Below, piece after piece: positions 1 through 47,208 of a stretch of DNA of 47,208 bases (position 1 is its first letter; each line of letters starts with the position of its first letter). This DNA comes from a virus: positions 1 to 47,208 of the IMG/VR virus record IMGVR_UViG_3300042300_000888. The stretch is one strand, 5' to 3'. A program made the position numbers and the translations under genes. Below the pieces are notes generated by a model. That model was not told the DNA's origin and searched no databases. It saw only the letters and a program-made list of their open reading frames with translations.

Positions 1-318
1 ATCATAAACTCTTATTGAAAGATTATCACCAGCTTTATCGAAAAATTTAGTTTCTGCACCGCTGGTTAGTCCTATAATCTTTTCGTTTGTTTGAAATTCC
101 GCTGTTACTGCCGATGCGAAATTTAATTTACTTCCTGTTATTTTATGTTGTAGATAGATATCTTGTACGCCGTCAAAGTGGTACTGTTTAAAATAATCGA
201 GTGCTTCACACAATCTATCTTCACATTGCTCTGGTGATATGTTAATATCTATGACAGGTGCACCAAGTTTGGTCAAAACCCAATCTTTTAATTGTCTTCT
301 TGTAGTAGGTAAAGCCAT
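1..318 (-). CDS. 13: Neck protein gp13 homologue, N-terminal part (runs off the left edge)
   Basis: The reading frame starts at an ATG (cat at 316-318) and stays open to base 1, giving 106 residues beginning MALPTTRRQLKDWVLTKLGA. The opening pattern (LPTTR, then KLGAPVIDINIS, then a 'DxxxYFKQYHFDG' helix) is the one I associate with the gp13 neck protein of marine T4-like phages, which helps complete the portal-proximal neck before tail joining. This is family recall, not an alignment. T4 has genes 12, wac, 13 in sequence; here gp13 likewise lies beyond the fibre genes on the same strand, which supports the call. The C-terminus is outside the window. gp14 is the main alternative. Confidence 0.65.
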   Translation of the reverse strand, partial: MALPTTRRQLKDWVLTKLGAPVIDINISPEQCEDRLCEALDYFKQYHFDGVQDIYLQHKITGSKLNFASAVTAEFQTNEKIIGLTSGAETKFFDKAGDNLSIRVYD

Positions 319-370
319 TTTAGATTTGCCTTTTTGATTTATTATCAGTGAGTTTGCCAATACTAGGTAT

Positions 371-378
371 TATTTATT
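371..378 (-). promoter_or_regulatory. Late-type promoter box AATAAATA for gp13
   Basis: The minus strand reads AATAAATA, one mismatch from the T4 late -10 box TATAAATA. It sits 52 nt upstream of the gp13 start, farther than at most other boxes here. It lies back to back with the perfect plus-strand box at 394-401 in a 116-bp divergent gap. Confidence 0.4.
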
Positions 379-393
379 CACATTTAAATTGTC

Positions 394-401
394 TATAAAT
401 A
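394..401 (+). promoter_or_regulatory. T4-type late promoter TATAAATA
   Basis: This is an exact match to the T4 late -10 consensus. It ends 33 nt before the ATG at 435, and a GGAG Shine-Dalgarno lies between. T4 late promoters need only this box plus the phage sigma factor and clamp, so no -35 element is expected. Confidence 0.7.
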
Positions 402-434
402 ATTAAACAGGATTGAATATTTCGGAGAACTAAT

Positions 435-1004
435 ATGAGACTTCTTTTTTTAAAATTTTTAAATTTGGTTGAACGTCTTCTTAGAAAATATGTAGGCGAA
501 GAAGAGGTAAAAAGTGACAAAGTATCGAACGATGTCAAACCAGTAGTTGAACCGAAACCTGTGAAAGTGGAAGAAAGTTTAGATGATCCCGAAGCAACCG
601 ATGTCAACGGACCTGGAGTAACACATTGTCTTTGGAAACCAGTATCGGATACTTCACCAGAAGTAGTTATTGTAGTTGCTGCTGATACCATTAGAAAAGA
701 ACATCTAGTATTAGAATTGCGTGATAGTAGTGATAAAATAATAAAACTAAAAACTAATAGAAGTTATAGTGATCATAGAGGAAATCAATTACCGGATCAC
801 AAATTGGGTAGATTTAATTTTAAGCCTGGATTTAAAATAGAAAATTTAAAAAGTAGAGAACCAATAACTGTTAAATTTTTCATTCAAATAGGAAAAAAGA
901 AACACGAATGTAAAGTTGGCGGTAAAGATTCGTTTGTCATCAAAGATGTGTCAAAACGTTGGATCTGTACCGCCGGTCGTGTTAGATTAGATCCTAAGAA
1001 GTAA
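435..1004 (+). CDS. Unknown protein, probable late gene
   Basis: This is a 189-residue protein I do not recognise. Residues 1-20 form a hydrophobic/basic amphipathic stretch (MRLLFLKFLNLVERLLRKYV), which could be a membrane-proximal helix. Residues 21-60 are acidic and Lys/Pro rich (linker-like). Residues 75-189 look beta-rich, with basic patches and two cysteines near the end (HECK, WICT). It has a perfect late promoter at 394-401 and a GGAG ribosome site. It is the only plus-strand gene in the left 36 kb, and its stop lies 8 bp from the convergent fibre stop. Late control suggests a virion or lysis role, which is inference. Confidence 0.75.
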   Translation: MRLLFLKFLNLVERLLRKYVGEEEVKSDKVSNDVKPVVEPKPVKVEESLDDPEATDVNGPGVTHCLWKPVSDTSPEVVIVVAADTIRKEHLVLELRDSSDKIIKLKTNRSYSDHRGNQLPDHKLGRFNFKPGFKIENLKSREPITVKFFIQIGKKKHECKVGGKDSFVIKDVSKRWICTAGRVRLDPKK

Positions 1005-1012
1005 ATTGTTTA

Positions 1013-4000
1013 TTACTTTTCCTCTAATTTCGATTCAAGTAATTGTACTTTAACCGAAAGTTCTTGTACTGCTTTAATTAGTGGAGCAATAAACTGATCA
1101 TATCTTAGTCCTTGTTCGGAATCCGGATTTTCTTTATCGCCAAGTATCCAACCACCAAAGTCAACTCCTGCCGCATCGGCGGCAACCTTGACTTCTTGTG
1201 CGATCAATCCCCAATGCGTCCTTTCGCCAGGTTTAGGAACAATTGTTACCTTAGAAGAACCATCTTCCTCTATTATATCATTTCCATCTTCATCTTTTAC
1301 CTTTTCCACTATATTTTCACCAACATTCCATTTATAGGAAACTGGTCTTAAAGATTTAATAAATTCAAGACCTAAAACTGAATTGGTTATAAGATGTTTT
1401 TGTCTAGCATCGGAGGTCTGTATTGTTCCATTAACTGCATAGACGACTTTCCAACGATTGCTACTAGCACCTAGATCAAGTGAGTTGTCACTATTGGGCG
1501 AAAATGCTGGTGTATTGTTTAATGCTATTCTATTTACATTAGCGGTTCTAATTTGAATCTGCGACGACTCGACCGTTCCGATGCTAAGATTTCCTGTACC
1601 TCGATGTATAATTTCCGAAGAACCATTTGCAGTGGAATTTCTGATTATCCTCAATCCATAATCTGTATAAGTAGCATCTCCAATTAGATCTATATACGAA
1701 CCGCCGTCACCTGTTCGTCCATTGCCAATTTGAAGATAGCAAGGTTGTGTACTTGTATTTCCATCTCCTATGTTAAGTCCCGGCCCTGCGTGTCTTAATG
1801 ACAAAACTCCGTTGTCATCTATTCGCATTTTTTCTGCTGCATCAACATCAAACGACACATAAGAACCAGTGCCAGCATTTCCAGGATCTGCTTGAATGAC
1901 AATCGAACCCGTAGCGGCTGTATTTGCACTGATTGATGAGTAAATACTAGCACTAGCACCATCACTATCTTCCAATCTTATTCTAGGTTGTGAATGTTTT
2001 ATGTGTAAAACCTCGGAAGGACTAGTTCCTATACCAACATTACCGCTTGAGTTTATTCTGAATCTTTCTACACGAGTTGTAGAAGCACTAGGTGTGGTCG
2101 AAATTGCAAAAAATGTAGGATGACTAGTGGAGGTTGGCGTCGATTCTACGCCAATATTAATAGAAGCAGTATTTATAAATGTCGTTCCATTGCTAGTTGT
2201 GCCTGCCACTATGTTTACAGGATTTGTTGAAGTTGTCGTTGCAGATGGAATTGCTTCCGTACCGCCGGCTGCTTGCAGACCAAGGCTACAAGATCCTCCA
2301 TAACTTCTTCCGAGTAGAACAGTATTGATCGTTTCTCCTGATCGTGTTACTATGGTTTGTGCAACATTCGATACAGTATTTGAAGTATTTAAACAAGCCG
2401 TACCATCGGAATTTATGCGGAATCTTTCAGTATTATTAGTTCTTAAACTAATTGCAGCCGCATCTTGTCCAAGTAATGTTAAATCTCCTGCACCTCGGTG
2501 TTGTATATAACTGCTACCGTTTGCTCCTCCATCTCTTGCTAATCTCATTCCAAAATCGGTGTAAGTGGTATCACCTATGAAATCAATATAACTCTGTCCA
2601 CTTCCTGTTCTGCCATTTCCGATTTGTATTAAACAAGACTCTGTACTTGTGTTTGTATTTCCAACGTATAATTGTGCACCTGCGCCGGTAAGATTAAGAT
2701 TTCCTGCGAATGTGGCCACACCCGCATTGCTAATATTCCAATTACTTGAGGTCGTCTGTGAAATGGAATATACATTAGTTATTGATTGATCGCCTATATT
2801 TAATCCACCACCGAATGTAATTTGATTGCTTCCATTCAGAGAAATCATATTTACATCGCCGGTATTTGCGGCATTTCTGGCAACAATGGCTTGATTATTG
2901 GGTATTCTTAAATATCCGGATGAGGCAGGATTTGGTCCTACTGCCACTGCCGTGCTAAATGTTTTTACGCCTGATATTGATTGATCGCCGCTCGTTGTTA
3001 CCGCATCTGTAATACCGTAACCACTTATTGTTGTAGGTTTAGATTCTATATTTGCAAATGTGTAACCAGTACAGTTCGTTAATGTTCCGGATGTTGGTGT
3101 GCCAAGTAATGGAGTTACTAAAGTAGGAGAAGTTGCAAATACTAAAGAACCAGAACCAGTTTCATCGGATATTGCAGAGGCTAAATTTGCGCTTGTATCA
3201 CTAATTCCATAACCACTAAATGTTGTAGGATTAGTACCACTTGTTACACGACCTTTAACATCGACGGCAACAGATCTATATGTTCCGGCAGTTGCACCGG
3301 AATTCGCTAAAGTGGTGACGAAAGATCCGGTACCAGAACCAGTCACATCACCAGTTAAGGTGATTGTTTGATCGCCTGTATTAGTTCCGGAAATTGTGGC
3401 TGCTGAAGATACGGTAAGATTTCCTGAAAGACTCACCGTTCTGTCGGCATCATTTACATTGAGTGAAAGTGTTCTTTCTGCCGTCAGGTTTGCACTATTT
3501 GTTATTCCCAAGTAATGAGAAGGAGTCGAATCGTCATACAAAAAGATATCACCAAAATATCCACTTTGAGTTGATGAGGTACTCGACGATAGTGCATTAA
3601 CAAGACCTGCATCTAGTGCTTTAAAAATTGCGTTTCCACTTGAAGTGTCTTTTGTCAATACATGTTCATTTGTTGCGGAAGATACGGAGGTTAGTGCGTT
3701 AATAGCGGCTTGCGCAGTTGTTTCTCCTGTACCACCATTTGCTATCGGTAGTGTTCCACTTACTCCGCTAGATAATGGCAGACCCGTACAATTAGTTAAT
3801 ATTCCGGATGTTGGTGTGCCAAGTAGTGGAGTTACTAGAGTAGGAGAAGTTGCAAATACCAAAGAGCCAGATCCCGTCTCATCAGTGATTGCTGATGCAA
3901 GGTTTGCGCTTGTATCACTAATTCCATAACCGCTAAATGTTGTAGGTTTAGATTCTATATTTGCAAATGTGTAACCAGTACAATTAGTTAATATTCCGGA

Positions 4001-4729
4001 TGTTGGTGTGCCAAGTAGTGGAGTTACTAGAGTAGGAGAAGTTGCAAATACCAAAGAGCCAGATCCCGTCTCATCAGTGATTGCTGATGCAAGGTTTGCG
4101 CTTGTATCACTAATTCCATAACCGCTAAATGTTGTAGGATTAGTTCCCGATGTGACTCTTCCCTTAACATCAACGGCAACAGATCTATATGTTCCAGCAG
4201 TTGCGCCCGAATTTGCAAGCGTTAGAGAACCTGATGCATTTGCCGAACCATCGAATGAAACTGACCAAGTTGCATCGCCAGTTACAGAAATATCTCTTGC
4301 TGTTGCCAATTTGGTAGAAGTTGCTGAATTTCCGTCTATGCTACCTGAAATTGTGCTTGAAAACGTTTTTGTTCCTGCTATTGTTTGCGTGCCGGTCGTT
4401 ATTAATCCTCTATTGGTCGCCGATGCATCCGGTATGTTAAATGTATGTGTGCTGGTCGAAGATGAAATATTAAAATCTGTTCCGGAAGTTCCTGTTGCAA
4501 ATGTTTGTGTCGTTGCGGTTAAACTATTGAGTGATGTTATACCACCTTCAACTGAGGATGAAATGGTAACATCACCAGTTCCTGTATCGATACCAGTTGA
4601 AGAAAGTGTTATGCCGGTGCCAGCAATCAATCGTTTAACTACAGCCTGTCCAGAAACAGTATCGTTTAGATCACTTCTTTTGACTTCTTGGTCTTTAATT
4701 TGTATCGATTTAATTTCTGTTCTGGACAT
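1013..4729 (-). CDS. Tail fibre with C-terminal S74 intramolecular chaperone
   Basis: A 1238-residue fibre. The body is Ser/Thr/Gly-rich low-complexity beta repeat, including several copies of a roughly 64-residue unit (GYGISDTSANLASAI...TSPTLVTPLLGTPTSG) and 'NVGIGTSPSEVLHI' style motifs typical of trimeric fibres. The last ~133 residues are a peptidase S74 (endosialidase-type) chaperone: the expected self-cleavage Ser-Asp is S1106-D1107 (TSDARQK), followed by 'LRPVSYKW', 'HWGLIAQEV', 'LRYDQFIAPLIKAVQEL' and a terminal coiled coil. In this family the domain trimerises the fibre and then cuts itself off. A late-type box (CATAAATA, 4761-4768) precedes it. It probably contributes to host recognition; the receptor cannot be inferred. 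Confidence 0.9.
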   Translation of the reverse strand: MSRTEIKSIQIKDQEVKRSDLNDTVSGQAVVKRLIAGTGITLSSTGIDTGTGDVTISSSVEGGITSLNSLTATTQTFATGTSGTDFNISSSTSTHTFNIPDASATNRGLITTGTQTIAGTKTFSSTISGSIDGNSATSTKLATARDISVTGDATWSVSFDGSANASGSLTLANSGATAGTYRSVAVDVKGRVTSGTNPTTFSGYGISDTSANLASAITDETGSGSLVFATSPTLVTPLLGTPTSGILTNCTGYTFANIESKPTTFSGYGISDTSANLASAITDETGSGSLVFATSPTLVTPLLGTPTSGILTNCTGLPLSSGVSGTLPIANGGTGETTAQAAINALTSVSSATNEHVLTKDTSSGNAIFKALDAGLVNALSSSTSSTQSGYFGDIFLYDDSTPSHYLGITNSANLTAERTLSLNVNDADRTVSLSGNLTVSSAATISGTNTGDQTITLTGDVTGSGTGSFVTTLANSGATAGTYRSVAVDVKGRVTSGTNPTTFSGYGISDTSANLASAISDETGSGSLVFATSPTLVTPLLGTPTSGTLTNCTGYTFANIESKPTTISGYGITDAVTTSGDQSISGVKTFSTAVAVGPNPASSGYLRIPNNQAIVARNAANTGDVNMISLNGSNQITFGGGLNIGDQSITNVYSISQTTSSNWNISNAGVATFAGNLNLTGAGAQLYVGNTNTSTESCLIQIGNGRTGSGQSYIDFIGDTTYTDFGMRLARDGGANGSSYIQHRGAGDLTLLGQDAAAISLRTNNTERFRINSDGTACLNTSNTVSNVAQTIVTRSGETINTVLLGRSYGGSCSLGLQAAGGTEAIPSATTTSTNPVNIVAGTTSNGTTFINTASINIGVESTPTSTSHPTFFAISTTPSASTTRVERFRINSSGNVGIGTSPSEVLHIKHSQPRIRLEDSDGASASIYSSISANTAATGSIVIQADPGNAGTGSYVSFDVDAAEKMRIDDNGVLSLRHAGPGLNIGDGNTSTQPCYLQIGNGRTGDGGSYIDLIGDATYTDYGLRIIRNSTANGSSEIIHRGTGNLSIGTVESSQIQIRTANVNRIALNNTPAFSPNSDNSLDLGASSNRWKVVYAVNGTIQTSDARQKHLITNSVLGLEFIKSLRPVSYKWNVGENIVEKVKDEDGNDIIEEDGSSKVTIVPKPGERTHWGLIAQEVKVAADAAGVDFGGWILGDKENPDSEQGLRYDQFIAPLIKAVQELSVKVQLLESKLEEK
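3789..4138 (-). repeat. 192-bp-period tandem repeat inside the S74 fibre gene
   Basis: Bases 3789-3946 and 3981-4138 look identical by eye over about 158 bp, with a period of 192 bp (64 codons, frame kept). A third, diverged copy starts near 3072. The near-identity of two copies against the drift of the third points to a recent in-frame duplication. Confidence 0.85.
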
Positions 4730-4760
4730 ATTAAAATCCTTTGATGAGATTTGTTTTTAT

Positions 4761-4768
4761 TATTTATG
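4761..4768 (-). promoter_or_regulatory. Late-type promoter box CATAAATA for the S74 fibre
   Basis: The minus strand reads CATAAATA, one base from TATAAATA, 31 nt upstream of the ATG at 4729. It overlaps the last codons and stop of the upstream fibre gene. Confidence 0.55.
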
Positions 4769-7496
4769 ACTTTAACTTTTCGATCTCCTTCTTCAATTCT
4801 GCAATTTCAACAAATGCTTCTTGTAGTGCTTTTGTTGAGTTGTTGGCAATTTGCGACAACTCTTGTATGGATTTAATTATAGGCGATATAAATTCGTGAT
4901 ATCTCAACGATTGTTGTGAGTTAGGATCATCTTTATTCGATAGTATCCAACCAGCAAAATCCTCATCATTTTTGCCAATCTGTTCTAATACTTCCTTTAC
5001 TTCTTGTGCTATTAGTCCATAGTGTGTTCTTGTGCCAGTTTTTGGTGTTATAGTTTTGATTATTTTTCTATTTTCATCTAACAAAGGTTCATCGTTCTCA
5101 TCTTTTTGCACATCAACTTCATTATAACCTACTTTCCATTTATAACTAACCGGTCTTAGTGCATTTATAAAATTTAAACCAAGAGAAGAGTTTTCTATAG
5201 TATGTTTCGATCTCACATCAGAAGTATTAATTGTACCATCGCCGGCATAAACGTCCTTCCAGCGGTAGGTACTGTTACCTAAAGATTGTGAGTTATCAAT
5301 TTGTGGAACTACATTACCTGCACTTGTGATCCAAAGTCCTTTGGCTTGACTTGTATTTGTAATATAAATTTCACCGTTTCGTGCATATTCATACACACCT
5401 CTTATCAATGGTGGGACTCCGAAACTGTCCGTGGGTATTAACAATTCATTAGCCCAAAGATCAAAGGACCATGTAACACCGGCATCTGGACCTACAAATC
5501 TTATAGGGCCTTCTCCATTCTGGAAAATTTTTAAATTGCCGTTTATACCAGGTTCTCTTATTATTCTTGCATCAAAATCGGTGCTGTCTTGCGAATGAAA
5601 ATCTATATAACTATTTCTATCACCAGTTCCTATTGAATTTATTTCAATTCCGCCGGCGCCAGTTAGTATTGTACCTGCGGTTATAGTTCCAGCACTAAAA
5701 TTACCAGAAGCATCTCTTCTGACTATAGTATTTGCAACATTACTCGCTGTTCCTAATAAGGAATCATTTCCTGAATGCCATATTCTATTCCAAGACTTAT
5801 TTCCATCATCAGTCGTCGCTCTATAAAACAATGAATTGCTATCATAAAAACTACCAGCAAATTGCATTGAGAAATAATTTGAGGTAGTACTATGCGTACT
5901 GCACAATAGATGATACCAATTATTTGTGGTTTCTGGCCATCCTTCGGCGATTGTTGCGGTACTAGTTTCCCAAAATCCGGAATTGACTCTAGTGGTTATA
6001 TTATCTGCCGTGCTTGATGAAAAGGCAGTATTTAAATATGTAGCAGTGGTTGCAGTTCCTGTCAAATTCGCTGTTATAGTTCCAGCACTAAAATTACCAG
6101 AAGCATCTCTAGCCACTATTGTAGAGGCAGTATTCGCATTCGTTGCATTTGAAGTAACAGTGAAAGTTGTTGCTCCGGTTTGATTGGCAGTAAACGATGC
6201 AGAACCACTAAGTCCCGTTCCCGAGACTGCAAGAGTGAGTGCGCCATTTCCTATCGTTGGTGTATTGGTTAAATTGTTATAGTTTAAATAGTAAGATCCG
6301 GTTTGACCATCTAGTAAATCAGCATTCAAATTTGAAACTAATGTCGTTGATGATACTGATAGTGGTGCGGTACCAGTTGCTACGGTTGAAATTAATTGGT
6401 TTGACGATCTTATAGATCCAGATACATCTAACTTTGTACCTGGACTTGCAGTTCCTATACCAACGTCACCACTTGATGTTATTCTTAATCTTTCTGTGCC
6501 GGCTCCGTAGTTCCCGCTCCAAAACTGCAAAGCGCCGCTAGACTCGGCAGTTATGTGAAAGTTATTTGAAGAAGTTACGCTACTTCCAATCTGAAGACTA
6601 CTAGCAACATCAAGATTAGCATACGGAGATGTTGTACCTATACCTACTTTACCATCGGACGTAATCCTAAATCTTTCGGCAAATCCTGTACCAGTTTTAA
6701 TTACAAGATTATCTGATGTTCCTATTGTTCTAATGGAATTTGTGATGACATCGCCAGAAGATGAAAATCCTCCTGAGTTTATAGTTCCAGTAATATCAAT
6801 ATCGGTTCCCCAGAGTTTTCCTACTCTACTTCCCGATGCACCAATGTCATAAGTTGAATTTGGTATAAATGCCGCATTTGTTCCATTTGCTATGCGCCAT
6901 TGATAAGCGCCGCCATTTGAACCAAGGTATAACGCTTGTCCAGTTCCAGAATTTAATTGATTTCCAAAAATCTGAGATAATGCGGTACTGGTAGCTCCGA
7001 AATTTTGACTATTGGCAGTAGAAGGTATTAAGTGTCCATCACTATCTAGATTCCATTTTGTCGCTCCACCGGCCGCCAGGGCTAGTGTAGTATCTGAGGT
7101 AATCTTTCTAGAAAGTATTTCAGCTAGATTGAAACCAGAGCGTCCTATCTTTAATTGATTGTTGAGCAAAGGTAATAAATCGCCGGATGAACCATCGACT
7201 CCTTCTATTTTCCAATAGTCGGTTCCTCGTGCTTTAAACTTTATACTGGCATCGTGAGACGAAACAAACGGTACATCGGTAAAAATTCCTAATCCAGAAT
7301 CCGTATCAAATTCAATTCCGGAAAAACTAGCTTGCGTTGCGCTACCTTGCGATAGAAATAATTTTGAAGGTACTGTGGAATTTGTGCTATGTACGAAAAC
7401 GCCTAACGTTTCACTAGCAAGAACTGGCAATTCTTGTAATGATGGTGTCGTATCATCACTAACTACAAGTTTATTAATCCCTTTATTTCTGGACAT
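4764..7496 (-). CDS. Second tail fibre with S74 chaperone domain
   Basis: A 910-residue fibre of the same architecture as its downstream neighbour. It has an N-terminal segment (MSRNKGINKLVVSDDTTPSL) that may attach to the baseplate, a long beta-repeat shaft with 'GKVGIGTTSPYANLDV', 'GDVGIGTASPGTKLDVSG' and 'TNTPTIGNGALTL' motifs, and an S74 domain with putative cleavage at S759-D760 (NTSDVRSKH). After that come 'LRPVSYKW', 'THYGLIAQEV', 'LRYHEFISPIIKSIQEL' and a coiled-coil tail. The chaperone domains of the two fibres are clearly related, while their N-termini differ, so they may attach to different partners or be exchangeable adhesins. It is preceded by a perfect late box at 7531-7538. Confidence 0.9.
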   Translation of the reverse strand: MSRNKGINKLVVSDDTTPSLQELPVLASETLGVFVHSTNSTVPSKLFLSQGSATQASFSGIEFDTDSGLGIFTDVPFVSSHDASIKFKARGTDYWKIEGVDGSSGDLLPLLNNQLKIGRSGFNLAEILSRKITSDTTLALAAGGATKWNLDSDGHLIPSTANSQNFGATSTALSQIFGNQLNSGTGQALYLGSNGGAYQWRIANGTNAAFIPNSTYDIGASGSRVGKLWGTDIDITGTINSGGFSSSGDVITNSIRTIGTSDNLVIKTGTGFAERFRITSDGKVGIGTTSPYANLDVASSLQIGSSVTSSNNFHITAESSGALQFWSGNYGAGTERLRITSSGDVGIGTASPGTKLDVSGSIRSSNQLISTVATGTAPLSVSSTTLVSNLNADLLDGQTGSYYLNYNNLTNTPTIGNGALTLAVSGTGLSGSASFTANQTGATTFTVTSNATNANTASTIVARDASGNFSAGTITANLTGTATTATYLNTAFSSSTADNITTRVNSGFWETSTATIAEGWPETTNNWYHLLCSTHSTTSNYFSMQFAGSFYDSNSLFYRATTDDGNKSWNRIWHSGNDSLLGTASNVANTIVRRDASGNFSAGTITAGTILTGAGGIEINSIGTGDRNSYIDFHSQDSTDFDARIIREPGINGNLKIFQNGEGPIRFVGPDAGVTWSFDLWANELLIPTDSFGVPPLIRGVYEYARNGEIYITNTSQAKGLWITSAGNVVPQIDNSQSLGNSTYRWKDVYAGDGTINTSDVRSKHTIENSSLGLNFINALRPVSYKWKVGYNEVDVQKDENDEPLLDENRKIIKTITPKTGTRTHYGLIAQEVKEVLEQIGKNDEDFAGWILSNKDDPNSQQSLRYHEFISPIIKSIQELSQIANNSTKALQEAFVEIAELKKEIEKLKS

Positions 7497-7530
7497 AGTA
7501 ATCCCTCTGCTACAATGTTATTTGCACTTC

Positions 7531-7538
7531 TATTTATA
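7531..7538 (-). promoter_or_regulatory. T4-type late promoter TATAAATA for the second S74 fibre
   Basis: An exact late box on the minus strand, 34 nt upstream of the ATG at 7496. It overlaps the stop codon of the preceding gene (7534-7536), so the promoter and the gene end share bases. Confidence 0.7.
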
Positions 7539-8640
7539 GTGCGACAGAAGTGATTGCTTGATATCTAATTGTAGCTGCCCAATGTACCGTGTTGCTTGGA
7601 TGTCCAACTACCATTACTTGTACATTAGTTCCCGATACTTGTACGAATGCATTATAATCAGAACTGTCTGTGCCAGATATGTTTTGTTGTATACCAACTA
7701 AAGAGGTCGCAATTACATTCCTTTTGGCACCGCCTTTTATGTTTATCCAACAATTTTCATCAGCACTTACATTCAATCCTACCATATCAATTTCAAACCA
7801 AATTGCTGAATTTGCAACACCAGATGGAACATTCGGCAATTCAAAGTTCCAAAGTATTGTTGGTGATGAATCGGTAGTCATTACTGCATTAGTTAAAATG
7901 TGATGACCAGATTGTGTAAAGCCTGAATGTGTTTTTAATTCTATTTCGGAAGAATTGATATAAGTTATGGGATTATCCGCAACTAAATTTTTTACATATA
8001 TTGCTTCGCATTTATTTGAAGGACTTCCTATAGTTATATTATTTGCTAGTTTATCTCCTGTTATACTAGCCGCATCCACTGTTTTGATATCAGATCTTTC
8101 TACTGCATGTACATAAATGTCAACTATAGAAAGCCCACTTGGTGCTGAATTGAATATGATTGCATTTCCGACTTTAAAATCTGGTGAAACATTCAAAGTC
8201 CAATCATTTCCAAACTGCAAAGGTACTTTATTTAAAAATACTGTCATACCTTCTTCTCTTAATAGTCCAAGATCAGGAGGTAAGAATCCTAAACTAGAAA
8301 GATCAAATGTTGTTGTAGTTCCATTCAAAGTAGGCGCTTCTAGTCTTATTCTTAAACAATAATTTCCCGAAACGGCAGGAACGGAAATTTCTCTACCCAA
8401 ATAAACAATATAAATTCTTTCTGCAACTAGTGGTGGATATGAAAATGCAATTTTTCTTCCGCCTTCGATTAAGGCGTATGCAAAGTTTGGTTCTTGTACT
8501 ACACCATCACTAATGACTAAGATGGAAGATGAATGTCCAACTTGATATGTTAGTGTAAATTCAGTCGTAAGACCGTCTGGAGAAATAACTTGTTTCTCAA
8601 AAACTCCGTATGCTGCTCCCGAACCTAGATACTTTGCCAT
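7534..8640 (-). CDS. Fibre-like virion protein
   Basis: A 368-residue protein. The N-terminal ~100 residues (FEKQVISPDGLTTEFTLTYQ...SSSILVISDGVVQEP...FSYPPLVAERIYIVYLG) match the fibre-modular pattern shared with the N-terminus of the collar protein upstream ('PDGTKTIFDLS...', 'EEKIYVLHRG'), a repeat often found in tail fibres of marine myoviruses. A second copy of the same fold seems to follow at ~105-180 (TFDLSSLGFLPPDLG...VDIYVHAV). The C-terminus (~230-368) is beta-rich with no identifiable domain. It sits 3 bp downstream of the gp12-like gene, so the two are probably co-transcribed. Confidence 0.7.
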   Translation of the reverse strand: MAKYLGSGAAYGVFEKQVISPDGLTTEFTLTYQVGHSSSILVISDGVVQEPNFAYALIEGGRKIAFSYPPLVAERIYIVYLGREISVPAVSGNYCLRIRLEAPTLNGTTTTFDLSSLGFLPPDLGLLREEGMTVFLNKVPLQFGNDWTLNVSPDFKVGNAIIFNSAPSGLSIVDIYVHAVERSDIKTVDAASITGDKLANNITIGSPSNKCEAIYVKNLVADNPITYINSSEIELKTHSGFTQSGHHILTNAVMTTDSSPTILWNFELPNVPSGVANSAIWFEIDMVGLNVSADENCWINIKGGAKRNVIATSLVGIQQNISGTDSSDYNAFVQVSGTNVQVMVVGHPSNTVHWAATIRYQAITSVAL

Positions 8641-8643
8641 ATT

Positions 8644-11220
8644 TTAAATCTTTATAATATAATTTAATACTATGTATGGTGGGTTTGCGGAGTAACTTGT
8701 TCCGGGTCCCGGTGCAGAAATCTGCCCTGTGGTATTTGTAGATCTACCTAGAGATGTGATATTACTATCTCCAGAAACACCCCCTGTAACCTTTCCTATC
8801 TTACCGGTGAAAGAACCAGTTGGATGAGTATGCTCTCCGTTACTTGAGCTATTACCAGTAAATGCAGGAATATTTATTGTATGCTGGTGAGAGGAATTCG
8901 TTCCTGGAACAGTACCTCTTACAACATGGTCGTGTGTAGAACCTGTTGTGCTTATTGTCGTGGAAGATAAATTGTGTGTATGTGAAGCACTTTCTGTTGT
9001 AGTTGTTACAGTTAAATCGTGATCGTGATCTCCATCATAGTCTGATAAATTGTCTCTCAAATCTCTATCCGCCGATAATCCAAAACTTACCGTTCCAACA
9101 ACAAAATGATAATCAGTCGATGCGCCTATGTTTCCAGCACGTTCAATATCAATTGTTGAAACTGAGTGAGTATGATTTGCAAGTCCAGTACCGGTTTCTG
9201 TAATTGCATCGGCAGCGTGTGTGTGATTAACTGAGTTTATGCTAGTGGTTCCTGATATTCCATGTGTGTGTGCAGGATTCCTGGATGGTAAAATTCCCGA
9301 AATTGCTAATTGTTCCGATGATGCAAAAACTTGTCTAGTAACGGCAGATGTATCACCTACATTACCCAGAAGATGTTCATGTGAACCTTCTGATGAAGAT
9401 GTCAAAAATGTCGTATGTGTGTGTGATGTTGACGTACTATGAGTACCAGAATTTACAGTAATGGCTAAATTTGATCCATTTGATATATTGTGTTCGTGAT
9501 GATGAGCAGGAACTGCGTGAGTGTGTGAATCGTCGTGTGTATGATCGGGCAATTCGTGAAAATGATCAAACTGTCCGCCGGTGGCGCCGAGAATGTTCGT
9601 AGGTGCTGATGCGGATTTGCCGATAGGGATTCTTTGTCTTAAATCTGGAACATTGAAACTTGTTCCGGTAACACCTCCATATTTTACTCCTATAACGCTA
9701 TACAGTGAAGGATACAAGCTAGACGAATAACTTGAACCATCACATAATAACCATCCTGGAGGTGCGGTTTCGCCGCCAAATTGTATTATACCGCCTATAG
9801 GAAAACCAAACTCAAGTAATTGTACTCTATCTTCTAGATCTGATATATCAACTCCATCTACAACTCCACCAACCGTTATGTCACCAGTAACGCTTAGTGT
9901 GGGTGTTGATATATTTCCCGAATCGATGGTGATCGATTGACCGACAACGGATTCATCAACTTTAATTGGTCCATTTAGATGCAATTCTTTGAATGGATTG
10001 GCAGTAGTGCCCAAATCTTTTGGTGACGTTGGAATGATATCACCATTAATACTAAAGTTTGTTGGTGATGTTAAATCTACAGAATTCGATGCATTCAATT
10101 TTACCAAATCAACAGGAGTTCCAGAGGAATTTTTTGATCTTAGTGCCTGATTATTGTTGAGTAAAATTTTATTACCATTTACCGCATCATCGGCAATTTT
10201 AGTTGAAATGACTGCACCATCTACTAATTTCGCAGTGCTTACTGAATCATTTTGTAGTTCATAGGAACCTACTGAGTCAGGAGGAACTACTAATGCACTT
10301 TGATTTGGCGAGTATAGTGCTCTTCTAGAAACTGTAGAGAATCCTAAGTGTAGAATTCTTATTATTTTACCAACAGTAGGAGCAACATCAAATGTTATTC
10401 TGTCAAAAATTCCAGAACCTACGGAAGTTTCAGTTAAAGACCAACCTCCATCGACAAACCCCAAGCTATCGCCATCAACTATTGCACCATCTACAGTAAC
10501 CAATAATGACTTAGAATCTATTGCAGGTTGTGAAAGTGAAAAATTAAACTCGGAGCCTGTTGCGGTATATCTATCGACTACAAAATTTCTAAGATTTTGT
10601 TGTAATTGATCTGGACCAACAGAACCCGCAGTAGGAACAAAATTATATGTCGCTTCTCCTCTGTGAAGAACATAAATTTTTTCTTCTTCTTTTGGTGCTG
10701 AACTAAATCCAATTTGTTTATTATATAAAGATCCTATACCAGAGATTGTATAATCTGTTCCTGGTTGTAGAACTTCCCAATTGTCATAATATCCGTGAAT
10801 TATTTCTACGTTTACATCGCCGCTATCTGCTGGTAATATATTTCCATCGACTGTTATAGAAATATCAGTTCCATTATAATCTACTGCGGTAACGCCATAA
10901 GTTCCTAAACTATCAACGGAAGATGGTCCAGCAACTATTAAAAAGTCACCAGGAGCAAATCTGGATAATGCTGCGGCCAAATCCTGATCTGTTGTTGAAA
11001 TTTGGTCGCCTAAAACATTATTTTCAAAAACTAAATTTGTTGTGTTTTTTACAATTGATCTTGTAATGTATTTCTGTCTAATTACAGTTATGTTTTCTTC
11101 ATAACCGCCTGGTACTTCTTGTGATAAATCAAAAATTGTTTTTGTGCCATCGGGCACAATATCATCTCTGGTATTTGGGCCAAAAATTAGAGGCGATTTT
11201 GCATTTCCTATGTAACTCAT
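8644..11220 (-). CDS. gp12-like short tail fibre: Tail Collar domain plus His-x-His-rich tip
   Basis: 858 residues. Residues ~1-330 hold repeated fibre modules. Residues ~340-470 resemble the shaft found in cyanophage fibres (QNDSVSTAKLVDGAVISTKI). A Phage Tail Collar domain lies at ~473-535 (GGIIQFGGETAPPGWLLCDG, then LYSVIG, then FNVPDLRQRIPIGK). Residues ~540-830 carry more than a dozen His-x-His pairs (HTHDDSHTHAVPAHHHEH, HTHTT, HDHDL, SHTHNL, HQHTI, EHTH), the pattern that in T4 gp12 and long-fibre tips binds metal ions along the trimer axis. The C-terminus 'YSANPPYIVLNYIIKI' is the standard collar-protein ending. The position between baseplate and gp13 matches T4 gene 12. Confidence 0.85.
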   Translation of the reverse strand: MSYIGNAKSPLIFGPNTRDDIVPDGTKTIFDLSQEVPGGYEENITVIRQKYITRSIVKNTTNLVFENNVLGDQISTTDQDLAAALSRFAPGDFLIVAGPSSVDSLGTYGVTAVDYNGTDISITVDGNILPADSGDVNVEIIHGYYDNWEVLQPGTDYTISGIGSLYNKQIGFSSAPKEEEKIYVLHRGEATYNFVPTAGSVGPDQLQQNLRNFVVDRYTATGSEFNFSLSQPAIDSKSLLVTVDGAIVDGDSLGFVDGGWSLTETSVGSGIFDRITFDVAPTVGKIIRILHLGFSTVSRRALYSPNQSALVVPPDSVGSYELQNDSVSTAKLVDGAVISTKIADDAVNGNKILLNNNQALRSKNSSGTPVDLVKLNASNSVDLTSPTNFSINGDIIPTSPKDLGTTANPFKELHLNGPIKVDESVVGQSITIDSGNISTPTLSVTGDITVGGVVDGVDISDLEDRVQLLEFGFPIGGIIQFGGETAPPGWLLCDGSSYSSSLYPSLYSVIGVKYGGVTGTSFNVPDLRQRIPIGKSASAPTNILGATGGQFDHFHELPDHTHDDSHTHAVPAHHHEHNISNGSNLAITVNSGTHSTSTSHTHTTFLTSSSEGSHEHLLGNVGDTSAVTRQVFASSEQLAISGILPSRNPAHTHGISGTTSINSVNHTHAADAITETGTGLANHTHSVSTIDIERAGNIGASTDYHFVVGTVSFGLSADRDLRDNLSDYDGDHDHDLTVTTTTESASHTHNLSSTTISTTGSTHDHVVRGTVPGTNSSHQHTINIPAFTGNSSSNGEHTHPTGSFTGKIGKVTGGVSGDSNITSLGRSTNTTGQISAPGPGTSYSANPPYIVLNYIIKI

Positions 11221-11230
11221 TATTTCATCC

Positions 11231-11575
11231 TTATGTGTTTACGTCTTCTATTAAAGAACTTTGCACATCAAATAAAATACCAGCGGATTCGGATTTAACT
11301 TCAACATAATCTCCAGGTTCTAAAACTAGCTTATTACCTTCAATCAAACAAGGCAAAGCACTTCCATCCGGAACCGGTGCACCCTTTACGGTGTATGTTG
11401 ACACACTAGCAGAACTATCATAAACTCTAACCGAAACTTGTCCACCACCATTTATGGATGCAACGCTAATGTGAATAAAATAGCTAGTCTTGCCACTAGG
11501 CGCCGTGTACAACGTTTGCCAAGAAGTGCCAACATCTTTCAAATTTGCATTTTTAAAATTGCTGTTTATTGCCAT
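11231..11575 (-). CDS. Small beta-rich tail-associated protein, unknown
   Basis: 114 residues with one compact beta-rich domain (TLYTAPSGKTSYFIHISVAS, then QVSVRVYDSSA, then LVLEPGDYVEVKSE). 'LYTAPSGKT' followed by a jelly-roll-like strand pattern and 'GDYVEVKS' is common in small phage structural proteins found beside fibre genes. No catalytic motif is visible. An AGGA ribosome site precedes the ATG. It lies between the gp12-like fibre and the small gene at 11587, probably in one transcript. A fibre-attachment or baseplate-trimming role is inferred from position only. Confidence 0.7.
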   Translation of the reverse strand: MAINSNFKNANLKDVGTSWQTLYTAPSGKTSYFIHISVASINGGGQVSVRVYDSSASVSTYTVKGAPVPDGSALPCLIEGNKLVLEPGDYVEVKSESAGILFDVQSSLIEDVNT

Positions 11576-11586
11576 ATATTTTCCTA

Positions 11587-11814
11587 TTAGCTCATCGCTA
11601 TTGCTCTAGCAAGTAATAATCTATCATTCTCTAGTGTAGAGAAAATTGAATTGATTGCAGAAACTAAATTTGGTTCCGCTGCTGCAATGAAATTAGGATC
11701 AGTTTTAATCCTATCGTCCAAAAGATCAAGATCGCCTATGGCAACGCCCAATTCATTTGTCTTTTCCCACCACAGCTTTATAGTAGCATAATCAGGAACT
11801 TTAATTTCTGCCAT
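11587..11814 (-). CDS. Small helical protein, unknown
   Basis: 75 residues, mostly helical (IKLWWEKTNELGVAIGDLDLLDDRIK...NLVSAINSIFSTLENDRLLLARAIAMS). No domain recognised. Its ATG overlaps the 3' end of the 86-aa gene by 14 bp, which implies translational coupling. The constant position next to the DUF4815 giant suggests a structural accessory or adaptor, by inference. Confidence 0.7.
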   Translation of the reverse strand: MAEIKVPDYATIKLWWEKTNELGVAIGDLDLLDDRIKTDPNFIAAAEPNLVSAINSIFSTLENDRLLLARAIAMS

Positions 11815-12061
11815 TTAGTTTCTCCAAAACTTGTAATAAAAGATCCTTCATGCCAAATAATTCTGATTTTATATTTTCAACATCTTGCTGTAGATTATTT
11901 ATCTTGTCCTTTTGTATTTGTTTTTCTAAATTTTGTTTATCTCTAATCTTCTTGGCATTTTGGTGTGCCTGCCAAGAAGATTCATCCACATTTACAATAG
12001 CACCACTTTGCATATCTCTCACGAGACCTTCTCTATCTCTAACCTTATAGTATCTAGTCAT
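11801..12061 (-). CDS. Small coiled-coil protein, unknown
   Basis: 86 residues. Residues 1-35 are polar (MTRYYKVRDREGLVRDMQSGAIVN), and residues ~38-85 form a strongly predicted coiled coil (heptads in KIRDKQNLEKQIQKDKINNL...VENIKSELFGMKDLLLQVLEKL). The ATG overlaps the stop of the 2477-aa gene as TAATG, so translation is coupled to it. A trimeric or dimeric attachment helix for the baseplate giant is a reasonable guess, but nothing in the sequence proves it. Confidence 0.75.
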   Translation of the reverse strand: MTRYYKVRDREGLVRDMQSGAIVNVDESSWQAHQNAKKIRDKQNLEKQIQKDKINNLQQDVENIKSELFGMKDLLLQVLEKLNGRN

Positions 12062-15000
12062 TATGAATCCAGTGCGATAACTTGAAGATCTTTGACTCTT
12101 ATTGGTTTAGTAGAATCATTGCCAGTTAATACTAGTTTAACTGCAACTTCACTAAATGGTGACAATAGAGTTTCTTCATATTCAAAATCATTAAATGTAT
12201 TACTATCTATTGAATTGCCTGGAAGTTTGTTTCCTACAGGAGTCAATTTGATGTAACGTACATTATCGAATTTTTCATTTTCATCCGAACCTGACATTTT
12301 TGCAAATGCTTCTACAGATTGACCTTCTTGAACATTTGCCAAGAATCTAACTTTAAGAGCCGTAGCAGGATGTCTTAGAATCATTCTCTTTGTTACATAC
12401 TTACAAGGTGCAGTGTGTCCAGTTGGCGATTCTGAACTATAGAAATCTTCTATACCCAAAATCGTCACATTAGATGATGCGGATGCCGGATCGTAATCTG
12501 AATCATATTTTACTTCAATTCTCAATTTGTAATTTGGCGAAGAATCTATAATTTCACTTATTTTTGTAATTTCATAAGTTGCATCATTTTTGTTATCGGT
12601 AGAATTCATAACTTTAACATATTGTCCAGATCTCATAGAAGACAGAACAGATTTACCAATTTCTCTGGCTTGTGTGTATGTTGCTAATCCATCACTCGAA
12701 CAGGTGATTACATCTCTATAGTAAGAAATATCTACGGAAGTACCTATTCCTGTAAGATCTCCGTCAACTCTCACGGTCATACTAGTTGAATCTGGTCTAG
12801 TAACACTGATTAATCTTACGGTCTTCTTTGATGTTCCATTAATTCCTAGCAACATACCAGGAAACAATTCACTCAAAGTCGATATTACTGCATAATTACT
12901 TGTCGAGAACGAGTCGCCAGAAATTGAAACAGTTGCATTTTCTGCTACCATAACTTCTTCGTCACCAAAAGACCAAACATCCAATCCCGAACTTGAACAA
13001 GTTGCAGTCGGCGATGTAATTGTGAATTTTTTATCCACAGTCAACTGACTAGAAACAATGCTTGTAATTTTCCTTAAATTCTTATTGATTCCGCTTTGTA
13101 CTAATACATAACCACCAACATGATAGATTGAAGGTGTTGGCACAGATATTGTATTTGTATTTGCGGTTACACTACAAGTTGCCGAATCTTGTTTCCATCC
13201 AAAGAATACATAATCCGTTGGATCTGCAATCGTTCTATATTCGTCTATTAATCCAGGATCGGAAACTTTATTTCCGATAATACCAAAATTCGATCTAGAA
13301 ATGTCCAGAATAGGTGTAATGTTTGGATTATCACTAGACAGTGTTGCTTGTACAAATAAACTCTTTGATGAACCTTCTATATTTCCTGGCGTTGTGATTA
13401 TTCCAGCTATCGTAGGTTCATTTAAAGTCCATTGTCCTTCGTTTGCAACACTTGCAATCAGTTTAGGTTCCTCGAATATTACATTTTCGCCCGGCTGCAC
13501 ATCTTCAAAATCTGCAACGTCTGGCAAAACATAAGAATTTACATCACTGCCGTGTACGCCTGAACCAGAAGTAATTCTGTAATTATAATTAATTTCAGTT
13601 CCTTCGAGCTTCATATCAATTAAATTTGCCGTCATTTCATCGGCTTGAATGTCTGCCGTTGCAAATATCGTAGAACCACCTGCCGAATAATTAGTTTCTG
13701 ATGCATCTTTTGGATTTCCATTTTCATCAAAAATTTCTATTGAATATGAATCATAGTCCAAAACCGTTACGTCATGATACAATCTAACTGAATCCGAAGA
13801 CTCGGTGTTAATATATTTTAGATCTATTCCACCAACAGATTCGACCAAGCCACTAATTTTTACTCTAGGTTTTCTGTTGTCATCTACTCTATTTCTCATT
13901 CCATGATTTTTGTGGAAAACTTTCAATACATTACAACCTGCTTCCACCTTAAAAGGATTATTCTTTAATTTGTCGAAGGACAGGTTTTCGTTCACCAAAG
14001 TTACAATAGGATTTTTACTTATATCAAATTGCGCTTTATGCAATTTAAACATTAAATCTGCTTGTTGATCTGGTGTCCAAGTAGAAGAGTTGGCGGATTT
14101 CAAAAACACACCATTGTATGATGCGGTATTTTGTATAATGTCGGCTTTACCCACAATCGACTGTCCGATTCTGGCATACCAAACTTCATAGTCTTGAGTA
14201 TTTGCCATAACCACTATAGCATACTCAGATTTTTCCTGTAAATATACAGGATAATCAAATTCAAAATAAGTTCCTATAAAACCAGCTTCAAAGTTTGAAC
14301 TTTGTGGGCCATATCCATCGACAAATGATCTAGTTTTAGTATTCCATTTTGCTTCCGTGTTGGGATCTGAAGAAAATGTTTCAAAAGGTCCATAATGATA
14401 ATGATTTGTTGTTGTCCAAAATGATGGATCACTTTCACTAACTGTAGGATGTACAGGCACGCTAATATACAATCTTCCTATGTTTCTGCCATTTTGATCA
14501 TCTATTGGCGTATCACCATCTATATCATTTATTACTATTTGGTTTGGATACAAGTAAGTTTTTGAACCTGGAACTAATTTTGGTCCAGGAACGCCTGCAA
14601 TAGTCTCTCTGATCTCAACACTAACAGGAATGACAGGATTTGCCGAACCGGATCTATCTTTAAATTGAACCGATCTACTTCCAGAACCAACGTGAGGCTT
14701 ATTCCTAAAATATAAAGTTACACCAGTTATGAATGCGCCACCTTCATCGGTTATGTTTATCGTTTCTGCTATCGGATCGACCCAACAGACTTTGTTCAAT
14801 TTATAACTATTTTCCGTGCTAGTGCTTATGGTTTTTTCAAAATTGTCATATTCTGTCGATAATTTTGCACCACGAGTCGAGAGTATGGTTTCTTGTCTCT
14901 TTTCTATCAATCCTTTACATTCAAATCTGGCAGAGCCTGAGGACTCTGAATCGGATTGAATGTTTTGTGCGCTGTCTATAAATTTTATTACTTTAGTTCC

Positions 15001-18000
15001 TGTCTTAAAGCTAGGATTATCGGAAGAATCCTCCAAAACTTTACCCGTAGAGGTATAGATTGGTTTACCATCAGGAATGTGCAGATAGCCGGTTATTGTG
15101 CCTGTGCTATCGGCAATTAATGGAAAATCGCCGGATGCATTTTTATCTCCGATGACCGGATTAAAATAGACAACATTAGTCGAAGAGCTTGCACTTCCGG
15201 AAACCACCGGAAAACTATTCTTCACACTTTCAATTAATTCATCTCTAACTTTAAATGAAACAGGTCTTTCGACCTTAGACATTACAATTTCTTTACCGGC
15301 AGATGAAGGTATACAGAAATGTGTTACTGGAATGTTATCAATAAAAGCATATACTCTGACATTTGGCTTAAATCCATTTAATGTAAATTTAACAATTTGA
15401 CTTCTACAAAATTCTGCAAAATTAATTTCTTTAACAGATTCGCCAATTGACTGATTAATCACGCTAGGTGTGACCTTTAGTTTAACGCCACCCCTCGCTG
15501 TCGTTTCTTTACTAGTAATAGTTCTTTCGCCCTGAACTTGTAATCTTGGATACTTGTTCTGTGGCGGTGTAGTTCTACCATTAATATATTTTTTTAATTT
15601 TTTAATCTCAGTTTCAATTCCTTTTATCTTATTCGATAATCCTTTCTTTTCTTTCTGATCTTTAGAACTTGCGAGTTTGCCCCTAAGCTGTTCTAGATCT
15701 CTTTCTCTTCTTTGTAGATCCGACTGCTTCTTCATTCTATTATTCAGCCATTGCATCTGCTGATTTGGTCTCATTCCATTACCAAACGCTGGACCAGGAA
15801 GAGGCGGTGAAGTAATAGCGTCAATTTCGGTTTTTGTTCCAACTACATTAGTACTGAATTGAGTAGCATCTTTAGTGTATACAGTTCCCAATCCTTCGGA
15901 GAGATTCGTCAATGCATCGGCCAATCCATTATCAAAGTTTACGGATAAAGGTTCTGACTTTTCTGTATTTTTAAATTCATCCGATTCTGGTTCTAATTTT
16001 ACCTGTCCAACAAATGTAACTACATCGAATGGATTAATATTAATAAAATCGGAAGCAATTCTTTGTGATACGGACTCCACACTTTCATATGGTAACATAA
16101 TCAAATCATTTTTCATCGTGTAACCGATTTGATTTCTTTCCACATTTCCTGCATTACCGCTAGAAATTTCTGTAAACCCTAGAGGATTGGTTTCATATGA
16201 CTGAACTTCTTTCAATTCAATCATTCTTTCTACAAATGCAGGTCTCAACTCACCTTCTTTAGGATCTACTGCACAACTATAATCTTCATTCTGTACATCA
16301 CCTACCGCATGTCCTCTGAAGTTATCTACTAAAAATCCATTTTTAAATCTATCGTTGCCGTCTGCGTCCTTTATTACTAGAGTTTCTGTATTTTTCTCTA
16401 AAAGTGAAAGTGAAGTATAGTATTCAATTTGTGTTATTCTATCTTCAATTTTGCCAATATCTCGCATTGTGTATCTGCGATTATTTCTGTGTGTTAGAAC
16501 AACCTTCTTTAGATCAGAAGTTAAGGCAGGCAATTCTACCTCGGCTACAACCATACCATCCAGAGGATCGTCGGGCATAACAGGCTTCAAAGATGAAACA
16601 CCTTCGACAATGCCAAATGAACCGTCAGTTCTTATATAAATTTTATCATTTCTGTGCAAATAGTGTTCAAATTGTATGAATATATCACTTTCTGGTACGT
16701 AGCATATTTTACTATTAAAAATTCCAGAGTTCGACTTTGTGGATCTAAAGTCCAAAACATCTGCTAATGGGTATGAAGTTCCAGAATCGGTTGATGTATA
16801 TTTTGGTATATCCGATATTGAAAACCCTGCACCCACTGGATAAGATTCGATTGAAAAGTAATTACCATCGACCGAGTGTTCAAAATAATCAAAAACAATA
16901 GCAAGTCTTCCGGTAGGAGGTTGTGCGCCTCTTTTCAATTTGATCGATGCGATATCATAAAAGGAGTCTCTTTGTCCATCATCCAATTCATATCTATCAA
17001 CAATGTCTACACTGGATGCGGTTGGTGCTGTCGTAAAATCAGAGGACATGTAAATATGTTTTACTCTAATTACATCCTCAACACCTAATGATATACTTTG
17101 TAGATCGGTTTTTAATGCATCAGTTAAAACATAATATTGACCACTAGGAGTACCAGTATTCTGATATGTACCTGTTCTTAGTGTTTTTTGCTTTGGCGAG
17201 GCATTGTTCTCGCCCGATATTCTACAAGGCACAATAGCTGTTATGTTTCCATCAGGAACCAAAGAGCTAAATGTCACTACAACTTCAGTTGAACTATTAA
17301 AAGTCACATTTTCTGCCTTTAGCGTATTGCCTGCGCTATCGGAAAAGAACCATTCAGTTGGCGAATAGGAAGGAAATGCACCTTGATCTGCACTTAAAAT
17401 GATTGTTATTGTGTTAGATACCGATAACGTTCTAACAAAAAGTTTTTGTGCAGTATAATCAAACTTATCTTCGTCTATAGATCTAATGAATCCTTTAGGA
17501 ATCACATATAACAGAACACTAGCATCTTGATCTTCCAGATCAGTATAGACTCTACTTATTGTTATATTTGTTTTTGTGCCCGATTTGGCCGCATCTAATT
17601 GAACCTTTTGATTGTCCAACGGTGCGTTTACTACATAATACTGATACTTAACTTGATTAGAATCTTCGTGTATGATGCAATCATTTTTGGATAGCTGTTG
17701 ATACTCAGTTGTTCTCCAATATGTTCCATTCCCAGTCGCTATACCTCTAAAATTTGAGTCGGGTGTTATAGTTATGTCAGCACCCTCGAATGGTTGTGAA
17801 AATTGAATTACATCACAAGAAAATCCAGCACTACCAGCTTCACTGGATTGAAAAATAGATTGAACATGTTCAAATGAATGATCATCTTTTGTTATTTGTA
17901 TATCTGTTAGATGCAATCTGTATGCGGCTGCGGAAGTACCAGGAGTTCCGTCATCAAAATCAAAATACAAAACTCTAGCGGTACCTATACAATATGCAGA

Positions 18001-19494
18001 GTCTATAGTTTTTGTCGGTCCAGTTAGAAATGAACCGTCTGCTGCCGGCGGTGCTTTTGGTGAACTTGAATTTTCCATAAATTCTCTTGTTCTGCTAAAA
18101 AGCAAAACTTGCTTCATGGATTGATTTGTTGTGGTAGATTCACCCCATAATGTGATCGGTAGACCTTTAATATTTGTTACTCTAATGAATGGACCTTTCA
18201 TTGTTCTAACAATTTCCGGTTTTGATGTAACAAAATCCAAAGCCTTTCTGCCCACAAGTCTGGATCTGTCAAGTTTTTCCAGTTCATAACCCTTAACATA
18301 TGCCTTGCCAGGATCTATTTGATACACCATTCTGGTGTCGGCGGCAGCAAGAAATGCTTCTTCATTGACTCCAGGTAAATATCCATCATTATATACGTGA
18401 TAACCGGATATTCCCAAAAATTGCTGTCCTATTAATTCGGCCGCATTTGGTGTGCTTCTCTTGAGCATATCCTTGGTATAATGGCCACTATTAGTTCCGT
18501 CATTAAAAAATTCACTAGGAACGACAACAAAAGGTTTTATAGTGTAATTACCAGATTCATCAAATGTTCTTCTGGCCAATTCGTCTTGAATTAAATTATA
18601 ATTTGTTTTGTTAGGAGGCGTTGCGGGAATACCATCAACAAGTCTAATTAATTCTATGAAATTTTTATCAGTTACGGAAGTAGTTGTTAATTTATCAATC
18701 GGTCTTGTCGATAATACTAGATCTATTTTTAATCTATGTGCACCTGGTGCTGCATAGTTTGGAGAACCTTGAGCATTATCCAATAAACTCTCATCTTCTT
18801 CTGGTGTAACTATAGATTGAACTATTGACAATCCTATGCTTCCCGTATGTCTATCATTTTCAGGATCAACAACAATAGATTGTTGTTTTACTACCGCAAA
18901 AAATCCATTAGTAAAATAAACACCTTCTTTAATGTTGGCGCCTGTTCCTGTACCAATTACCGAATTTGAATTGTTTAAGGTTTCTAATTGTATTCCAGAA
19001 TCTTCTACACTTAATATTTCATTTGCAAGAAATGTTTTTAATGCACCTTGCAATCCACCACTAGACTCTGTTCCGGCAGTTAAATATTTGACATATAATC
19101 TTATTACACCAGCTCCATCAATTGGTGTATAATTAACGATTCTTGCTTTTACGCCGGTCGTACTTGATATAACTTTATTTAAAAAATTAGTTTGAATTGC
19201 AACATCATCTACAAAATAAATGGAATTGTCAATTCCGCCCGTCTTGTTTACGTATATTTTAACGTAGGTGTAATTTGAATCAAAAGTTGTGATGCCAGGA
19301 ATGACCATAGCACCTTCTTTGAAGAAGTGTTGTCCCATTCTATCGATTTGGGACTGAAACATAGTTTGTAATTGCGTCAGCTCTCTGGCCTGTACCGCAA
19401 ACCTTGGTCTGAAAAGCATCCTATAGAATTGCTTATCCGAATCATAATCATCAAAGTAAGGAGCACTTTTTAATTGATCTTTTATATCGGTCAT
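12061..19494 (-). CDS. Giant baseplate/virion structural protein (DUF4815 type)
   Basis: 2477 residues. The N-terminus (PYFDDYDSDKQFYRMLFRPR, then FAVQARELTQLQTMFQSQIDRMGQHFFKEGAMVIPG) is the hallmark of the DUF4815 virion proteins of marine T4-like phages. Residues ~1-1050 are this family's body. A basic coiled-coil insert lies at about 1241-1311 (NNRMKKQSDLQRRERDLEQL...). After it comes a second large beta-rich part: 'VRVYAFIDNIPVTHF', then jelly-roll-like 'AETINITDEGGAFITGVTLYFRNKP', and a C-terminal discoidin-like segment (MILRHPATALKVRFLANVQEGQSVEAF). The locus corresponds to T4 genes 9-11, so it probably supplies peripheral baseplate and fibre-docking functions (inference). An ACTAAATA box lies 31 nt upstream. 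Confidence 0.85.
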   Translation of the reverse strand: MTDIKDQLKSAPYFDDYDSDKQFYRMLFRPRFAVQARELTQLQTMFQSQIDRMGQHFFKEGAMVIPGITTFDSNYTYVKIYVNKTGGIDNSIYFVDDVAIQTNFLNKVISSTTGVKARIVNYTPIDGAGVIRLYVKYLTAGTESSGGLQGALKTFLANEILSVEDSGIQLETLNNSNSVIGTGTGANIKEGVYFTNGFFAVVKQQSIVVDPENDRHTGSIGLSIVQSIVTPEEDESLLDNAQGSPNYAAPGAHRLKIDLVLSTRPIDKLTTTSVTDKNFIELIRLVDGIPATPPNKTNYNLIQDELARRTFDESGNYTIKPFVVVPSEFFNDGTNSGHYTKDMLKRSTPNAAELIGQQFLGISGYHVYNDGYLPGVNEEAFLAAADTRMVYQIDPGKAYVKGYELEKLDRSRLVGRKALDFVTSKPEIVRTMKGPFIRVTNIKGLPITLWGESTTTNQSMKQVLLFSRTREFMENSSSPKAPPAADGSFLTGPTKTIDSAYCIGTARVLYFDFDDGTPGTSAAAYRLHLTDIQITKDDHSFEHVQSIFQSSEAGSAGFSCDVIQFSQPFEGADITITPDSNFRGIATGNGTYWRTTEYQQLSKNDCIIHEDSNQVKYQYYVVNAPLDNQKVQLDAAKSGTKTNITISRVYTDLEDQDASVLLYVIPKGFIRSIDEDKFDYTAQKLFVRTLSVSNTITIILSADQGAFPSYSPTEWFFSDSAGNTLKAENVTFNSSTEVVVTFSSLVPDGNITAIVPCRISGENNASPKQKTLRTGTYQNTGTPSGQYYVLTDALKTDLQSISLGVEDVIRVKHIYMSSDFTTAPTASSVDIVDRYELDDGQRDSFYDIASIKLKRGAQPPTGRLAIVFDYFEHSVDGNYFSIESYPVGAGFSISDIPKYTSTDSGTSYPLADVLDFRSTKSNSGIFNSKICYVPESDIFIQFEHYLHRNDKIYIRTDGSFGIVEGVSSLKPVMPDDPLDGMVVAEVELPALTSDLKKVVLTHRNNRRYTMRDIGKIEDRITQIEYYTSLSLLEKNTETLVIKDADGNDRFKNGFLVDNFRGHAVGDVQNEDYSCAVDPKEGELRPAFVERMIELKEVQSYETNPLGFTEISSGNAGNVERNQIGYTMKNDLIMLPYESVESVSQRIASDFININPFDVVTFVGQVKLEPESDEFKNTEKSEPLSVNFDNGLADALTNLSEGLGTVYTKDATQFSTNVVGTKTEIDAITSPPLPGPAFGNGMRPNQQMQWLNNRMKKQSDLQRRERDLEQLRGKLASSKDQKEKKGLSNKIKGIETEIKKLKKYINGRTTPPQNKYPRLQVQGERTITSKETTARGGVKLKVTPSVINQSIGESVKEINFAEFCRSQIVKFTLNGFKPNVRVYAFIDNIPVTHFCIPSSAGKEIVMSKVERPVSFKVRDELIESVKNSFPVVSGSASSSTNVVYFNPVIGDKNASGDFPLIADSTGTITGYLHIPDGKPIYTSTGKVLEDSSDNPSFKTGTKVIKFIDSAQNIQSDSESSGSARFECKGLIEKRQETILSTRGAKLSTEYDNFEKTISTSTENSYKLNKVCWVDPIAETINITDEGGAFITGVTLYFRNKPHVGSGSRSVQFKDRSGSANPVIPVSVEIRETIAGVPGPKLVPGSKTYLYPNQIVINDIDGDTPIDDQNGRNIGRLYISVPVHPTVSESDPSFWTTTNHYHYGPFETFSSDPNTEAKWNTKTRSFVDGYGPQSSNFEAGFIGTYFEFDYPVYLQEKSEYAIVVMANTQDYEVWYARIGQSIVGKADIIQNTASYNGVFLKSANSSTWTPDQQADLMFKLHKAQFDISKNPIVTLVNENLSFDKLKNNPFKVEAGCNVLKVFHKNHGMRNRVDDNRKPRVKISGLVESVGGIDLKYINTESSDSVRLYHDVTVLDYDSYSIEIFDENGNPKDASETNYSAGGSTIFATADIQADEMTANLIDMKLEGTEINYNYRITSGSGVHGSDVNSYVLPDVADFEDVQPGENVIFEEPKLIASVANEGQWTLNEPTIAGIITTPGNIEGSSKSLFVQATLSSDNPNITPILDISRSNFGIIGNKVSDPGLIDEYRTIADPTDYVFFGWKQDSATCSVTANTNTISVPTPSIYHVGGYVLVQSGINKNLRKITSIVSSQLTVDKKFTITSPTATCSSSGLDVWSFGDEEVMVAENATVSISGDSFSTSNYAVISTLSELFPGMLLGINGTSKKTVRLISVTRPDSTSMTVRVDGDLTGIGTSVDISYYRDVITCSSDGLATYTQAREIGKSVLSSMRSGQYVKVMNSTDNKNDATYEITKISEIIDSSPNYKLRIEVKYDSDYDPASASSNVTILGIEDFYSSESPTGHTAPCKYVTKRMILRHPATALKVRFLANVQEGQSVEAFAKMSGSDENEKFDNVRYIKLTPVGNKLPGNSIDSNTFNDFEYEETLLSPFSEVAVKLVLTGNDSTKPIRVKDLQVIALDS

Positions 19495-19525
19495 AATGAA
19501 ATTCCGCTAAAGTGTGATTTTGTTA

Positions 19526-19533
19526 TATTTAGT
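19526..19533 (-). promoter_or_regulatory. Degenerate late box ACTAAATA upstream of the DUF4815 gene
   Basis: The minus strand reads ACTAAATA, two mismatches from TATAAATA, 31 nt before the ATG at 19494. The same 8-mer occurs at the same 31-nt distance before gp8, which makes coincidence less likely. Confidence 0.45.
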
Positions 19534-19582
19534 CGATAATAACCGAGATTATTTTTAGTAGATTTTTATGTTCTAGAATATT

Positions 19583-19608
19583 ATTTGTATAGTGTATCAT
19601 ATACAAAT
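19583..19608 (-). terminator. AT-rich hairpin at the end of gp8
   Basis: Perfect 9-bp arms ATTTGTATA (19583-19591) and TATACAAAT (19600-19608) with an 8-nt loop overlap the last base of the gp8 stop. Weaker pairing of AGAAT with ATTCT extends the structure to 19575-19617. There is no clean U-tract downstream on the minus strand, so it may be an RNA-end-stabilising or processing hairpin and not a strong terminator. Confidence 0.5.
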
Positions 19609-21260
19609 TAAAATTCTATAATAACTTTTATGGTTTCAGTTTGATCTGGCGATCTTAAAATAGGTCTACGATTTTCAAAATAAATTATGTCGCCACTATA
19701 TTTTTGGACTTCTGGATTCACGATTGCACTAATTGTGGCAGAAGCACTTCCAGAAATTACCGAGTTTCCTACATTAAAGGTTTCGTAACCAGTTTCTGGT
19801 ATTTGTACAAACACTAAATCTTTATTAGCACCGTTGTCTAATACCTCTATTAAGAAACCCTGTGCGACCCCTGGCGTTTGTTCTACCAATGTACTATCAA
19901 GAGCAAAGGTACCTACTATCGAGCTAACAGTGAGTCTCGAACTGGCACTTGCGGTCAACCCTGAAAAAATTGTTCCGGAAGAACCAAATGTTTCTGGATT
20001 TCTAATAATGCCAATTTGTCTATAATCATTTGATATTGGAAAATCGCCAGAACCTTCTGAGTAAGTTAAATCGACATTGAGCATAACATAGTGTCCGCCC
20101 AATTCTTCGACGGGATCTGCGCCGTGACCTTGACTTGGTGGCAAAACAACAACGACCTGTGCCAAATTACTTCCGCTATTTGCTCCGGTAACAGTTGCGG
20201 TTGCGTAAGAATAACCAGTTCCTGCATTAATTAATGATACCGATGTTATTCCATTTGGTGATGAAAAATTTACATTTGCCTTTGCTCTAGCACCCGTACC
20301 ATCGCCGGTGATATTTACTGTAGGCAAAACTTGAAATTGAGAAGTTAAATCTATAGATAATGTAGATTCTAGAACGAATTCTTTAGTAGATCCTAGATAA
20401 CTTATAACCTTGGAAGAACTTCCTGCTCCGGTTCCCGATACTATCCACACAGTAGCTCCTGCATACCATCCATTGTTGGTAACGGCAGAAGAGCTAGGTG
20501 CTGAAATGGATTGATTTGGTCCTACTAATCCTATACTCTCCACAGGAGTTGTATTTAAAACTCTATCATATAGTGTTCCGGCATTAATCACTTGAATGGA
20601 ATCTATTACTCCAGTATTTTCTGCACCTTGTTGTACATCCCATTGTGTCGAACCATCATCAGACTCTAGAGTTTTGACTGGCATCCAATGATCGGTTAAA
20701 TATTTTAATGCATCGCCGGTTTGTACGGTGTACATATATTTCCACCTATAACCATCAGCTAAACTTATAACCAGCAAAGGATTACTTTCATCCGCTACGG
20801 GTTCTATTGTAGATTTAACACCGCCATTATTAGACAAACATTTAAAAACTTGAAAATATTGATTCATTGCATAAATGTTTCCTGGCGTGTAACCATTGGC
20901 ATTTCCGCTCGTAACTTCACTGGAAGTTGGATGCTCGAATATGTGCGGATCTTGGTCAGAATATGCAACATAAACTGTATTTCCTGTTGCGTCCCAATTC
21001 CATCTAGGGATAACAAAAGAAGAATTATTAGGTGTAATTTTTTTGAGACCCATCATTCCGTCCCAAATTCTTCTTTCACTGTATAGTGTATCTTCCGGAA
21101 CATCAGGTATTAAATCGGCGTTGGTGGTTGCTGTGTTCCACGCCTGTGGTCTGCTTACAAACAAATAATGCGTATCGGCGCCTACGGAAGAGTCTTCTAT
21201 AGCCTCTTTAAATATGCGAGCCTGCATGAATCGAAATTTATTAGTTATTATTGCAACCAT
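19608..21260 (-). CDS. 8: Baseplate wedge protein gp8 homologue
   Basis: 550 residues, longer than T4 gp8 (about 334). The N-terminal ~240 residues show the marine gp8 pattern: 'AIITNKFRFMQARIFKEAIEDS', 'YLFVSRPQAWN', 'WDGMMGLKKI', 'NSSFVIPRWNW', 'NQYFQVFKCLSNNGG', and 'SLADGYRWKYMYTVQTGDAL'. In T4, gp8 dimers form the outer wedge with gp7 and gp10. The extra length is Gly/Ser/Thr-rich repeats (VINAGTLYDRV, LINAGTGYSYATATVTG), a motif seen as beta inserts in long gp8 variants. It follows the 1765-aa gene by 44 bp, the position expected from the T4 order 6-7-8. A late-type box is at 21292-21299. Confidence 0.85.
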   Translation of the reverse strand: MVAIITNKFRFMQARIFKEAIEDSSVGADTHYLFVSRPQAWNTATTNADLIPDVPEDTLYSERRIWDGMMGLKKITPNNSSFVIPRWNWDATGNTVYVAYSDQDPHIFEHPTSSEVTSGNANGYTPGNIYAMNQYFQVFKCLSNNGGVKSTIEPVADESNPLLVISLADGYRWKYMYTVQTGDALKYLTDHWMPVKTLESDDGSTQWDVQQGAENTGVIDSIQVINAGTLYDRVLNTTPVESIGLVGPNQSISAPSSSAVTNNGWYAGATVWIVSGTGAGSSSKVISYLGSTKEFVLESTLSIDLTSQFQVLPTVNITGDGTGARAKANVNFSSPNGITSVSLINAGTGYSYATATVTGANSGSNLAQVVVVLPPSQGHGADPVEELGGHYVMLNVDLTYSEGSGDFPISNDYRQIGIIRNPETFGSSGTIFSGLTASASSRLTVSSIVGTFALDSTLVEQTPGVAQGFLIEVLDNGANKDLVFVQIPETGYETFNVGNSVISGSASATISAIVNPEVQKYSGDIIYFENRRPILRSPDQTETIKVIIEF

Positions 21261-21291
21261 CGAACATTTCCTTAAAATGTTATTATGTCAT

Positions 21292-21299
21292 TATTTAGT
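21292..21299 (-). promoter_or_regulatory. Degenerate late box ACTAAATA upstream of gp8
   Basis: The minus strand reads ACTAAATA, 31 nt upstream of the gp8 ATG. It has the same sequence and spacing as the box before the DUF4815 gene. Confidence 0.45.
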
Positions 21300-21304
21300 A
21301 TTGT

Positions 21305-24300
21305 TTAATTACGTTTAATTGCGGCCGCTTGTCCTTGACCACCGCCTGATATTAATAACCAATCGGTATCGGTTCCTATTTGAGTAAATGTTAATATGGT
21401 AGTATTTTGTGATATACCAAATCCTAGAGGAGATTCGGCATTATCGGTTCCAGCAGCCCATAGAGTTCCATCGGTTTTAATCGCAAATGTAGATAAATCT
21501 CTACCTTCAATTAATCTCCAATTGGTATCAGAACCTATTTGTATAGGAACGAGTGAATCGGTAGTGGTTCCGTTTCCAAACACTCTGTAGTTGTTCCATC
21601 CCCAAGCCCATAATGTTCCATTATTTTTAATCGCAAATGTATATTGATATCCTGCATATATTTCTTTCCAATTCGTATCGGTTCCTATTTGTATCGGTGA
21701 TGTTTTTTGTATTGTTGTGTCATCGCCTAGTTGGCCTTGTGCGTTATATCCCCAAGTCCAGAGAGTTCCATCATTTTTCAGTGCTACAGTGTGTGAATTA
21801 CCTGCTGAAACCTTCATCCAGTTACTATCACTTCCTATTTGAACTGGCGAATTTCTTTGAGTGGTGGTACCATCTCCCAGACGACCATTTATGTTAGAGC
21901 CCCAAGCATAAAGTGTTCCATTGCTTTTAATTGCAAGAGTGTGTAATGAACCTCCCGAGACGGAAATCCAGTTACTATCACTTCCTATTTGAGTTGGTGA
22001 AGTTCTTCCTGTAGTATCACCCACGCCCAATCTACCGGATGAACCAGCACCCCAAGCCCAGATTGTTCCATTGCTTTTAATTGCAAGACTATGATTGTCA
22101 CCTGCCGAGACGGAAATCCAGTTACTATCACTTCCTATTTGCACAGGAGTTCCATTTGCATTATTGTTTGTGGTTGTACCTTTTCCTAACTGTCCGTTGG
22201 TGTTTAATCCCCAAGACCATAGTGTTCCGTCCAATTTTAGCGCAATCATATGTTGGGAACCTACGGAAATGTCTTTCCATTTTACCCCACTACTAATCAC
22301 GGTAGGACTCAATACATCAGCATCTAACGCATCGGTTTGATATGTACCGTTTCCGAGAACACCATAACGTGCATCGCCCCAAGTGTATAATAAACCATTA
22401 GAACCTAATAATTGAGTTTGTCCAAAGGCCTCTCCGGATTCAATACCAGATGAAATTACACCTTGCCACGGAACATCGGAATCAACTAAAAACATAGTGT
22501 GCAATGCGCCCATTGAGGCTTTTACAATTGGTATATTTGGAGTCAACAATCTCGTAGGAGTAAAAACAGGCGAATTGCCGAAAGTACCATTTATGCGACC
22601 AAGTTGATAATCATTATTATTTCCCCATCCCCACAGCGATCCATCAGTTTTAATTGCCAAGGTACCACTTCTGCCGTGACACTCTCCCAGACTCGCCCAA
22701 TCGGTGTCTGTTCCAATTTGAGTTAAACTTGTCACAATTAAGTAACCGTAAGGACCGCTGGTTCCTACACCTTGACCTGCACCGCATTGTCCCACACTGT
22801 TAATTCCGCAACCCCATAAAGTACCATCCGATTTAATGGCAATAGTGAAGTTTTCGCCTGCGTGTATATCAATCCAATCGTTTGCGGTACCAATTTGTGA
22901 TGGAGTAGCTCCATATGAATTACTTGTTCCTGTTAATTGGCCATAGTCATTATTGCCCCAACCCCATAGAGTACCATCCGTTTTTAATGCAATACAATGC
23001 CAAAGACCGCTAACAACCTTGCTCCAATTCGTATCTGTTCCTACCTGTGTTATCGTTCCTAACCATCCACTCAAACCTGCGGGTGGATATCCCCAATGAT
23101 AAAGTGTACCATCAGCCTTTAAACCAAACGTCCAATTTGTAGTGGAAACACTCTTCCAATTACTTTCGCTTCCAATCTGAGCAAAATACCAAGGAGTCGC
23201 CGTTGAGGTTCCGGCCCATAAATTGTTCAAATTTCCGCTAACCCATCCGGCACCCCAAAGTGTTCCATCTTCTTTAATTGCGTGAGCAAAATTATCACCA
23301 AACCAAGCCCAGTGACTAACCTGTTTCCAAGTATCTCCGGACTCAATTGGGATCGGCGGATTAACGGCAGCGCCTTGCTCAGGCCAACTAGTTGATGCTC
23401 CATCTCCCATTGAATATTGTTGAGAACCCATTGCCCATAAAGTTTTATTTGGTTTCAACAAAAACGTTATCCTTTCTCCGGCGAAAACGTCTGTCCATTC
23501 GTCTATTGAATTAAATGATTTTGCAATAGTGACATTTCCACCACTCGACACTATTTCGCCCGATCCGCTATTTCCCAGTCCATATACAACTGAATCGGGC
23601 ACAACCTCAATTTGTGTTAAGGAACCAAATGCTTCTCCTGTACTTATACCATTACAAAAAATAGGTTTAGGTGATGTTACATCTAAAATTCCACCACTTT
23701 GAAATGCGTGTGTTTGTATTCTATTCCATTTTAAATACGTTGTGAGGCTTTGTGGTGTCGTGCTAATATTTGTGCCAGGAGAATCGCTCAATAGTCTAGA
23801 CCCCCATCCCCAACCCCACAATGACTTATCTGATTTTATTGCATATGAATATCCACCGCCGTAAATAAATCCTGTTGCAATTTCCATCCAGTCATTATCA
23901 GTGCCAATTTGAATTGGTTGAGCCTTTGAAATTGTAGTACCATCACCTAATTGACCTGTGGTGTTATCTCCCCATGCCCACAGAGTTCCGTTCGATTTTA
24001 TAGCTAAATGGTGTCCACCTGAAGTTGAGACATTAATCCAATCAGTATCAAGCTCTATTTGTAAAACACTCGTCGTTAATTGCCAAAGTGTTCCATCATT
24101 TTTAATTGCAAATGACGCATTTCCACCCGCCGCTATAAAAGACCAATCTGTATCAGTACCTACTTGAATTGGCGTTATTGAATCCACAGTTGTTCCATCA
24201 CCAAGCTGACCTTCAACGTTTCGGCCCCACGACCACAATGTTCCATCAGACTTTAATGCCAAAAAGTGATTACTTCCGCTGTCAAGACTTACCCAATCGG

Positions 24301-24655
24301 TATCGGCATTCAATAAGGTTGGTGCGGTATGCGTGGAAGGTTCGTACCAAACATAATGAGGCCATTGCCACAATGTTCCGTCATCTTTAATTCCGGCATT
24401 TCCGTAATTTCCGCCCCCAACGTTTTGAACGCCTGTAATTTTGACAAAATTTGAATCTCTATTAAATGTTAAACCTGAAAATATATTATCTTCCCATAGT
24501 TGTCCATCCTGCTTGAGTGCCATCAACAATTCGCCCCAACCAAATCCTCCTTTTAGTATGACATCTGAGTATGGTATTAAATTGTCTTCATTTATTGGAG
24601 TCGATTGTAATTTTGGTAAAGTTCCATTTCCAACGTATCCCCAAGTGTACAAAGT
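21305..24655 (-). repeat. RCC1 repeat array (about 21 copies, 150-bp period)
   Basis: Protein-level repeats of about 50 residues are visible as DNA repeats where young. The ~70-bp stretches starting near 21921 and 22071 are nearly identical and exactly 150 bp apart. Copies in the third block (21305-22420) are the most alike, while those in the first block are the most diverged, consistent with recent amplification at the C-terminal end. Confidence 0.85.
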
Positions 24656-26602
24656 TTCTTCAGGAGGCAAAACTATCGGAGATATGCCAAGATCTATATT
24701 GCTACTACCAAACTGTTCATCAGAATTTATAGATGAAGTTAAAATCGATGTCGCACCACTCAATATTGAAGGAGTTCCAAATATTTCTTGTGTGTGTATG
24801 TTGATAGTAAATAACTGCTTCGATCCACTAGGGAAAGGTGATGACGTATCACATAAAGGATCTTTTAAAATTGGTTCTGGTTGTATCTTGGTTCTTAACC
24901 AAGGTTTCATCCAAAAATCTCCAACAACGATATCAAAGAAATCTTTTATTTGATAATTTGCAAAATCGGTTTTCCAATAATTTGAGTTGCCCGAATATAA
25001 CAATCTATCTTCATCATTTCCACCATTTGGCTTATATGTAAATTTAAATCTATCGATGCTGTTTAATGATGCACCATTTCTGTATCTGACTAGACTTTCT
25101 AGTTGGTATTCATCGAGTTCAGGTTGTATGTTAGGATCGACTTCTAATTTTAATTCTACATCTAGCGGCTTAAATGAAATATCATTATATTCAACTTCGT
25201 TATGCCAACTAACTTGTAGATTATTCTGTACTTTCGCTCCACTTGAAATAAAGTTTTCACTTAAAAAGTTTCCAAATAATTTTAAACCGGATGGATGAAT
25301 TAAATCTTTAACAAAAGATTCATAAAAGTCAAAAGATTCACTAACCTTGATTACATAAGAAAATTGCTGATAATAAAAACTATCTTGTATAAATTTTGCA
25401 TCACTTAATTTTCCATCATCATTTAAGAAATATCCTTTATATTTTATTATTGTACCAACTTGAGGAATTATGTGTAATTGATTATCACCATCCGGTTCGT
25501 AAACTAATATATTGTTGTAAGTTCTTTCGCCAATTTTTACTTCACTAAATGCTGTTGGTGGTATTTTAAATCCTGGAGAAACAATATCAACTTTTGTTAC
25601 ATTGCCTAAAGTATTTACGGTAGATACAGTGGCCTTAAAATCTTGAATATTAAAGTTTTGAAAATTACTCGCTATCTCAGTTCCTATAGAATAGTTTGAA
25701 CCTTTGTCGAATAATTTAAAACCAGTTACGCAAGTTACAGGATTTGCGAAAACGTTTGGAGCCTCATCGGAATATAATATTTCGCCAGGATAGAATTCTC
25801 CCGTTATTGAACTTCTATTTAAAAATAACTCGTATACGACATTTAAACCTATCTCAAGTTTTATAGCATATTCAACAAATGCGGAACTTTGACTATTTTG
25901 TCCAATTATTTTTTTATTGATGAATGCAAATGGAGTATCTGCCGAATTAGTTGGCATCTCAACTCTAACAGAATAGTTTTGAATCCATTTTCCATCAGAT
26001 GGTCGGAGCATATCCACACGAGGATAATAGAAATCAATCTCAGCACCTAATATTAATCTAAACAAATATTTGTATGCTCTTTCTGTTCCCTTTGCACCAT
26101 AAAATTGCACAATGTTTTTTATGGCATTTTGTATTTTAACTCTATTATTTGGATTTGCAGGATCTACGTATAATTCTTTAGGAAATCTAGACATCACTTC
26201 TTTTTGAAGTGAATGTAAAAATGGGTCTTCAGTTGTGTCAAGATCTTGTAATCTAGGTAAATCTTTACTTAATCCTAAAGCATTGCCTCTGATTTCCATC
26301 CATTCGTAATATTTTTCTAGAAAATCTATAAATCTAGGAAAATCAGATTGAACATATTGGGGCAATCTATGCTTAACTATTTTTGCTATGCTTTGAATTT
26401 GTCTCGGTTGTTTTATGACAGTAGGAGATCCGTGAACTTCTCCGGAAGCAATTGAAGAAGGAACTAAATTTTGTAAATTAACCTTTGGTGAGCTAACGAT
26501 AGAGGCTGTCGAAATTGAGGATGGTTTAACGACACCAACCATCACGTGGTTTGATGATGAAAATCCAGAACTTATGCCAGTGCATGTTATAGATTGTGAC
26601 AT
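21305..26602 (-). CDS. Baseplate wedge protein in the gp7 position with three RCC1-type propellers
   Basis: 1765 residues. Residues ~1-600 resemble the structural protein that follows gp6 in marine T4-like phages (KHRLPQYVQSDFPRFIDFLEKYYEWMEIRG, then FPKELYVDP, then 'NIVQFYGAKGTERAYKYLFRLILGAEIDFYYPR'). Residues ~650-1765 are RCC1-like repeats (consensus xxHxLAIKSDGTLWaWGxNxxGQLGdGT, about 50 residues each). I can parse them into three sets of seven (about 650-990, 1003-1372 and 1395-1765), each ending in a strand that could close the ring with its first WG strand. Linkers between sets carry an 'SGEAFG' motif that also occurs at residue ~50. The ATG overlaps the gp6 stop (TAATG). Synteny puts it where T4 gp7 lies. 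The propellers could bind host glycans or virion partners; function unknown. Confidence 0.8.
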   Translation of the reverse strand: MSQSITCTGISSGFSSSNHVMVGVVKPSSISTASIVSSPKVNLQNLVPSSIASGEVHGSPTVIKQPRQIQSIAKIVKHRLPQYVQSDFPRFIDFLEKYYEWMEIRGNALGLSKDLPRLQDLDTTEDPFLHSLQKEVMSRFPKELYVDPANPNNRVKIQNAIKNIVQFYGAKGTERAYKYLFRLILGAEIDFYYPRVDMLRPSDGKWIQNYSVRVEMPTNSADTPFAFINKKIIGQNSQSSAFVEYAIKLEIGLNVVYELFLNRSSITGEFYPGEILYSDEAPNVFANPVTCVTGFKLFDKGSNYSIGTEIASNFQNFNIQDFKATVSTVNTLGNVTKVDIVSPGFKIPPTAFSEVKIGERTYNNILVYEPDGDNQLHIIPQVGTIIKYKGYFLNDDGKLSDAKFIQDSFYYQQFSYVIKVSESFDFYESFVKDLIHPSGLKLFGNFLSENFISSGAKVQNNLQVSWHNEVEYNDISFKPLDVELKLEVDPNIQPELDEYQLESLVRYRNGASLNSIDRFKFTYKPNGGNDEDRLLYSGNSNYWKTDFANYQIKDFFDIVVGDFWMKPWLRTKIQPEPILKDPLCDTSSPFPSGSKQLFTINIHTQEIFGTPSILSGATSILTSSINSDEQFGSSNIDLGISPIVLPPEETLYTWGYVGNGTLPKLQSTPINEDNLIPYSDVILKGGFGWGELLMALKQDGQLWEDNIFSGLTFNRDSNFVKITGVQNVGGGNYGNAGIKDDGTLWQWPHYVWYEPSTHTAPTLLNADTDWVSLDSGSNHFLALKSDGTLWSWGRNVEGQLGDGTTVDSITPIQVGTDTDWSFIAAGGNASFAIKNDGTLWQLTTSVLQIELDTDWINVSTSGGHHLAIKSNGTLWAWGDNTTGQLGDGTTISKAQPIQIGTDNDWMEIATGFIYGGGYSYAIKSDKSLWGWGWGSRLLSDSPGTNISTTPQSLTTYLKWNRIQTHAFQSGGILDVTSPKPIFCNGISTGEAFGSLTQIEVVPDSVVYGLGNSGSGEIVSSGGNVTIAKSFNSIDEWTDVFAGERITFLLKPNKTLWAMGSQQYSMGDGASTSWPEQGAAVNPPIPIESGDTWKQVSHWAWFGDNFAHAIKEDGTLWGAGWVSGNLNNLWAGTSTATPWYFAQIGSESNWKSVSTTNWTFGLKADGTLYHWGYPPAGLSGWLGTITQVGTDTNWSKVVSGLWHCIALKTDGTLWGWGNNDYGQLTGTSNSYGATPSQIGTANDWIDIHAGENFTIAIKSDGTLWGCGINSVGQCGAGQGVGTSGPYGYLIVTSLTQIGTDTDWASLGECHGRSGTLAIKTDGSLWGWGNNNDYQLGRINGTFGNSPVFTPTRLLTPNIPIVKASMGALHTMFLVDSDVPWQGVISSGIESGEAFGQTQLLGSNGLLYTWGDARYGVLGNGTYQTDALDADVLSPTVISSGVKWKDISVGSQHMIALKLDGTLWSWGLNTNGQLGKGTTTNNNANGTPVQIGSDSNWISVSAGDNHSLAIKSNGTIWAWGAGSSGRLGVGDTTGRTSPTQIGSDSNWISVSGGSLHTLAIKSNGTLYAWGSNINGRLGDGTTTQRNSPVQIGSDSNWMKVSAGNSHTVALKNDGTLWTWGYNAQGQLGDDTTIQKTSPIQIGTDTNWKEIYAGYQYTFAIKNNGTLWAWGWNNYRVFGNGTTTDSLVPIQIGSDTNWRLIEGRDLSTFAIKTDGTLWAAGTDNAESPLGFGISQNTTILTFTQIGTDTDWLLISGGGQGQAAAIKRN

Positions 26603-28425
26603 TATCTATTCTCATTAATAACTATAACTTTTACATCGGTCTGTTGAATTAATAACATTCTATTTCTACTTGCGAAAAAATCACCATTCGATGGTGTGGC
26701 GTAGAAATATAGTTTATTACCACCATCACTTAACCCTTGTATACTTAGGCTAGATATTTGAATCGCACCAGTTTCATAATTTACAGAACCTATATTGTCA
26801 TTTACTATAATTTTATTCGAGCCAAACGGTCTGTATGCAAATAGTTTTCCATTACCATCGTCAGTTATAAATGTTTCAAAGCCGTTGAATATAAATCCAG
26901 AACTTTTTATCGTTCTTATATCATGTAGCACATCGCCCAAATCAAGCGAAGATTGAAATGAAAAATTATATTGAACCGGTACATTAAATGGTGGCGTTAC
27001 GGCATATTTCAAGTAGACTGAAGTGATATTACCTGTTATTGAGTCGTCGGCTTGATCGATATATCTCAAAAGCGCACTGTATCTAAAGGTAGTGTCAAAT
27101 CCGCTTAACTTGTCTGTCGCAAATTTATTTATCGACTCCCTAACGGAGTTTTCTATTTGACCCGAAGATTTGCTATTTTTCCTACCTTCAAATCTAACCG
27201 TAGTTTCTATACCAATATTCATATACTCTGGATCTACCATTTCAACTTCAATAGCGACCATATTTCTAGGTCTAATAATTGTATTGATAATAGATTCCTT
27301 TTCTATTGTATTAAAGGTCAATCCATTTTTTGGTTTTGCGGAAACAAAAACAACACCATACTTTGGTGGTGAATTATCTTCACCTCCCCATACTCTAACG
27401 TGTTCTATTTGCGGATAGTCTTTAATCAGTAAAGTCTCGTAATCCGATTTTGTGACTGCTCTGGCTTGTGTATCATAATATAATGGTGCTTTAAATTTTA
27501 CACTCTCTATAGTTTCTTTATCTGAACCATTTCTCAAAGACTCTAGTGTGGTTATCGATATGTATTGTGGTGCAATCGTAACGCTATTTGGCGCAGTCAA
27601 GCTGGTAGTGGTAAACTTACTCAATCCGTGATATAATGGACCGTCAGTTACAAAATATGTTGCAGAGATTTGGTTGCCATCTACTAATTTTTTTCCTATA
27701 AAACCGTCACCAAAGTACAGTTCCAAAAACTCATTATCCGCTTCTTGTAGAAAGTAAACATTATCATCAGGACCAACTTCGGTTACATCTTTTGCTAATG
27801 TCCAAGTATCTCCCTGTGTCACGCCTGAGTTTTGTAATATAGTAACAAAAAGTTTTGTACTGTCTATATTAGCATTTGGCAAAATGAATCTTTGCGTTGA
27901 ATTTAATTGATTATCTACAGTAAATTTGTGAGTTATTTTCTTGCCTTGATAGATGTCTATGTCAGCGGAATATTGCTGTACGCCACCAACTAGAGTTGTT
28001 TTTGGAAGAACAACTCTGTCCATAGTATAAAGTTGTATTGGCTGATTGGACGATCTGGAAGTAAATTCGTGATGCAATGGAACTATTATATACTCAGGAA
28101 ATTGTGAAAAGACCGAACTGGGCAATTTAACTGTTACATTAAGTGTTGCATAAGGTGCCCTAATACTAGTAGGAACATAACCCAAAGATTTAGCTCTTGA
28201 AATCACATTATTTCTCAATATGGCACTATCCAAAAACGATTCGTTAGCAATCATATTTGAATAAAACGCATTATACCCTGTATTATACGCAAGAACATCT
28301 AATAGCAAATTTATGCCAGAACCTTCAAAATTATAGTCTTGAAACTCTGGTTGATTTCTTAAAAAATCTTTAAGATTTTGTTTAATCTGCTGAAAATCCA
28401 ATTCAGTGAACTTTTTAATTGTCAT
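26602..28425 (-). CDS. 6: Baseplate wedge protein gp6 homologue
   Basis: 607 residues, close to T4 gp6 (about 660). Diagnostic N-terminus: 'KFTELDFQQIKQNLKDFLRNQPEFQDYNFEGSGINLLLDVLAYNTGYNAFYSNMIANESF' pattern at residues 4-65, then 'RAKSLGYVPTSIRAP'. The baseplate J-like core lies in the middle (FKAPLYYDTQARAVTKSDYE, then VRVWGGEDNSPPKYGVVFVS). gp6 forms the inner iris ring that holds the wedges together and triggers sheath contraction with gp25 and gp53. It starts directly after the gp25 stop and overlaps the next gene by one base. Confidence 0.95.
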   Translation of the reverse strand: MTIKKFTELDFQQIKQNLKDFLRNQPEFQDYNFEGSGINLLLDVLAYNTGYNAFYSNMIANESFLDSAILRNNVISRAKSLGYVPTSIRAPYATLNVTVKLPSSVFSQFPEYIIVPLHHEFTSRSSNQPIQLYTMDRVVLPKTTLVGGVQQYSADIDIYQGKKITHKFTVDNQLNSTQRFILPNANIDSTKLFVTILQNSGVTQGDTWTLAKDVTEVGPDDNVYFLQEADNEFLELYFGDGFIGKKLVDGNQISATYFVTDGPLYHGLSKFTTTSLTAPNSVTIAPQYISITTLESLRNGSDKETIESVKFKAPLYYDTQARAVTKSDYETLLIKDYPQIEHVRVWGGEDNSPPKYGVVFVSAKPKNGLTFNTIEKESIINTIIRPRNMVAIEVEMVDPEYMNIGIETTVRFEGRKNSKSSGQIENSVRESINKFATDKLSGFDTTFRYSALLRYIDQADDSITGNITSVYLKYAVTPPFNVPVQYNFSFQSSLDLGDVLHDIRTIKSSGFIFNGFETFITDDGNGKLFAYRPFGSNKIIVNDNIGSVNYETGAIQISSLSIQGLSDGGNKLYFYATPSNGDFFASRNRMLLIQQTDVKVIVINENR

Positions 28426-28833
28426 TTATCGGACCCTTTTTAGTGAAAATGTAATTTGCTTTGATTCAGTTTCTCCAACTATGTAGAATTGAATTTGTAA
28501 CACCAAAGTATTTTGACTTAATAGATTTTGCGAAGGTGGGTACATAACTTGTATAGATTGTATTCTAACTCTAGGCTCATAATCACGAATGGCCTCTTGA
28601 ATTTTAGTTTTTATGATGTGCTCTGTTTGTGAATCGTACTGTTCAAACAATTGAGAAATTACATTTCCACCGAAAGATGGATTATAAAACTTTTCATAAA
28701 AATTAGTCGATACAATTTGTCGAACGGCTCTTGCTATGGCCCTATCACCCCTGAGTGGTATTAAATCGCCCGTATCTGGATGTGGAGTGAAGGATAGATC
28801 TAAATCGCTATATCTTCTTTTTTCTAGAGCCAT
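28426..28833 (-). CDS. 25: Baseplate wedge protein gp25 homologue
   Basis: 135 residues, the usual gp25 length. It shows 'YSDLDLSFTPHPDTGDLIPLRGDRAIARAVRQIVSTNFYEKFYNPSFGGNV' and the family's conserved acidic motif region 'EAIRDYEPRVRIQSIQV'. gp25 starts sheath polymerisation by presenting a sheath-like handshake strand and binds gp6. It was formerly called lysozyme-like but is not an enzyme. A perfect late box lies 37 nt upstream, and the gene is coupled to gp6 downstream with no gap. Confidence 0.95.
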   Translation of the reverse strand: MALEKRRYSDLDLSFTPHPDTGDLIPLRGDRAIARAVRQIVSTNFYEKFYNPSFGGNVISQLFEQYDSQTEHIIKTKIQEAIRDYEPRVRIQSIQVMYPPSQNLLSQNTLVLQIQFYIVGETESKQITFSLKRVR

Positions 28834-28870
28834 AAACTATTGATGCCTAAACTAACAGTCTTATGGCTTT

Positions 28871-28878
28871 TATTTATA
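28871..28878 (-). promoter_or_regulatory. T4-type late promoter TATAAATA for gp25-gp6
   Basis: An exact late box on the minus strand, 37 nt upstream of the gp25 ATG. It overlaps the stop codon of the small membrane gene upstream (28874-28876), so the baseplate operon has its own late start point. Confidence 0.7.
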
Positions 28879-29197
28879 CTAAGATCAAAAAATAGTATGA
28901 CCAATGAAACATTACATAAACATAGAAAGAATTGACCGTAAAAAGTGATGTAAATAAAAATTTACTGTTCAATATCGATTCTGTGTGATATGCATAAGAC
29001 AATACAAATAGTGCTAATGATTTTATCAAGGATAATCCAAACATTGGACCAAGATGATAGCACAGCCATTTAATTAAAGGATTACCTTCAATTTCTACAG
29101 AACCGTGATTTAATATACCAAAATATGTAAAATTCATGTCCAAAAATTGAACAATTAGTAGCGATACGATAAGTACTTTGTTTAATTTTTTAATCAT
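28874..29197 (-). CDS. Small multi-spanning membrane protein, DUF5658-like
   Basis: 107 residues from the chosen ATG at 29197 (8-bp overlap with the gp5 stop). An alternative ATG at 29215 adds six residues and a longer overlap. Three to four hydrophobic segments: ~7-24 (VLIVSLLIVQFLDMNFTYFG), ~45-70 (LGPMFGLSLIKSLALFVLSY) and ~82-105. The motif 'FLDMNFTYFGILNHGSVEIEGNPL' matches the D-x-x-x-T then E-x-NP pattern of DUF5658 membrane proteins. It lies in the tail operon, but a membrane protein does not look structural. A role in lysis timing, superinfection exclusion or DNA entry is possible and unproven. Confidence 0.75.
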   Translation of the reverse strand: MIKKLNKVLIVSLLIVQFLDMNFTYFGILNHGSVEIEGNPLIKWLCYHLGPMFGLSLIKSLALFVLSYAYHTESILNSKFLFTSLFTVNSFYVYVMFHWSYYFLILV

Positions 29198-31823
29198 GTC
29201 TAAATTTCCCATCATATACTAAAAATTCACGAGTGTTATCGGATATAATAAATTGTTTTGGATAATCTTTGGCATATTTTGAAAATCTATAGTGATCTCT
29301 ACCACCATTTGCATTACCAGCAAATCTAGGCCTTTCGATGACATTACCTTTTCTATGCTTCGGCGCAGTGACTTGCCATTGAGAAAAATCTCCTGGTGCA
29401 TGATCGTAATAGATGAAAAACGTTTCCAATTCTCCCGTTGGCAATGCTTCATACATTACTATCGGTCCACTACCCGGCGGAACCAGAACGACCGGCTTGC
29501 CATCACTATCCGCCTTTGGTTTGTAGAGATAGTTGCTCTGACTCGGATCGTATGAACCATTAGAAAATCTAATTCTAAATCCAGGCTTGAAGTTGGAAGA
29601 GGTTTGTTCGGTAGTACTTTCAACTTCTGGTACGAATGGTGGTTCTGGATTTTGTGTATACAAAGGACTGAAAGTTGGAAATAAATTGGCAACGCCAGAA
29701 ACGTTCAATGAAGCCGTATTATTTGCTATAATCGGCGATTCAAATATGATCGATGAAGCAGCTCTCATTGAAATATAACTCAAAGATTCAAATGCTATTG
29801 TATCTGCGATTATTTTAACTTTACCGTCAACCTTTAAGACGTAATCGCCACCTACTTCTACTTCTTTATTATCTGCGATCTTTTGTGCATGACCACCTTC
29901 CATCTCTTGAAAGGTTGTGCCAGATTTAATAGATAAACCACCTGTACTTATTGTAGTTGAACCGGATTCGATTGTCAATTCGGTTTCTGCTTTTATTTTT
30001 GTGGATTCATCGGAAGTTAAGTTTATATTTTTATTGCTTGCTATGTACGTATCGGCCACCGATATTGTGTACAGTTTATTCAAGCACTTATCGACCAGTG
30101 TACCATCAGGATGAATTTCTCTAAATGTGCCAGAACGATGATACCAATGCAATCTTTCTGCCTTTGGTGTATCATCTATTTCTATGTAATGTCCAGATTC
30201 GGATTGATATACGTGATTGTATGGCCATTTTGCAGCATAAGGCGTTGCAGGTTCTTCAAAAGGTTCGCCTTCGACTGGTAGTTGATCTTTTGTTTCGCCC
30301 TTTGTCTCTGTTTTTTGTGGATTAACAATCCTCGGTAAAGACGGACTTAATTTCATTCCTTTTACTGGTTCATATGCGGCCGCCGAAAAGGAGGAAACAT
30401 TTGAATTCTTTTTACCTACGATGGTATCTTCTATTTTTTGATTTCTGGCAAGTCTTGGTGTTACTGGTTCATTTAAATATGGCTCAAGTGGATATCTACT
30501 AGAAGAATACACGGGCGTGTTGTAGTTCGCCGAGGATTGTTCTTCTGTGGTGCTTGTTGCCGATGGTCTTAGTAATTCCGCATCAGCCTCATCATAAACG
30601 CCGTCATTGTTTACGTCATACGGAAAATTTTGTATATCAAATTCACGATTTAAAACGCCAACAGCAGTTCCTTGTATAGGTAGTTTGTTTTCGTTCCTAA
30701 GTGGATCATCAGTTTCTCTTTCACTTTCAAGTTCTATAGGAATCAATTCTTCGTCATTTGCACCAAAATCTAATCCTAAAAATTCTGAGATTTTTTGTGC
30801 CGTACCTCTACCGAACCTTGATATCATCTCAGGAGGATTGTTTATCGGAATCAACGCAGTTATGACAGAAGAAACATTACTTACAACATCACCATTAAAC
30901 AATTGAGTGACTTCAAACGTTCCACCATTTTGTATATTCGATAAAATCAAATTAATAGGACTAGAAGGACCAAGTGTGGAAAAAGATTGCGACACTTCTG
31001 GTGGTATTATGTTATTAACATATGATGTTATTCTATTGGTCACTTCAGATTGTAAGACATCTTTAAAATTCAGCAACAAATCCGGATTAGCTGACATTTG
31101 ATTTAATACGACATTTAATCCGTCCGTTACATTTTTTCTGTTTGTGTCTGATAGATTTTTAGCGGAAGAAATTCCCATTCCGTTAATCAAGTTATCAAAG
31201 CTATTTGTAGTCAAATCTTGAGATAATAGTGATAGACCATTTGAAGGATTTAAAAATGTTTGAGCCAAATTTAATGTAGATTGTGAATTAAACTTTGGCA
31301 ATTGTTGAACTAGATTGTCTATTTTAGGTCTATCGTCTACCGGAACTTGATAACGCACATCTGTTAAAAACTTATTGACCGAAATTTTGGATGCATCTTG
31401 CATACCTATTACGAAATTGGAACCAAAATCATACGAGCCACCAAACTCTGGGGGTCTAGGTACCTCACTATTGTTCAACTGTTCGGGTGTGGTAGGATCA
31501 TTAAATCCTACGTCAGGCACAGAGGTCTGTGTCGGTATGCCAGGTATCATACCTATCACACAAGGCATTTGGCATATTGTGGAATCCATGAAAAAGCCAA
31601 AAACCCAGTCACCTTCCCTGAGTCCTACGACATTGTTTCCGTGATCGATTGGTAAGCAAACCTGAGCCCAAGGTAGAGTATCTGTCGGTATTTGACTTTT
31701 ATCTTCGGTGTGTAGTCCAAAAATGCGTACACGAACACGGCCTAGCATTAGAGGGTCCATTCGATCCTCTACTACGCCTTTCCACCACACGAAACCGTCT
31801 AAGCCTTCAAAGTTTTTTAACAT
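29190..31823 (-). CDS. 5: Baseplate hub / central spike protein gp5 homologue without a visible lysozyme domain
   Basis: 877 residues. Residues ~10-100 are the gp5 OB-fold (WWKGVVEDRMDPLMLGRVRVRIFGLHTED, then LPWAQVCLPI, then EGDWVFGFFMD), nearly superimposable on the T4 gp5 pattern. T4 has a lysozyme domain at ~174-339; here residues 140-400 are Asn/Ser/Leu-rich with no Glu-Asp-Thr lysozyme signature. A DxNxDGxxDxxD loop at 403-414 resembles an EF-hand/dockerin calcium site. Residues ~530-700 form the trimeric beta-helix spike (SGHYIEIDDTPKAERLHWYHRSGTF, then the LTSDESTKIKAETELTIESG ladder). The C-terminal ~100 residues are not recognised. It is the first gene of the baseplate run. Confidence 0.9.
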   Translation of the reverse strand: MLKNFEGLDGFVWWKGVVEDRMDPLMLGRVRVRIFGLHTEDKSQIPTDTLPWAQVCLPIDHGNNVVGLREGDWVFGFFMDSTICQMPCVIGMIPGIPTQTSVPDVGFNDPTTPEQLNNSEVPRPPEFGGSYDFGSNFVIGMQDASKISVNKFLTDVRYQVPVDDRPKIDNLVQQLPKFNSQSTLNLAQTFLNPSNGLSLLSQDLTTNSFDNLINGMGISSAKNLSDTNRKNVTDGLNVVLNQMSANPDLLLNFKDVLQSEVTNRITSYVNNIIPPEVSQSFSTLGPSSPINLILSNIQNGGTFEVTQLFNGDVVSNVSSVITALIPINNPPEMISRFGRGTAQKISEFLGLDFGANDEELIPIELESERETDDPLRNENKLPIQGTAVGVLNREFDIQNFPYDVNNDGVYDEADAELLRPSATSTTEEQSSANYNTPVYSSSRYPLEPYLNEPVTPRLARNQKIEDTIVGKKNSNVSSFSAAAYEPVKGMKLSPSLPRIVNPQKTETKGETKDQLPVEGEPFEEPATPYAAKWPYNHVYQSESGHYIEIDDTPKAERLHWYHRSGTFREIHPDGTLVDKCLNKLYTISVADTYIASNKNINLTSDESTKIKAETELTIESGSTTISTGGLSIKSGTTFQEMEGGHAQKIADNKEVEVGGDYVLKVDGKVKIIADTIAFESLSYISMRAASSIIFESPIIANNTASLNVSGVANLFPTFSPLYTQNPEPPFVPEVESTTEQTSSNFKPGFRIRFSNGSYDPSQSNYLYKPKADSDGKPVVLVPPGSGPIVMYEALPTGELETFFIYYDHAPGDFSQWQVTAPKHRKGNVIERPRFAGNANGGRDHYRFSKYAKDYPKQFIISDNTREFLVYDGKFRHD

Positions 31824-31850
31824 AGTGCGTTTATGAAAAATGATCTCTAG

Positions 31851-32078
31851 TTATGTATCTTTCAAACATTTATCATCTAGCGACTTTTTGGCTAAAGAGA
31901 CCATTTTTATGTAATCCATCACTATTAAAAAGTCTTCTACGATTTCATCTTCAATTCTGTACATCTCCTCAATACTTAGATCACTTTTCATATTAAAATT
32001 CATAGAATCTCTGAATAATCTAATCAGAGACTTTCTTGCAGTATGATGGAGATATCGATCATTTATTGGTCTAGTCAT
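31851..32078 (-). CDS. Small helical protein, unknown
   Basis: 75 residues, all-helical in appearance and charged (ARKSLIRLFRDSMNFNMKSDLSIEEMYRIEDEIVEDFL). No domain recognised. It starts 1 bp after the stop of the 225-frame gene, so it is probably translated with it, and ends 27 bp before gp5 starts. No function can be assigned. Confidence 0.65.
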   Translation of the reverse strand: MTRPINDRYLHHTARKSLIRLFRDSMNFNMKSDLSIEEMYRIEDEIVEDFLIVMDYIKMVSLAKKSLDDKCLKDT

Positions 32079-32079
32079 T

Positions 32080-32733
32080 TTAAGTCCAAAGAAAAAATCT
32101 GATATTAATCAGACGATGTAACATTTCTTGATCTTCTTTATCCCAATATTGTTCCAATTCAAACGAGTTTTGCCGAAGTTCCTTTCTCAACTCTTTTTCA
32201 CTTTCAGTAAGTTCATCTTCCATTGTGAGGAATTTAGAACCTTCGATTTCTACAAACTTGTACCATTTTCTGCCGTCATTCTTTACCTGTTCCATTAATT
32301 CTTCAATCTGAATTAGATTTATATCTACTCTGCCAGGCCTAGCATCTTTCCACCAAAGATAAAGCTCTCTAACTTCTTTGGCGAAATTTCTGTGACCTTC
32401 ATTTAAATCTTCACCATCTCTCGACAGTTCCGGACTCATATTTAACCAAAGTTCTAGATATGATAATCCGAGTTCTCGATTAGATAATCCCTTATAACTA
32501 ATCTTTTTAAATGTTCGGTGTCCTATTTCCATTTTAGCCAATTCGTTCTCGACAAAATGTGTCAATACTGCAAAATTGGCATACAATAACATCTCACGGG
32601 AGTCTGAAAACCCAGGTTTAGTTCCTAAGTGTATTATGTGGTACTTGTCGTATGTTCTGTGTGCAATCCACGATTTTATTCGGTAAAACTTATGAACAAT
32701 ATCATTCACGATTAGTTTTTGTATCGTTTTCAT
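32080..32733 (-). CDS. Conserved-looking phage protein of unknown function
   Basis: 217 residues from the ATG at 32733. The frame extends to a GTG at 32757 directly after the upstream stop, but that start has no ribosome site and adds only MYIFWYHI. Patterns 'GFSDSREMLLYANFAVLTHFVENEL', 'GLSYLELWLNMSP', 'VRELYLWWKDARPGR' and 'LTMEDELTESEKELRKELR' recall a hypothetical family I have seen in several large T4-like phages, always without function. Acidic, helical and Trp-rich. The C-terminal 'EDQEMLHRLINIRFFLWT' is typical of that family. Confident it is a gene, not what it does. Confidence 0.75.
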   Translation of the reverse strand: MKTIQKLIVNDIVHKFYRIKSWIAHRTYDKYHIIHLGTKPGFSDSREMLLYANFAVLTHFVENELAKMEIGHRTFKKISYKGLSNRELGLSYLELWLNMSPELSRDGEDLNEGHRNFAKEVRELYLWWKDARPGRVDINLIQIEELMEQVKNDGRKWYKFVEIEGSKFLTMEDELTESEKELRKELRQNSFELEQYWDKEDQEMLHRLINIRFFLWT

Positions 32734-32757
32734 AATATGATACCAAAATATATACAC

Positions 32758-33069
32758 TTATTCTTTGTTGTTTTGTTCGTGTAATTGTTTAAGTGTCTCG
32801 CCGAGAAATACACACTCCATATAAGATTCTGAACAAGGTCTCCATTTTTGTACTTTCTTGTACTCTATTTTATTTTGTTTTGCATCTACCCAAAACGGCT
32901 CATCTTCATCTATGTCCAGATATGCAAGCACACTATCATTTTCTTGTTCAACCCATACTAACATATTCAAAGAAGGTCTAACCTTGTGCATAAAATTCCA
33001 ATCATTGAAATTTATGTAGGCCAGTTCAAACTCAAAATCAAAATCAACCACATCATCAAAGTATATCAT
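32758..33069 (-). CDS. Unknown acidic protein
   Basis: 103 residues, strongly acidic at the N-terminus (MIYFDDVVDFDFEFELAYIN) with a probable mixed alpha/beta fold. No domain recognised. Its ATG overlaps the stop of the 59-aa gene upstream as ATGA, implying coupled translation. Confidence 0.7.
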   Translation of the reverse strand: MIYFDDVVDFDFEFELAYINFNDWNFMHKVRPSLNMLVWVEQENDSVLAYLDIDEDEPFWVDAKQNKIEYKKVQKWRPCSESYMECVFLGETLKQLHEQNNKE

Positions 33070-33245
33070 TGTAATAATTCCTCTACAAGTTTTTTATAAA
33101 CGTCATATGCCTCTAGCAATTCTGAGAGCATCGGTGTTATTTCTTCTTCCTTTAATTCATAAAAACCGCCTAATAGGATGTCTTCAACATCCTTTATAAG
33201 ATCTTTAAGAATTTCTAACTTTTCTATGGCGATGTCAATTTCCAT
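33066..33245 (-). CDS. Small acidic helical protein, unknown
   Basis: A short frame of 59 residues: MEIDIAIEKLEILKDLIKDV, then EDILLGGFYELKEEEITPML, then SELLEAYDVYKKLVEELLQ. It fills what would otherwise be a 180-bp hole. Heptad-like Leu/Ile spacing suggests a coiled coil. The stop overlaps the next ATG (ATGA), and its own ATG lies 3 bp after the upstream stop. These junctions are good evidence that it is translated. Function unknown. Confidence 0.65.
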   Translation of the reverse strand: MEIDIAIEKLEILKDLIKDVEDILLGGFYELKEEEITPMLSELLEAYDVYKKLVEELLQ

Positions 33246-33248
33246 TTT

Positions 33249-33506
33249 TTAGTCTTCATATAAAAATGGTTCGATTCTTTTTAGTTTTTCTTGTAGCGTT
33301 TTCAGTCTTGCTTGTAGCTTCCATCTTTTTGTGGGATTTTTTCTTACTTGAAGTCTACCAAAAACATTCATATATTTTTGTTGATATTTCTGATATGATT
33401 TAAGTGCTTCAGGATTCAACTTTCTAGTAACCGAAGTCTGGTTCGGTTCCGCTGTGCTCAATTCTTGATTGCTCTCCTCTTCCTTTAACGATAATGTTTC
33501 TGTCAT
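33249..33506 (-). CDS. Small basic protein, unknown; starts inside the ung reading frame
   Basis: 85 residues from the ATG at 33506, chosen because AAGGAG lies 7 nt upstream. A further-upstream start at 33521 would add five residues and bury the ribosome site. Residues 1-25 are acidic (EEESNQELSTAEPNQ), residues 30-80 basic and helical (SYQKYQQKYMNVFGRLQVRKNPTKRWKLQARLKTLQEKLKRIE). No domain recognised. The first 83 bp overlap the 3' end of ung in another frame; see the finding on the A7 run. Confidence 0.7.
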   Translation of the reverse strand: MTETLSLKEEESNQELSTAEPNQTSVTRKLNPEALKSYQKYQQKYMNVFGRLQVRKNPTKRWKLQARLKTLQEKLKRIEPFLYED

Positions 33507-34170
33507 TTTTTTCTCCTTCAACTTTAACGGGATTCCAATCTATAATATCTATTTTATGCTTTTTTAGAAACTCATTGCAAGCAGAAAAATGCTTACAATT
33601 AAAAAAACCTCTGTGTGCTGAAAGTGGCGATGGATGTGCAGCTTTCAGTATCAGATGCTTTCTCTTATCTATGAATGCAGAACATTTGGCAGATTTCTGG
33701 CCCCACAACATAAAAACCACATTTGGCAAAGAATCCGAAATGTGCTTTATAACTCTTTCGGTAAAAATCTCCCACCCCAATCCATAATGAGAACCTGGCC
33801 TTCCGCTTTCTACTGTTAAAACTCTATTCAGCAAAAATACACCCTGATCAATCCAATTTGACAGTCTACCTTGAATTTGGATATCTCCGATGTCTGACTG
33901 TATTTCCTTAAATATATTGTTCAGAGAAGCGGGTACAGTCTCTTCCGTAGACTCGAATGCAACGCCAGTAGCAGCACCATTGTGATAAGGATCTTGTCCT
34001 ATTATAACCACTTTGATTTTGGCTAGTGGTACACTCGCAAAAATTTTAAACGTATTTTCTGGATCTGGATATACTAGTACCCTTTTTCTCTCATTGGTCA
34101 CACGTAATGCCAAATCCTGAAAATATTGTTCGTGCGATTGTAGTGTTAAAAATTCTCTCCACTCTTGCAT
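33424..34170 (-). CDS. ung: Uracil-DNA glycosylase, family 1
   Basis: Removes uracil from DNA to start base excision repair; phages use it to protect or edit their own DNA. 248 residues. Signature 'GQDPYH' at 58-63 with catalytic Asp60, 'GAATGVAFES' at 65-74, 'LLNRVLTVESGRPGSH' at 113-128, 'VVFMLWG' at 151-157, and 'HPSPLS' at 179-184 with catalytic His179, then 'RGFFNCKHFSACNEFL'. The usual Ung end ('IDWNP') falls at 210-214. Another 34 residues with no homology-like features follow and overlap the next gene out of frame. The catalytic core is complete, so activity is expected. Confidence 0.95.
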   Translation of the reverse strand: MQEWREFLTLQSHEQYFQDLALRVTNERKRVLVYPDPENTFKIFASVPLAKIKVVIIGQDPYHNGAATGVAFESTEETVPASLNNIFKEIQSDIGDIQIQGRLSNWIDQGVFLLNRVLTVESGRPGSHYGLGWEIFTERVIKHISDSLPNVVFMLWGQKSAKCSAFIDKRKHLILKAAHPSPLSAHRGFFNCKHFSACNEFLKKHKIDIIDWNPVKVEGEKNDRNIIVKGRGEQSRIEHSGTEPDFGY

Positions 34171-34343
34171 AAATTATTCAATTGCTCCTGTAAACGTTTC
34201 TTCTTGAGATACAGCTCTTCAAGTTCTCTGAAAAGATTTATGCAACCTATACCAACACACGAATGTATTGTTCTGTATACATACTGAATTTGGCATTCGG
34301 TCTTTTCAATTTCTTCTCTAATTTCTTTAATCAAGGTCGTCAT
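34146..34343 (-). CDS. Small coiled-coil protein, unknown
   Basis: 65 residues from the ATG at 34343 (MTTLIKEIREEIEKTECQIQ), preceded by GGGAA. The frame also allows earlier starts (34358 and above) that lie deeper in the upstream gene. Residues 1-20 and 40-60 are helical heptads (LFRELEELYLKKKRLQEQL), with three cysteines between them (TEC, HSC, IGC). It overlaps ung by 25 bp and the upstream gene by 17 bp, typical of compact phage operons. Function unknown. Confidence 0.6.
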   Translation of the reverse strand: MTTLIKEIREEIEKTECQIQYVYRTIHSCVGIGCINLFRELEELYLKKKRLQEQLNNLCKSGENF

Positions 34344-34635
34344 TTTCTGTATTCCCATTTTGTAAATTTTCGCAACGCAAAACATAGTCTTCTGTAACTA
34401 ATTCACAAAATTGCTTTTCGCTAATATTATTTAAGTCTGATCCTTTTAACTTTAAAATTTTCAACGTCTTTGTAATTGATAATATCATAGTTGAATAGAC
34501 AGTGCAATTACTTGCAAAAATTTTATTTGCCACTTCCAAATCAGATAAGGTTGATGATTTTACACTTCTTGCGGTGCCAAATCCTATAACCCAAAATATC
34601 AAAGCAAATACAATATCCACAAAAGTCAAATTCAT
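34327..34635 (-). CDS. Small single-span membrane protein, unknown
   Basis: 102 residues. One N-terminal hydrophobic segment at ~4-22 (TFVDIVFALIFWVIGFGTAR) followed by Arg/Lys, so a signal anchor with the C-terminal part probably cytoplasmic. The rest is helical and ends in an acidic tail (NTENDDLD). AGGAAAA lies before the ATG. No family recognised. Confidence 0.65.
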   Translation of the reverse strand: MNLTFVDIVFALIFWVIGFGTARSVKSSTLSDLEVANKIFASNCTVYSTMILSITKTLKILKLKGSDLNNISEKQFCELVTEDYVLRCENLQNGNTENDDLD

Positions 34636-34649
34636 TATTTTTCCTATGT

Positions 34650-34931
34650 TTAACGTTTTTGATTATAACCGGATGAAAAACTACTTGATGCGTATGCTTC
34701 TTTTCTCGCATATTGAATTAATTCATTAACTCTAATTTCCAAATTTGTATATCTTTCTCGTCTATACTTTCGACTCTCTTCTTCAATCTTCTGTCTCGAA
34801 ATGCAAGTGTACTTTTGGTGTAAAATTACGGACACTTCATAACTAGTGTATACAGAATGTCTTGCCAGATCATAAAACTCGTGGATTAATTCTTCTTGTT
34901 TTATTAGAAGGTGACTTGTAATTTGAGTCAT
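34650..34931 (-). CDS. Small charged helical protein, unknown
   Basis: 93 residues from the ATG at 34931, chosen because it makes an ATGA overlap with the upstream stop and has AAGGTGG a few bases before it. An ATG at 34940 is possible. Rich in Tyr, Arg and Glu (KIEEESRKYRRERYTNLEIRV), with a Ser-rich tail. No domain recognised. Confidence 0.65.
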   Translation of the reverse strand: MTQITSHLLIKQEELIHEFYDLARHSVYTSYEVSVILHQKYTCISRQKIEEESRKYRRERYTNLEIRVNELIQYARKEAYASSSFSSGYNQKR

Positions 34932-35527
34932 ATTATCCACCTTAAAAATAATTTTTTAGAATCTGGTCTATTCATTATATAATCGCAAGTTTCGGCTATA
35001 ATGTCAAGACCGTTTGTTATGAAGTCGGCCTCAGCTTCAGAATATTTTTTAATGTGCTGTAAATACAATTCTTTATAGTGCATTGCATTGTAATAAGATA
35101 ACAACCAATCGTGTTGTTGATATCTGTCGATCTTTAATGAATTCATTTTAAGACCGAAAACATTAAATAAATTTTTGCCTATTGATTTTGTCAATCTAGT
35201 ATCAAATGAATTTTGATTGTATTCTGAAATGAAATGTCCTATTTTAAATTTGTGATTCTTGTGTATAGAAGATGTAAACTTATATGTTATGGGTGCATAC
35301 AAATTGCCGCCCAATGAAGATACCAAACCCTTTTCTGATAAGAATTTCCACTTCTTATAAGAATATTCATTTATACCTTTTTTATTTTCATCTCTCCAAA
35401 AATCTACATCTTCACTCTGTGGACAAATTTCTTTGTTGAAAATATCGGTAAACTTGTCGATATTCTCTTCGTATTCTAGAAATTTGGCATAGTCCTCAAA
35501 GCGAACTAAAGTGACTTCAGTTGTCAT
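34928..35527 (-). CDS. Unknown protein
   Basis: 199 residues, mixed charge, no signal or membrane segment. The N-terminal part has 'RFEDYAKFLEYEENIDKFTDIFN'; the C-terminal helices have 'YYNAMHYKELYLQHIKKYSEAEADFI'. I do not recognise a family. It overlaps the small basic gene upstream by 11 bp and couples to the 93-aa gene downstream by ATGA. Confidence 0.65.
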   Translation of the reverse strand: MTTEVTLVRFEDYAKFLEYEENIDKFTDIFNKEICPQSEDVDFWRDENKKGINEYSYKKWKFLSEKGLVSSLGGNLYAPITYKFTSSIHKNHKFKIGHFISEYNQNSFDTRLTKSIGKNLFNVFGLKMNSLKIDRYQQHDWLLSYYNAMHYKELYLQHIKKYSEAEADFITNGLDIIAETCDYIMNRPDSKKLFLRWII

Positions 35528-35660
35528 TTATTTCCCTCTGAGATATTTGTGTTCTATTTCCTTTTTTCTTTTTCCTTTTGTTTGCATGTACAAACACAGA
35601 AAGAAATTTGAAGTCAATAAAATGTCTAGTCTTTGTTCTTTTTTTATTTTTGTTTGCCAT
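35517..35660 (-). CDS. Very small basic protein, unknown
   Basis: 47 residues starting at the ATG at 35660 (MANKNKKRTKTRHFIDFKFL), preceded by AGAGGAAA five bases upstream, an excellent ribosome site. About a third of the residues are Lys or Arg, so it may bind nucleic acid or an acidic partner. It overlaps the next gene by 11 bp. Confidence 0.55.
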   Translation of the reverse strand: MANKNKKRTKTRHFIDFKFLSVFVHANKRKKKKGNRTQISQREINDN

Positions 35661-35717
35661 ATTGTTTCCTCTATTTTTTATATTATAACAAAAGGACCAC
35701 AACATAGCGAATATTTA

Positions 35718-36842
35718 CTATCTAAAAGTTCCATGACGAAATGCTGGATTTACTTTGCCATAAATCTTACCATCAGAACCTCTTAATCTACAAACTCCTG
35801 TATTTTGGTCTTTTATTGCCTCTTGAGATAATTTATATCCAAATTCATCGAAGTAATATCTCCATCTTCCGTCAACAAATGGCAAAGGTGAACTAGATCT
35901 GGCAATAACCTTTCCGCTTTTTGTTACTAACTCAAAATACTTTAATCTAGCTGGTGCAATTAGAACTGGTTTATATGCTCTTGGCTCTGGTGGTGTATAG
36001 TGTCTGTCTGAATGTGATTTCCACAACCAATTTGTAGGTAACGATATTCCTTTGCCGGAATCGTTACGTAAATATTTAATAGATTCTATTAAACTTTTCG
36101 TCGGCCACGATCTTCTTTGTGGCCTCGGCGTTTCATCTGTGACCTTCAATCTGCCATTCATTGCCGGATGCCAAAGAAAAAAGATTTCAGCACTTTTTAA
36201 TGACTCTTTTCTAGTTTGTATATCATCATCAACGGAACTACTACCATCATGTGAAAATAAATATGCACCCTTCAGTGAACTTGCTTTTGACCCGTGTACC
36301 TCATTGACTATTCTATCGCCCGTTATGAACGAACCAAAAGGAACCCAAGGATTGTTTACATAGAAACAATTATTACGTTTTGGCAAAACTTTTAAAACCT
36401 CATCGGCCAGTTCTTTTGCAAGTTCTTTATTGAGAACGTGTTCAGTGGCGCCAGAAAAATACCATATGACATTTTTATATCTTTTAGGAAATTCTGCAAA
36501 CCTCTTTGCTTCTGCTATAATTTTAGGAAAATCATTTCTAGTAAAATTGTGATCGTCTCTCCAAGCCAAGTTCAGTCTTATAGCCGGAGTTCGTCCTCTT
36601 CTAGCAAGATGTTTTATGACATTTGTTGGATCATCAAATAAATCTTTTTGTGTAAAGAAACCGGCGGCCCAACCACGAGGATGTGAATCTATTATAACTT
36701 GTGGATACTTACCACCACCAAGATAATCCATACCGAATAGTCTTGGTCTTTTGACTTCTGGTGTTAGCGCAACAGATTGAAATTGGAATGGTAGGCATAA
36801 TAAAAGCAATACGACTAATACCTTGATTCTATGAAAATTCAT
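35718..36842 (-). CDS. Exported protein, possibly a TIM-barrel hydrolase
   Basis: 374 residues from the ATG at 36842. Residues ~1-26 are a classic Sec signal peptide (basic MNFHRIK, then VLVVLLLLCLPFQFQSVA). The mature part alternates strand-like and helix-like segments as in a TIM barrel: 'PRLFGMDYLGGG', 'TPAIRLNLAWRDDHN', 'KNVIWYFSGATEHVLN', 'NNCFYVNNPWVPFG', 'GAYLFSHDGSSSVDD' and 'AEIFFLWHPAMNG'. Glu in 'GATEH' and 'VNEVHG' and Asp in 'SHDG' are candidate acids for a glycoside hydrolase, but no family is identified. The C-terminal ~90 residues form a separate beta domain. A late-type box lies 44 nt upstream. Export plus late control suggests cell-envelope degradation; this is inference. 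Confidence 0.75.
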   Translation of the reverse strand: MNFHRIKVLVVLLLLCLPFQFQSVALTPEVKRPRLFGMDYLGGGKYPQVIIDSHPRGWAAGFFTQKDLFDDPTNVIKHLARRGRTPAIRLNLAWRDDHNFTRNDFPKIIAEAKRFAEFPKRYKNVIWYFSGATEHVLNKELAKELADEVLKVLPKRNNCFYVNNPWVPFGSFITGDRIVNEVHGSKASSLKGAYLFSHDGSSSVDDDIQTRKESLKSAEIFFLWHPAMNGRLKVTDETPRPQRRSWPTKSLIESIKYLRNDSGKGISLPTNWLWKSHSDRHYTPPEPRAYKPVLIAPARLKYFELVTKSGKVIARSSSPLPFVDGRWRYYFDEFGYKLSQEAIKDQNTGVCRLRGSDGKIYGKVNPAFRHGTFR

Positions 36843-36886
36843 TTTGAGTATGAACACCTCTCGATTTAGTATACTCGGTGTATTTT

Positions 36887-36894
36887 TATTTATG
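36887..36894 (-). promoter_or_regulatory. Late-type promoter box CATAAATA (leftward)
   Basis: The minus strand reads CATAAATA, 44 nt upstream of the exported-protein ATG. It pairs with the identical plus-strand box at 36926-36933 in the 136-bp divergent gap. Confidence 0.55.
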
Positions 36895-36925
36895 TCGAAT
36901 TTAGGTGCGACACAAAATCCAAAAT

Positions 36926-36933
36926 CATAAATA
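36926..36933 (+). promoter_or_regulatory. Late-type promoter box CATAAATA (rightward)
   Basis: The plus strand reads CATAAATA, 45 nt before the ATG at 36979. It is the same variant as the opposing box at 36887-36894, so the two flanking modules are probably expressed at the same time. Confidence 0.55.
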
Positions 36934-36978
36934 GTATGTAATTAAAAATGAATATTGTGATCATTCCAAAAATAGAAA

Positions 36979-38271
36979 ATGGCACAATACAGTAAGAGAA
37001 CAAAGAATTACCTAACACACGCAAAAACATTGTTTGAAGTTGTGATGATTGCCGACCAAAATGGCAATCCGACTTCCGTCAATAACCCTACGGGCACTGC
37101 GGTAGATGCATTTGGCAGAATGCGTGTATCAAATCCCGTCACACTATTCGATAGCTTTAACAGATATCAAATCAATTCTCATTTCTCCACTTTAACATCC
37201 GTTTCTGGCGGTTCAATTTCTTATAATGAATTTGATAGCTCAATTTTATTAAATGTAGACACATCTTCAGGTTCTTTTGTAAAAAGAGAGACGACAAGGG
37301 TATTTGCATATCAACCAGGCAAATCACTACAAATTTTAGCAACATTTTGTTTTGATACAGCACAAAGTGGACTCAGACAAAGAGTTGGATACTTTAATGA
37401 TAATAACGGAGTTTTCTTAGAGCAAGATAATAGCGTAATTAGTTTTGTGATAAGATCTAGCGTATCCGGTTCTGTGAGCGATCTGAATCGTGTTGCTAAA
37501 TCCGATTGGAATATAGACAAATTAGACGGCACTGGACCATCCGGAAAAACTTTAGATTTAGCCACAGCACAAATATTTTGGACAGATATTGAATGGTTGG
37601 GTGTCGGTTCGGTTCGTTGTGGTTTTGTAATAGATGGGCAATTCGTACACTGTCATACATTTCATCACGCAAATCATATAGAAAGCACCTATATGACAAC
37701 AGCTTGCTTGCCAATAAGATATGAAATACAAAACACGGCAAACACTTCGGTATCAAGCTCGTTAAGACAAATTTGTTGTAGTGTGATATCTGAGGGCGGT
37801 TATGAACTGAGAGGAAGAAATAAAAGCGCAGGAAGTTCCTCTTTAATAAATTTACCAACAGCAGGAACGTTTTACAATTTAATGTCAATAAGATTGAAAG
37901 TAGATAGATTGGATGCTATCGTAGTGCCAAAAAACATAAGCGTTTTTGGCAAAGGTAATAATACCAGAATACATTGGAAAATATTATCAGGTGGTACGAT
38001 TACTGGTGGATCTTGGAATTCTGCTGGTAGCGATTCTGCCGTTGAGTATAACAACACGGGTACTCTAACTGGTGGTTCGTCTTTAGTCGAAGGCTATATT
38101 GGCATAGACGCACAAAGCTCACAAACTGCCAGTTTAGATTCAGGAATGTTCAAATTTCAATTAGAAAGAAATGGATTAACAGGCCAGTCTGTAATTTTTA
38201 CTCTAGCCGCAACGGGTGGAGTAAATGATGACGATGCACTGGGTGCAATGGTTTGGGAAGAAATAACATAA
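36979..38271 (+). CDS. Virion structural protein of marine T4-like phages
   Basis: 430 residues. The sequence 'YSKRTKNYLTHAKTLFEVVMIADQNGN', then 'GTAVDAFGRMRVSNPVTLFDS', 'VFAYQPGKSLQI', 'GLRQRVGYF', 'WLGVGSVRCGFVIDGQFVHCHTFHHAN' and 'STYMTTACLPIRYEI...VISEGGYEL' matches a structural-protein family I recall from cyanophages, usually annotated only as virion structural protein. It is beta-rich with a lectin/jelly-roll-like core. The His-rich 'HCHTFHHANH' could bind metal. It lies on the plus strand behind a late-type box and is followed 32 bp later by a second structural gene. Confidence 0.8.
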   Translation: MAQYSKRTKNYLTHAKTLFEVVMIADQNGNPTSVNNPTGTAVDAFGRMRVSNPVTLFDSFNRYQINSHFSTLTSVSGGSISYNEFDSSILLNVDTSSGSFVKRETTRVFAYQPGKSLQILATFCFDTAQSGLRQRVGYFNDNNGVFLEQDNSVISFVIRSSVSGSVSDLNRVAKSDWNIDKLDGTGPSGKTLDLATAQIFWTDIEWLGVGSVRCGFVIDGQFVHCHTFHHANHIESTYMTTACLPIRYEIQNTANTSVSSSLRQICCSVISEGGYELRGRNKSAGSSSLINLPTAGTFYNLMSIRLKVDRLDAIVVPKNISVFGKGNNTRIHWKILSGGTITGGSWNSAGSDSAVEYNNTGTLTGGSSLVEGYIGIDAQSSQTASLDSGMFKFQLERNGLTGQSVIFTLAATGGVNDDDALGAMVWEEIT

Positions 38272-38303
38272 AGCTAAAAACACACATACAAAAAAGGAAA
38301 AAA

Positions 38304-39365
38304 ATGACAGACTTTTTACCCCCAATTGAAGTATTTGAGGATACCGCCTCAGTATATTCGGATGGACGACCTGGTAGTATCGATCCAGCAGTTCCAACGA
38401 GAAATGGTTGGTATTTTAGAAATGCATTAGCAGGACAAAAAATAAATTGGTATTTCTTTGATGGATCTGTTAATAACATTACTGTGCAAAATTTCTCTGC
38501 ATACGCCGTAGTTACTCTAGATTCTACTGTATCTAAACCGTATCTAGCTGTTTATACCAAACCAACAGGATCTGGGGATTTTGCGCCTTGGTTTAAATCT
38601 AGCAAAGTGTTTTTGATGTCTTCTGGTGTTGTTGGTACAAAATATTTGATATATTTTGGACAAGATCCGCAAGTTCATCTAGATTTACCTAGAATTGAAC
38701 TAACACCTGGATTCACAAATGGTTCGTTTGGTAATAGTGAAGAGATATTAACCATTGCATTCAGTACAAGCTCGGGTGCGGCTGTAAATTCAGTTAAATT
38801 GTTGACAGAAAGTTTAGGAATTAATGCCACAACATTCAAGCAAGAATACGAACTTGAAATAAGAAATCCAGCAGGACTTTGGAGTTTGAATAATCCTCCT
38901 TTATGGCCAAAGAAGTGTAAAGAATATAAAAACGATTCTATAGTACTGACTCAATCCGGATGGACCGTTTTGAGGACGGGCGAAGTTCTAGTCGCAATGG
39001 GCGGAAGACTGATCGATGCAGGAGTGTCGGATGTTGTTGATATTAAATTTACAGAAGAATCGTATGAAAGGGGCGATCCTTTAACCGTTAAAGTTGTATT
39101 CAACGAAAAGGTTGATGTCACGGCCGGTGCTACGGTATCAGTTTCTTGGACTGGTGGTAATTTTAACTGCTCAGTTCCTTCAAACTTGACCGGAGTATAT
39201 GAAGTTTTATTTCAGGGTGTAGTTCCTTCTGCCGCTGGTACTTTAAGTTTATCACCTGAAACAAAAATTACGGGAACTATTAGAGATACTGGTACAGTAA
39301 ATGCATCGAACTTGAATGTTCCTGTATTCTTGAATCCGTTCTTTAAATCTGTAACGGTTGCGTAA
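38304..39365 (+). CDS. Virion surface protein with C-terminal Ig-like domain
   Basis: 353 residues from the ATG at 38304, chosen because AAAAAAGGAAAAAA precedes it; the open frame reaches back into the upstream gene. Residues 1-190 are beta-rich (GWYFRNALAGQKINWYFFDGSVNNITVQNFSAYAVV) and look like a fibre or decoration module. Residues 262-353 resemble an Ig-like bacterial domain (VVDIKFTEESYERGDPLTVKVVFNEKVDVTAGATVSVSW, then GVYEVLFQGVV). Ig-like domains on phage particles commonly bind carbohydrates weakly. It partners with the 430-aa gene in a two-gene plus-strand unit. Confidence 0.7.
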   Translation: MTDFLPPIEVFEDTASVYSDGRPGSIDPAVPTRNGWYFRNALAGQKINWYFFDGSVNNITVQNFSAYAVVTLDSTVSKPYLAVYTKPTGSGDFAPWFKSSKVFLMSSGVVGTKYLIYFGQDPQVHLDLPRIELTPGFTNGSFGNSEEILTIAFSTSSGAAVNSVKLLTESLGINATTFKQEYELEIRNPAGLWSLNNPPLWPKKCKEYKNDSIVLTQSGWTVLRTGEVLVAMGGRLIDAGVSDVVDIKFTEESYERGDPLTVKVVFNEKVDVTAGATVSVSWTGGNFNCSVPSNLTGVYEVLFQGVVPSAAGTLSLSPETKITGTIRDTGTVNASNLNVPVFLNPFFKSVTVA

Positions 39366-39381
39366 TTACTGCAATGAATTG

Positions 39382-39455
39382 TGGAGCCCTCACCTAGAAT
39401 CGAACTAGGAATTGATGATTACAAATCAACTGTTATACCTTTTAACTATAAGGGC
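39382..39455 (-). tRNA. tRNA-Thr(UGU), CCA encoded
   Basis: The 74-nt minus-strand cloverleaf has acceptor arms GCCCTTA and TGAGGGC, a D-arm GTTA/TAAC, an anticodon loop TTTGTAA (anticodon TGT, stem with one T-T mismatch), a T-arm CCTAG-TTCGATT-CTAGG, a discriminator T and genomic CCA at 39382-39384. ACA/ACU Thr codons are frequent in the AT-rich fibre genes, a plausible reason to carry it. It lies antisense to the 3' end of the plus-strand transcript. Confidence 0.93.
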
Positions 39456-39456
39456 G

Positions 39457-39487
39457 AAGGTGCTAGATTGAATAAATCTAGCACCTT
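39457..39487. terminator. Perfect 13-bp hairpin between tRNA-Thr and the protease gene
   Basis: Arms AAGGTGCTAGATT (39457-39469) and AATCTAGCACCTT (39475-39487) enclose a 5-nt loop. On the plus strand TTTATTAATTT follows, a usable terminator for the 36979-39365 unit. On the minus strand it lies 12 nt after the protease stop and one base before the tRNA 5' end, with no U-tract, so there it may act in processing. Confidence 0.75.
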
Positions 39488-39499
39488 TATTAATTTATG

Positions 39500-40270
39500 T
39501 CAAGAATTATTTTTAATAGTTTCAAGAATCCAATCTCTACCGGCGGGTACACTAGCATAAACGCCAGGATAAACACTACTTGCACATTCAAATCCCCACG
39601 ATGTAATACCATAGAGAACCCTTCGGTTCAATGAGGTAATTGGTCCGCCACTGTCACCATTACAAGTATCACCACCATCCAGCACTTCACTAGACGAAGA
39701 CAATTTGGCTCCACAAATCATTGTTTTGTCGTCAAATTGATCGCCCAAAACAGTACTGCATTGACTCTGTTGCCAAATTGGAAACTTCAATTCCTTCAAT
39801 TGGGATGATATTGTACCCGATTCGGTAATACCCCAACCAAATGCTCTATGGTTTCCCACGACATTCTTTGTTGCCAGTTTTGGATACAATCTTGATTTTA
39901 ATTTTCTCTTTAATTTAAAGAGTGCCCAGTCTCGCTTATATGTAAAGCCACTCCAATTATCAAAAAATACAGACTCTACTCCAGATCTTGCCTTTGGATG
40001 AGAAAGACTCTTACCACCAACACCTACTTTGAAGAAAGATAGGTCGTAAAATTTTGACAATTCGGCACAGTGTGCAGCCGTCAGTACCCAACCAGGCTTG
40101 ATGAGCGTCCCGCCACAAAAGAATTCACCATCGAGATATAGTGCAGTCATATATGGTACAGCACGATTCACCGTTATACCATTAATAATTCTTTCAGTAG
40201 TTTGTGCGTGTGACTTTACACATACAAACAAAGATAATGCCAATAGTCCAATTTTTGTTTTAATTTTCAT
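39500..40270 (-). CDS. Secreted trypsin-like serine protease (family S1)
   Basis: 256 residues. Signal peptide ~1-22 (MKIKTKIGLLALSLFVCVKS, cut after SHA). A short propeptide leads to R27-I28 in 'ERIINGI', the classic S1 activation site. Catalytic triad: His67 in 'LTAAHC', Asp114 in 'KRDWALFKL', Ser207 in 'CNGDSGGP'. Asp201, six residues before Ser207, is the trypsin specificity residue, so cleavage after Lys/Arg is expected. Cysteines 52/68, 171/186 and 203/229 fit the three common S1 disulfides, so the mature enzyme is suited to the periplasm or outside. No late box is clear. Possible roles: destroying host surface proteins, lysis, or maturing another exported protein. Confidence 0.93.
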   Translation of the reverse strand: MKIKTKIGLLALSLFVCVKSHAQTTERIINGITVNRAVPYMTALYLDGEFFCGGTLIKPGWVLTAAHCAELSKFYDLSFFKVGVGGKSLSHPKARSGVESVFFDNWSGFTYKRDWALFKLKRKLKSRLYPKLATKNVVGNHRAFGWGITESGTISSQLKELKFPIWQQSQCSTVLGDQFDDKTMICGAKLSSSSEVLDGGDTCNGDSGGPITSLNRRVLYGITSWGFECASSVYPGVYASVPAGRDWILETIKNNS

Positions 40271-40284
40271 ATATGCTCAGAGTT

Positions 40285-40383
40285 TTATTTCATTTCATCA
40301 TTAAATTCATCCAAGATCATTTGCACTAGAATGACCACAAAAATGATAATCGCAAATACAAGTATAAAGTAAAGTTCCATCAT
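40285..40383 (-). CDS. Putative 32-residue membrane protein
   Basis: A short frame starts 2 bp after the AAA+ ATPase stop: MMELYFILVFAIIIFVVILV, then QMILDEFNDEMK. It has one transmembrane helix followed by an acidic tail, the shape of small phage membrane effectors. Position fills the 115-bp gap before the protease gene. No strong Shine-Dalgarno is seen, so translation would rely on coupling. A chance hydrophobic AT-rich frame cannot be excluded. Confidence 0.45.
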   Translation of the reverse strand: MMELYFILVFAIIIFVVILVQMILDEFNDEMK

Positions 40384-40385
40384 AG

Positions 40386-41273
40386 TTAAAACAGTTCAAT
40401 TTCGGTGTCTTCTTTTTTCAGTTCTTCTATATCGGTTTGACCATCTAAGATTTTTATCTCCTCTAGATTATACATTTTATCCCACAGTGTGTAAAAGGTT
40501 TCTTGAGTAGACTTATCAAATCGACTTAAACATAGTTTTACCGAATCATTAATATTTCCTATAATGTTATTGGTTTGTAATATATGAACCAAACGACGAG
40601 TGGTTACGACTTCATTTGAACCACCATCATCAAAGGTATCTCTAATGGATTCAGACCACGAGAGTAAGGTATTGACAATTTTTTCATCGCCTCTAGTCAT
40701 TATCTTGGTAAGAATCTTTTTCTCATTCGCTTTACTTGGATATTTTTGTTCCAGTGTGATTGCAAATCTTTCCAGAAATGCTTCATTCAAAAAGTTAGTA
40801 CCGATAAACTTACCAGTTTCATCACCTTGACCTTTCGTATTGGCGGTAGCGATTATGGTAAAGCCAGGTGCTGGCGTTACGACCTCATTCATTTTCTTTA
40901 TGTACAAAGGATTACCTTCAAGTACAGGTTGTAGACACATAATTCTGTTAGATGCCAAATCAACCTCGTCTAACAAAAGAACCGCACCTTCCCGCATTGC
41001 TTCAACGACCGGACCATAATGCCATACGGTGTCACCATCCTTCAATCTAAAACCACCGATCAAATCATCTTCATCCGTTTCAATGGTTACGTTTATTCTG
41101 ATCAATTTTCTTTTCAGATCGGCGCATACTTGTTCTACCATCATAGTTTTGCCGTTACCGGACAAACCAGTAATAAAGACAGGAAAGAAATTTTGACTAC
41201 CGACAATCTGTGAAAGTAGATTATGATGGCCCCACTTTACATAGTTGTTATTTTTGGTCGGTACAATTGACAT
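40386..41273 (-). CDS. MoxR/CobS-type AAA+ ATPase
   Basis: 295 residues from the ATG at 41273, chosen for TTGGAG upstream; the frame extends to 41324. Walker A 'GLSGNGKT' at 36-43, Walker B 'VLLLDEVD' at 98-105, sensor-1 'IATAN' at 141-145, and an arginine finger in 'FLERF' (Arg169). 'YGPVVEAMREGAVLLLDEVDLA' and 'LEGNPLYI' are typical of MoxR/CobS ATPases, which remodel partners through a VWA protein. Phage copies are usually labelled CobS (cobaltochelatase subunit), but nothing else of cobalamin synthesis is nearby. The next two genes upstream encode a VWA protein and a metalloprotease, forming one module. Confidence 0.9.
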   Translation of the reverse strand: MSIVPTKNNNYVKWGHHNLLSQIVGSQNFFPVFITGLSGNGKTMMVEQVCADLKRKLIRINVTIETDEDDLIGGFRLKDGDTVWHYGPVVEAMREGAVLLLDEVDLASNRIMCLQPVLEGNPLYIKKMNEVVTPAPGFTIIATANTKGQGDETGKFIGTNFLNEAFLERFAITLEQKYPSKANEKKILTKIMTRGDEKIVNTLLSWSESIRDTFDDGGSNEVVTTRRLVHILQTNNIIGNINDSVKLCLSRFDKSTQETFYTLWDKMYNLEEIKILDGQTDIEELKKEDTEIELF

Positions 41274-41324
41274 AACAATGATCTCCAAGATAAACAATTT
41301 TTCTATAATTAAATTATCACACAA

Positions 41325-42590
41325 TCAAACTAACAGATCAACAATTTTTTCGGAAATAATTTTTAAAGATTTTGTCTTGACTAAACTTTTGGTCATATCT
41401 CTGCCAATTTTGCTTATTTCTTTTTTTACATTTTCGACTTGTTTTGGTCTTTTGGCATATATATCTTTATCGAAATCATCATCGAGTCCTTCATCATCCA
41501 AAGATTCTACGTCATTCCAAAAATCACTTCGTTGTATTACATCAAAACATCCAAATACACTCTTATTAAGACAAATAAAAGTATTGAAAGATTGTGGCAA
41601 ATTATTAACTTTAACTTTGATATCATCAGAAGAGAATCTATCACTGTGGATATAGAATTCGTGGCACTTCAATGATTGACCAAAGTGTTTTCTTAATGCA
41701 GAAACTAAAGTATGATATTGAGCCGGTTTCCAATCGATGTGATGGTACATCATATTGTCGGTTCTATTTCTAATTAATCCATTTTTCACAAGTGTTTCAT
41801 AATTAGACAAAACATCATAAAAGTAACTTTTATTTTTGTACTTTATGTTTAAAGATGTTTGTCCGCCAAGTGAGTCTCTGGAGAATAATTCGTTTCTGCT
41901 TTCAATTGTATCCGTTGCATCGCCATCGGTTATGACGATTAAATGAGTTATATCCTTTTTGTGTTTTTGTTGAAAATTATCTACTACCTTAAAACATTCA
42001 AACATTGAATTATTCAGTGGAGTACCAGAGAGTCCGTAGCCGAATGAGTGTGCATAGCTCGCCTCGGAGGCAGCTCTAGCGAGATAATAAAATGCTTTAG
42101 ATTGCATTTGAAAATCTAGCTTCGATGATGAAGATGATAAAAAATTATATAATCTGCATTTGTCCGGAGGTGCATTAAATGGATAATGTTCAGACTCATA
42201 ATTATGTACTCTAAAATCACTAAACCCATAAACATCAAACGGCAAACCGGCCTTTTTACAAAACTTGGCAAACAATAAAATTTGTAGTATGCAAGGCAAA
42301 TATTCAGAACCCATACTACCAGACATATCAAACAATACGACAAAACCGTAACTGTCGCCTTTGTAATCGATCTGTTTTCTAATAAAAATATCTTCCGATA
42401 GTTTATGTTTGGATAATGATTGAGTGTCTAGTATACCAGTTTTTTTGAATTGCGTTTTGTGATATTCTCTGGTTTTTTGTTTTCTTAGAAACAATTGCGT
42501 CATATGACTCGAAATCATTTCTAATGCACGATCCATTTTTTCATAATCAGATTTATATCTTGATGCATTATCTCTGGTATAGTAATTCAT
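41325..42590 (-). CDS. VWA-domain protein with complete MIDAS (CobT C-terminus-like)
   Basis: 421 residues from the ATG at 42590 (GAAGG ten bases upstream; a TTG at 42599 is the alternative). Residues ~1-75 are helical and basic. The VWA domain spans ~80-330 with all MIDAS elements: D88-x-S90-x-S92 in 'LFDMSGSMGS', T190 in 'LSGTPL' and D222 in 'ITDGD'. The C-terminal ~80 residues are charged and helical. MoxR-type ATPases act on or through such VWA partners, so it is probably the adaptor for the downstream ATPase. The preceding metalloprotease gene overlaps the alternative start by 1-3 bp. CobT shares this VWA type, but its chelatase role is doubtful here. Confidence 0.88.
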   Translation of the reverse strand: MNYYTRDNASRYKSDYEKMDRALEMISSHMTQLFLRKQKTREYHKTQFKKTGILDTQSLSKHKLSEDIFIRKQIDYKGDSYGFVVLFDMSGSMGSEYLPCILQILLFAKFCKKAGLPFDVYGFSDFRVHNYESEHYPFNAPPDKCRLYNFLSSSSSKLDFQMQSKAFYYLARAASEASYAHSFGYGLSGTPLNNSMFECFKVVDNFQQKHKKDITHLIVITDGDATDTIESRNELFSRDSLGGQTSLNIKYKNKSYFYDVLSNYETLVKNGLIRNRTDNMMYHHIDWKPAQYHTLVSALRKHFGQSLKCHEFYIHSDRFSSDDIKVKVNNLPQSFNTFICLNKSVFGCFDVIQRSDFWNDVESLDDEGLDDDFDKDIYAKRPKQVENVKKEISKIGRDMTKSLVKTKSLKIISEKIVDLLV

Positions 42591-42595
42591 TTTTA

Positions 42596-43528
42596 TCAAC
42601 CTTCATAATATGATAAAATTCGATGGAGTACATCAGCAGTGAATAATTTGCTATTACTAATGATATCGCAATTACTAATTTCAATGCAAGTGATATTTTT
42701 AGATAATGCTTCTTGTAAACTTTCATTCATTTTCTGTTCAAAGGTGTTTTGGATTTCAGAAAAGAATTCGCCAGAATCATTCTTCGTGGGTTTCTGTGGT
42801 TGAATCTGTTCGGATTGTTGTTGCGTTTCATTTTGTTCATTTTGACCACCATCAGAAGTCTCAGTACCAGAAACTTCTACTTTTTGCATTTGAGATTCAT
42901 TCTCTTGGTCTTCTTCGTTTTCTTGATCTTTTTCTTTTTCTCTCTTTAGATACTCTAGAATTTCTCTCGATACTGTTACAACACTTTCAAAGTTATAACA
43001 AGTTATACATTTCTTGACTAATGAAAGTTCTTCGGTGTTAAAGACTATTCTACCATACGATTCATAATTGGCTTTTACCTTGAGGTATAATACCAATCTA
43101 TCCAAAAATGTTTTGTAATTAATTTTGTGTAATGAGTGTGATATTTTTTCTTCGTTACCAAAGAAATCATTTTCCAACAACCATTTAATTCCGTTTTTAT
43201 AATCAGAAACCAAGCCAGGATATTTTTGTTTTATCTTTATATCGATTCGATAGTCTTCTACTATATTGATGATTGGTTTTAATTCTTTACCCTCTTCACT
43301 CACAAATATATCATCATACGGAGTAAACAATGCGTGGCCAACTTCGTGTCCTATAACGAAATGATATAATTGTTCTTGCTTGAAGTCCCAGAATGGTAAA
43401 TATAAAGTTCTGTTCTTTATATCAAAGGCTGCGGTAGTCAAACTCTGATTAAGAACAACGCCGATATTTTCACTAGCAAACAGTTTTGCCAGTAGCTCAT
43501 AATTCTGTATTGCATTGTTTGATTTCAT
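42596..43528 (-). CDS. HExGH zinc metalloprotease-like partner of the VWA/AAA+ module
   Basis: 310 residues. 'VIGHEVGHALFTP' (His61, Glu62, His65) is a zincin active-site helix. 'INIVEDYRIDIKIKQKYPG' at 87-105 provides an Asp/Glu third-ligand candidate and resembles a motif I associate with phage VWA-linked peptidases. A long acidic, Gln/Glu-rich linker lies at ~200-260 (EKEKDQENEEDQENESQMQ), then a short helical end. The N-terminal half suggests proteolysis; the linker suggests a flexible tether. It is encoded immediately before the VWA gene, with the ATPase next, so substrate selection and unfolding by those partners is a reasonable model (inference). No signal peptide is present, so it should act in the cytoplasm. 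Confidence 0.85.
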   Translation of the reverse strand: MKSNNAIQNYELLAKLFASENIGVVLNQSLTTAAFDIKNRTLYLPFWDFKQEQLYHFVIGHEVGHALFTPYDDIFVSEEGKELKPIINIVEDYRIDIKIKQKYPGLVSDYKNGIKWLLENDFFGNEEKISHSLHKINYKTFLDRLVLYLKVKANYESYGRIVFNTEELSLVKKCITCYNFESVVTVSREILEYLKREKEKDQENEEDQENESQMQKVEVSGTETSDGGQNEQNETQQQSEQIQPQKPTKNDSGEFFSEIQNTFEQKMNESLQEALSKNITCIEISNCDIISNSKLFTADVLHRILSYYEG

Positions 43529-43538
43529 TTTAAAAATC

Positions 43539-43760
43539 TCAGTATACTAAAGATAAATCTTCACAAATAGCAATCACTTCTTCCTCAAAATCTTTGTAGG
43601 AAAAGTTATCCGGTAATACTTCATACGCATGTTCAAGTATCTCGGACACTATATCATTTGTTTTAAACCCATACTTATTCGCAATTTGAGTAGCTATCCT
43701 TTTACATTGTATCATTTGTTGCGATGAATTTCTAGGGAATTGATATATTTTAGCAGACAT
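43539..43760 (-). CDS. Small helical protein, unknown
   Basis: 73 residues (MSAKIYQFPRNSSQQMIQCK start). The 'AKIYQFP' opening resembles small phage and bacterial regulators that begin '...VYQFP', but no DNA-binding motif is clear. The ATG touches the upstream stop (shared base at 43760). The gene lies 10 bp before the metalloprotease, so a link to that module is possible. Confidence 0.65.
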   Translation of the reverse strand: MSAKIYQFPRNSSQQMIQCKRIATQIANKYGFKTNDIVSEILEHAYEVLPDNFSYKDFEEEVIAICEDLSLVY

Positions 43761-43975
43761 TATTGAACCTCATCCATTTGGTGTTCGGTCAAAAACTTAT
43801 TAAGAGCTACATAATGTAAGTCTATTGCCTTTTTGGTTTCTAGTGCTTTCTCGTATTCCTCCTCATAATAAAATTTAGTGTATAGCTGTTGTAGTTGTTT
43901 AAGATTGTCTAAGACTTTTCTTAGTACTATAGACAATTCTTCTTTCGTCAATTGTTCTGGATATTTGTATTCCAT
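43760..43975 (-). CDS. Small coiled-coil-like protein, unknown
   Basis: 71 residues, helical, Glu/Lys/Leu-rich (LTKEELSIVLRKVLDNLKQLQQLYTKFYYEEEYEKALETKKAI). A helical hairpin is likely. No family recognised. The 56 bp upstream (43976-44031) separate it from the 115-aa gene and contain no promoter that I can recognise. Confidence 0.65.
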   Translation of the reverse strand: MEYKYPEQLTKEELSIVLRKVLDNLKQLQQLYTKFYYEEEYEKALETKKAIDLHYVALNKFLTEHQMDEVQ

Positions 43976-44031
43976 GTTTGTCTCGATTTACCTTACTATT
44001 TTAGTATATCGTATTAGATACTGAGGTGCAA

Positions 44032-44379
44032 TCATTTTTTATGAAGTTTAAAACAGTCTTTCAGACAGACTATAAGTTTATTTAAGGCATCGGTTTTATT
44101 GAAGTTCTTTTTGCCAAATTGCTCTCGTAGGACAACTTGTGGCACATCCTTGTTATTTGCTATCTCGAACTGAATCCAAAACTTATCAGCGTCAGAATCG
44201 TCTTCTTCTACAGTGATAATTTTAAGAGCCTTTATCACGCCGTCTCGGTACAATTGAGTAAGTGGTTCATATTCATAACTACTCAAAACATTTGAATCGC
44301 CAATTAATACAGGACAACCACCATGCGAATCTGGAAGTGTTGATTGTAGATAATTAATGACATCAAGAATCGTTTTCAT
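44032..44379 (-). CDS. Unknown alpha/beta protein
   Basis: 115 residues (MKTILDVINYLQSTLPDSHG start). Strand/helix alternation with 'GCPVLIGDSNVLSSYEYEPL' in the N-terminal half. No catalytic motif recognised. The ATG lies inside the 3' end of the phosphoesterase gene (17-bp overlap), preceded by AAGGAG, so the two are co-translated. Confidence 0.7.
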   Translation of the reverse strand: MKTILDVINYLQSTLPDSHGGCPVLIGDSNVLSSYEYEPLTQLYRDGVIKALKIITVEEDDSDADKFWIQFEIANNKDVPQVVLREQFGKKNFNKTDALNKLIVCLKDCFKLHKK

Positions 44380-44914
44380 TTTCTCCTTGTTTAATTGTTA
44401 TACCATTTTCTATAGGATCTATATCTTTCATTTTCTCTATAATTTGATCGATAGAAACTGGCATGTATTTCCAAACATCGACACCTACATCAGTCGATCT
44501 GCCAAAATCTGGCAAATTTCCGTGTGAGTGTCCATATAGATGTATGCCACCATGTCGAATCTTGCTCCAGGTTCTGTGGGCGTAGTGTGACAAGAAAAAG
44601 TGATAGCCATATTTCTTTATGGAGTGTACATCTTTGACAAAATTAAATCTCTTGTGTTTTGTGACAAATTCATTATCGTGATTTCCTTTTATTAGGTTTA
44701 TGTTGCCGTGCAACCTTCCTATAATTCTATCGGAATTAATGAATCCAAAATCACCAAGATGATAGATCGTGTCACCTCCCTTAACTGTGTTGTTCCAATT
44801 TTGCATTAGAATCTCATCGTGCTCTTCAATCGAAGAGAATGGACGATTACAATATTTTATTATGTTTCTATGTCCGAAGTGTGTGTCGGCTATGAACCAA
44901 ACGTTGTGTTTCAT
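44363..44914 (-). CDS. Calcineurin-like metallophosphoesterase
   Basis: 183 residues, the length of small single-domain phosphoesterases. All metal-binding motifs are present: D10-x-H12 in 'IADTHFGH', G54-D55 in 'YHLGDFG', G77-N-H-D80, H110 in 'FLSHYAH' and G128-H-S-H131. This subgroup hydrolyses phosphomono- or diesters using two metal ions. Family neighbours include small bacterial proteins acting on cyclic nucleotides or dinucleotides and nucleic-acid ends, so the substrate cannot be set. In a phage it could degrade a host signal nucleotide (inference). It overlaps its neighbours on both sides (ATGA upstream, 17 bp downstream). Confidence 0.92.
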   Translation of the reverse strand: MKHNVWFIADTHFGHRNIIKYCNRPFSSIEEHDEILMQNWNNTVKGGDTIYHLGDFGFINSDRIIGRLHGNINLIKGNHDNEFVTKHKRFNFVKDVHSIKKYGYHFFLSHYAHRTWSKIRHGGIHLYGHSHGNLPDFGRSTDVGVDVWKYMPVSIDQIIEKMKDIDPIENGITIKQGENENDS

Positions 44915-45093
44915 TGCTTTAGATTTTCTATCAGTCGATTATACATCTCTACGCCATCTCTCAATTCTTCTAATGCATCTTGTCTTTTTTCTAATGGTAA
45001 ATTTTCACTAGAGGATAAAATATCTCTACAAACATCTATAACATTTTTTAAAACGCCAATTTCATCTAATTGTATTTTAGTCAGAAAATCCAT
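44911..45093 (-). CDS. Small helical protein, unknown
   Basis: 60 residues, helical throughout (MDFLTKIQLDEIGVLKNVID...RQDALEELRDGVEMYNRLIENL). The stop overlaps the phosphoesterase ATG (ATGA). No family recognised. Confidence 0.6.
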   Translation of the reverse strand: MDFLTKIQLDEIGVLKNVIDVCRDILSSSENLPLEKRQDALEELRDGVEMYNRLIENLKQ

Positions 45094-45101
45094 ATTAACA
45101 C

Positions 45102-45380
45102 CTATTCAAAATAATAGTCATTTTCCGGTCTAATATAGTATTCACTATTGAGATTAACAACTTCTTTCCTTTGTATCATGGATAAAAAATTGTATTTTGT
45201 TATTCTTCTATTATTAGTATAGATCTGTGCCACACAATTATCAAGAAAAAACTCCCAGTCTTTTACATTTTTATGCACAAAAGGTTTATTCGATTTTGGA
45301 TAATCACCAAATACTCGTATAACAAACGATAAGCTATTGGAATTATTTGATACTATTATTTCAGTTGTAACCATTTTCAT
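45102..45380 (-). CDS. Unknown protein
   Basis: 92 residues (MKMVTTEIIVSNNSNSLSFV), mostly beta at the N-terminus with an Asn/Tyr-rich tail ending in 'YYIRPENDYYFE'. The start could be the ATG two codons later. It begins 5 bp after the lysine aminotransferase stop, so it is probably in that transcript. No domain recognised. Confidence 0.6.
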   Translation of the reverse strand: MKMVTTEIIVSNNSNSLSFVIRVFGDYPKSNKPFVHKNVKDWEFFLDNCVAQIYTNNRRITKYNFLSMIQRKEVVNLNSEYYIRPENDYYFE

Positions 45381-45385
45381 TCGCT

Positions 45386-46657
45386 TTACAAACTTTTGGC
45401 TAATATCTCAATAAGTAAATCAACCTCTTCCTTTGAGAATGTCAAAGATGGTCTAAGTCTTACTGAATTAAGACCACATCCTAGCAGAAATAATCCGTTT
45501 TGTCTACATCTTTTTATTAATGCATCACGTTCTCTTAAATGGTCAAAGGCACACATTAAACCTTTTCCTCTAGGATTTGAAACACCAAGATCGGTCAACT
45601 TCTTCAATAGATAGTCACCAACAATTTTGGCATTTTCAACTAGATTATCTTCTTTTATTATTTCTAGGTATCTCTGAGAGCGAACCATATCGACTAAATT
45701 TCCACCCCAAGTGGAATTGATTCTAGATTTTTCTACAAAAACATTATCTTTAACTTCCTGTACTCTAGGTCCGCTTAGTATACCACACACTTGCATCTTT
45801 TTGCCAAAACAGATAATATCTGGTACAGCCAAATAATGCTGATGGGCCCAAGTTTTACCAGTTAATCCTAAACCAGTTTGAACCTCATCGTATATTAATA
45901 GCATATCGAATTTATCTGCCAATGCACGAAGGTTCTCATGAAAATTTCCACTGAAATGATTGTCACCACCTTCGCCTTGTATTGGTTCAATTATGATTGC
46001 TGCACAAGTATCCTTTAATTTTTCTATTGTTTCCAGTGCAACGTTATAAAAATTACAATCAAGACTCAATTGCTGTTCTGGTGAATTAGACTGATGTAAT
46101 ACTGGTGCTTCAAGTCTAGGCCAATCGGGAAATTTTGGAAATAGTTCATACTTTCTAGGATCGTTTGTATTAGTTAAGCTGAGACTGTAGCCAGAGCGAC
46201 CATGAAATGAGTTTTTAAAATGCACGATCTTCAATTCGTTTGGATCGACATTCACTCCCCTTTCTTTAAGTCTCTTATATTTCCAGTCAAAGGCAACCTT
46301 CAATGCATTCTCTACCGCTAGTGTACCTCCGGCGATGAAAAAGGAATGAGTAAGATATGGTGGCACTGCTACATCAAAAAATGTTTCAACAAATTCCACA
46401 AACTCTTCAGTGAGAATATCAGAGTTTGACGGATTCGTCCTAGCACACCTCAATAGTTTTTCGCTAAATCGTTCATCGAACATTTTAGGATGATTGTGTC
46501 CTATGGGGTTGCTGGCAATAAAGCTAAATGCATCAAGATATTCTTTGCCTGTGCTCTTATCTACAAGAAAATTGCCGTGGCTCTTGTCAATATCAAAGAC
46601 AGTATCAAAATGATCTAACAGTATAAACTTTGAAATTCTTTCGTGAAGGTCGGACAT
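45386..46657 (-). CDS. lat: L-lysine 6-aminotransferase (PLP, class III)
   Basis: Moves the epsilon-amino group of L-lysine to 2-oxoglutarate, giving 2-aminoadipate 6-semialdehyde (which cyclises to piperideine-6-carboxylate) and glutamate. 423 residues, near full family length (about 450). It closely follows the actinobacterial Lat pattern: 'LDAFSFIASNPIGHNHPKM' (41-59), 'NPSNSD' (75-80), 'AGGTLAVENALKVAFDWK' (109-126), 'FHGRSGYSLSLTNT' (151-164), 'EPIQGEGGDNHF' (224-235), 'IYDEVQTGLGLTG' (255-267; Asp257 contacts the PLP ring), 'CFGKKMQVCG' (283-292; Lys286 is the Schiff-base residue), 'NSTWGGNLVDM' (314-324) and 'RLRPSLT' (400-406). AGAGG precedes the ATG. All key residues look intact, so it should be active. 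Confidence 0.93.
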   Translation of the reverse strand: MSDLHERISKFILLDHFDTVFDIDKSHGNFLVDKSTGKEYLDAFSFIASNPIGHNHPKMFDERFSEKLLRCARTNPSNSDILTEEFVEFVETFFDVAVPPYLTHSFFIAGGTLAVENALKVAFDWKYKRLKERGVNVDPNELKIVHFKNSFHGRSGYSLSLTNTNDPRKYELFPKFPDWPRLEAPVLHQSNSPEQQLSLDCNFYNVALETIEKLKDTCAAIIIEPIQGEGGDNHFSGNFHENLRALADKFDMLLIYDEVQTGLGLTGKTWAHQHYLAVPDIICFGKKMQVCGILSGPRVQEVKDNVFVEKSRINSTWGGNLVDMVRSQRYLEIIKEDNLVENAKIVGDYLLKKLTDLGVSNPRGKGLMCAFDHLRERDALIKRCRQNGLFLLGCGLNSVRLRPSLTFSKEEVDLLIEILAKSL

Positions 46658-46659
46658 GA

Positions 46660-46857
46660 TTACCTCTTTCTAAGTAACAGAACAACTAACAACAAAGACA
46701 CCGCAAAACTAACACTAATTCCCGAATACAACTTGACTCTATTATAGCTAGGTACAAGTTCATAGACAACGTGACCGACAATAACAGATCCGACACAAAG
46801 AAGAAAACAAAAAAACAGATTTAAAAAAAACTTCACAAAAGACAATAACTTTGACAT
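46660..46857 (-). CDS. Small two-span membrane protein, unknown
   Basis: 65 residues with two hydrophobic segments: ~8-33 (VKFFLNLFFCFLLCVGSVIVGH) and ~43-62 (YSGISVSFAVSLLLVVLLLR), ending in Arg/Lys. GAGGAAAT precedes the ATG. It ends 2 bp before the lysine aminotransferase start, so the two are co-transcribed. Size and topology fit a holin-like or spanin-like protein, but no motif supports either. Confidence 0.65.
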   Translation of the reverse strand: MSKLLSFVKFFLNLFFCFLLCVGSVIVGHVVYELVPSYNRVKLYSGISVSFAVSLLLVVLLLRKR

Positions 46858-46881
46858 ATTTCCTCACAATTCATACAAGGT

Positions 46882-47208
46882 TCATTTCTTTGAAGAACGA
46901 AATCCCGAAACAAAGGCCCACTTCACCCAATCACTAAGCATTCTGGTTCTATCTACCGAATCTTCTAGTTTGCAAGTGGAGCGAAACCATTCGGATCTGG
47001 TAGAGTACTCACCATATAAATCATTAAACCACTCGTCAAATTTCTGCAAGGCGAGTTTTTCTTCATCAATCGATTGTTCCTCCTTACTATCACGTTCCTC
47101 ATTCATAGACTCCCACCTCTCTTCACACTGTTGCTCTATGTTCACGCCCAGCATCAAACTGGCATAAGAAATTAAATCATCAGGTGTATGAATTTGAAGT
47201 CCATAGTT
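46882..47208 (-). CDS. Unknown protein, C-terminal part (runs off the right edge)
   Basis: The frame stays open to the window's last base: upstream of the internal TTG and ATG codons near 47152-47157 it reads 'NYGLQIHTPDDLISYASLM', so the true start is outside the window. At least 108 residues are visible: an acidic linker (EERWESMNEERDSKEEQS) and a Trp-rich C-terminus (FDEWFNDLYGEYSTRSEWFRS, then LSDWVKWAFVSGFRSS). No family recognised. Confidence 0.65.
   Translation of the reverse strand, partial: NYGLQIHTPDDLISYASLMLGVNIEQQCEERWESMNEERDSKEEQSIDEEKLALQKFDEWFNDLYGEYSTRSEWFRSTCKLEDSVDRTRMLSDWVKWAFVSGFRSSKK

Follow-up and report, generated by a model that had tools for sequence, protein, structure and literature searches.

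The window, by which we mean the whole stretch of 47,208 nucleotides analyzed, is a 47-kb virus record with T4-like structural genes. It carries a lat-family gene with a complete open reading frame (ATG start, 423 codons, no internal stops), whose GC content (0.365) matches that of the whole window (0.363). The gene lies within a tight string of same-strand genes, 2 nt from the upstream gene and 5 nt from the downstream gene, and is preceded by a good ribosome site (AGAAAGAGGTAATC-ATG), both as described in the original prediction (Table 1).

Table 1. Features of the lat locus and other genes of the window phage
Feature	Position	Strand	Basis
lat-family gene; class III PLP aminotransferase, L-lysine 6-transaminase family, 423 aa	45386-46657	-	ORF, profiles, alignment, predicted structure
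Ribosome-binding stretch preceding the lat ATG	46658-46671	-	Read from sequence
Small membrane protein, 65 aa, directly upstream of lat	46660-46857	-	ORF list, comparison with relatives
Function-unassigned protein, 92 aa, directly downstream of lat in the same gene string	45102-45380	-	ORF list, 5-nt gap
Phage gene block: AAA ATPase (CobS/MoxR-like), VWA-like protein, peptidase	40386-43528	-	Profile matches
Secreted trypsin-like serine protease	39500-40270	-	PF00089, 132 bits
tRNA-Thr (TGT)	39382-39455	-
Uracil-DNA glycosylase superfamily protein, phage-encoded	33424-34170	-	PF03167
1765-aa protein with multiple RCC1 repeats and a baseplate-wedge match at its N terminus	21305-26602	-

The 65-aa membrane protein next to lat was confined to the closest relatives and is thus not a conserved lat partner, and the expectation that other phages would share it beside the gene was not borne out. 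The neighbors of lat were found to differ between lineages: the window phage has the small membrane protein, whereas in L107:7306-8571, from a T4-like relative of the lat clade, lat is followed immediately downstream by the gene for a secreted reprolysin-like metalloprotease. This pattern indicates that lat was kept while its surroundings turned over. We failed to find any conserved partner beside lat among the window-clade loci.

Other genes of the window phage were also recorded. Both halves of the block containing the AAA ATPase were matched by phrog_459, the trypsin-like protease had no match among annotated phages, and the RCC1 repeats of the 1765-aa protein give this phage baseplate protein a propeller of eukaryote-like type.

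Family assignment and predicted active site

The L-lysine 6-transaminase model TIGR03251 (EC 2.6.1.36) was the best NCBIfam match to the lat protein (521.2 bits, E value of 1.5e-156), with the next family at 231 bits, 290 bits lower and below its own cut-off of 567 bits. Pfam Aminotran_3 (PF00202; gathering cut-off, 30.5 bits) covered the protein over its full length (281.9 bits, E value of 9e-84, positions 9 to 402 of 403). At the sequence level, the match to these two families is far above chance. The TIGR03251 score exceeds the curated equivalog cut-off of 520.8 bits by a mere 0.4 bits and some window-clade relatives score just under it (515 to 520), so the model barely vouches for function. 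The cellular Lats tested scored 607 to 672, versus 468 to 547 for the phage LAT-family proteins, indicating that the phage enzymes have drifted and that the curated cut-off falls among phage scores. Together with the arginine-type gene context of related phage genes described below, these scores make lysine no more than the probable substrate.

Other aminotransferase identities were considered and rejected. Ornithine aminotransferase (TIGR01885) reached 146 bits against a cut-off of 378, and an ornithine, GABA, or acetylornithine aminotransferase identity was ruled out by family scores, fold, and tree. A first tree split the LAT family, including the window gene, from six outgroup enzymes (ornithine, GABA, ArgD/acetylornithine, AstC, and diaminobutyrate types) with 100% support, a placement in agreement with the original prediction. 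In a sequence search of solved structures, Mycobacterium tuberculosis (Mtb) Lat was the top match at 393 bits, and mitochondrial GABA aminotransferase reached 171 bits. The AlphaFold2 model of the lat protein (pLDDT, 89.8; pTM, 0.90) retrieved Lat entries first (TM-score of 0.95 and 46% identity in the structural alignment), followed by GABA aminotransferase at approximately 0.88.

All of the motifs originally named were present, with EPIQGEGG starting at E224 and NSTWGGN at N314, and Lys286 and Asp257 had been numbered correctly. In the alignment, K286, E229, D257, R154, R400, N314, T316, and Q260 of the window protein correspond to Lys300, Glu243, Asp271, Arg170, Arg422, Asn328, Thr330, and Gln274 of Mtb Lat, respectively, with Lys286 as the Schiff base lysine, Glu229 as the switch glutamate, and an Asn314-Ser315-Thr316 run. 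These eight active-site residues were retained in all nine window-clade copies, and the assignment to the Lat family with an intact active site was upheld. Two positions lining the active site differ between Mtb Lat and the window protein, Ala129 being replaced by Thr112 and Val63 by Ile47; Thr occupies Mtb position 129 in 5 of 51 cellular Lats, making Thr112 compatible with Lat activity. The enzyme resembles the Mtb lysine epsilon-aminotransferase Rv3290c (PDB 2cin family) in its fold, sequence identity, and full set of catalytic residues, and differs from it in these two substitutions, in being phage-borne, and in having no lysine-degradation neighbors. We read it as a working diamino-acid omega-aminotransferase that is probably specific for lysine.

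Phage location, divergence, and cellular relatives

The window shares 20,459 bp at 100% identity with a second contig. A 157-kb contig (G002), which carries a T4-type portal gene (531 bits), aligned with it at 95.9% identity across 23,147 bp that include lat. On the basis of these independent contigs, we rejected an assembly chimera, and they corroborate the predicted phage encoding. Three contigs of the window phage lineage carry the gene at the corresponding position; it is a metabolic gene, intact and conserved, that belongs to a genuine phage genome. The window phage is a T4-like myovirus with lat in an accessory stretch. A portal comparison showed just 43 to 45% identity to cyanophages, and neither the portal nor the secreted trypsin-like protease pointed to a host. 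The related 157-kb contig also carries an IMP dehydrogenase/GMP reductase family gene (L089:6795-7829).

More distant lat copies with 58 to 70% identity were found on further phage contigs, and the best cellular relative of the lat protein was approximately 55 to 57% identical, leaving no candidate for a recent donor. A comparison of two close copies gave 18 synonymous (dS, 0.071) and 7 nonsynonymous (dN, 0.007) changes, and deeper pairs had a near-saturated pS of approximately 0.7 to 0.9 and a pN of approximately 0.14 to 0.30. With a dN/dS of approximately 0.1, dN is far below dS among the copies, which indicates purifying selection. The variable neighbors of lat might be expected of a freshly captured host gene useless to the phage or of an error joining host and phage in assembly. 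However, this explanation is highly improbable and already largely refuted, given the constant place of lat on three contigs, one of them 157 kb long with a portal, the purifying selection across a long divergence, and the low identity to any cellular relative.

A more careful tree of 69 sequences, with GABA-T and ArgD outgroups, recovered the window clade, a large phage clade, and the separation of LAT from the outgroups, each with 100/100 support. In the best free tree, the closest neighbors of the window clade were the cellular Lats L008 and L023 (99/95). L008 is divergently adjacent to a piperideine-6-carboxylate dehydrogenase (360 bits over half of the profile; next, 156), and such a dehydrogenase lies near lat in 27 of 80 cellular loci, indicating that the cellular kin carry out lysine catabolism. 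Cellular lat-dehydrogenase pairs, which occur in Bacteroidota, Marinimicrobia, and others, share the aminotransferase family with the window phage and include one of its nearest free-tree relatives, but the window phage and its relatives have no dehydrogenase partner. A tree that unites all phage sequences withstood the AU test (P = 0.555; likelihood, 1.3 higher), which makes one capture about as plausible as two and the sister group of the window clade provisional. This tree, as likely as the free one, moves the window clade away from its lysine-type kin. Two independent phage captures, suggested by the free tree, were dropped as a claim for the same reason.

Proposed reaction of the window enzyme

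Lat converts lysine and 2-oxoglutarate into aminoadipate semialdehyde/piperideine-6-carboxylate and glutamate (PMC4726150). On balance, we consider it probable that the window gene encodes a working PLP enzyme of the Lat family and serves a T4-like phage as an auxiliary metabolic gene that moves the lysine epsilon-nitrogen to glutamate. Lys286 would hold PLP as in Mtb Lat, and the enzyme would take the epsilon-amino group of lysine, leaving alpha-aminoadipate semialdehyde, which would cyclize to piperideine-6-carboxylate. The amino group would then be handed to 2-oxoglutarate to give glutamate, by which the infecting phage may draw the amino nitrogen of host lysine into glutamate, and a host aldehyde dehydrogenase could finish the oxidation to aminoadipate. 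We infer that the enzyme is expressed and active, that lysine is its main substrate, and that it benefits the phage. In the window-clade records searched, all of them fragments but including the 157-kb one, we found neither a glutamate dehydrogenase nor an aldehyde dehydrogenase, so the pathway would rely on the host in these phages. The lat-pcd pair, i.e., a piperideine-6-carboxylate dehydrogenase gene by lat, was likewise not found in these fragmentary records.

Since lat stands without the later pathway enzymes in the window phage, its direct products may be the relevant ones if the host does not complete the pathway. On this reasoning, the gain would lie in piperideine-6-carboxylate for a modified macromolecule or a stress solute, or in a depletion of lysine that perturbs the host. 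We regard this as improbable: reading the window-clade loci by eye, we saw no gene for a reductase, a ligase, peptide synthesis, or base hypermodification linked to lat, and the osmolyte and macromolecule-modification roles first proposed found no genomic support in the window phage.

LAT-family genes in other large phages

A profile scan placed a LAT-family gene on 57 IMG/VR contigs, some of them near-duplicates, and a further one was found in the 595-kb huge phage LR756511.1. A T4-type portal was present in 18 of the 40 LAT-family records searched, which include fragments. Outside the window clade, in a second clade of large phages, the gene recurs in two settings, which we call groups A and B. 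No T4 capsid family match was found in group A records, but direct reading of contig G038 showed a terminase-sized ATPase and a 2908-aa tape-measure-like gene among structural-looking genes, and this contig also gave a terminase match (30.7 bits; cut-off, 22). These large and huge phages resemble the window phage in encoding the same family with its active site kept, and differ in belonging to a separate 100/100 clade and in often carrying the gene either near that of a glutamate dehydrogenase or together with those of an aldehyde dehydrogenase and an arginine-dihydrolase-like protein.

Each of the 17 group A loci encodes a 500-aa aldehyde dehydrogenase just upstream of the LAT-family gene; at 15 of them, the gene directly preceding the LAT-family gene is arginine-dihydrolase/DDAH-like. 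The genes overlap in many loci (L124 and similar ones), as translationally coupled genes do, and some loci add saccharopine-dehydrogenase-like and ornithine-cyclodeaminase-family genes. All 14 aligned dihydrolase-like proteins retained Asn68, His165, and Cys263, which we take to be the expected catalytic places. The group A aldehyde dehydrogenase was closest to a type other than piperideine-6-carboxylate dehydrogenase, and we found no support for assigning the aldehyde dehydrogenases of LR756511, G020, and G023 to the latter. The 13 loci of group B have a glutamate dehydrogenase gene 2 to 5 genes downstream.

This context hints that some phage LAT-family enzymes use ornithine rather than lysine. 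The chief rival to our reading is accordingly that the phage enzymes have shifted to ornithine or to basic amino acids broadly, in a route from arginine through ornithine and glutamate semialdehyde to glutamate, which would be deaminated to 2-oxoglutarate. The upstream dihydrolase-like and aldehyde dehydrogenase genes, their overlaps, the intact dihydrolase residues, the type of the aldehyde dehydrogenase, and the downstream glutamate dehydrogenase are all consistent with such a shift. However, it is suggested by group A and not by the window clade itself, which lacks all of these partners and forms its own clade (100/100), separate from the partner-bearing genes. Moreover, the window gene outscores the group A genes tested on the lysine model TIGR03251 (475 to 480 bits). 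For these phages as a whole, we therefore rate the shift as unlikely, and lysine remains the substrate that we favor for the window enzyme.

A broader reading, which we put forward tentatively, is that several large-phage lineages encode parts of basic-amino-acid degradation, which in infected cells would lead from host lysine or arginine to glutamate, 2-oxoglutarate, and ammonia, the window phage having a one-gene version. The parts would comprise the arginine-dihydrolase-like enzyme, the LAT-family omega-aminotransferase, the aldehyde and glutamate dehydrogenases, and the saccharopine-dehydrogenase-like and ornithine-cyclodeaminase-family enzymes.

Known phage metabolic genes serve mostly photosynthesis and nucleotide, sulfur, and phosphate metabolism. 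Our search of the open (nonsubscription) literature found no paper on lat in phages, in line with the original view that lat is not a routine phage auxiliary gene. The enzyme family is known, but its occurrence in phages, in some of them accompanied by linked catabolic genes, appears to be undescribed. Phage polyamine enzymes (PMC9992855) are similar in bringing host-type nitrogen metabolism onto phages but comprise decarboxylases and polyamine synthesis, with no lysine omega-transamination. If our reading is correct, a recurring amino-acid-degrading transaminase, whose gene is physically coupled in some phages to those of other catabolic enzymes, would allow phages to tap the host amino-acid pool for nitrogen and carbon.

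Strings in which the aldehyde dehydrogenase, arginine-dihydrolase-like, and LAT-family aminotransferase genes have overlapping ends were observed at L124:3712-7200, L138, L146, and other loci. In most loci, the L124-type string is followed by a nucleotide-sugar dehydrogenase-like gene, and some also contain a class I aldolase gene.
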